Source: Pseudomonadales bacterium
GTDB taxonomy: Bacteria > Pseudomonadota > Gammaproteobacteria > Pseudomonadales > Azotimanducaceae
DNA length: 32,127 bases
Direction of reading: 5' to 3'
Assembly: GCA_022827905.1 (NCBI GenBank)
Contig: JAJEIQ010000038.1
Location: 1-32,127, forward strand
The notes below the pieces were generated by a model that saw nothing but the letters and a program-made list of their open reading frames with translations, searched no databases and was not told the origin of the DNA. Of the stretch, positions 1 through 32,127 are shown one piece after another. The position numbers and the translations under genes are program-made. Each line of letters starts with the position of its first letter. Position 1 is the stretch's first letter.

Positions 1-43
1 GAACCTCCTCCAACGTCCTGATCCGCTCGGTCTGAAGTGTCAC
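1..43 (-). CDS. Start of a probable transposase/integrase gene, cut by the window edge
   Basis: Only the first 14 codons are in the window. Reading the minus strand from a GTG at 43 gives VTLQTERIRTLEEV, preceded by GGAGG six bases upstream; an in-frame ATG at 49 lies directly against that GGAGG and is a poorer start. The opening resembles, from memory, the beginning of integrase-core transposases whose N-terminus has a short 'TL..ERIRTLE.V' stretch before the helix-turn-helix domain. The iterated repeat at 76-132, just upstream, supports an insertion-sequence end. Too little sequence is present to name a family, and another protein is possible. Confidence 0.35.
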   Translation of the reverse strand, partial: MTLQTERIRTLEEV

Positions 44-75
44 GATCATCCTCCGATGATCCCAAAAACCGACCC

Positions 76-132
76 TTCAGGCTCACTTCCCGTTGGAAAC
101 CCGGCTCCCGTTCAGGCTCACTTCTCGTTGGA
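76..132. repeat. Two direct copies of a 22-base unit, possibly an IS end
   Basis: The unit beginning TTCAGGCTCACTTC and ending CGTTGGA occurs at 76-97 and again at 111-132, 35 bases apart, with one difference (C or T at the fifteenth base). It lies directly upstream of the putative transposase start at 43. Iterated subterminal repeats of this kind are typical transposase-binding sites at IS ends. The 272 bases from 134 to the antiporter start at 406 hold no gene I can support. Confidence 0.6.
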
Positions 133-405
133 TAAGACTGACCGTTGCCGCCGTCCGAATCCTATTATTTGCTAGGTGCATTTTGCCTGCCTGTTCCGTA
201 AGTTGGCCGCATGGGTCGCCTTCGGCCCTGCGCAGCAGGACGAATCGGAAGCCGAGGAGGCTCGAATGGGATGGATCGACGCAACCGGTGCCCGTTCTGC
301 CGATGAAGGCATCCAACCCAGCAGGTCGCCGCGCATGGCTGGGCCGGGATTCAGTCAGTGCGGCATGCCGGACCTTCTGGCGGTGGAATCGACGACGGGA
401 GGTCC

Positions 406-1659
406 ATGAGCCTCTTTGAGACAGCGGCCGTTCTGGTCGGGCTGGCGGCCCTGTTCGGCTACCTGAACCACCGGTACCTGCACGCCCCGCCCACCATCGG
501 CCTGGTGCTCATTGCGCTTGCCGCCTCCGTGGCGCTGCTGCTCGTCGAGTCCGTGTTGCACACGGCGAACGTGGAGGAGGCGATCTCGGGCGTGCTGATG
601 CGGATCGACTTCCATGAGACGCTGATGCACGGCATGCTCAGTTTCCTGCTGTTCGCCGGCGCGCTGCACGTTGACCTGTCGGCGCTGCGGCGCCGGTGGC
701 GCACGGTGAGCGCGCTCGCCACCCTGGGCACGCTGCTGTCGACCGGGCTGGTCGCGGGCGGCATCTGGATCATGGCGGATCTGGCGGGCCACCCGATCCC
801 GTTCGTCTGGGCGCTGGTCTTCGGTGCGCTGATCAGCCCGACCGACCCGGTCGCCGTGCTCGGCATCTTCGAGTCGGTGCGCGTCCCCAAGACGATGAAG
901 GCCACGTTGGCGGGCGAGTCGCTGTTCAACGACGGCATGGGCGTGGTGGTGTTCACGGTGCTGCTCGGGATCGCCCTGCACGACGGCGATCCGGGCCTGC
1001 TGCATGTCGGCGGGCTGTTCGTGGCGGAGGTGCTCGGCGGCGCGGCGCTCGGCGCCGCCGCCGGCTACGTAGGCTACCGCGGCGTGCTCCGCATCGAAGA
1101 GCCGAACTTGGAGCTGCTGATCACGCTCGGCATCGTGATGATCGGCTACGCGGCGGCGGTCCGGCTCGACGTCAGCGGTCCCATCGCGATGGTCGTCGCC
1201 GGGCTGTTCTTCGGCAACGAGGGCATGCGGCGCGCCGTCAGCCAGGGATCGCGGGACTACCTGAAGAAGTTCTGGTCCCTGCTTGACAACATCCTGAACT
1301 CGGTGTTGTTCCTGCTGATCGGGCTGGAGGTGCTGGTCGTCGCCCGCTCCGGCCTGGGCTTTTGGTGGGCGGGTCTCGCCGCCATCCCGGTGGCCCTCGG
1401 CGGGCGCTGGCTGAGCGTGGCGCTCGCGAGATCGCTGCTGGGCCGATGGGAGGCCTTCGACCGGGGCGCGGTCTCCGTGCTGACCTGGGGCGGCCTGCGC
1501 GGCGGCATCGCGGTGGCCCTTGCCCTGTCACTGCCGCCGAACGACCATCGTCCGTTCATCCTGGGCGTTACCTACATCGTCGTCGTGTTCTCGATCGTCG
1601 TGCAGGGACTGACCGTCACCCGTCTGGTGAGACGGGCCGTGCCGGACGAGGCGCGCTGA
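406..1659 (+). CDS. CPA1-family Na+(K+)/H+ antiporter, NhaP type
   Basis: Predicted 417-residue inner-membrane protein with about twelve hydrophobic segments. It would exchange protons for sodium or potassium across the inner membrane, supporting pH and salt homeostasis. Family signatures are clear: ISPTDPVAVLGI around residues 143-154 and AGESLFNDGMGVVVF around 170-184, with the Asp and Asn-Asp pairs that form the cation site in NhaP/NHE proteins. I chose ATG 406 because GGGAGG lies just before it and the first hydrophobic helix starts at once; an upstream extension from 358 has no homology-like content. There is no soluble C-terminal regulatory domain. Leucine is coded mostly by CTG/CTC, unlike the TTG-rich genes right of tRNA-Phe, so it may be acquired. 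It converges on brnA. Confidence 0.93.
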   Translation: MSLFETAAVLVGLAALFGYLNHRYLHAPPTIGLVLIALAASVALLLVESVLHTANVEEAISGVLMRIDFHETLMHGMLSFLLFAGALHVDLSALRRRWRTVSALATLGTLLSTGLVAGGIWIMADLAGHPIPFVWALVFGALISPTDPVAVLGIFESVRVPKTMKATLAGESLFNDGMGVVVFTVLLGIALHDGDPGLLHVGGLFVAEVLGGAALGAAAGYVGYRGVLRIEEPNLELLITLGIVMIGYAAAVRLDVSGPIAMVVAGLFFGNEGMRRAVSQGSRDYLKKFWSLLDNILNSVLFLLIGLEVLVVARSGLGFWWAGLAAIPVALGGRWLSVALARSLLGRWEAFDRGAVSVLTWGGLRGGIAVALALSLPPNDHRPFILGVTYIVVVFSIVVQGLTVTRLVRRAVPDEAR

Positions 1660-1690
1660 ATGTTCTGGGCTGCGATGCTGCGGGCCCGCG

Positions 1691-1933
1691 TCAGCCCGCC
1701 TTACGGAGCTCCTCGCGGACGACGCGGCGCAGCGTGTCCTCAAGGTCGTCGGCGGCGAGGTGCTCGCGCAGGGCCTGGTTGATGGCAGTCTGGTAGCCGC
1801 GGCCGGTGTCGGCGGCGCGCGCGCGGAACGCGGCGAGGACGTCGGCGTCCAGCATGATCGTAATGCGCGTCTTGCCGGGCTGCTTTAGCGCCGCGCCTCT
1901 GGTGGCGTCGGCGAGGTCATATTCCTTGCGCAT
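1691..1933 (-). CDS. brnA: BrnA-type antitoxin (ribbon-helix-helix)
   Basis: 80-residue protein, second gene of a BrnT/BrnA module. The N-terminal part is a linker (about residues 1-20). The stretch KTRITIMLDADVLAAFRARA (about 21-40) is the beta-strand and first helix of a ribbon-helix-helix DNA-binding domain, followed by GYQTAINQALREHL. The charged C-terminal helix (EDTLRRVVREELRKAG) ends the protein. In characterised BrnTA systems BrnA dimerises, binds BrnT and represses the operon. The ATG at 1933 lies inside brnT, overlapping its end by 17 bases, which implies translational coupling. The gene converges on the antiporter, 31 bases away. Confidence 0.88.
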   Translation of the reverse strand: MRKEYDLADATRGAALKQPGKTRITIMLDADVLAAFRARAADTGRGYQTAINQALREHLAADDLEDTLRRVVREELRKAG

Positions 1934-2189
1934 AGGCTTCCTTCTCCTTTCGGGTTGCGGGGCGTGCGGAAATCAGCCGGATGTCGTCGCCGCGGTAGGC
2001 GTACACCACGGCGACGATCCTGCCGAGGGCGTCAGTGCCGACGGTGACGAACCGCGCTTCGCCTCGGGCGTCCGGGTCCTCGCGGGTGAGGCCGGCGGGA
2101 TCCGTCAGGGCGAGTTCGGCATCCTCGAAGGCGATGCCGTGCCGGGCGATGTTGGCGCGGGCCTTGGCTGGGTTCCAGATGGTTTCCAC
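1917..2189 (-). CDS. brnT: BrnT-family ribonuclease toxin
   Basis: 90-residue protein with the whole BrnT pattern: IWNPAKARANIARHGIAFEDAE at the start, a DP...D..GE.R segment in the middle (about 39-55), and the closing motif VYAYRGDDIRLISARPATRKE (about 62-82). BrnT folds like RelE and cuts RNA, arresting translation until BrnA neutralises it. Order toxin then antitoxin is the standard arrangement. The start is GTG at 2189; no Shine-Dalgarno precedes it, and a TATAAT box sits only six bases upstream, so the message may be leaderless. The protein is full length and no inactivating change is visible. Confidence 0.9.
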   Translation of the reverse strand: METIWNPAKARANIARHGIAFEDAELALTDPAGLTREDPDARGEARFVTVGTDALGRIVAVVYAYRGDDIRLISARPATRKEKEAYAQGI

Positions 2190-2195
2190 GGCGGG

Positions 2196-2226
2196 ATTAT
2201 ATGCATAAAAGTATGTATTCGGTCAA
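2196..2226 (-). promoter_or_regulatory. brnTA promoter with an overlapping inverted repeat
   Basis: On the minus strand TTGACC (2226-2221) and a perfect TATAAT (2201-2196) are separated by 19 bases. The -10 box ends six bases before the brnT GTG, so the transcript would begin at about the start codon. Between the boxes ATACAT and ATGCAT form an imperfect inverted repeat with a six-base centre, a plausible BrnA operator because BrnA represses its own promoter in known systems. The 3' end of the abrB-type gene overlaps the -10 box. Confidence 0.55.
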
Positions 2227-2505
2227 GCCGGCAGATGTCACGCTCAGCGGTCCTAGGCGGGGTGGTGCGCCCGCCGCCCCGGCGGTGACGGCTTGGTCCA
2301 TCTCCGCAAGCGTGACCGCGTGCCGGGGCTTCGGCAGCATCCCCTTCAACGCAGTGACCGGTTCGGTGACCGGCTCCACCCTAAGCCCGCCGCCCTCCTC
2401 AAGCAGAAAGTCGAGCTTGTCGCCCGGGCGCAGGTGCAGGTGCTCGCGAATCGCCTTCGGAACGGTGACTTGCCCTTTGCTGGTGATCGTTGCTTGCATT
2501 GCCAT
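2197..2505 (-). CDS. AbrB/MazE-type swapped-hairpin DNA-binding protein, no partner toxin
   Basis: 102-residue protein. Residues 4-45 form an AbrB/MazE domain: ATITSKGQVTVPKAIREHL, then LRPGDKLDFLLEEGGGLRVEP. Proteins of this size are usually antitoxins of VapBC-type pairs or autoregulators. The part after about residue 65 (LAEMDQAV) starts like typical antitoxin tails but then runs into a stretch without obvious conservation, ending in SAGLTEYILLCI inside the brnT promoter. No PIN-domain or MazF toxin follows; brnTA lies there instead. Either the original toxin was lost or this is a stand-alone regulator. The start at 2505 is used because AGGA precedes it; an ATG at 2499 is also possible. 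Confidence 0.75.
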   Translation of the reverse strand: MAMQATITSKGQVTVPKAIREHLHLRPGDKLDFLLEEGGGLRVEPVTEPVTALKGMLPKPRHAVTLAEMDQAVTAGAAGAPPRLGPLSVTSAGLTEYILLCI

Positions 2506-2515
2506 TCTCGCGTTT

Positions 2516-2533
2516 CCTTACTTCAAGGTAAGG
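2516..2533. promoter_or_regulatory. Palindrome over the ribosome-binding site of the AbrB-type gene
   Basis: CCTTAC at 2516-2521 and GTAAGG at 2528-2533 are perfect six-base arms around a six-base centre. On the minus strand the GTAAGGA arm supplies the Shine-Dalgarno sequence of the AbrB-type gene starting at 2505. The element may be the autoregulatory operator, or in RNA a hairpin hiding the ribosome-binding site. Confidence 0.45.
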
Positions 2534-2556
2534 CATGGGTAGGGTGGGCTGTGGAA

Positions 2557-2632
2557 TGGTGGCCAGGGGCAGAATCGAACTGCCGACACGAGGATTTTCA
2601 GTCCACTGCTCTACCGACTGAGCTACCTGGCC
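2557..2632 (-). tRNA. tRNA-Phe (anticodon GAA)
   Basis: The minus strand folds into a full 76-base cloverleaf: acceptor GGCCAGG/CCTGGCC, D arm GCTC/GAGC, anticodon loop CTGAAAA with GAA at 2599-2597, five-base variable region, T arm GGCAG/CTGCC with TTCGATT, discriminator A and an encoded CCA at 2559-2557. The anticodon stem has a U-U apposition at positions 28-42. In several gammaproteobacteria the same tRNA lies next to yggX/mutY, as here. Confidence 0.97.
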
Positions 2633-2661
2633 AAGATTGTGCCCTAGGGCGGCGGGGCGGG

Positions 2662-2691
2662 TATTTAAACGGTCTGCCCGGATAGGGTCAA
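2662..2691 (-). promoter_or_regulatory. tRNA-Phe promoter with GC-rich discriminator
   Basis: On the minus strand TTGACC (2691-2686) and TAAATA (2667-2662) are 18 bases apart, followed by a pure C/G stretch (CCCGCCCC) before the mature tRNA end at 2632. A GC-rich discriminator is the usual mark of stringently controlled stable-RNA promoters. The promoter lies between the yggX stop and the tRNA. Confidence 0.6.
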
Positions 2692-2720
2692 GGGCGATCG
2701 TGGCTTAGCGGCCAATCTCA

Positions 2721-2996
2721 TCAAGTCTGATCCGGCGGACGATACCCTTCGATTTTGTCGATCTGTTCGTTGTCGAGGAACTTTTCCATCTGGGCCGCTA
2801 GGTACTGGCGCGCCTCGGGGTCGATCAGGCGCAGGTTGCGTTCGTTGATGAGCATGGTTTGCACGGCCTGCCATTCCGCCCAGGCCTTGCGTGAGACCGT
2901 CTCGAAGATCAATTCGCCCTTGGCGCCGGGCAGCGGCGGCTGGGCGAGCCCTTCGAGCTCGGTTCGGTACTTGCGGCAAAAGACGGTGCGGGTCAT
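2721..2996 (-). CDS. yggX: YggX, probable Fe(II)-trafficking protein
   Basis: 91 residues, the standard length. It opens with MTRTVFCRKYRTELEGL, containing the conserved Cys7, continues with the PPLPGAKGELIFETVSRKAWAEWQ core and ends with FLDNEQIDKIEGY before a short tail. YggX is a small cytoplasmic protein that protects iron-sulfur clusters from oxidation and is linked to iron handling. Its ATG (2996-2994) overlaps the mutY stop (ATGA), so the two are translated together. MutY carries a 4Fe-4S cluster, and this pairing is conserved in gammaproteobacteria. Confidence 0.97.
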   Translation of the reverse strand: MTRTVFCRKYRTELEGLAQPPLPGAKGELIFETVSRKAWAEWQAVQTMLINERNLRLIDPEARQYLAAQMEKFLDNEQIDKIEGYRPPDQT

Positions 2997-4078
2997 GGGC
3001 GCAGTTTAACCTCTGGCGGCTCGTCACCGAAAACCTCGTTCAACCCGGCGAGCAGTTTGGCGGCGGGGGCGGATAGGCCGACCGGCGCGGCCCCGTCGGG
3101 GGCGTACCACATCAGGCCGCCGCCATCCGCCACTTGGTTCGGCTGCTGCTTGATGCGCAGGTAGTGGGGCTCGATGTCGAGGTGAAAGTGGCTGAAGCTG
3201 TGCCGGAAAACCGGCGCGGTATGGTGCTCCAGGATGGCGGAAGGGGAGATGCCGAACTCCGCGCAGACGGCCTCAACGGAGCGTTCGGGCTGGCGCTGCG
3301 GCGGCGACCAAAGGCCGCCCCAGATGCCCTGATCGGGGCGCCGCTCCAGCAGGCAGGCGCGGTTCGGTGCGGTAATGACGTACAGGCGGGCCCGGCGCAC
3401 CGGCTTGGTTTTGGGTACCGTTCCCTGTGGTATCTCGTCCACGCGCTGAGTGGCCAAGGCGGTGCATCGCTCGGCCAGGGGGCAGCTTGCGCATTGCGGT
3501 GCGCGGCGGACGCAGACCAAGGCGCCTAGGTCCATGATGGCTTGGGTGTAAGCCGGCGTTCGCTCGGCTGGCGTGTGCGCTTCGGCGTGTTCCCAGAGTT
3601 CGCGCAGGGTGGCGGTGCTGGCCAAGGGACTGGAGACGCCGTGAAAGCGGGCCAGCACCCGCTTGACGTTGCCGTCCAGGATGGCGGCGCGTTGGCCCAT
3701 GGCGAAAGCGCGGATGGCGCCGGCGGTGGAGCGGCCGATGCCGGGCAGGGCTTCGAGCGACTCGGCCTCTGTTGGGAACTCGCCCCCGGAGTTCGCGACC
3801 AGGATGGCCGTCTTGTGCAGGTTGCGGGCCCTTGCGTAGTAGCCGAGGCCGGACCAAAGATGCAGAACCTCGTCGAGTTCCGCCGCCGCCAGTGCCTGCA
3901 CGTCGGGAAAGCGCGCCATGAAGCGCTCGTAGTAGGGAATGACGGTTTGCACCTGGGTCTGCTGCAGCATGATTTCGGAGACCCACACTCGGTAGGGGGT
4001 GGCGTTCTGCTGCCAAGGCAAGGCCTTTCTGCCGCAGTCGTCGAACCAAGCAAGCAGCTTGCCGGCGAGCCAATCCAT
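2993..4078 (-). CDS. mutY: A/G-specific adenine DNA glycosylase MutY
   Basis: 361 residues. MutY removes adenine mispaired with 8-oxoguanine or G. The catalytic Glu is in VSEIMLQQTQV (Glu35); the helix-hairpin-helix LPGIGRSTAGAI precedes ILDGNVKRVLAR with the catalytic Asp. The 4Fe-4S loop has spacing C-X6-C-X2-C-X5-C (CVRRAPQCASCPLAERC). The C-terminal 8-oxoG-recognition domain is NUDIX-like (LLERRPDQGIWGGLWSPPQ). The longer open frame reaches 4366, but its extra 96 residues are antisense-like low-complexity sequence overlapping the asmA-like gene, while ATG 4078 opens with MDWLAGKLLAWFD as MutY proteins do. It lies four bases after the asmA-like stop and overlaps yggX. Confidence 0.97.
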   Translation of the reverse strand: MDWLAGKLLAWFDDCGRKALPWQQNATPYRVWVSEIMLQQTQVQTVIPYYERFMARFPDVQALAAAELDEVLHLWSGLGYYARARNLHKTAILVANSGGEFPTEAESLEALPGIGRSTAGAIRAFAMGQRAAILDGNVKRVLARFHGVSSPLASTATLRELWEHAEAHTPAERTPAYTQAIMDLGALVCVRRAPQCASCPLAERCTALATQRVDEIPQGTVPKTKPVRRARLYVITAPNRACLLERRPDQGIWGGLWSPPQRQPERSVEAVCAEFGISPSAILEHHTAPVFRHSFSHFHLDIEPHYLRIKQQPNQVADGGGLMWYAPDGAAPVGLSAPAAKLLAGLNEVFGDEPPEVKLRP

Positions 4079-4082
4079 CGGC

Positions 4083-5348
4083 TTAGGGTTGTTCGTCTTC
4101 CCTGATGCTGCCGCCGAGCAGCCGAAGCACCGCACGGGCGGCCTGCCGTTGCTTGGGCGGCACCTTCTCTTCGATGATGGCGTCCACCTTGCGCTGCATC
4201 TCCGAGCCGTCCTTGGCGGCCTCGGCCAATAGCTGGCGGACCGCGTCGTCGTCCAGTGCGCAGCCTGGCTCGGCGAGCCTGCCCGCGCAACGTAGCGGGA
4301 TGCCGATGCCGGTGAGCAGCGGGTTGGCCTCGAAGGCCGCATCCTCCGCTCCTTCCTCGATGGCAACCTTGGCCGTCATGTCGAGGCGGTCGTCGGCAAG
4401 CTGGTACTCCCCCTTGGCCTTCAGGACCAAGTTGTCGAGTGCTATGACCAAGCGCTGGGCTGCGCCCTCGATTGACCAGGTTCCAGCCAGGCTCTGATAG
4501 CGCACGGGTCCAGGCGCCGCCTTGCCAGCACCCCGGGCAAAGGGGGAGGCGGCCTTCTTGACTTGGTCGAGGAAGGGCGCGCCCAATCGTCCCGGACCGC
4601 CGTCGAGGCGGGACTCGCCGACAATGCTGGCGGCCAGTTCCGGCACGCTGTTGCCCTGCATCTGGAATTCGCCTTGGTAGGCGAGTTCCGCCTCCCAGAC
4701 CACGGCTTCGGTGAGCCAGGGCTTAAGGTCTTGCGCCCGCAGGCGATCGGCGTTGAAGCGGACGTTCCAATCGACGGGCTCGGCCGCCGCGTCCGCTTCG
4801 ATCCGGGCCGACGCGCTGCCGCCGTACACGCTGGGAGCTTGCAGGTCGAGACGGGCCGCGCCGCCCACCACTTCAAATTCAACGGTGAGGTCCTCGAAGC
4901 GCTGGTCGCCGAAGCGAAGATGAACTTCGCCGCAGCGGCCGCTGCCGTTGACTTGATGCAGCGCTTGGACAGGGACGAGCCCCGGTGCAGTGGCTTGAGG
5001 CGAGGTTGAAGTGCTGTGGCGTGGCCTGAACTCCAGATCGCAGCGCCCCTCTGCGCCCTGGGCTTGGAATTGAAGGCCCCGCACGGCGTGGTGGTCGCGA
5101 ATGGGGCTGTAACGCCACTCATCGACCTGCCATTCGCCGCCGACGGTTTGGACGCGTTCAACCGTGACGGCGGGCATGGGCAGCAGCCGCCAGCCTAGGT
5201 CGCCAAGGATTTCGATATCGAACCCCGCCTGTTCGGCGATCAGGGCCTCGACTTGGGGCCGGAAGCGATTCAGGTCCGTCAATAGCCAAGCGCCCGCAGC
5301 CAAGGCGAGCAGTGCGATGATGCCGATGCCGAGCGCAGCCTTGCGCAT
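4083..5348 (-). CDS. AsmA-family envelope protein
   Basis: 421 residues. An N-terminal signal anchor (about residues 5-24, IGIIALLALAAGAWLL) is followed by the AsmA opening: LNRFRPQVEALIAEQAGFDIEILGDLGWRLLPMPAVTVERV. The remainder is beta-rich periplasmic sequence, with the conserved late segment KAKGEYQLADDRLDMTAKVAI around 310-330 and a Cys pair near 353-364. AsmA-like proteins belong to the bridge-like lipid-transfer superfamily and affect outer-membrane lipid composition. It is shorter than E. coli AsmA (about 617 residues), as is common for the copy next to mutY. First gene of the asmA-mutY-yggX run. Confidence 0.85.
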   Translation of the reverse strand: MRKAALGIGIIALLALAAGAWLLTDLNRFRPQVEALIAEQAGFDIEILGDLGWRLLPMPAVTVERVQTVGGEWQVDEWRYSPIRDHHAVRGLQFQAQGAEGRCDLEFRPRHSTSTSPQATAPGLVPVQALHQVNGSGRCGEVHLRFGDQRFEDLTVEFEVVGGAARLDLQAPSVYGGSASARIEADAAAEPVDWNVRFNADRLRAQDLKPWLTEAVVWEAELAYQGEFQMQGNSVPELAASIVGESRLDGGPGRLGAPFLDQVKKAASPFARGAGKAAPGPVRYQSLAGTWSIEGAAQRLVIALDNLVLKAKGEYQLADDRLDMTAKVAIEEGAEDAAFEANPLLTGIGIPLRCAGRLAEPGCALDDDAVRQLLAEAAKDGSEMQRKVDAIIEEKVPPKQRQAARAVLRLLGGSIREDEQP

Positions 5349-5425
5349 GGGTGGGAGGTCTTCCTGTGCGATTTGAGCGGATTATAGGAGATTCGCTTGG
5401 CCCGAATTTGATGCGGGCTTCAAGG

Positions 5426-5502
5426 CTTGGAGCGAGGGCAGGATGCCCTCGAGCCGACCTTTGTTCGAAGCTGGTCTCGGAGCGAGGGCATCTTGCCCTC
5501 GA
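5426..5502. repeat. Two tandem hairpin repeats (GAGCGAGGGCA-N3-TGCCCTCG)
   Basis: Each copy contains the perfect eight-base inverted repeat CGAGGGCA / TGCCCTCG around three bases (GGA at 5433-5451, TCT at 5483-5501). Both are preceded by GGAG, and the copies are exactly 50 bases apart. They lie between the divergent asmA-like and hypothetical genes, a usual place for REP-like dispersed elements. No T-run follows, so they are unlikely to be intrinsic terminators. Confidence 0.75.
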
Positions 5503-5565
5503 TGGGAATCCAGTTGCTTCATGCGAGAGCCACGCTAAGCTTGACCGCCTAAGCGGACTGAGGGG

Positions 5566-5970
5566 GTGCGGAACTTGAGCGTTGGCGCTTGGGACCCGGC
5601 GGAACAGATCAGCGAACTGAACGACTCGGTGCTTGCCGAATTGCTGGCAGCGGCGGAATGCCTCGATCGGGAGGACCTCGGATTGTCGGCTGCCGATGCC
5701 AGCCGCTTGGCGGCGACGGCGCGGCTTCCAGCCGCGGCATGGCAGCGAGCGGCGGCTCTGGACGATGAGCAGTTGATTGGGCTGGTTCGCCTCTACACCT
5801 TGGCGGAGGGACGGTTCCCGGAATGGGAGGCCGGCTCGGCCTCGCCGGTGATTGCGCTGTGCCGCCTGCTGCGTCGCCGCGGCGCTTGGCCGGCCGACTT
5901 GACCGCCTGGATCAAGGCGCGCAGCGACAATAAGTTCCTGCCCTACGGCAGCTTGGCCGACCGGCTATAG
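5566..5970 (+). CDS. Conserved hypothetical protein, helical
   Basis: 134 residues, cytoplasmic, rich in Ala and Leu and probably all helical; no transmembrane segment or signal. I recognise no named domain. The C-terminal motif ARSDNKFLPYGSLADRL looks strongly constrained and recalls a small uncharacterised gammaproteobacterial family whose members end the same way. GTG 5566 is taken as the start because a G-rich Shine-Dalgarno lies just before it; TTG 5575 is an alternative. It stands alone between the hairpin repeats and the nucleotidyltransferase promoter. Confidence 0.72.
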   Translation: MRNLSVGAWDPAEQISELNDSVLAELLAAAECLDREDLGLSAADASRLAATARLPAAAWQRAAALDDEQLIGLVRLYTLAEGRFPEWEAGSASPVIALCRLLRRRGAWPADLTAWIKARSDNKFLPYGSLADRL

Positions 5971-6019
5971 CCGACGGACCGGCTCCAGCCGTTTGTGGGC
6001 ATCAATTCCGGTGGGGCAG

Positions 6020-6048
6020 TTGGCGCCGCTTCCCAATTTGGGTAGGAT
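6020..6048 (+). promoter_or_regulatory. Putative promoter of the nucleotidyltransferase gene
   Basis: TTGGCG (6020-6025) and TAGGAT (6043-6048) are 17 bases apart, each matching four of six consensus bases. The -10 box ends ten bases before the ATG at 6059, and there is no Shine-Dalgarno between, so the message would have almost no leader. Confidence 0.4.
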
Positions 6049-6058
6049 TGTTCCCATT

Positions 6059-6691
6059 ATGAGAAGTAAGTCATGCGAAGCGGAAACCGGATTTGGCGAC
6101 TCCGGCCTTGCCAGCGTCCTTTTTTCGCCCGTCCGTCAACGCGTGTTGGCTCTCCTTTTTGGGCAGCCTCAGCGGAGGTTTCAGAGCGGCGAACTGATTC
6201 GACTGGCCAATTCTGGCACCGGTGCAGTTCACCGCCTATTGGTCCGCTTGGTGGCCACCGGACTCATTACCGTGGACAAGATTGGCAATCAGAAGCACTA
6301 CCAAGCTAATGCGGACTCTCCGGTGTTTGAGGAACTGACTGGGCTGGTGCGCAAGACCGTCGGCTTGATGGGTCCGCTGCGAAACGCGCTTGCTCCTTTG
6401 CAGGACCGAATCATTGCCGCATTCGTGTATGGATCGATTGCCACGGGGACGGAACGTGCAGATAGTGACATCGACCTAATGGTGATCGCCGATGATCTCG
6501 ACTACTTTGAGTTGTTCGCAGCACTGCCCAGCTTGGAAGCCGAGTTGGCGCGGGTCGTCAGCCCCAATCTGATGACGTGCTCAGAGTGGTTGCGCAAACG
6601 AGGCGAGCTGGACAGCTTTGCCGCGCGCATAGCGTCGCAGCCCAAGCTGTTTGTGATAGGCGACGAAGATGGCCTCGCCCAATCTCGATAA
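6059..6691 (+). CDS. Winged-helix + MNT-type nucleotidyltransferase
   Basis: 210 residues. Residues about 18-95 form a winged helix (LFSPVRQRVLALLF, then GTGAVHRLLVRLVATGLI and a wing). Residues about 110-190 form a minimal nucleotidyltransferase with G125-S126, then SDIDLMVI holding Asp137 and Asp139, and a third possible acidic residue later (EAELARV). In MntA/HepT systems such a domain inactivates the HEPN toxin by AMP transfer; the fused DNA-binding domain suggests it may also repress the operon. ATG 6059 is used: the upstream extension to 5993 lacks domain content. The HEPN gene starts inside its last 23 bases. Confidence 0.85.
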   Translation: MRSKSCEAETGFGDSGLASVLFSPVRQRVLALLFGQPQRRFQSGELIRLANSGTGAVHRLLVRLVATGLITVDKIGNQKHYQANADSPVFEELTGLVRKTVGLMGPLRNALAPLQDRIIAAFVYGSIATGTERADSDIDLMVIADDLDYFELFAALPSLEAELARVVSPNLMTCSEWLRKRGELDSFAARIASQPKLFVIGDEDGLAQSR

Positions 6692-7103
6692 CTTGGTCCG
6701 CATTGGCAGCCTCAAGCGCGAACCACCCTCGGCGCGCGAGTTACGGGGCTTGCTCCAGTCTGCCGAGTTGAGACTGGCCGATGCCATGAACGAATCCCTC
6801 AGCTTTGCCAGTCGCTTCGATTTGGCCTACAACGCGAGCCACGCGCTGGCCCTGGGTTCGTTGCGCCGGCTGGGTTACCGCTGCGACCAGCGTTACTTCG
6901 CCTTCCAAACGTTGCCGCACACGGTCGGAGTGCCGCAGGAAGTTTGGCGTGTGCTTGTGAAGGCACATGAGCGACGTAACTTGGCTGAGTACGAGGGCCA
7001 TTTGGATCAAGATGAGCGGTTGCTCGCCGATTTGATCCGTGCCACCGAGCGGCTGCGCGACGCCTTCGTCGCCTTGCCGCCCGTTGCGGAAAACGACCCA
7101 TAA
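6669..7103 (+). CDS. HEPN-domain partner protein with RNLAEY motif
   Basis: 144 residues, nearly all helical. The features AYNASHALALGSLRRLGYR and KAHERRNLAEYEGHL (about 98-112) fit the HEPN fold. Active HEPN RNases carry R-X4-6-H; in HepT the motif is R-N-x-x-x-H-x-Y. Here the corresponding segment is R103-N104-L-A-E107-Y108, with Glu where a His might be expected and the next His too far away. It may therefore be a substrate-binding or inactive HEPN, or belong to a separate subfamily. It overlaps the nucleotidyltransferase gene by 23 bases and ends in TAATG, sharing bases with the epmB start. Confidence 0.75.
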   Translation: MASPNLDNLVRIGSLKREPPSARELRGLLQSAELRLADAMNESLSFASRFDLAYNASHALALGSLRRLGYRCDQRYFAFQTLPHTVGVPQEVWRVLVKAHERRNLAEYEGHLDQDERLLADLIRATERLRDAFVALPPVAENDP

Positions 7104-8095
7104 TGACACTCGGTCCTTGGCCAGCCGACGCATGGCGGCGGGAGTTGGCTCGTGCGGTGACTGATCTAGAGGAGCTGCTGGATCTCGTGGCGCTGTCATC
7201 GGATCAGGTCGATGCCGCCCAGGAGACGGGCTTTGCGCTGCGGGTGCCGCGGCCCTACATCGCCCGCATGGGTTGCGGCGACCCGCATGATCCGCTGCTG
7301 CGGCAAGTGCTGCCCACCGCCTCGGAATCGAAAAGCGTGTCGGGATTCGGGGTGGATCCTTTGCGCGAGTCCTCGGCAGTGGTCGATTCGGGGCTGCTGC
7401 GCAAGTACGCGGGCCGGGTGTTGCTGATTGCCGCTGGCGCCTGCGCCGTCAACTGCCGCTATTGCTTTCGCCGCCACTTTCCTTACGCGGAGCACCGCCA
7501 AGGCTCGGACTTTCCCGCCTTGGAAACCGTTCGTCGCGATGCCACCATCAGCGAGGTCATTCTTTCGGGCGGCGATCCGCTGATGCTGACCGATGCGCAC
7601 TTTGCCAGCTTGGTCCAACGCATCGGAGCCATCGATCACGTGCACCGCATTCGCATCCACACCCGCTTGCCGGTGGTGATCCCGCAGCGGGTGACGGCGG
7701 CGCTGATCGACGTTCTGGCCAGCCTTCCCCAACAGGTGGTCATTGTCCTGCACTTCAACCACGGCAACGAGATCGACGGCGACTGCGCCCGCGCGCTCTC
7801 CGCGCTTGGCCGCTTCACGTTGCTCAACCAAAGCGTGCTGCTGCGGGGCGTCAATGACGATGCTGACGTGCTGGTCGAGCTGTCCGAGCGCCTGTTTGCA
7901 GCCGGCGTGCTCCCCTATTACCTGCACATGCCCGATGCGGTTGCCGGTACCGCTCACTTCGACGTGAGCGAAACTCGCGCCACGGACCTGCATCGCCGGG
8001 TCACGGCTCGTCTGCCGGGTTACTTGACCCCACGGTTGGTGCGCGAGACGCCGGGCTTAGCGGCGAAGGAACTGGTGGCCTCAAGCCAGCTTTGA
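7103..8095 (+). CDS. epmB: EpmB, lysine 2,3-aminomutase acting on the EF-P pathway
   Basis: 330 residues, the EpmB (YjeK) length. EpmB is a radical-SAM, PLP-dependent enzyme that converts (S)-alpha-lysine to (R)-beta-lysine, which EpmA attaches to elongation factor P so that polyproline stretches are translated. The cluster motif CAVNCRYC gives Cys114, Cys118 and Cys121; ILSGGDPLML is the SAM-binding GGD motif, and the PLP region is near the C-terminus (LPYYLHMPDAVAGTAHFDV). Its ATG shares a base with the HEPN stop (TAATG), so it is probably co-translated with that pair. Neither efp nor epmA lies in the window. It converges on the GNAT gene with two bases between stops. Confidence 0.94.
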   Translation: MTLGPWPADAWRRELARAVTDLEELLDLVALSSDQVDAAQETGFALRVPRPYIARMGCGDPHDPLLRQVLPTASESKSVSGFGVDPLRESSAVVDSGLLRKYAGRVLLIAAGACAVNCRYCFRRHFPYAEHRQGSDFPALETVRRDATISEVILSGGDPLMLTDAHFASLVQRIGAIDHVHRIRIHTRLPVVIPQRVTAALIDVLASLPQQVVIVLHFNHGNEIDGDCARALSALGRFTLLNQSVLLRGVNDDADVLVELSERLFAAGVLPYYLHMPDAVAGTAHFDVSETRATDLHRRVTARLPGYLTPRLVRETPGLAAKELVASSQL

Positions 8096-8097
8096 AG

Positions 8098-8469
8098 TCA
8101 CTCGGGGGTCAGCAGCAGCCGGTGGCCTTCGCCCGTGCGCTCGAAGCCGCGGTTCGCGAACAGCTGGGAGCGCGTCGCTGGCGCGCTGATCTCCCGCGCC
8201 CCCTTGGATTCGCAAATGCCGACGGCGTGGCCGAGCAGCCAGCGGCCCAGCCCTTGGCGGCGGTGGCGTTCGGCCACCACCAAGGCGGTGATGCGGTAGT
8301 GCAGGGCGTTCACCGGCTCAATGGCATAGGCGCCGATGACTTCGCCGCCGAGCTTGGCGATTCGGGTCAGGTTCGGATCCGGCGCGGCCAGGCCGTCAGG
8401 GAGCAACTCCCAAGGCATCTCGTCCGCGTAGGGCCGGTAAATGGGCACCTTGCGCGGGTCAAGGCTCAT
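8098..8469 (-). CDS. GNAT-family N-acetyltransferase
   Basis: 123 residues, a compact GNAT domain. The acetyl-CoA-binding motif A is visible as ALVVAERHRRQGLGRWLLGHAV (about residues 66-87, with the R-x-x-G-x-G/A pattern RRQGLG), followed by beta strand and a GFERTGEGHRL ending typical of small single-domain members. The substrate cannot be told. ATG 8469 overlaps the TauD-type gene's stop (ATGA); the frame extends further upstream only inside that gene. It is the downstream partner in a two-gene unit. Confidence 0.85.
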   Translation of the reverse strand: MSLDPRKVPIYRPYADEMPWELLPDGLAAPDPNLTRIAKLGGEVIGAYAIEPVNALHYRITALVVAERHRRQGLGRWLLGHAVGICESKGAREISAPATRSQLFANRGFERTGEGHRLLLTPE

Positions 8470-9311
8470 TGCGGGCGTTCGCCGGCGAGGGTCACCCGGT
8501 GGTGCTTGCGGTGTTGGGGAAAGTAATCGTTGATCGGGCGGTGCTGCGTGGAGCGGTTGTCCCACATGACCAGCGTCAGCGGTGCCCAGTTCAGGCGCAC
8601 CGTGAATTCATCGGTGACCAAGTGCTCGAAGAGCAAGTCCAGCACCTGCCGGCTTTCGGCGGCAGTCATTTCCACAATGCGGGTGGTGAACAGCGGGTTG
8701 ACGTAGATGGCCTTGCGGCCCGTCTCCGGATGGATGCGGATCACCGGATGGCGCACCGGCGGGTTGGCGGCGATGGCCGGCGCGAGCCGTTCCACACCCC
8801 CGGGTTCGGCCAGGCTTTCGCGAAAACCGTGGCGGAAATCGTGTTCGGCGCTCAGACCCTCAAGCAGCCTCTTGAAAGGCGCGGACAAGGCCTCATAGGC
8901 CTCGACAGCGCTCGCCCACAGCGTGTCGCCGCCGTATTCGGGGATGATCTGGCCGTGCAACAGGGTGAAGGAGGGCGGCGTGGCGCTGAAGGTCATGTCA
9001 GAGTGCCACATTTCGATCTTCGATGGGGCCTCTGGCGTGCTTTCCAGGATGTGGACGTCATCCGCGCCGGGCGCAACCGGATAGGCCGGATGGTGCAGGG
9101 CTTTGCCGAAGCCGCGCGCCAAGGCTTGGAATTGATTGGCGCTGAGCGGCTGGTCACGAAGAAAAAGCACTTGATGTTCGAGCAGCAGTTCGCGCAAGGC
9201 GCTACCAAGATCCTCGTCGCCCACCAATCTTTCCAGCGGCACGCCGCTGACGTAAGCGCCGATGGCCGCTGTGGCTTTTTTGACTTGAAGCTGCTTTCCG
9301 ACTAGAACCAC
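8466..9311 (-). CDS. TauD/TfdA-family Fe(II)/2-oxoglutarate dioxygenase
   Basis: 281 residues, the family length. Members hydroxylate taurine, aryloxyacids, sulfate esters and similar compounds, with decarboxylation of 2-oxoglutarate. Iron ligands are His103 and Asp105 (MWHSDMTF) and His257 (NRSTQHRPINDY); Arg272 (KHHRVTLAG) should bind 2-oxoglutarate. The N-terminal VKKATAAIGAYVSGV is the usual opening. GTG 9311 is the annotated start with weak ribosome-binding support. Substrate unknown; no sulfonate transporter lies nearby. It is divergent, with a 43-base gap, from the class II aldolase. Confidence 0.9.
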   Translation of the reverse strand: MVLVGKQLQVKKATAAIGAYVSGVPLERLVGDEDLGSALRELLLEHQVLFLRDQPLSANQFQALARGFGKALHHPAYPVAPGADDVHILESTPEAPSKIEMWHSDMTFSATPPSFTLLHGQIIPEYGGDTLWASAVEAYEALSAPFKRLLEGLSAEHDFRHGFRESLAEPGGVERLAPAIAANPPVRHPVIRIHPETGRKAIYVNPLFTTRIVEMTAAESRQVLDLLFEHLVTDEFTVRLNWAPLTLVMWDNRSTQHRPINDYFPQHRKHHRVTLAGERPQ

Positions 9312-9354
9312 GAGATGGGAACTGCTATTTGCTGGCCTATGGGAAGTTTAGCGC

Positions 9355-9993
9355 ATGGCTGAGGCCGAGGGGGTCATTCAGTTCAACTGTTGTCTCGCGC
9401 CGCCCAGCGCCGAACTGCCCGACGACTTGGTGCAGCCGCTGCTTGCTTGGCGTTCGGTGCTGCGCCGCCTTGAGTTGATTGGGCAGGCCGGGGAGCGCTA
9501 CGGCGGCTTGGGCTACGGCAACGTCAGCAGCCGGCTGCCCGGTGCGGCGGGGGGTTTTGTCATTACCGCCAGCCAGACCAGCGGCATCGCCGATGCGGGC
9601 ATTGAGCAATTGGTGTGGGTCAGGCGCTGGGACTTGGGCCGCTTCCGGGTGGAGGCCGAAGGCGCGTTGCCCCCGTCTTCGGAAACGCTCACCCACGCGA
9701 TGCTCTACGCGGGCGACCCGCAAGTGAACTGGGTGCTGCATGGCCATTGCCCGGACATCTGGCGAGGTGCCGAAGCGATGGGATTGGCGGCCATTGGCGC
9801 CGATGTCGGCTACGGCTCACCGCAGATGGCCGAAGCGGTGGCCACCCTGTTGCGCACCCACCGCACCCGGCCCTTAGTGTTCGTGACCCTGGGCCACGAG
9901 GACGGGGTATTCGCCTGCGGCGGCAGCGCCGAGGCGACGGGCGGCGCCTTGGCCGCGGCTTTGGCCCGAGCCTTGGCGTGTCCCAAGCCATGA
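9355..9993 (+). CDS. Class II aldolase/adducin-family enzyme (MtnB- or Ald2-like)
   Basis: 212 residues. The zinc site is visible: His129 and His131 in VLHGHCPDIW and His181 in TLGHEDGVF; Glu110 in PSSETLTH matches the catalytic acid of fuculose-phosphate aldolases. N-terminal GLGYGNVSSRL is the family's substrate-binding loop. Its stop overlaps the mtnA start (ATGA), which places it directly after MtnA in methylthioribose salvage. It could be methylthioribulose-1-phosphate dehydratase (MtnB) or the aldolase of the DHAP shunt (Ald2), which splits methylthioribulose-1-phosphate or 5-deoxyribulose-1-phosphate. Sequence alone does not settle this. No mtnC, mtnD or mtnP lies in the window. Confidence 0.85.
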   Translation: MAEAEGVIQFNCCLAPPSAELPDDLVQPLLAWRSVLRRLELIGQAGERYGGLGYGNVSSRLPGAAGGFVITASQTSGIADAGIEQLVWVRRWDLGRFRVEAEGALPPSSETLTHAMLYAGDPQVNWVLHGHCPDIWRGAEAMGLAAIGADVGYGSPQMAEAVATLLRTHRTRPLVFVTLGHEDGVFACGGSAEATGGALAAALARALACPKP

Positions 9994-10994
9994 GCAGCCC
10001 GTCCGCCATACTCTGGGAGGCAGGCGAACTGCGGCTGCTCGACCAACGCCAATTGCCGCATCGAGTCGAGTACTTGCGTATTGACGGCATCCCGGACGCC
10101 GTGGAGGCCATTGCCACCTTGGCGGTGCGCGGGGCGCCTGCCATCGGCATCGCGGCAGCCTACGCGCTGGCCGTGGCGGCGCGGCGTTCGGGTGATGTGG
10201 CCGAGGTCCTCAAGGACGGCGGCGATGCGTTGATCGCCGCCCGGCCCACTGCCGTCAATCTGCGTTGGGCGGTGGAGCGTTTGCGCCGATGCGGCCTCGA
10301 GGAGCCTTTGGCGGCCGCCTTGGCCGATGAAGCCGAGGCCATTCACCGGGAGGACGCCGCCGCCTGCCGGGGCATCGGAGAACAGGGACTCGGTCTCATC
10401 AAGCCGGGCAGCAACCTGCTTACCCATTGCAATGCCGGCGCATTGGCGGTTTCCGAGTTGGGCACCGCCACGGCGCCGATGTACCTAAGCCACCAAGCCG
10501 GCGTGCCCTTTCACGTCTATGTCGATGAAACCCGGCCCTTGTTCCAGGGCGCGCGCCTCACCGCTTGGGAACTCGGTGCGGCGGGCATCGACCTCACCCT
10601 CATCTGCGACAACGCCGCCGCCAGCCTGATGGCAGAGGGCAAGATCGACCTCATCATCGTCGGCACCGACCGCGTTGCCAAGAATGGCGACGTGGTCAAC
10701 AAGATCGGCACGCTCAATCTGGCCGTGCTGGCCAGCCACTTTGGCGTTCCCTTCTATGTGGCTTGCCCGTCGTCCACCTTCGATCCGGACACCGAAACCG
10801 GGGCCGAGGTCAACATCGAGGAACGTGGCGAGGAGGAAGTCCGCCAAGACCACGCTGCGTCCGTGGCCGCTTTCAATCCGGCCTTCGATGTCACCCCGGC
10901 GGAATTGGTCACGGGCGTCATTACCGAACGTGGCATCGCCCGTCCGCCCTTGGGGCGTTCACTGCTTGAACTTATGGAGGAATCGAACGCATGA
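9990..10994 (+). CDS. mtnA: S-methyl-5-thioribose-1-phosphate isomerase MtnA
   Basis: 334 residues. MtnA converts the aldose methylthioribose-1-phosphate to the ketose in methionine salvage; some homologues also accept 5-deoxyribose-1-phosphate. Landmarks are AVRGAPAIGIAAAYAL (about 45-60), the catalytic Cys147 in THCNAGALA, and the catalytic Asp227 in GTDRVAKNGDVVNKIGT, followed by PFYVACPSSTFD. These separate it from eIF2B subunits. The open frame begins further upstream inside the aldolase gene, but ATG 9990, overlapping the aldolase stop, begins the homologous sequence. It overlaps the amidohydrolase gene by four bases. Confidence 0.96.
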   Translation: MSSPSAILWEAGELRLLDQRQLPHRVEYLRIDGIPDAVEAIATLAVRGAPAIGIAAAYALAVAARRSGDVAEVLKDGGDALIAARPTAVNLRWAVERLRRCGLEEPLAAALADEAEAIHREDAAACRGIGEQGLGLIKPGSNLLTHCNAGALAVSELGTATAPMYLSHQAGVPFHVYVDETRPLFQGARLTAWELGAAGIDLTLICDNAAASLMAEGKIDLIIVGTDRVAKNGDVVNKIGTLNLAVLASHFGVPFYVACPSSTFDPDTETGAEVNIEERGEEEVRQDHAASVAAFNPAFDVTPAELVTGVITERGIARPPLGRSLLELMEESNA

Positions 10995-12712
10995 ACAGAC
11001 ATTGCCGCGCCGAATCGCGGCTTGGATCGATCGCAACGGGCTTGGTGTCGGCGGCCGTCCTGGCCTTGGCCGGATGTTCGCCGCCGACCCCGCCACTGCA
11101 GGCCGACCGGCTTTGGGTCGGCGAGCACATCATCACCTTTGATGACGCCCATGCCGACGCAACCGCGGTGGCAATCGCGGGGGAGCGGATTGTCTGGGTG
11201 GGACGCCGGGAGGATTGGCGCGGCGCGGCGCGGGAAACCGTCGAGCTCGGCGAGCGGGCGTTGCTGCCTGGCTTCATCGACGCCCACGGCCACCTCTCGT
11301 TTTCGGCCCGCACGGCCAACTTGGCCAACGTGGCCTCGCCTCCGGTCGGGGCGGTGGGAGACATCGCTTCGCTGCAGGCGATTCTGCGCAGCTACATCGG
11401 CGAGCGCGGCATCGCGCCCGGGGAGTGGGTGGTGGGCATCGGCTACGACGACTCCCTGATCGAGGAGCAGCGCCATCCGGACCGCGACGACCTCGATGCG
11501 GTTTCCGATGCGCATCCCATCGCCTTGATCCATGTGTCCGGCCACTTGGCCACCGCCAACAGCCTGGCCTTGGAGCAGGCGGGCATCAGCAAGGACACGC
11601 CCGATCCGCCGGGTGGCGTCATCCGCCGCCGGGCCGACGGCGAGCCCAACGGCGTGCTGGAGGAAACGGCCACCGAAGGGGTGCGCTCCAGCGTGATGGG
11701 CGGCGGCGATCTCTCGGCGGCGGACCTCCACGCGGCGTTCGACATCTACGCCAGCCACGGCATCACCACGGTGCAGGACGGGGCGGCATCGGTGGCTGAG
11801 CTCGAGCGCTTCGCCGAGGTGGCGGATGCGAGCGGCTTGGCGCTTGACGTGGAGGTCTATGTCATCGCCATGGATCCCGACTTCCAACTGCCGCAAGGCT
11901 GGACCGTGGGCGAATCCCGAAAGCGCGTCAAGCTCAGCGGCATCAAGCTGTTCCTGGATGGCTCCCCCCAGGGCAAGACCGCCTACCTCAGCGAGCCGTA
12001 CCACGTGCCGCCGGCGGGCATGGACGCTGACTACCGAGGCTATCCCGCGGTGCCGCAGGCCTTCGTGGACGCCAAAGTGGCGCGCTTTGCCACCGCGAAT
12101 GTGCCCATGCTGGTGCATTGCAACGGCGATGCCGCCGCGGAGATGCTGCTCGACGCGCTGGACAAGGCGGGCGAAGGCGCGCCGTTGGGCGATCACCGCA
12201 CCGTCATGATTCACGCCCAGACCGTGCGCGAGGACCAGATCGACCGCATGGCGCCCCTCGGCGTGGTGCCTTCCTACTTTTCGGCACACACCTTCTATTG
12301 GGGCGACTGGCATCGGGATTCGGTGCTCGGGCCGGAGCGGGCGCGGCGCATCAGTCCCACCCGCTCCACCTTGGCAAGGAACATGCCGTTCACGGTGCAT
12401 AACGACGCCCCCGTTGTGCCCCCGGACATGATTCGCCTAGTTTGGGCGACCGCCAACCGCCTGACCCGCAGCGGACAGGTGCTCGGCGAGGCGCAGCGCC
12501 TCGATACCCTTGAGGCGCTGCGGGCGGTCACCGCCAACGCCGCCTATCAGTCGTTCGAGGAGTGTTGCAAAGGCACCCTGACGCCGGGCAAGCAGGCGGA
12601 CCTAGTGGTGCTGTCGCGCGACCCCCTGTCGATGCCTGCCGCGGACCTGCTCGACCTTGACGTAGTGGAAACCGTCTCACGGGGCGCGACGGTGTTCATC
12701 GCTTCGAACTAG
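10991..12712 (+). CDS. Lipoprotein amidohydrolase, YtcJ/amidohydrolase-3 type
   Basis: 573 residues. The start carries a lipoprotein signal: basic N-region, hydrophobic stretch SIATGLVSAAVLALAG, then Cys29 in a LAGC lipobox, so it is probably anchored in the periplasm. The body is a metal-dependent hydrolase: beta-sandwich part with VAIAGERIVWVGR, then the metal motif DAHGHL (His99, His101), a later HCNGDAAAEM, the FTVHNDAPVVPPD Asp region and the closing TPGKQADLVVLSRDP. Relatives hydrolyse cyclic amides, formamides or related C-N bonds. Its ATG overlaps the mtnA stop, which is unexpected for a periplasmic enzyme. Its stop overlaps the stop of the convergent monooxygenase gene in one CTAG. 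Confidence 0.9.
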   Translation: MNRHCRAESRLGSIATGLVSAAVLALAGCSPPTPPLQADRLWVGEHIITFDDAHADATAVAIAGERIVWVGRREDWRGAARETVELGERALLPGFIDAHGHLSFSARTANLANVASPPVGAVGDIASLQAILRSYIGERGIAPGEWVVGIGYDDSLIEEQRHPDRDDLDAVSDAHPIALIHVSGHLATANSLALEQAGISKDTPDPPGGVIRRRADGEPNGVLEETATEGVRSSVMGGGDLSAADLHAAFDIYASHGITTVQDGAASVAELERFAEVADASGLALDVEVYVIAMDPDFQLPQGWTVGESRKRVKLSGIKLFLDGSPQGKTAYLSEPYHVPPAGMDADYRGYPAVPQAFVDAKVARFATANVPMLVHCNGDAAAEMLLDALDKAGEGAPLGDHRTVMIHAQTVREDQIDRMAPLGVVPSYFSAHTFYWGDWHRDSVLGPERARRISPTRSTLARNMPFTVHNDAPVVPPDMIRLVWATANRLTRSGQVLGEAQRLDTLEALRAVTANAAYQSFEECCKGTLTPGKQADLVVLSRDPLSMPAADLLDLDVVETVSRGATVFIASN

Positions 12713-13737
12713 TTGGCTGCAGTGCTGAACTCGGCCCGCAGGCGCGGCGCAACCTCGGTGGCGAACCGCTCCAGGCTGGCGGCCATGGCCTCCGGCGCCA
12801 ACCCTGGCGGGATGCCCCAAGTCACCAAGTCGGTCATCCCGTAGGTGCGGATGAAACGGCAGAGTTCGGTGACGCAGTGGTCCGCATCGCCCACCACCCA
12901 AGTTTGGGGAATGTGCTCGCCGGCGCCAAAGTCGGTGTTGGATTCGGCGAAGAAGCGGTTGTAGAGGCGCATGCGGTAGCGCTCCGCTTGGCGGACGGCG
13001 GGCCAGTCCCGCTCCGGATCGTCGGTCACTAGAACGCCTTTGATGATGCCCACCCGGTGGGCGTTGGGATTGCGTCCGGCGTCGGCTAGTTCCTGGCGCC
13101 AGACATCCAAGGTGGCGCTGCGGTCGCCTTGGGGCAGCAGATGGCAATCGAAGCGGGCGGCGCGGCGTGCGCCTGCTGCCGACATGGCGGCCACCCAAAG
13201 CGGCGGACCGCCTTCCTGCACGAAGCCGGGGGTGATTTGCACGTCCTGAAACTGGTGGCGCTTGCCTTGGTAGGAGAACCGCTCGCCGGAGAAGCAGAGC
13301 TTAAGCACCTCCAAGCCCTCGTCGGATAAGGACACACGGTGGCTGACGGGGATGCCAAAGCCGGAGAATTCGTGGGGAGCGTAGCCGATGCCGACGCCTA
13401 GTTCGACGCGGCCGTTGCTCAGGTTGTCCAGCACCGCCAGATCCTCGGCCAAGCGCAGTGGATGGTTGAAGGGCAGCAGGCAAATGTCGGAGGAGAAGCG
13501 CACCCGGCTCGTCTGCGCGGCAGCGGCGGACGCCACCGGAATCCAGGCCGGCAGGTAGCCGTCGTCGATGAAGTGGTGCTCGGTGAACCAGATCAGATCG
13601 AGGCCCAAGCCGTCCAACCAGCGAATCTGCCGCAACGCCTCTTGGTAGAGGTCGGGCATGGCAATGCCGGAATCCGGTGGATTGCGGAAGTCGTAGCAGA
13701 CGCCGAAGCGCAGCCGCGGTGGTTGGGAGGGGGTCAC
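12709..13737 (-). CDS. LLM-class flavin-dependent monooxygenase
   Basis: 342 residues from GTG 13737. A TIM-barrel luciferase-like protein: RLRFGVCYDFRNP opens the first strand; LDLIWFTEHHFIDDGYLPA (about 49-67) is the conserved helix-strand region; VRFSSDICLLPFNHPLRLAEDLAVLDNLSNGRVELGVGIGY (about 77-117) is the flavin-binding core. The cofactor could be FMN or F420. GTG 13737 is chosen because it lies eight bases after the upstream gene's stop; the frame reaches ATG 13806, which overlaps that gene and gives an odd tryptophan-rich start. Substrate unknown. Confidence 0.87.
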   Translation of the reverse strand: MTPSQPPRLRFGVCYDFRNPPDSGIAMPDLYQEALRQIRWLDGLGLDLIWFTEHHFIDDGYLPAWIPVASAAAAQTSRVRFSSDICLLPFNHPLRLAEDLAVLDNLSNGRVELGVGIGYAPHEFSGFGIPVSHRVSLSDEGLEVLKLCFSGERFSYQGKRHQFQDVQITPGFVQEGGPPLWVAAMSAAGARRAARFDCHLLPQGDRSATLDVWRQELADAGRNPNAHRVGIIKGVLVTDDPERDWPAVRQAERYRMRLYNRFFAESNTDFGAGEHIPQTWVVGDADHCVTELCRFIRTYGMTDLVTWGIPPGLAPEAMAASLERFATEVAPRLRAEFSTAAN

Positions 13738-13744
13738 GGGGATG

Positions 13745-14077
13745 TCAAAAGGCCAGCATGCCCACCAAGCCCATGAGGCCACCCAGCATGGCCACCTGAA
13801 AGGCAAACAGCCAGCCCATGCCTAGCTTCATCAGGGACTCCAAGCGGTCGATGCGCTTGTCAGTTTGCTCGAACTTCTCATCCATGCGCTGAAAGATGAG
13901 CTTGTTGTTGGCTTCCATGCTCGCATCCAGTTCCCGGCGCAGAACCTCGGGCGTGACGGCGAACTTCTCGATGGCGTTCGCCACCGTCTCGATCACCGCG
14001 TTAGCTTGATCGCGCTCAAATCCTGATGATTCAAGGCGTTCGGTCATCGCTTGGATTTCCCTTGCTGCCTGTTGCAT
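13745..14077 (-). CDS. Coiled-coil membrane protein (DUF1640/CCDC90-like)
   Basis: 110 residues. A helical N-terminal part (MTERLESSGFERDQANAVIETVANAIEKF) leads to a long coiled coil (about residues 45-83, ending FEQTDKRIDRLESLMKLG) and one C-terminal transmembrane helix (WLFAFQVAMLGGLMGLVGMLAF). The layout matches bacterial relatives of CCDC90/MCUR1, whose role is unclear. ATG 14077 has GGAGGG eight bases upstream. The frame continues to 14134 without support. A TATACT just before the ATG could instead be a -10 box, in which case ATG 14047 would be used. It is probably co-transcribed with the monooxygenase. Confidence 0.78.
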   Translation of the reverse strand: MQQAAREIQAMTERLESSGFERDQANAVIETVANAIEKFAVTPEVLRRELDASMEANNKLIFQRMDEKFEQTDKRIDRLESLMKLGMGWLFAFQVAMLGGLMGLVGMLAF

Positions 14078-14234
14078 TAGTATAGCCCTCCAGCGGCTTG
14101 GCGAGTAAAGCGCCATCACACCACTTCGTTCCAAGCCCTGCCTAGTGGAGATGTCCGCAATGCTTGTAGGAGATTGACCTTTTGTTGCGAAGAGGCTCCA
14201 GTACTCCCCGTCCTTCGTGCTCAGGGGCTTCGCC

Positions 14235-14726
14235 TTGAGCCGCTACCGGCCGCCAGCCGCCAAGCCCTCGCTGTACATCACTCGGGCGGGCTACGATGCC
14301 CTGCAGGCTGAGCTGGCGGAGCTTTGGAAACGCAAGCGGCCCGCGCTGGTGCAGAAGGTGGCCGAGGCGGCGGCCCTTGGGGACCGCTCGGAGAACGCGG
14401 AGTACCTCTACGGCAAGAAGCAACTGCACGAGACCGACCGCCGCATCCGCTACTTGTCTCGCCGCCTCGATGAGCTGATCGTGGTGGAGCGCTTGCCCGA
14501 AGATCAAACGCGGGTGCGTTTCGGGGCTTGGGTCACGGTCGAGAACGCTGCCGGGGAGAGGAGCCGCTACCGGCTGGTGGGGCCGGACGAGGCGGACGCG
14601 TCGGCTGGCCGCATCAGCGTCGATTCGCCCCTGGGCCGGGCGCTGCTCAACCAGCGGGCTGGAACCACCTTCACCGCCGCCGAGCAGGCATGGCGGCTGG
14701 TTGCAATCTCCTATGCGACGGAATAA
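14235..14726 (+). CDS. greB: Transcript cleavage factor GreB
   Basis: 163 residues. GreB rescues backtracked RNA polymerase by stimulating cleavage of the nascent transcript. The N-terminal coiled coil holds the tip acids in AAALGDRSENAEYLYGKK (about 47-64), the Gre signature; the C-terminal FKBP-like domain ends TFTAAEQAWRLVAISY. YLYGKK plus the SRYRPP opening favour GreB over GreA. TTG 14235 is preferred because it yields the usual SRYRPP start and has AGGGG seven bases upstream; an in-frame GTG at 14217 adds six unconserved residues. Confidence 0.94.
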   Translation: MSRYRPPAAKPSLYITRAGYDALQAELAELWKRKRPALVQKVAEAAALGDRSENAEYLYGKKQLHETDRRIRYLSRRLDELIVVERLPEDQTRVRFGAWVTVENAAGERSRYRLVGPDEADASAGRISVDSPLGRALLNQRAGTTFTAAEQAWRLVAISYATE

Positions 14727-14775
14727 CCGCCCGGCTGCGTATAAGCAGGTGTCCAATCCACTTCAGGAGCCTGAT

Positions 14776-15210
14776 ATGAAAACTACTGCGTTGATCCTCA
14801 GCGGCGTCATGTTGATCGCTGCTGGCGCCGTCCACGGCGAACGCCGCGGCCCAATTTCCATTGCCGAAGCCGAGACGCGCTCCGCTGAGCGCTTCGCCGC
14901 CATTGACGCCGATGGCGATGAACGGATCAGTTCGGCCGAATTCGACGATGCTGACATGCGTCGGGCCGCCTTCATGCGCGGTGGCCATCATCGAGGGAAG
15001 CCGAGGCGAGATGGAGATGCCAGCAGGCCGGACAAGGCCGCCATGAAGGAGAAGCTGTTCGCCCGGCTCGATGCTGACGAGGACGGCTTTCTGTCCCAAG
15101 CGGAGTTTGGCAAGCCCATCGAGCGGCTGCGGGCGCTGGACGCTAATGGCGATGGGCAGGTGGATCGGGATGAGCGTCGCTCTGGCCATCGCAAGCGCGA
15201 CCGGGGCTGA
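14776..15210 (+). CDS. Exported EF-hand calcium-binding protein
   Basis: 144 residues with a signal peptide (LILSGVMLIAAGAVHG, cleavage near 20-22). Three EF-hand loops are readable: DADGDERISSAEF (about 44-56), DADEDGFLSQAEF (about 98-110) and DANGDGQVDRDE (about 121-132). Between the first two is a basic His/Arg/Lys-rich linker. It should be periplasmic and bind calcium. AGGAG lies six bases before ATG 14776. Its last 41 bases overlap the sigma-factor gene, so the two are coupled. It heads the regulatory unit to 16567, suggesting the sigma factor answers an envelope metal or calcium signal. Confidence 0.9.
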   Translation: MKTTALILSGVMLIAAGAVHGERRGPISIAEAETRSAERFAAIDADGDERISSAEFDDADMRRAAFMRGGHHRGKPRRDGDASRPDKAAMKEKLFARLDADEDGFLSQAEFGKPIERLRALDANGDGQVDRDERRSGHRKRDRG

Positions 15211-15784
15211 ACCGCTGTTGTCCGCCGACAGCGACGAGGCGCTCATGGCGCGGATCGCTGCGGGCGATGAGCAGGCATTCGAGGGCCTGCTTGGCCGCCA
15301 TCTCGACCGGATTCACCACTATCTCCGGCGCCTGACCGGACGCCAAGCGGACTGCGATGACTTGGCGCAGGAAACCTTCATCAGGGTGTGGCTCAAGGCC
15401 CGCTCCTTCCGGCCCGGCCGGGTGAAGGTCTCCACTTGGCTGCATCGCATCGCCCACAACGTGGCGGTGGACCATTTGCGCAAGGCGGGGCGCGCAGCCC
15501 GGATCGAGGCCACCGAGCCGCTGCGGGACGAGGCCGGTCCGGATGCGCTTCGGCAACAGGCGGAGGAGCGCCAGCGCCTGCATGGCGCGTTGGGCGCTTT
15601 GCCGGAGGGTCAACGCAGCGCCATCCTGCTGCGCCACCAGCAGGGATTGTCGAATCCCGATGTCGCCGCCGTACTGGGCATCAGCGTACGCGCGGTCGAG
15701 TCGCTGCTGAGCCGAGGCCGCCGCCGATTGATGACGCTGATGGGTGATCGTGATAGCGCAGGCAATCAGGAGGGGATGCTATGA
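15170..15784 (+). CDS. ECF-type sigma-70 family RNA polymerase sigma factor
   Basis: 204 residues. Region 2 spans about residues 24-95: DEALMARIAAGDEQAFEGLLGRHL, then DDLAQETFIRVWLKA and VSTWLHRIAHNVAVDHLRKA, which recognises the -10 element. Region 4 spans about 135-190: LPEGQRSAILLRHQQGLSNPDVAAVLGISVRAVESLLSRGRRRL. ATG 15170 is used; it overlaps the EF-hand gene by 41 bases and adds about 20 residues before region 2, so a later start (TTG near 15220) is possible. The next gene begins at its ATGA stop and encodes a membrane protein where an anti-sigma factor is expected. Confidence 0.92.
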   Translation: MSVALAIASATGAEPLLSADSDEALMARIAAGDEQAFEGLLGRHLDRIHHYLRRLTGRQADCDDLAQETFIRVWLKARSFRPGRVKVSTWLHRIAHNVAVDHLRKAGRAARIEATEPLRDEAGPDALRQQAEERQRLHGALGALPEGQRSAILLRHQQGLSNPDVAAVLGISVRAVESLLSRGRRRLMTLMGDRDSAGNQEGML

Positions 15785-16125
15785 ATGAGAGAAACGAGCC
15801 TTTTGCTGGACGGCGCGCCGACCGGCTCGACGAACTGTTGGCGGAGCCCCATGCTGCTCCGCCGGCGTTGACGAGTCGCATACTCGAGGGCCTGCCGTCG
15901 CAAAGCCGCTGGCAGCGGTTCTTCGACTGGCTAGCGCCCGTGGATCGGGACGGCCGGTTGTGGCGGCCTGTGGCCGCCGCCTTGGTGCCCTTGGCGTTCG
16001 GCTTCGCTCTAGGCCTAGGCGTAGGGGTGCAGGGCGAGGATTCGCTCTACGACGACGTGCTGCTCCTCGCCTTCACGGACAGCTACTTTGAAACCAGTGC
16101 TTACGGAGGCGATGGCGATGACTAA
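15781..16125 (+). CDS. Single-pass membrane protein, putative anti-sigma factor
   Basis: 114 residues, starting in the ATGA overlap with the sigma gene. The N-terminal 55 residues are cytoplasmic and charged (DRLDELLAEPHAAPPALTSRILEGL), followed by one transmembrane helix (WRPVAAALVPLAFGFALGLGVGV, about 61-83) and a short acidic periplasmic end. There is no zinc-binding HxxxCxxC motif. Position and topology fit a small anti-sigma anchor such as CnrY, but I see no sequence signature proving this. Confidence 0.7.
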   Translation: MNERNEPFAGRRADRLDELLAEPHAAPPALTSRILEGLPSQSRWQRFFDWLAPVDRDGRLWRPVAAALVPLAFGFALGLGVGVQGEDSLYDDVLLLAFTDSYFETSAYGGDGDD

Positions 16126-16567
16126 ATTCCGCTGGCTGGCGGTTCTGCTGGCTCTATCTGTCGCAGTCAACCTGGGCTTGGTGGGATTCGCTGCCGGGCG
16201 GATGCTCTCAGGCGCCTATGGCGGCCCGCTGCATGATCCGGCCTGGGGCTTGGCTCGCGCGCTCAGGACTCTGCCCGAGGAGCGCCGCGACGCGCTCCGG
16301 CCCATGTTGCGTTCGCAACTGCGCGCCCTCGGCCCGAGGTTCCGGCACTTGCGCGGTGCCCAACGGGACCTCATCGAGTCAGCGGCTGCGGAACCGTTCG
16401 ACCGCGGAGCGCTTGAAGGTGCCTTGGCCCGTTTCCGCAACGAGTTGCTGGCCAGCCAAGAGCGCAGCCACAGCGCCTTTGTCGAAGTGATGGCCGCGCT
16501 CAGCGCCGACGAGCGCCAGCGGGTGCTCGAATCCATGCGCCGCCGTGGCCCCCCGCGCCATCGGTAA
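16118..16567 (+). CDS. Periplasmic heavy-metal sensor-like protein (CnrX/Spy type)
   Basis: 149 residues. An N-terminal signal anchor (WLAVLLALSVAVNLGLVGFAAGRML, about 5-29) leads to a periplasmic four-helix domain: RALRTLPEERRDALRPMLRSQLRALGPRFRHLRGAQRDLIE and later FRNELLASQERSHSAFVEVMAALSADERQRVL, the pattern of the metal-resistance (CnrX/ZraP/Spy-like) superfamily. In cnrYXH such a protein senses Ni/Co and releases the sigma factor through the membrane anti-sigma. ATG 16118 has GGAGG eight bases upstream and overlaps the previous gene by eight bases; ATG 16112 lies too near the ribosome site. Confidence 0.82.
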   Translation: MTKFRWLAVLLALSVAVNLGLVGFAAGRMLSGAYGGPLHDPAWGLARALRTLPEERRDALRPMLRSQLRALGPRFRHLRGAQRDLIESAAAEPFDRGALEGALARFRNELLASQERSHSAFVEVMAALSADERQRVLESMRRRGPPRHR

Positions 16568-16573
16568 CCCTCA

Positions 16574-16603
16574 TTGACAAATCCACGGGCCCGCCGGGAT
16601 AGT
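16574..16603 (+). promoter_or_regulatory. aroA promoter; transcript probably leaderless
   Basis: A perfect TTGACA (16574-16579) and GATAGT (16598-16603, four of six matches) are 18 bases apart. The -10 box ends six bases before the A of the aroA ATG at 16610, so transcription should begin at the start codon. No Shine-Dalgarno is present. The promoter starts seven bases after the previous gene's stop. Confidence 0.55.
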
Positions 16604-16609
16604 GCGCGG

Positions 16610-17887
16610 ATGGACGCGCTCACCCTTGGCCCGATCAAGTCGCTTTCCGGCGAAATCCGCCTGCCGGGCTCGAAAAGCATATCCAACCGAACCTTGCTGC
16701 TGGCTGCCCTGGCCCGAGGCCGCACCCGAATCGTCAATCTGCTGGAGAGTGAAGACACCGAGCTGATGCGCCGCGCCCTTGACGCGCTCGGCATCCCAGT
16801 GAGCCGGGATGGGGACGCCTGGGTGGTGGAGGGCGGCGACGGACCCTTGGTCACCGATGGCCGCCGGGCCGAATTGAACCTCGGCTTGGCAGGCACCGCC
16901 ATTCGCCCTTTGGCGGCGGCGCTCACCTTGGGCAATGGCGAATTCACGCTCGATGGCGCACCACGCATGCGGGAGCGGCCCATCGGCCACTTGGTGGATG
17001 CGCTGCGAGACTTGGGCGCGAGCATCGACTACACCGCCGCGAATGGCTTTCCGCCGGTGCGCATCCGCGCTGGCGGATTGGCAGGCGGCGAGGCCGAAAT
17101 CGATGGCAGCGTATCGAGCCAATTCCTCACCTCGGTGCTGCTGGCCGCGCCCTTGGCGCAACGTCCAGTGACCCTTAGCGTGCGCGGCGAACTGGTCTCC
17201 AAGCCCTACATCGACATCACATTGGATCTCATGGCTCGTTTCGGGGCCGAGGTTCGCCATGCGGTGCACCAACGCTTTGAAGTGGCCAACACCGGCTACC
17301 GCTCGCCGGGCGAATGCCTCGTGGAAGGGGATGCCTCGGCAGCCACCTACTTCCTCGCCGCCGGCGCCATTGCCGGTCGCGGCGTCCGCGTTCACGGCGT
17401 CGGCGCCGCCAGCATCCAAGGCGACGCCGCCTTTGCCGACGTGCTCGAAGCCATGGGCGCTCAAGTGGAGCGCCGCACCGCGAGCATTGCGGCGCAGCCG
17501 GGCCCGCTGACGGGGATTGATGCGGACCTCAACTACATCCCCGACGCCGCCATGACCGTCGCCGTGCTGGCGCTGTTCGCCAAGGGCACCACCCGCATCG
17601 GCAACATCGCCAACTGGCGGGTGAAGGAAACCGACCGGCTCGCGGCCATGGCGCGGGAGTTGCGCAAGCTCGGCGCCAACGTCCAGGAAGGCCCAGACCA
17701 TCTCACCATCGAACCGCCGCCAGCCCTCCAGCCCGCCACCATAGAAACCTACGGCGACCACCGCATGGCCATGTGCTTCTCCTTGGCCGCCCTCGGCGGC
17801 GTCCCCATCACCATCAAGGACCCGGGCTGCGTAGCCAAGACCTTCCCCGACTACTTCGAGAAGTTCACGGCGTTGATTGACAACTAA
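16610..17887 (+). CDS. aroA: 3-phosphoshikimate 1-carboxyvinyltransferase (EPSP synthase)
   Basis: 425 residues, class I EPSP synthase. It joins shikimate-3-phosphate with phosphoenolpyruvate, the sixth step of the shikimate pathway. [17 protein letters not shown] gives Lys22, Ser23 and Arg27 at the E. coli positions; [14 protein letters not shown] contains the PEP/glyphosate loop, with Leu93 where E. coli has Asn94; [51 protein letters not shown] and [16 protein letters not shown] complete the signatures. ATG 16610 matches the family start exactly; a TTG at 16574 in the same frame is part of the -35 box. Here it has its own promoter and follows the sigma unit. Confidence 0.97.
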
Positions 17888-17967
17888 GCGGCCGAACCCT
17901 GTCCAATGGCGTTTATTCGCTGAGCCGCTTGGTGCAAACTGCCGCTCCCACTCGGAGGGGTAAGGGC

Positions 17968-18840
17968 ATGACGGTCATTCTGGACGGCGGCATGGGGTCG
18001 GAGCTCATTCGCCGCGGCGCTGGCGACGCGCGCGGTCTCTGGTCAGCACGGGCGCTGTTGGAGGCGCCGGATTCGGTGGTGGGGGTGCATCGGGACTACA
18101 TGGCGGTTGGCGCCGAGATCATCATCACCAACACCTACTCCACCATTCCGAGCTACTTGGGCAAGATCGGCATGGCGGAGCGCTGGCTGGAATTGACCGA
18201 GCTGGCCGGGGGCTTGGCCCGTTCGGCGGTTGAGGGCGCACCGGGGGAGGCCCGGGTGGCCGGCTCGCTGCCGCCGCTGAGCGAAAGCTACCGGCCGGAC
18301 ATGGTGCCGCCCGATGCCGAGGCGCGGGGCCTTTATCGACAGATGGTTGAAGCGCTTGACCCCTATGTGGACCTCTTCATCTGCGAGACCATGTCCTCGG
18401 CCCGGGAGGCTCGCAACGCCGCCAACATGGCCCGGCGCCATTCGGCCAAGCCGGTCTATGTGTCCTGGACTCTAACCGAAGCCGCTGGCGCTGGGCTGCG
18501 CAGCGGTGAATCCGTGGCCGAGGCGCTGGACAAGGTTGCCGATCTGGCGCCGGACGCCCTGCTGTTCAACTGCACTTCTCCCGAGGCCATTGCCGGCGGA
18601 TTGGCGCAGTTGGCCGATTTGACGGACAAGCCGCGGGGTGCTTATCCAAATCGGTTCAACGTGCCGGACGGCTGGACCCTGGACGGCGACGCGCAAACCG
18701 AGCTCAGGGAGCTGTCCGTTGAGGCTTTCGTCAACCACGCCCTGCAATGGCGGGAATTGGGTGCTTCCCTCATCGGCGGCTGCTGCGGCATCGGCCCCGA
18801 GCACATCGCCGCGGTGGCCGATCGATTGCAGCTATCTTGA
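17968..18840 (+). CDS. Homocysteine S-methyltransferase family protein
   Basis: 290 residues, a zinc-dependent methyltransferase barrel (pfam S-methyl_trans). MTVILDGGMGSELIRRG opens the barrel; GAEIIITNTYSTIP follows (about 47-60). Zinc ligands are Cys202 in LFNCTSPEAI and Cys272-Cys273 in IGGCCGIGPEHI. Members transfer methyl from betaine, S-methylmethionine or similar donors to homocysteine. ATG 17968 has GGAGGGG seven bases upstream; the upstream extension to 17929 is unlike the family. It lies tail to tail with a BCCT carrier (nine bases apart), which could import the methyl donor. The donor is not identifiable from sequence. Confidence 0.92.
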   Translation: MTVILDGGMGSELIRRGAGDARGLWSARALLEAPDSVVGVHRDYMAVGAEIIITNTYSTIPSYLGKIGMAERWLELTELAGGLARSAVEGAPGEARVAGSLPPLSESYRPDMVPPDAEARGLYRQMVEALDPYVDLFICETMSSAREARNAANMARRHSAKPVYVSWTLTEAAGAGLRSGESVAEALDKVADLAPDALLFNCTSPEAIAGGLAQLADLTDKPRGAYPNRFNVPDGWTLDGDAQTELRELSVEAFVNHALQWRELGASLIGGCCGIGPEHIAAVADRLQLS

Positions 18841-18849
18841 CGCCGGCGA

Positions 18850-20379
18850 TCAACCGCTACGCGGCGTGTCCTCAACCAATCCCTTGATCAAGGACGCGGC
18901 GAGCAGCCCAAACACCAGCAACAGCGGCACCGAGGTCACCACCACCGCCGATTGCAGGGACAGCAAGCCCCCCACGTAGATCAGCGAAATCGGCAAGCCG
19001 CCGATGGCGAAGGCCCAGAATACCCGATGCAGGCGGGCCGGGTGCTCGTGAACCGGGAGCGACCGGCTGGCGCACGAGGCCAGGGTGTAGGCGGCGCTGT
19101 CGTAGCTGGTGGCGGCGAAGATCATGCAGATCAGCACGAACAGGGGCAGCACGAGTTCGCCCAAGGGCAGGGTGGCGAGCATTTGCACCATCGCTTCGTT
19201 TGCCCGTCCGTCGTTGACCAGCGCCAGCACCTCGGTTTGGCCGTTGAATTCCTGGTAGTGGGCGGTGCTGCCGAGAACCACGAAGAACAGGGTGCAGCCC
19301 AAAGTGCCCCAGCCCAATGTCCCCAGCACCACTTGGCGAATGGTGCGGCCCCCCGATATCTTGGTGATGAACATGCCCATGAAGGGACCCAGAGCCAGCC
19401 ACCACGCCCAGTAGAAGACCGTCCAGGCCTCATCGAAGCCCGACGAGTTCGACAGGTCGAGCCAAGTGCTCATGGTGATGAAGTTGGCCAGGAAGTGGCT
19501 CACTGAGATACGGCCTTGCTCGACGATGTGGCCCGTGGGCCCGAACACCAGCACCAGTGCCAGCAGCAGGAAGGCCAAGCCGACGTTGAGGTTGCTCAGC
19601 CGCTTGATGCCGGCTTCCAATCCGACGTAAACGCTGACTGCGAAGGTCGCCGTGATGGTTGCGATGACCATCAAGTCCAACCCAAAGCCGGAGGCTATGC
19701 CGGTCATGCGGGTCAGTCCCGCGCCGATCATCGCAATCGCCAGCCCCATGCCGGTGCTGACCGCGCCCAACAGGCCGACCATGAAGAGCAGGTCAACGAT
19801 CCGGCCCAGCCAGCCGTCCGCGCTGCGGCCGAGAACGGCCTTGCAGGCGGCGCTGAGCCGCAGCACCGGCATCTTGCGCACGTGGTAGGCGTAGGCGATG
19901 GCGACGCCAGGCAGGCAGTACAGCGCCCAGCCGATGAAGCCCCAGTGGAAGATCGGGTAGCTGGCCGCCCAGCGCATCGCCTCGTCTGTGCCCGGGGCCA
20001 CGCCGAAGGGCGGCGCGTTGTAGTAGTAGGCCCACTCCACCGTTCCCCAATAGAGCACGCTGGTGCCGATGCCGCCGCAGAACAGCATGGAGGTCCAACT
20101 GAAGTCGCCGTAGTCCGGGGCCGAGCCATCGCCGAGCACCACCTTGCCGAAGCGGCCGAAAGCCAGATAGAGCAGGAACAGCAGCACCGCGCCGGCCGTG
20201 ACGATGTACACGGCGCCCAAGCCGTGGGTGACGGCCTCGAAAGCCGAGGTCAAGGCTGACTTGCCCCACTCGGGGAACAGGATCAAGGGCAGGCAGACGG
20301 CAAGTATGCCCAGCGCCCCGGCGCTGAAGATGAACCAATCAACGTTGGCGCGATACGGCGCCGGCTCCGTTTGGCTCAC
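18850..20379 (-). CDS. BCCT-family betaine/carnitine/choline-type transporter
   Basis: 509 residues with about twelve transmembrane helices. The BCCT signature is clear: [33 protein letters not shown] (about 315-347). [21 protein letters not shown] (about 99-119) and [31 protein letters not shown] are the other conserved parts, with aromatic residues suited to binding trimethylammonium or dimethylsulfonium groups. It should import a compatible solute or methyl donor. It lacks the long osmosensing tails of BetP, so it is probably a nutrient carrier. GTG start overlaps the ogt stop (GTGA). Convergent with the homocysteine methyltransferase gene. Confidence 0.95.
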
Positions 20380-20858
20380 GAAAACAGCCCGGCATCCTGT
20401 TCGAGAGCCAGCAAGGCGCGCTTGGCCGCAAGGCCGCCCCCGAAGCCGGTAAGCGAGCCGTCGCTGCCGATCACCCGATGGCAGGGAATGATGATGGGGA
20501 TGGGGTTGCGGCCATTGGCGGCGCCAACGGCCCGCACGGCGCGCGGCTTGCCGATGGCGGCGGCCACTTCCTTGTAGCTGCGCGTCTCGCCGTAGGGGAT
20601 GGCTTGCAGTGCCTCAAGCACCTTTCGCTGGAAGGTGGTCCCCGCTGGGGCCAGTGGCAGTTCGAATTGCCGCCTGCGGCCCGCAAAGTAGCCGTCGAGC
20701 TGTTCCCTCACGTCGTCGAATGGCGCATCCGCCTGTGTCCAGCCGGGTTTCGGATCCGACCGCTTGCCGTCCAGCGGGAAGTGGATGGTGGTCAAGTTCC
20801 CGTCCCGCTCGGCCAGCAGCAGGGGACCGATGGGGCTTTCGTGATAGGTGTAGTGCAT
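20376..20858 (-). CDS. ogt: Methylated-DNA-protein-cysteine methyltransferase
   Basis: 160 residues, single-domain AGT of the Ogt type. It transfers the alkyl group from O6-alkylguanine to its own Cys126 in [22 protein letters not shown], the family signature. The helix-turn-helix Arg finger lies in [26 protein letters not shown] (about 94-119). The N-terminal [20 protein letters not shown] strand pattern is normal. ATG 20858 is chosen; the frame reaches 20918 without conservation. It is upstream of and overlaps the BCCT gene, and is divergent from the cupin gene. Confidence 0.95.
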
Positions 20859-20944
20859 GGGTGGGTCTCTTTGGCTTCCTTTACGGTCTGGGGTGAATCG
20901 TCCACTATAACCGCTCAAACGCAGATTGCGTCAGGAATCGCACA

Positions 20945-21919
20945 TTGGCCGGGATCAAGATCGACCCAAGCGCCCCCGTAAAGCTGGAGCCGGTGGCCAT
21001 CGCCAAGCCTTGGGGCCGGGAGATCTGGCATTCGGCAATTGAAGCCCGAGGGGAGAGCGCGGTGCGCACTGCCGCAGGTTCCGTGCCGTTGTCGCAATAC
21101 CTTGAAGCGGTCGGCATCGAGGCGCCGGTGGTCCTGTTGAAGGTGCTTGATCCCGATCCCACGCCCGTGCTCGGCGATCTTTACTTCGAGGTGCACGAGC
21201 GCAAGCGCGAGCTGTACGTGGTCACCGCCATCGACCCCACGGCTTGGCCCGATGGCTGCGGGCGCATTCGCCTCGGCATGAACCAGGCGCGGCGGCGGGC
21301 CTACGGGAACGATGCGGCCTTTCGCGCCGCCTACTTGGAGGCCGTGCGGGCCTATGAGCGGGAGCGCCGCGCCATCGATCGGGGGGAGCGTCCGCCGGGG
21401 GATGCGGAACGCGAAAAACGAGCCCTCATGGAGGCGTTCACCGCTTCGTCCCCGTTGCGGGTTGGCGACGTGGTGGCGTTGCCGCCTTGGATGCCGCACG
21501 CCCTGCAGCACGGCGTTCGGGTGGTGGAGTTCCAGACGCCGACTTATGAGCGCCGCATCATTTCCTTTGCTCAGAAGGTGGCCACCCAAGGGCATTGGGA
21601 CAGCGAAGAGGCCATTGCCCGCATGAGCTTGGATCCGCCGCCGCCGTCGTCGTTCGAGGAGGTCGCCCCCGGCGTGGAGCGGATCGCCGCCTTCGACGAC
21701 TTTGGCGTCTGGCGCGCGGCCCTGCGCCCGCATCGCGCCATTGCCTTGCCGCCCGATGCGCCCTACGCGCTCTGCATGGCTATCGGCGGTGCCGTCCAGG
21801 TTGGCGGTTTGCGCCTAGCCGCCGAACAGGCCTGTTTGGCGCCTCGGGCAAGCTTACGGCAGCTTGGCTTGCGGGGCGAGCATGGGGCAATCTGCCTGTT
21901 GGCGGCGCTTGGCCTGTAG
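20945..21919 (+). CDS. Cupin protein, mannose-6-phosphate isomerase-like
   Basis: 324 residues. KPWGREIWHS (about 21-30) and GDLYFEVHERKRELYVVT (about 78-95) recall the opening and the metal-binding strands of type I phosphomannose isomerases (KPWG, then E-V-H). A charged helical insert follows (about 120-165), then LRVGDVVALPPWMPHALQHGVRVVEFQTPTYER, a cupin motif with a metal-type His. The C-terminal third is a second, poorer beta barrel. It may be a sugar-phosphate isomerase or a non-catalytic cupin. The start is TTG 20945 with AGGA upstream. It lies 83 bases before the first GPP34-P450 gene, same strand, and could belong to that operon. Confidence 0.65.
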   Translation: MAGIKIDPSAPVKLEPVAIAKPWGREIWHSAIEARGESAVRTAAGSVPLSQYLEAVGIEAPVVLLKVLDPDPTPVLGDLYFEVHERKRELYVVTAIDPTAWPDGCGRIRLGMNQARRRAYGNDAAFRAAYLEAVRAYERERRAIDRGERPPGDAEREKRALMEAFTASSPLRVGDVVALPPWMPHALQHGVRVVEFQTPTYERRIISFAQKVATQGHWDSEEAIARMSLDPPPPSSFEEVAPGVERIAAFDDFGVWRAALRPHRAIALPPDAPYALCMAIGGAVQVGGLRLAAEQACLAPRASLRQLGLRGEHGAICLLAALGL

Positions 21920-22002
21920 CCTTGGATTGATTTGCGAAGGGTCAAGATATAGGGTTCGCCGCAACGGGAATGCGCTGCTGCCGATGGAGCGCGAGGGGAT
22001 TC

Positions 22003-24012
22003 ATGAGATTCGCCGAGGAGATACTTCTGCTGCTGTTGAAGGAGGACACGGGCTATGTTGTGCCCGTTCCGGAGTGGAAGATGTCGTGCGCCCTAGCCGG
22101 TGCGGTGTTGATGGACTTGGCGATGGAGAATCGCATTGACTCGGACTTGGAGACCCTCACCGTCATCGATGCCACGCCCACCGGCGACAATCAGCTCGAC
22201 CCGACTTTGGCCGAAATTGCGGCGGACGACGAAACTCATGCGCCGCAATACTGGGTGGAGCGAATTGCCCAACGTGCGGATGCCATCACCGAATCGGCGT
22301 TGGAAGGCTTGGTTGAAATGGGCATTCTCGACTTCGATTCCGGGGGCTTCTGGTCCCTCTCCGCCAAGGTGGAGCGGTCCGGCCGCTACCCGACCGTTGA
22401 CGGTCGGGCGGGGGAGGAGATCAAGGGCAGGATAATGCGCACGCTGCTCGATGACGAGATACCGGACCCCCGCGAAGTGGCCATTATCGGGCTGGTCAAC
22501 AACTGCGGCGGCTTTCAGGCGCTGATGGAGCCGGAGGCGTTCGAGCTCGCCAAGGAGCGCATCGAACTCTTCAGCGGCATGGACCTGATTGGGCGGACGA
22601 TTGCGGCTGCGGTGCGCAGTTCCTACCGCCCCCCGGAAAGCATGCGTTCCATTCGGCGTCGGCAGTTGCCGGTGGTGGGTTTGTCCGCCATGTTGTTCTC
22701 CAAAATTTTCCGCTCCGGCAATCTGCCCGAGTTCATGGCCGAGCAAAGCAAGGTGCATGGCCCGGTTTTCGAGCTCCGGGCGCCGGGCCGCAAGATGGTG
22801 GTGCTGGCGGGGGCGAGCGCCAACCGGTGGGTCGGCCGCAAGGGACGCCACTTTCTGCGCACCAGGGACTACCTGGAGGACTTCCAGACCCAATGGGGAA
22901 CGGCCCGCTCGATTGCGAGCATGGACGGCGCGGAGCACTATCGCATGCGCAAGGCCGTTCGGGCCGGCAATGCCCGGGCCGTGGTCGAGGACCGGCTGGC
23001 CGAAGTGTTCGCCCTTGGCCGGCGCAGTTTCCGGGAGTGGGGAGTCGGCAAGGCCGTGCCCGATGGCGGGGAGATGACCTGCCAGCGATTGATCGGCGAG
23101 CAGATCGCCCGGCTCAGCGCGAGCATCGACCCTTCCGGGGGGGGGGCGGTGCTCGATGATCTCCTGCGCTACGAGTACCGCGCCTTGCTCGTTCACGTGC
23201 TTGGGATCTTGCCCAAGTTCACGTTGCGCACCCGGAAAATGAAGCGGGCACTGGCGGGCATCCTGGACCTCTATGCGCAGATTCACGCTTCCCACACGCC
23301 GGCCCAGCGGGCGGGCAAGCGGCGGGACTTGGTCGATGACCTGATGGAACTGCACCAGGGCGACCCCCAGTTCCTGCCGGAAACGGACCTCGGCTTTGCG
23401 TTCATTGCGCCGCTGATTGCGGGTCACTACCTAGGCAGCGCCATGGCCTTCGCGATCTACGAAATGCTGGTTAATCCCCATCTCAAGGATGCGATCGCGG
23501 CAGAAGCCGATGCGTTGTTCGCGAACGGCGACCCGGTTGCCGCTGATCTGGACCTCGACGCCATTGACGCGACCCACCGCTTCGCAATGGAAACCCTGCG
23601 GCTGCATCCGGTGATACCGATGCAGATGCGCACCGCCATGAACGCGTTCGAGATCGATGGCATGGAGATTCCCGCCGGCGCCAGCGTCACGGTTGCCTTC
23701 TCGGCGCCGCACTTCATGGATAAGCACTTCAAGGAGCCGCTCAAGTTCGACATTGAACGGTTTGCGCCGCCCCGGGAGGAACACCGGCAACCGGGCGCCT
23801 ACGCGCCGTTTGGCATGGGCACTCACATGTGCGGCGGGTCGCGCTGGACCGAGTTGCAAATGGCGGCCAACCTGCTGCTGATCGTCCGCCACCTGGAGTT
23901 GGAGATGGTGCCGGCGAACTACAAGCTCAAGCTCAACCCGTTGCCGAAAATCAGCTTGAACAAGCGCTTTGGATTTCGCGTGACTGGCTACCGGCATCCC
24001 ATCGATCCATGA
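22003..24012 (+). CDS. GPP34 (GOLPH3-like) domain fused to cytochrome P450, copy 1
   Basis: 669 residues. Residues 1 to about 212 are a GPP34 domain: MRFAEEILLLLLKEDTGYV, LAGAVLMDLAMENRI, IDATPTGDNQLDPTLAEI, LEGLVEMGILDFDSGGFW. From about 215 to the end is a P450: CGRKGRHFLR/DGAEHYRMRKAV C-helix region, the ExxR pair Glu530-Arg533 (METLRLHPVIP), and the heme loop APFGMGTHMCGG with Cys610. The I helix (471-480, LIAGHYLGSA) lacks the usual acid-Thr pair. No membrane anchor or signal is present; GPP34 domains bind membrane lipid head groups, so peripheral membrane docking is likely. ATG 22003 follows GAGGGG and starts GPP34 correctly. The stop overlaps the efflux gene (ATGA). Confidence 0.93.
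   Translation: MRFAEEILLLLLKEDTGYVVPVPEWKMSCALAGAVLMDLAMENRIDSDLETLTVIDATPTGDNQLDPTLAEIAADDETHAPQYWVERIAQRADAITESALEGLVEMGILDFDSGGFWSLSAKVERSGRYPTVDGRAGEEIKGRIMRTLLDDEIPDPREVAIIGLVNNCGGFQALMEPEAFELAKERIELFSGMDLIGRTIAAAVRSSYRPPESMRSIRRRQLPVVGLSAMLFSKIFRSGNLPEFMAEQSKVHGPVFELRAPGRKMVVLAGASANRWVGRKGRHFLRTRDYLEDFQTQWGTARSIASMDGAEHYRMRKAVRAGNARAVVEDRLAEVFALGRRSFREWGVGKAVPDGGEMTCQRLIGEQIARLSASIDPSGGGAVLDDLLRYEYRALLVHVLGILPKFTLRTRKMKRALAGILDLYAQIHASHTPAQRAGKRRDLVDDLMELHQGDPQFLPETDLGFAFIAPLIAGHYLGSAMAFAIYEMLVNPHLKDAIAAEADALFANGDPVAADLDLDAIDATHRFAMETLRLHPVIPMQMRTAMNAFEIDGMEIPAGASVTVAFSAPHFMDKHFKEPLKFDIERFAPPREEHRQPGAYAPFGMGTHMCGGSRWTELQMAANLLLIVRHLELEMVPANYKLKLNPLPKISLNKRFGFRVTGYRHPIDP
23137..23146 (+). 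repeat. Run of ten G inside the first GPP34-P450 gene
   Basis: Ten consecutive G occupy codons 379-382 (Gly-Gly-Gly-Ala) in the P450 part. The paralogue has no equivalent run. Such tracts slip easily during replication; gain or loss of one base would shift the frame and truncate the protein before the ExxR and heme motifs. It could also be a sequencing-error spot, though the frame is intact as given. Confidence 0.8.
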
Positions 24013-25466
24013 GGATAGCGGCCTCCCTCACGGGATTGCTGGTGGCGGCTTGCTCCCTGGTGCCGCCGACCCCGCTCCCCGAGGCGGCGTCGGATCGATT
24101 GGAGAATGTCGCTGCAACAGGGGTGGACGGCCGGCACCAACCGCTTGAATGGTGGAAGTCCTTCGCGGACCCGGTTCTCGACCGGGTCATGGAAACGGCG
24201 CTCGACTCAAGTTATGACCTTGCCGAAGCGGTTGCCCGGGTTGATCAGGCCCGGGCGCGGGCGCGCATCGCCGCTGCGGCGCGCTTTCCGACCGCTCAAG
24301 CGTCACTTGGCGCGAGCCGATTTGATGCGCCAACCAATGCCGGCTTGGGCGCCCAGCTTGACGAACTCGGGCTCGGCTCCGAAGTGACCGAGGCCTTTGG
24401 CGTCACGCTGCCGGACCGGCTGGACCTGACCACCTACACACTGGGCGCGAACTTCGCCTACGAGGCGGACTTTTGGGGCCGCCACCGCAATGCAGCGCTG
24501 GCTGCGGGCGCGGAGCACCTGGCCTCCGAGGCGGACTTTCAGGCTGCGCAAATTGGCGTTCTGGCGGAAACGGTTGCGACCTACCTCGAAATCGTCGATC
24601 TGCGTTGCCAGCGGCGCCTGGCCACCGAAATGGCCGCGATTTTCGAAGAGCAGGCATCGTTGGCGGCGGCCGGCTACGAACGCGGCCTGACGGATGTTCG
24701 CGATGTCTATGCCGCACAGCGCAGCCTCGCCGATGCGCAGGCCGAATTGCCGCGCATGACGAGTCGCCTTGCCGACGCCGAAGGGCGTCTCTGGATCCTG
24801 CTCGGCGGGCATCGCGCGGAGCTTGAGAGCCTGCTGCCGGACGCGCTCAAACCGGCTGCGCCGTCCGTCCCGGTGCCGACGGGAATCCCTGCGGACCTGC
24901 TGACGCAGCGGCCCGACGTCAGCGCCGCGCGGCAGCGGGTGGAGGCTGCCCGCTTCGCGGTGGGCACCCACCGGGCGGCGTTGCTGCCCTCGCTGTCCCT
25001 GTCCGGTTCCATCGGTTTGCAGGCGACCGAATCCGGCGAGTGGTTCGATCCGGATCAGTGGTTCGAGAATCTGAGTGCGAACCTGCTCCTGCCGGTGTTT
25101 CAGGGCGGTCGGCTGCGCGGCAATGTGGCGCTTGCCGAAGCCCAGCTCGCCGAGGCTGGGGCGGCGTTCGGGCGCTCGGTCGTGACGGCCGTCAGCGAGG
25201 TCGAAGCCGCGTTGACCGGGTTGGAGAGCAGCGGTCGCCGCGTTACCCTGCTGAGGACGCTTTTGGAGGCGGCCGAAGCCGAGGCGGCACTGCTGGAGCA
25301 GCGCTATTTGGCCGGCGTGGTGGACTATGGGGGTTACCTGGGGGCTCGCCAGCTTCTGGTCAGCGCCGAATCGGCACTGGCCGGCGGCAAGCGCGACCTA
25401 GGCTACGCGCGCTTGGCGTTGCATCGGGCGCTCGGCGGTGCTTGGACCGCGGATACGGAGGACTAA
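24009..25466 (+). CDS. Outer-membrane efflux lipoprotein, TolC/NodT type
   Basis: 485 residues. The signal peptide ends in a lipobox with Cys15 (LLVAAC). The NodT-like opening QPLEWWKSFADPVLDRVMETALDSSYDL (about 40-67) is followed by two long alpha-helical repeats of the outer-membrane efflux channel; landmarks are YEADFWGRHRNAALAA (about 149-164), the central LTQRPDVSAARQRVEAARFAVG, and LLPVFQGGRLRGNVALAEAQ near residue 360. It forms the outer-membrane duct of a tripartite pump. Its ATG overlaps the P450 stop, so the P450 is translated just ahead of the export machinery. The adaptor gene begins two bases after its stop. Confidence 0.95.
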   Translation: MRIAASLTGLLVAACSLVPPTPLPEAASDRLENVAATGVDGRHQPLEWWKSFADPVLDRVMETALDSSYDLAEAVARVDQARARARIAAAARFPTAQASLGASRFDAPTNAGLGAQLDELGLGSEVTEAFGVTLPDRLDLTTYTLGANFAYEADFWGRHRNAALAAGAEHLASEADFQAAQIGVLAETVATYLEIVDLRCQRRLATEMAAIFEEQASLAAAGYERGLTDVRDVYAAQRSLADAQAELPRMTSRLADAEGRLWILLGGHRAELESLLPDALKPAAPSVPVPTGIPADLLTQRPDVSAARQRVEAARFAVGTHRAALLPSLSLSGSIGLQATESGEWFDPDQWFENLSANLLLPVFQGGRLRGNVALAEAQLAEAGAAFGRSVVTAVSEVEAALTGLESSGRRVTLLRTLLEAAEAEAALLEQRYLAGVVDYGGYLGARQLLVSAESALAGGKRDLGYARLALHRALGGAWTADTED

Positions 25467-25467
25467 C

Positions 25468-26670
25468 ATGGGCAGACGCTCGAGTTACTTGATTGCCGCG
25501 GCGATAGTCATTGGCGCCGTTGTCCTGGCCACCTTCCTCGTGTCGCTTGCCCCGGAGCCCGAACGCCGGGTGCCACCGTCGCAAATTCCCTACGTGGAAA
25601 CGGCCAGGATCGTTGCCGGCTCCGGCTCCATTCCCGTGTACGGCGCCGGCACGGTGCGGCCAAGCGCTGAAATTGACGTTGCGCCCCAAGTCGGCGGCCG
25701 CGTCGTCTGGGTCGATCCGGGGTTTGTCAGTGGTGGGCGGGTCGCTGCGGGCCAGACGTTGTTTCGCATTGAGGAGGCCGACTACCAATATCGCGTTCGG
25801 GAGGCCGAAGCGGCTGTTGCGGACCGTAAGGTTGCCTTCCTTGAAGCCCAGGAGGATGCGGCCATCGCCCAATCGGAGTACGAGCGCTACTCCGGCCGGC
25901 CGGGCGCAGCGGCCTCGCTGGGGCCGGCAAGTCGCCTGACCCTGCGTGAACCGCAGTTGGAAGCGGCCGAGGCGGCGCTGAAGCGGGAGGAGGCACGGTT
26001 GGCCGAGGCGAAGTTGGCGTTGGCGCGAACCCGCATCAAGGCGCCCTTCGACGGCTTCGTACGCGAGGAGTCGGTCGCCTTGGGGCAATTGGCGGCGCCC
26101 GGCGAACCGGTGGGGCGCTTGTTCGCTGCGGACGCCGTCGAAGTGGTTGTTTCGCTATCCGATGCCGACGCGGCGCTGATCCCGGGGCTATGGGCGACAG
26201 CGGAAAGGGCAGTCGCGGCCCGTGTGATCGCCGACTATGGCGGCGTCGATTACATTTGGCAGGGCCACGTGGACCGGGCCGAAGCCTCGCTTGACGAAGG
26301 GACGCGAACCATCGACGTGATCGTGCGGGTGCCGGATCCCTTCACGGCTGGCGAACCGTTGGAGGCGGCTGGCGGCCTGCTGAGTCACCCGCCGCTGCTG
26401 GTCGGGAAGTTCGCGGAAGTGGCAATTGAAGGACTGGCGCCCAGTGACTACTTCCAAGTTCGGCGCGCGGCGCTGCAGCCCGGCAATGAGATCTGGGCGG
26501 TGGGCCGCGATGGCACCGTGCGAATCGTGCCGGTGCGCGTTCTGCAGCGCGGCAATGATGAGGTCTTCGTGACCGGGGCGCTGAATCGTGGTGAAGCAGC
26601 CATCATCAGTGGACTGCAGTTCGCCACCAGCGGCATGGCGGTGCGCACCGCAGGCGCTGCGGCCCAATGA
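25468..26670 (+). CDS. RND periplasmic adaptor (membrane fusion protein)
   Basis: 400 residues. N-terminal membrane anchor (YLIAAAIVIGAVVLATFLVSL, about 7-27). Then the lipoyl-type half VYGAGTVRPSAEIDVAPQVGGRVVWVDPGFVSGGRVAAGQTLFRIEEADY, an alpha-hairpin (about 110-185), the second half TRIKAPFDGFVREESVALGQLAAPGEPVGRLF, and beta-barrel and membrane-proximal domains to the end. It bridges the RND pump and the outer-membrane duct. GGAGG lies nine bases before ATG 25468. The RND gene starts at its ATGA stop. Confidence 0.95.
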   Translation: MGRRSSYLIAAAIVIGAVVLATFLVSLAPEPERRVPPSQIPYVETARIVAGSGSIPVYGAGTVRPSAEIDVAPQVGGRVVWVDPGFVSGGRVAAGQTLFRIEEADYQYRVREAEAAVADRKVAFLEAQEDAAIAQSEYERYSGRPGAAASLGPASRLTLREPQLEAAEAALKREEARLAEAKLALARTRIKAPFDGFVREESVALGQLAAPGEPVGRLFAADAVEVVVSLSDADAALIPGLWATAERAVAARVIADYGGVDYIWQGHVDRAEASLDEGTRTIDVIVRVPDPFTAGEPLEAAGGLLSHPPLLVGKFAEVAIEGLAPSDYFQVRRAALQPGNEIWAVGRDGTVRIVPVRVLQRGNDEVFVTGALNRGEAAIISGLQFATSGMAVRTAGAAAQ

Positions 26671-29600
26671 GCGAGGCCGACATCTATCGGGATGAGCCGA
26701 GCGGACCGATCGCCTACATGGCGCGCAACCGTGTTGCCGCCAACCTGCTCATGTTGGGCATTCTGGCTGCCGGGCTGGTATCGCTGACCGGCCTTGAGCG
26801 GGAGGCTTGGCCGACCGTGCCGTTCAACATGATCGAAGTCACCATGGCCTACCCGGGCGCTGCGCCCGATGAGGTGGAGGAATCGATCGTTGCGAAGATC
26901 GAGGAGCAGGTCCGCGGATTGGAGGACGTGAAGTCGGTCAAGTCGGTGGCGGCGCCGGGCATGGCATCGGTCCGGGTTGAATTGAAGTTCGACACGGACA
27001 TCAGCCGGGCGATGGATGAAGTCGAGTCGGCGGTGGCCCGGATTCAGTCCTTCCCCGGTGCCGCGGAGCGCCCGGAGTTCCGCGAGATGAGCAATCGCCA
27101 AAGTATGATGCGCCTGATCGTTTACGGCGGCATCTCCGAGCGCGCGCTCAAGGAACTTGCTTACCAGATTGAGGATGAGTTGGCGTCGTTGCCTAGCGTG
27201 TCCTACGTTGAGGTCAGCGGAACAAGGGACTACGAGATCTCCATCGAAGTGCCCCTCGTCCGCCTTCGGGGGCTCGGGCTCACGTTGCAGGATGTTGCGG
27301 ATGCGGTGCGGCGCTCCTCGCTCGACCTATCGGCCGGAAGCATCGATACCCGCGATGCTCAAGTGCGCATCCGCACCCGGGGCCAGCGCTATGATCAGCA
27401 GGACTTCGAGGGAATCATCCTGGTTGCTCGGCCGGACGGCACAGTGTTGCGTTTGGGCGACGTTGCCGAGGTGCGCGATGGCTTCCAGAACACTGACCTG
27501 ATCGTTCGCCATCAGGGAATGCCCGCCCTCTTCGTTGAAGTTTCCCGCGCCGACGGCGAGCAAGTGATGGATGTCGCCGCCGCAGTTCATGACCACATCA
27601 CCAACGCAATCGTTCCGTCGCTGCCCGAAGGCGTGGGCGTCACGGTCTGGAACGACGACTCCCAGACCTATTCAGAGCGTCTTGACCTGCTGCTTAAGAA
27701 CGGCCTGCTAGGGCTGGGGCTGGTGGTGATTGCGTTGGCCCTGTTCCTGGAGATACGGCTCGCGGTGTGGGTGGTGGTTGGGTTGCTGACGGCGGGCATG
27801 GGTGCCTTGGCTGTCATGCTCGCCTTCGACCTTGCGATCAATACGATCTCGCTGTTCTCCTTCGTGCTGGCCATCGGCATCATCGTCGATGACGCGATCG
27901 TGGTGGCCGAGCACATTCATCAGGAACGCATGCGGGGCACGGCCGACCTTGCCGCGGCAATCCGGGGCGCCCGCCGCATCCGGGGGCCGCTGACCTTTGC
28001 GGTTCTTACCTCGGTGGTGGCGTTCGTCCCACTGCTCTACATCCCCGGTGGCATCGGCGAAGTGTGGACCGCGCTGCCGGTCATCATCATCGGGATGCTG
28101 CTGATTTCCTTGGTCGAGTCGCTCTTCATCCTGCCGAGCCACCTGTCACGCCTGCACGGACCCGATTGGACCCCCACCCGGCCAATCGACCGGTTTTTTG
28201 CAGGCACCCAGGCCCGTGTGGGCCGGGCGCTGGATCGTTTCCTCGACGGTCCGCTGGACCGCGCCTTGCGATTCACCACGCATCAGCCCGCCGTGGTGGT
28301 GGCTGGGGTCGTTGGCCTGTTCATCTTCAGCGTCTCCTTGGTGCCGGCGGGCGTGGTGCCCACCACCTTTGCTGACGTGGTTGAGGGCGACTTCGTAACC
28401 GCCACGTTGGAGATGCCGGAAGGGACCACGGCGCAACGCACCTATCAGGTGGCTATGGAGTTGGTGCGCGACGGTGAGCGGGTGCTCAAGCGGCTCTCGC
28501 GCCAGCAGGACGACGATGCGCCGCCGCTGAAGGTCGGCGTCACCGTGACGGTTGGGCAGGAGCCTCGGGTGGAAGGGGGCGGTCTCAATCCCGCGCCCAC
28601 CTTGAACCCCCGGGCCAACATCGCCACCGTCGAGTTCAAGCTTGTAAGCGCCCAGCAGCGCGACCTCTCCACCATCGCCGTCATGCAGGCCTGGCGCGAC
28701 GAGGTTGGCATTCTGCCCTATGCCCGCGGTATCGCCTTCAGCGGCGAGGTCATTGATCTCGGTAGTCCGGTGGAGGCTGTGCTGTCCCACCCGGATCCCG
28801 AACGCCTCAATGAAATAGCTGATGCGGTGGTTGATGGACTGCGCAGCGTCGCGGGCATCTTCGACGTTCGCTCGGACCACGCGCCCGGCGTCAGGGAAGT
28901 GCAGCTCGAATTACGGCCCGAGGCGCGCACGCTAGGGCTCACTTTGGAGGGATTGGCACAACAGGCGCGCGCGGCCTTCTTTGGCGCGGAGGCCTTGCGG
29001 ATACAACGCGGCACCGAGGAGGTGCGCGTTTATGTGCGCCTGCCGGCGGATGAGCGCAACGCCATCACCGATGTGGAGTCCTACGTCGTGCGCGCGCCGG
29101 GCGGGGCCGAGGTGCCGCTGCGGCAGGTAGCATCGTTCCGCATGGGCACCGCCCAGCCGTCCATTCGCCGCCAGGACGGTCGGCGCGTCGTCACAGTCAC
29201 CGCCGATGTGGATGAGGGCGTGATTTCCGGCGGGGAGGCCAATGCCGTCCTTAGAGAAACCATCCTGGCGGAACTCAGCGCCGTCCATCCGGAGCTCACC
29301 TACACCTTTGGCGGCGAGCAGCAGCAGCAAATCGAGTCCTTGGGCGCCCTGTACCGGGGCTTTCTGCTGGCCATGCTGCTGATCTTCGCGCTGCTGGCCA
29401 TTGCGCTCGGCTCCTACGGCAAGCCGTTCATCGTCATGGCCATCGTGCCGTTCGGCCTCATCGGCGTGGTCCTCGGCCATTTGGTGCTGGGGGTGGCGAT
29501 TAGCGCCGCTTCATTCCTCGGTTTCTTCGGGCTGAGCGGTGTGGTGGTCAACGACTCCTTGGTGATGATCGACTTCATCGACCAGCGGTTGAAGGAGGGC

Positions 29601-29867
29601 GCGACGCCTCGGGAGGCGATCATAGAGGGGGCCAAGGGACGCTTCCGCCCCATCCTGCTGACTTCCGTTACCACCTTCCTCGGCTTCACCCCGCTCATCC
29701 TGGAGCGGGCCATTCAGGCCCAGTTCCTAGTGCCGTTCGCCGCCTCCCTTGGAGTTGGCATCCTCATCGCCACGGCATTGCTGATGGTTCTGGTTCCCGC
29801 GCTGATGGCGATTTACCTGCGCGTCAACTCCTCACGCATAGCAGCCGCTACGCCCGCTTCGCCCTAG
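26667..29867 (+). CDS. RND efflux pump, HAE1-like inner-membrane subunit
   Basis: 1066 residues, twelve transmembrane helices and two large periplasmic loops. It uses the proton gradient to expel hydrophobic or amphipathic compounds. The proton-relay Asp408-Asp409 in LAIGIIVDDAIVVAEH match AcrB Asp407-408. Porter-domain landmarks include EVTMAYPGAAPDEVEESIVAKIEEQV (about 53-78). TM10 reads FGLSGVVVNDSLVMIDFID: the Lys of AcrB TM10 is not at its place, as in the subfamily with this VVVNDSL pattern, so the coupling residues differ from AcrB. It is the last gene of the P450-duct-adaptor-pump run and ends eight bases from the convergent second P450. Confidence 0.96.
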   Translation: MSEADIYRDEPSGPIAYMARNRVAANLLMLGILAAGLVSLTGLEREAWPTVPFNMIEVTMAYPGAAPDEVEESIVAKIEEQVRGLEDVKSVKSVAAPGMASVRVELKFDTDISRAMDEVESAVARIQSFPGAAERPEFREMSNRQSMMRLIVYGGISERALKELAYQIEDELASLPSVSYVEVSGTRDYEISIEVPLVRLRGLGLTLQDVADAVRRSSLDLSAGSIDTRDAQVRIRTRGQRYDQQDFEGIILVARPDGTVLRLGDVAEVRDGFQNTDLIVRHQGMPALFVEVSRADGEQVMDVAAAVHDHITNAIVPSLPEGVGVTVWNDDSQTYSERLDLLLKNGLLGLGLVVIALALFLEIRLAVWVVVGLLTAGMGALAVMLAFDLAINTISLFSFVLAIGIIVDDAIVVAEHIHQERMRGTADLAAAIRGARRIRGPLTFAVLTSVVAFVPLLYIPGGIGEVWTALPVIIIGMLLISLVESLFILPSHLSRLHGPDWTPTRPIDRFFAGTQARVGRALDRFLDGPLDRALRFTTHQPAVVVAGVVGLFIFSVSLVPAGVVPTTFADVVEGDFVTATLEMPEGTTAQRTYQVAMELVRDGERVLKRLSRQQDDDAPPLKVGVTVTVGQEPRVEGGGLNPAPTLNPRANIATVEFKLVSAQQRDLSTIAVMQAWRDEVGILPYARGIAFSGEVIDLGSPVEAVLSHPDPERLNEIADAVVDGLRSVAGIFDVRSDHAPGVREVQLELRPEARTLGLTLEGLAQQARAAFFGAEALRIQRGTEEVRVYVRLPADERNAITDVESYVVRAPGGAEVPLRQVASFRMGTAQPSIRRQDGRRVVTVTADVDEGVISGGEANAVLRETILAELSAVHPELTYTFGGEQQQQIESLGALYRGFLLAMLLIFALLAIALGSYGKPFIVMAIVPFGLIGVVLGHLVLGVAISAASFLGFFGLSGVVVNDSLVMIDFIDQRLKEGATPREAIIEGAKGRFRPILLTSVTTFLGFTPLILERAIQAQFLVPFAASLGVGILIATALLMVLVPALMAIYLRVNSSRIAAATPASP

Positions 29868-29875
29868 GACGCCGC

Positions 29876-31876
29876 CTACACGCGGTTCCTGACTTCGGCC
29901 ACGCGAAACTTGAGCTTTTGGTTGGGGGCGGCGGTCGGGAACGGGTTGATGCCCATTCGATAGTTCTCGGGCACCACCTCCAGCTTGACGTGGTGCGCGA
30001 TCAGCAGCAGGTTCACGGCGATTTGCAGTTCCAGCCACCGGTGTCCCAGGCAGGTGTGTGTGCCGAGCCCGTAGGGCGCGTAGGCGCCGGGGGCCATGTG
30101 CTCGTCCCGCCCGGGCAGGTAGCGGTCGATGTCGAACTTCAACGGATCGGGGAAAAAGTCCGCGCTATAGTGCGTCACCGTGTGGCAGATCAGCAGCCGA
30201 GTCTGCGGCGGTATCTCGAAGCCATCGACGACGCATTGGTTCATGACCGTTCTGAACTGCCAGGGAATCACCGGGTAAAGACGCTCGGATTCGAGAAACA
30301 GCCGGTGCGTCACGTCCATGCTCTCGCGGTTGAAGGCTTCCGCCTTGGGGTCGTGGCCGTTGCCGAACAGGGCGTCCGCTTCCTTGCGAACCGCCTCGTA
30401 CATCTCCGGGTGGCGCAGCATGGCATAGACGGCGAAGGCCAGCCCGCTGCCGAGATAGATGCTGGCGACCATGGATGCGACGAATGGGAAGATAACGTCC
30501 GTTTCGGGCAGGAATTGCGGATCGTTCCGATGCAGTTCGAGCACCGCGTCGGAGAGGTCGAGGGGCTTGCCTGCCCGCTGAGCCGGTGTGTGCGATGAGT
30601 GGATCGACTCCTGAAGCACGGCGATGTGCTTCTTGGCGCGCCTCATTCTTGGCGTTGACAGCATGAATTTCGGCAGGGCCCGAATGGTGTGCGTGACTAG
30701 GGCGCGATGTTCGTAGTCGATCAATGCGTCGGCGTACTCACTGCAATCCACCCCGATCAACAGGTGCGAGACTTGGTGGCTGACGTAGTTGCGCAGGGTG
30801 TCCGCCGCACTGAGGACGTCGCCTTTCTGCCACTGGCCGATGCCTTCCTTGCACAGGCTGATGAGTTCCGGCAGCCTTTGCGCCAGCGCGGCACGGGAAT
30901 AGGCTCCTCGCAGCGCCTTGCGCATCTTGTGGTGTTCGGCGCCGTCCATGCCGGGCAGCGATCGAGAAGCCCCGAAGACGCCTTCAAGATCCTTGATGTA
31001 GTCCTTGGAACGCAGATAGAAGCGTCCTTGCTTGTTGACCCACTGGTTGGCTTCGGCGCCCATCAAGGCGACCACTTGCTGCCCGCCCATGCGGATCGGG
31101 ACTTCGGCCACTGAGCCGTACTTGTCGTGGATTTGGCTCATCGCCTTCGGGATGTTGCCGTTAAGGAAGTCCCGCTGCCGGAGGATGTCTACGATCCGCA
31201 GCTTGGGGATGGGCTTGGTCGCCAGAACCCGCCGCGTCATGGGTTTGACGGCGCTTTCCCTTACCGCGGTGAATACGGTTCGGCCCACGATGTCCAGCTT
31301 CGTGAGTGCCTCGATCCGCTCCAGGCTGTCTTGGTAGTCCTCTTCCGACAGGATGAGCTTGAACCCGTCGCCGGAATGCATTAGCCCGATCAGGATGATG
31401 TCCCGCGGAGCCGGGATGGTGTCGTCCATCAACTCGTTGAGAATTCGGGTCCTGGCTTCCAGGCTCACCGTGCTCCTTTCGGCGCTGGGATAGCGGCGTG
31501 AACGGGAAACATCGCGGGACAGTGTCCAGAAGCCGCCCGACTCGTAGTCGAGAATGCCCTTATTGACTAGGCGTTCCAGCGTAGCGGAGACAATCTCGTC
31601 GGATCGGGCGGCAGTCCGCTCGATCCAGTACTGCATGGAGAACGTTTCCGTCGTCTCGCTGATTTCCAGCAGCGTCGGATCGAGCAGCTCGTCGCCGGTT
31701 GGCGTGGCGTCGATGAGGCGCATGGCCTCTAGGTCGGAATCGGTCCGGCCATCAAGGGCAAGATCGGCGAGCACCCCGCCGCCCATCATGCAGGCGAAGT
31801 CCCAGCCGGGGACCATTTCCAGATACCCGCTGTCCTCATTGAGCATCAGCAGGATCAGTTCTTCTGTGAGCCGCAT
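29876..31876 (-). CDS. GPP34 (GOLPH3-like) domain fused to cytochrome P450, copy 2
   Basis: 666 residues with the same architecture as the copy at 22003-24012. GPP34, residues 1 to about 212: MRLTEELILLMLNEDSGYL, MGGGVLADLALDGRT, IDATPTGDELLDPTLLEI, LERLVNKGILDYESGGFW. P450, about 215-666: DGAEHHKMRKALRGAYSRA, Glu529-Arg532 (ESERLYPVIP), heme loop APYGLGTHTCLG with Cys609 and Tyr in place of the usual Phe. The I-helix segment VASIYLGSG again lacks acid and Thr. Shared block SHTPAQRAGK and DPQFLPETD mark common origin, but divergence is large, so the duplication is old. ATG 31876 lines up with copy 1; an in-frame extension reaches into the IS. It is transcribed toward the pump from a separate promoter. 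Confidence 0.93.
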   Translation of the reverse strand: MRLTEELILLMLNEDSGYLEMVPGWDFACMMGGGVLADLALDGRTDSDLEAMRLIDATPTGDELLDPTLLEISETTETFSMQYWIERTAARSDEIVSATLERLVNKGILDYESGGFWTLSRDVSRSRRYPSAERSTVSLEARTRILNELMDDTIPAPRDIILIGLMHSGDGFKLILSEEDYQDSLERIEALTKLDIVGRTVFTAVRESAVKPMTRRVLATKPIPKLRIVDILRQRDFLNGNIPKAMSQIHDKYGSVAEVPIRMGGQQVVALMGAEANQWVNKQGRFYLRSKDYIKDLEGVFGASRSLPGMDGAEHHKMRKALRGAYSRAALAQRLPELISLCKEGIGQWQKGDVLSAADTLRNYVSHQVSHLLIGVDCSEYADALIDYEHRALVTHTIRALPKFMLSTPRMRRAKKHIAVLQESIHSSHTPAQRAGKPLDLSDAVLELHRNDPQFLPETDVIFPFVASMVASIYLGSGLAFAVYAMLRHPEMYEAVRKEADALFGNGHDPKAEAFNRESMDVTHRLFLESERLYPVIPWQFRTVMNQCVVDGFEIPPQTRLLICHTVTHYSADFFPDPLKFDIDRYLPGRDEHMAPGAYAPYGLGTHTCLGHRWLELQIAVNLLLIAHHVKLEVVPENYRMGINPFPTAAPNQKLKFRVAEVRNRV

Positions 31877-31970
31877 TGTGAACAGCCCTCTGCCGGTCTG
31901 AGGCGAAGCCTCGCTAGTGTTGTCAGCGCGACCGTTCTCCGCCATTCCTTGGAACGGACACGACCCAATA

Positions 31971-31999
31971 ATGATAGCGAAAGTGTTAGGGCGTGTTAA
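31971..31999 (-). promoter_or_regulatory. Hybrid promoter: -35 in IS end, -10 in flanking DNA, for GPP34-P450 copy 2
   Basis: On the minus strand TTAACA (31999-31994) and TATCAT (31976-31971) each match five of six consensus bases with the ideal 17-base spacer. The -35 lies in the GTGTTAACAC palindrome at the end of the IS5-family element; the -10 lies outside it. Transcription would start near 31964 and read into the P450 gene at 31876. Confidence 0.6.
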
Positions 32000-32127
32000 C
32001 ACTATCGCAGGGCCTCGACGATGAGGGCGAAGACGATGAAGCCGAGGAACATGACGTCGAGCTTCTCGAAGCGCGAGAAGATGCGCCGGAAGCCCTTGAG
32101 CCGCCGGAACAGGCGCTCCACCTCGTT
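31989..32127 (-). mobile_element. Right end of an IS5-family insertion sequence, truncated by the window
   Basis: The terminal sequence begins about GGGCGTGTTAACACTA at 31989, preceded by TTA, a target-like trinucleotide for the IS427-type branch of IS5. The transposase stop lies 13 bases inside the end, as is common in this group. The other end and the opposite target copy are outside the window, so the exact boundary is an estimate. Confidence 0.7.
32002..32127 (-). CDS. IS5-family transposase, C-terminal fragment in window
   Basis: The last 41 codons are present and in frame to the window edge: NEVERLFRRLKGFRRIFSRF, then EKLDVMFLGFIVFALIVEALR and TAG at 32004-32002. N-E-V-E-R-L-F-R-R-L-K is the ending of the DDE transposase with its final catalytic Glu region (the E in the NxVERxFxxLK motif), characteristic of IS5/IS427 elements. 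The gene continues beyond the window; whether it is intact cannot be judged. Confidence 0.9.
   Translation of the reverse strand, partial: NEVERLFRRLKGFRRIFSRFEKLDVMFLGFIVFALIVEALR

What the first reader, a model, noticed from the sequence alone, without database searches (positions are those of the whole stretch)
22003..24012. Bacterial GPP34 (GOLPH3-like) domain fused to a complete cytochrome P450
Seen: residues 1-212 carry the GPP34 landmarks (PTGD..LD.TL, the G/A-rich helix ending LA...R, LVE.GIL) and the rest has ExxR and the heme Cys loop. Known: GPP34/GOLPH3 binds phosphoinositide in the eukaryotic Golgi; bacterial GPP34 proteins are mostly stand-alone and uncharacterised; bacterial P450s are mostly soluble and without targeting domains. 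Inference: GPP34 docks the P450 on a membrane to reach a lipid or lipid-dissolved substrate. I know of no described system of this form.
Basis: partly seen in the sequence, partly recalled or inferred. Interest (0 to 1): 0.92.

Follow-up and report, generated by a model that had tools for sequence, protein, structure and literature searches.

The report
Golgi-type domain fused to odd P450
The window carries two bacterial proteins that join a Golgi-type membrane protein domain to a cytochrome P450 enzyme; the same fused protein turns up in bacteria of several phyla, many of them apparently sponge symbionts, beside genes that look like steroid-modifying and export machinery, so it may help make unusual sterols of sponges.

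Summary
Window 22003-24012 (+) encodes 669 aa with GPP34 (Pfam 1.3e-32, residues 4-204) and p450 (1.1e-40) domains. A second fusion (29876-31876, -; 45-46% identical) lies at the other end of an RND efflux operon; the first gene overlaps that operon by 4 bp. It is no assembly artefact: 79 of 80 kept loci of named genomes hold a full-length fusion, in six phyla by title, and identity between phyla (82%) far exceeds RpoB identity (49%), so it spread horizontally. Sponge origin is stated in 1 title, fits prefixes in 23 and is recalled for the rest. Neighbours recur: RND or MMPL pump in 47 of 51 full-flank loci; a KshA-like Rieske oxygenase, sterol-methyltransferase-like enzyme or FAD oxidoreductase in 45 of 51; sterol-reductase-like genes in 4. 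In the own genome the cassette-type FAD gene sits beside an oxidosqualene cyclase, ERG24 and SdmA. The P450 keeps ExxR and heme Cys (94 of 94), but its I-helix has Tyr and a one-residue deletion at the acid-alcohol pair (93 of 94). Recalled GOLPH3 PI4P-pocket residues are absent. Best reading: a peripheral-membrane heme enzyme of a mobile steroid/triterpenoid tailoring and export cassette. Substrate and reaction are unproven.

The parts
22003..24012 (+). GPP34-P450 fusion A (P0001, 669 aa)
   Evidence: Pfam GPP34 1.3e-32 and p450 1.1e-40; AF2 pLDDT 88.1; ortholog 91-92% identical in Ca. Azophilus lithoversatilis
22012..22614 (+). GPP34 domain of fusion A
   Evidence: the genome search place of PF05719; Foldseek to GOLPH3/Vps74 only at E<=1e-3
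22690..24012 (+). P450 domain of fusion A (approximate start, residue ~230)
   Evidence: A2 profile matches CYP51 and other P450 chains from about position 231-245 on
23428..23430 (+). codon of Tyr476, at the place of the I-helix acid-alcohol pair (one residue deleted here or just beside)
   Evidence: Tyr in 93 of 94 fusions
23590..23601 (+). ExxR motif, residues 530-533
   Evidence: E and R in 94 of 94
23809..23838 (+). heme loop, residues 603-612, Cys610
   Evidence: Cys in 94 of 94
24009..25466 (+). outer-membrane efflux protein (OMF); inferred start overlaps the stop of fusion A in ATGA
   Evidence: sequence at 24009-24012; 63% to the cassette OMF; OEP family for that representative
25468..26670 (+). 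periplasmic adaptor (MFP, HlyD type); inferred start
   Evidence: 63.6% to the cassette MFP; HlyD_3 for that representative
26667..29867 (+). RND permease (AcrB type); overlaps the adaptor by ATGA
   Evidence: ACR_tran over 26718-29807; 68% to the cassette RND; junction
29876..31876 (-). GPP34-P450 fusion B (P0002 from its inner ATG at 31876; frame open to 32002 and beyond)
   Evidence: Pfam GPP34 2.9e-27 and p450 5e-34; 45-46% to fusion A

Best explanation
The fusion is a heme enzyme of a horizontally mobile lipid cassette, most likely for tailoring and exporting sterols or related triterpenoids in bacteria that are probably mostly sponge-associated. The GPP34 half works as a peripheral membrane module in place of the N-terminal membrane anchor of eukaryotic P450s and holds the P450 mouth at the inner membrane where the lipid is dissolved. 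The P450 half binds heme with a normal ExxR/Cys frame, but its I-helix acid is replaced by Tyr and the neighbouring Thr is mostly lost, so it probably runs a reaction that does not need the usual proton relay (peroxide-driven or substrate-assisted oxidation, rearrangement or C-C cleavage). It acts with a KshA-like Rieske oxygenase and, in part of the genomes, a sterol-methyltransferase-like enzyme and an FAD oxidoreductase; the product leaves through the coupled RND (or MMPL) pump. Shown here: fusion, conservation, motifs, neighbourhood, transfer between phyla. Inferred: heme binding, membrane role, steroid substrate, reaction type, export.
For: Neighbours in 80 named loci, tblastn: RND 55, Rieske 54, MFP 42, OMF 38, SMT 28, FAD 21, MMPL 6; of 51 loci of at least 17 kb, RND or MMPL in 47 and at least one of Rieske/SMT/FAD in 45; median distance 171 bp (Rieske) and 191 bp (RND). 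Rieske representative: KshA_C 1e-19, nearest solved chain KshA; SMT representative: Sterol_MT_C 3.5e-16; MMPL representative: Sterol-sensing 2.4e-11. ERG24-like genes in 4 of 80 loci, all among the 8 Chloroflexota; the one scanned is ERG4_ERG24 1.4e-38. In 10 named genomes that I picked for long contigs, KshA_C lies within 5 kb of the fusion in 8 and is the only one in 7. Own genome, contig C77: FAD gene 74-78% identical to cassette FADs beside an SQMO-OSC fusion (osq_cycl 5.6e-215), ERG24 (1.5e-69) and SdmA (4.9e-120). Closest solved P450s by profile are CYP51s. ExxR and Cys 94 of 94, I-helix altered in 93 of 94, against 16 of 18 stand-alone relatives with D/H-Thr. Overlap of fusion A with the OMF gene. 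Fusion 82% against RpoB 49% between Terriglobia and Rhodothermales.
Against: No substrate or activity data. The window has none of the Rieske, SMT or FAD genes; the own genome's KshA_C proteins are only about 22-30% identical to cassette Rieskes, and the contig ends 125 bp beyond the frame of fusion B. Cyclase, squalene epoxidase and SdmA are found in 0 of the 80 loci and the window. Sterol_MT_C is missing in 5 of 12 genomes. SQHop_cyclase_C is missing in 4 of 12, and only 5 of 12 have it in the ~1200-aa frames typical of the SQMO-OSC fusion (two of them tested); hits in G438, G441 and G443 may be hopene cyclases. So de novo sterol synthesis is not required. In G442 the Rieske is not near the fusion and in G444 it is about 11 kb away. 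NCBIfam names none of the four cassette proteins scanned as a sterol enzyme above cut-off. By Foldseek the first hits are BM3 type, CYP51 comes at rank 15. In 18 of 94 the residue after Tyr is Thr, so the alcohol may be kept there, and CYP51 itself works with His for the acid. AcrB-type pumps are broad-range exporters.
Confidence: 0.55

Rival explanations
1. The P450 acts on another membrane lipid (fatty acyl, polyketide, carotenoid, hopanoid or dietary terpenoid), and the Rieske, methyltransferase and FAD genes belong to that pathway; the steroid look comes only from superfamily resemblance.
For: KshA_C, Sterol_MT_C and MMPL matches are to superfamilies; NCBIfam finds no sterol equivalog above cut-off among the four cassette proteins scanned; 7 of 12 genomes show no SQMO-OSC type frame; 0 of 80 loci hold cyclase or SdmA; the FAD protein's nearest solved chain is LkcE, an amine oxidase.
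Against: The FAD gene lies beside OSC, ERG24 and SdmA in the own genome; ERG4_ERG24 genes in 4 Chloroflexota loci; several steroid-like signals in one neighbourhood; closest P450s by profile are CYP51.
Confidence: 0.27
2. Detoxification: the P450s modify toxic lipophilic compounds of the host or its microbiome and the RND pump expels them.
For: Tripartite AcrB-type pump coupled to fusion A; spread between phyla.
Against: A KshA-like Rieske gene, single in 7 of 10 genomes, and SMT-like partners across phyla are unusual for general detoxification; two 1.6-Mb genomes keep the fusion.
Confidence: 0.12
3. The P450 half is catalytically dead, a heme-binding scaffold or sensor.
For: I-helix altered in 93 of 94; in G441 one copy has a degraded P450 half beside RND and SMT genes.
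Against: E, R and Cys invariant in 94 of 94, and conserved C-helix H312/R316.
Confidence: 0.06

Closest known systems
GOLPH3 / Vps74 (eukaryotic GPP34 proteins)
   Same: Fold and Pfam family of the N-terminal half; a conserved GGFWxL segment lies where I recall the membrane hairpin
   Different: Recalled PI4P-pocket residues absent; fused to an enzyme
Stand-alone bacterial GPP34 (e.g. SCO4440 of Streptomyces, PMC12402492, abstract start and passages)
   Same: Same family; the own genome also has a stand-alone GPP34 gene
   Different: No enzyme attached; SCO4440 is linked there to peptidoglycan and wall-deficient cells
CYP51 sterol 14-alpha-demethylase
   Same: Best-scoring solved P450s by sequence profile (1.2e-36)
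   Different: A true CYP51 is a separate gene in Porisulfidus G436 (4.5e-105); the I-helix His-Thr is not kept in fusions A and B
Steroid gene clusters of Ircinia symbionts (ERG24-CYP51-ERG7; PMC9531527, passages) and sponge-symbiont SMT clusters (PMC10070321, abstract, passages, Discussion)
   Same: Sponge symbionts, several phyla, horizontal transfer (Ircinia), SMT genes; own contig C77 holds such genes
   Different: PMC10070321 has no occurrence of P450, Rieske, Golgi or transport; the passages of PMC9531527 that I saw mention none of GPP34, KshA-type Rieske or RND; the fusion cassette is a separate locus
Bacterial sterol transport (BstA, RND superfamily)
   Same: RND-superfamily pump next to lipid enzymes; the BstA model hits the MMPL representative weakly (1.8e-09, below cut-off)
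   Different: The window's pump is AcrB-type with adaptor and outer-membrane channel

Membership tests
Cytochrome P450 (PF00067) | P450 fold, ExxR, Cys heme ligand | tested here: met
Cytochrome P450, classical monooxygenase | I-helix acid-alcohol pair | tested here: not met
   Acid replaced by Tyr in 93 of 94; next residue Leu 67, Thr 18, Val 3, Met 3, Ala 1, Pro 1; only G006 keeps ET. The place of the one-residue deletion is ambiguous, so the alcohol may remain in the 18
CYP51 | I-helix His-Thr and family-level identity (recalled) | tested here: not met
   true CYP51 separate in G436
GPP34 (PF05719) | Match over curated cut-off and GOLPH3/Vps74 fold | tested here: met
GOLPH3/Vps74 PI4P effector | PI4P-pocket residues W88, R97, K178, R181 (recalled) | tested here: not met
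   sequence alignment to Vps74 and column counts; no structural superposition was made
GOLPH3/Vps74 PI4P effector | Lipid or liposome binding | not testable with these tools
   needs an assay
Bacterial sterol biosynthesis cluster | Cyclase, squalene epoxidase, SdmA, CYP51 or ERG24 in the same locus | tested here: not met
   cyclase, epoxidase, SdmA 0 of 80 loci plus window; CYP51 query hit 10 loci at 22-29%, at places that fall on the fusion genes; ERG24-like in 4 Chloroflexota loci. Present elsewhere in the own genome
Steroid-tailoring enzyme | Steroid substrate | not testable with these tools
   context only

The most novel reading that the evidence does not exclude
A new P450 class: a GPP34-tethered hemoprotein that gave up the usual oxygen-activating I-helix pair and, with a KshA-like Rieske oxygenase, cleaves or rearranges the sterol nucleus (for example 9-hydroxylation followed by ring opening), so that bacteria, not the animal, make some of the odd seco-, nor- or ring-altered sterols of sponges; paired A and B/C paralogues do successive steps, and the cassette passes between phyla inside the sponge.
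Probability: 0.13. Interest if true: 0.95.

Novelty: new variant of a known kind. Interest (0 to 1): 0.85.

Why it matters
It gives bacterial GPP34 proteins, whose role is little known, a concrete biochemical setting; it adds a P450 architecture with an unusual active site; and it points to a mobile, cross-phylum cassette with steroid-like enzymes in apparent sponge symbionts. Who makes the unusual sterols of sponges bears on the sterane fossils used to date early animals (PMC10070321), and this gives a testable gene set for that question.

Tried and rejected
Assembly artefact: rejected; by ORF 79 of the 80 kept loci hold at least one full-length fusion (L136 is split over two frames; L118 has one partial and one full copy; L075 has fragments of a second copy in two frames, L073 a partial one at the contig end). 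CYP51 identity: rejected. PI4P docking: not supported. Viral carriage: one scan of viral contigs gave no relative. Frequency: only the own genome of 398 drawn from the phylum has a match at E<=1e-90; of 390 genomes of the order, 6 show full-length fusions in the listing. No ferredoxin or reductase partner was noted among the recurrent families that I annotated, but only ORFs of 90 aa or more were clustered and most clusters were not scanned. The first neighbour clustering undercounts because the greedy ORF picker sometimes took antisense frames; the counts used are those. My note says 15 of 17 stand-alone P450s keep D/H-Thr; recounting one search gives 16 of 18 (two of them alike in the stretch shown). 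In one search the AU test rejected a single fusion clade (p 4.65e-06), but the row that broke it (L155) is itself a GPP34 protein with a degraded P450 half that I had labelled stand-alone; with it, all 30 fusion GPP34 domains lie in one branch (98/97). Two of the 94 rows are identical to two others. The same call looked for cyclase, epoxidase, SdmA, ERG24 and CYP51 in the loci, which brought one point against (no cyclase) and one for (ERG24-like genes); I left the odds as they were. Sponge origin of the 80 titles: 1 names a sponge (L124), 23 carry RHO, COS or APA prefixes that fit hosts named in PMC8163846 (passages; my inference), the rest rests on recall and was not checked.

Full report
What is there. 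The frame at 22003-24012 (+) encodes 669 aa. Pfam finds GPP34 (1.3e-32, residues 4-204) and p450 (1.1e-40, best stretch 404-652). A second protein of the same make-up lies on the minus strand at 29876-31876, within the frame 29876-32002 (GPP34 2.9e-27, p450 5e-34); the two are 45-46% identical. Between them lie an outer-membrane channel (inferred start 24009), an adaptor (inferred start 25468) and an AcrB-type RND permease (26667-29867). Fusion A's stop and the channel's start overlap in ATGA, and so do adaptor and permease, so the four genes look like one operon; fusion B is convergent, 8 bases beyond the permease stop.

Structure. AlphaFold2 with a 60-row alignment gives pLDDT 88.1 and pTM 0.85 for fusion A. 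Foldseek of the whole model returns P450s in all 50 rows shown, BM3 first, a CYP51 at rank 15. The GPP34 half folded alone (49 rows, pLDDT 86.7) matches only GOLPH3 and Vps74 at E<=1e-3 (8 of 8 chains, best TM 0.72). Sequence search agrees (Vps74 2.4e-4, GOLPH3 0.0075).

Conservation and spread. By ORF, 79 of the 80 loci hold at least one full-length fusion. Phyla by the submitters' titles: Pseudomonadota 42, Acidobacteriota 19, Chloroflexota 8, Rhodothermota 5, Gemmatimonadota 2, Verrucomicrobiota 1, none given 3. The tree has three main clades: A (39 rows, with fusion A), B (37, with fusion B) and C (13, 8 of them Chloroflexota); phyla are mixed with starred branches (quick method, SH-aLRT only). 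Long or complete records speak against binning error for key pairs: Terriglobia G438 and Rhodothermales G439 share 82.1% in the fusion but 49.4% in RpoB; Longimicrobiales G444 and Dehalococcoidia G443 74.8% against 47.6%. Window RND is 73-76% identical to those of 4 Rhodothermota loci, so pump and fusion seem to move together. The fusion is rare: 1 of 398 genomes drawn from the phylum (the own one), 6 of 390 from the order. GPP34 domains of 30 fusions and one degraded copy form one branch (98/97), next to stand-alone GPP34s of the same bacterial family, which fits a single fusion event.

Who carries it. The nearest relative (91-92%) is Candidatus Azophilus lithoversatilis, Ca. Azotimanducaceae. 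Most titles look to me like sponge-symbiont MAGs; one says sponge, 23 carry prefixes that fit host sponges listed in PMC8163846 (passages), the others I judge from memory. One paper says that genus UBA9659 of the same family is mainly free-living (PMC12625764, passages). Sponge association is likely, its strictness untested.

The P450 active site. In 94 full-length fusions (83 from the named loci, 11 from the window and unnamed relatives; 2 duplicates) ExxR, heme Cys, and C-helix His312 and Arg316 are invariant. The I-helix is one residue shorter, with Tyr in 93 of 94; the residue after Tyr is Leu in 67, Thr in 18, others in 8. MAFFT puts the gap before Tyr; HMMER against CYP51 puts it later, which would set Tyr at the acid and Leu or Thr at the alcohol position. 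Either way the acid is gone, and the Thr is gone in fusions A and B. Only G006 keeps ET, and it branches at the base of the fusions in both trees. Of 18 stand-alone P450 relatives 16 keep D-Thr or H-Thr; the two others share the deletion, with Arg for Tyr. So the ancestor was probably an ordinary P450 fused to GPP34 that then changed its I-helix.

Neighbourhood. With tblastn and representatives, the 80 loci hold RND 55, Rieske 54, MFP 42, OMF 38, SMT 28, FAD 21, MMPL 6; in the 51 loci of at least 17 kb, RND or MMPL 47 and one of Rieske/SMT/FAD 45. The Rieske gene is upstream on the same strand in 32 of 54, within 300 bp in 21. Chance is a poor account: in 10 named genomes that I picked for long contigs, KshA_C is single in 7 and within 5 kb of the fusion in 8; AcrB-type hits number 2-19 per genome (split hits counted apart). 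Families of the representatives: Rieske + KshA_C, nearest solved chain KshA; Methyltransf_11 + Sterol_MT_C; flavin amine-oxidase type, nearest chain LkcE; MMPL with a Sterol-sensing match. The cassette Rieske is not SdmA (2.8e-06, far below cut-off). Four of the 8 Chloroflexota loci also hold ERG24-like genes (about 30% to the own genome's ERG24; ERG4_ERG24 1.4e-38 for the one scanned).

Link to sterols. In the own genome, contig C77 carries an FAD gene 74-78% identical to cassette FADs, next to a squalene-epoxidase/oxidosqualene-cyclase fusion (osq_cycl 5.6e-215, under its cut-off; squalene_cyclas over its cut-off), ERG4_ERG24 (1.5e-69) and an SdmA-like Rieske protein (4.9e-120, under its cut-off). 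Porisulfidus G436 has CYP51 (4.5e-105 to solved CYP51), the same epoxidase-cyclase fusion and an SMT in a row. Against: cyclase, epoxidase and SdmA appear in 0 of the 80 loci and the window; SQHop_cyclase_C is missing in 4 of 12 genomes with the fusion and in the typical ~1200-aa frame in only 5 of 12; Sterol_MT_C is missing in 5 of 12. Acquired sterols or another lipid must be considered. In the same genus, G008 and G002 have the SMT-like gene close beside a clade-B fusion, and in G007 a cassette Rieske follows the RND gene, where the window has fusion B.

Pairs. Two different clades stand side by side in the window (A+B), L082 (A+B), L118 (A partial + B), L078 (C+A) and L132 (A+C); L117 has B+B. 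That suggests two steps of one pathway.

GPP34 role. The recalled PI4P pocket of Vps74 is not conserved (R97 to A/V/G 60 of 60; K178 to D/E 59 of 60; no Arg for R181). The GGFWxL segment (each named residue in 52-57 of 60) and a basic linker (R215 in 44, K/R220 in 53 of 60) are conserved. So a peripheral membrane module is likely, phosphoinositide binding is not.

Literature. GPP34 with cytochrome P450: 3 papers, by their listings on insects and insecticidal proteins. Golgi phosphoprotein with sponge and symbiont: none. GOLPH3 with symbiont and bacterial: 7, none in the listing on this. PMC12402492 states that GOLPH3-like proteins had not been described in prokaryotes before (passages). PMC5735121 (passages) lists P450 domains among prominent entries of a sponge consortium, without GPP34. 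PMC9531527 (passages) reports ERG24-CYP51-ERG7 clusters in 115 of 537 Ircinia MAGs, with transfer; PMC10070321 (abstract, passages, Discussion) reports symbiont SMTs and has no occurrence of P450, Rieske or Golgi. The library holds open-access papers only.

Noticed in passing
G000:C62 (L002:1-1611:+) and G000:C19 (L003:931-2118:-): Two further GPP34 proteins continue into a multi-helix membrane part with two H-x13-H pairs (possible cytochrome b), each followed by a CXXCH-rich gene (Pfam cytochrome c3 for L003): GPP34 joined to what may be a second kind of heme protein.
   Followed up: partly
G000:C77 (L148:4752-8561:-) and G436 (L153:6183-9686:+): Squalene epoxidase and oxidosqualene cyclase are fused in one frame of 1168-1270 aa.
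   Followed up: partly
L155:5718-7361:+ (G441): A GPP34 protein with a degraded P450 half, beside an RND and an SMT gene; pieces of a broken RND gene lie near the intact fusion of the same genome.
   Followed up: partly
L048 and L049 (G021, G052): Stand-alone P450s that share the I-helix deletion but carry Arg for Tyr and an altered heme loop (CPAS); perhaps fusions that lost GPP34.
   Followed up: partly
L141, L144, L147 (Chloroflexota), e.g. L141:2534-3670:-: Two ERG4/ERG24-type reductase genes in tandem a few kb from the fusion.
   Followed up: partly
window 20945-21919 (+): Gene just upstream of fusion A with no Pfam or NCBIfam match; by eye it resembles class I mannose-6-phosphate isomerases.
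   Followed up: no
L001 (G000:C4): A stand-alone GPP34 gene lies between a nitroreductase and a VWA-domain gene.
   Followed up: no
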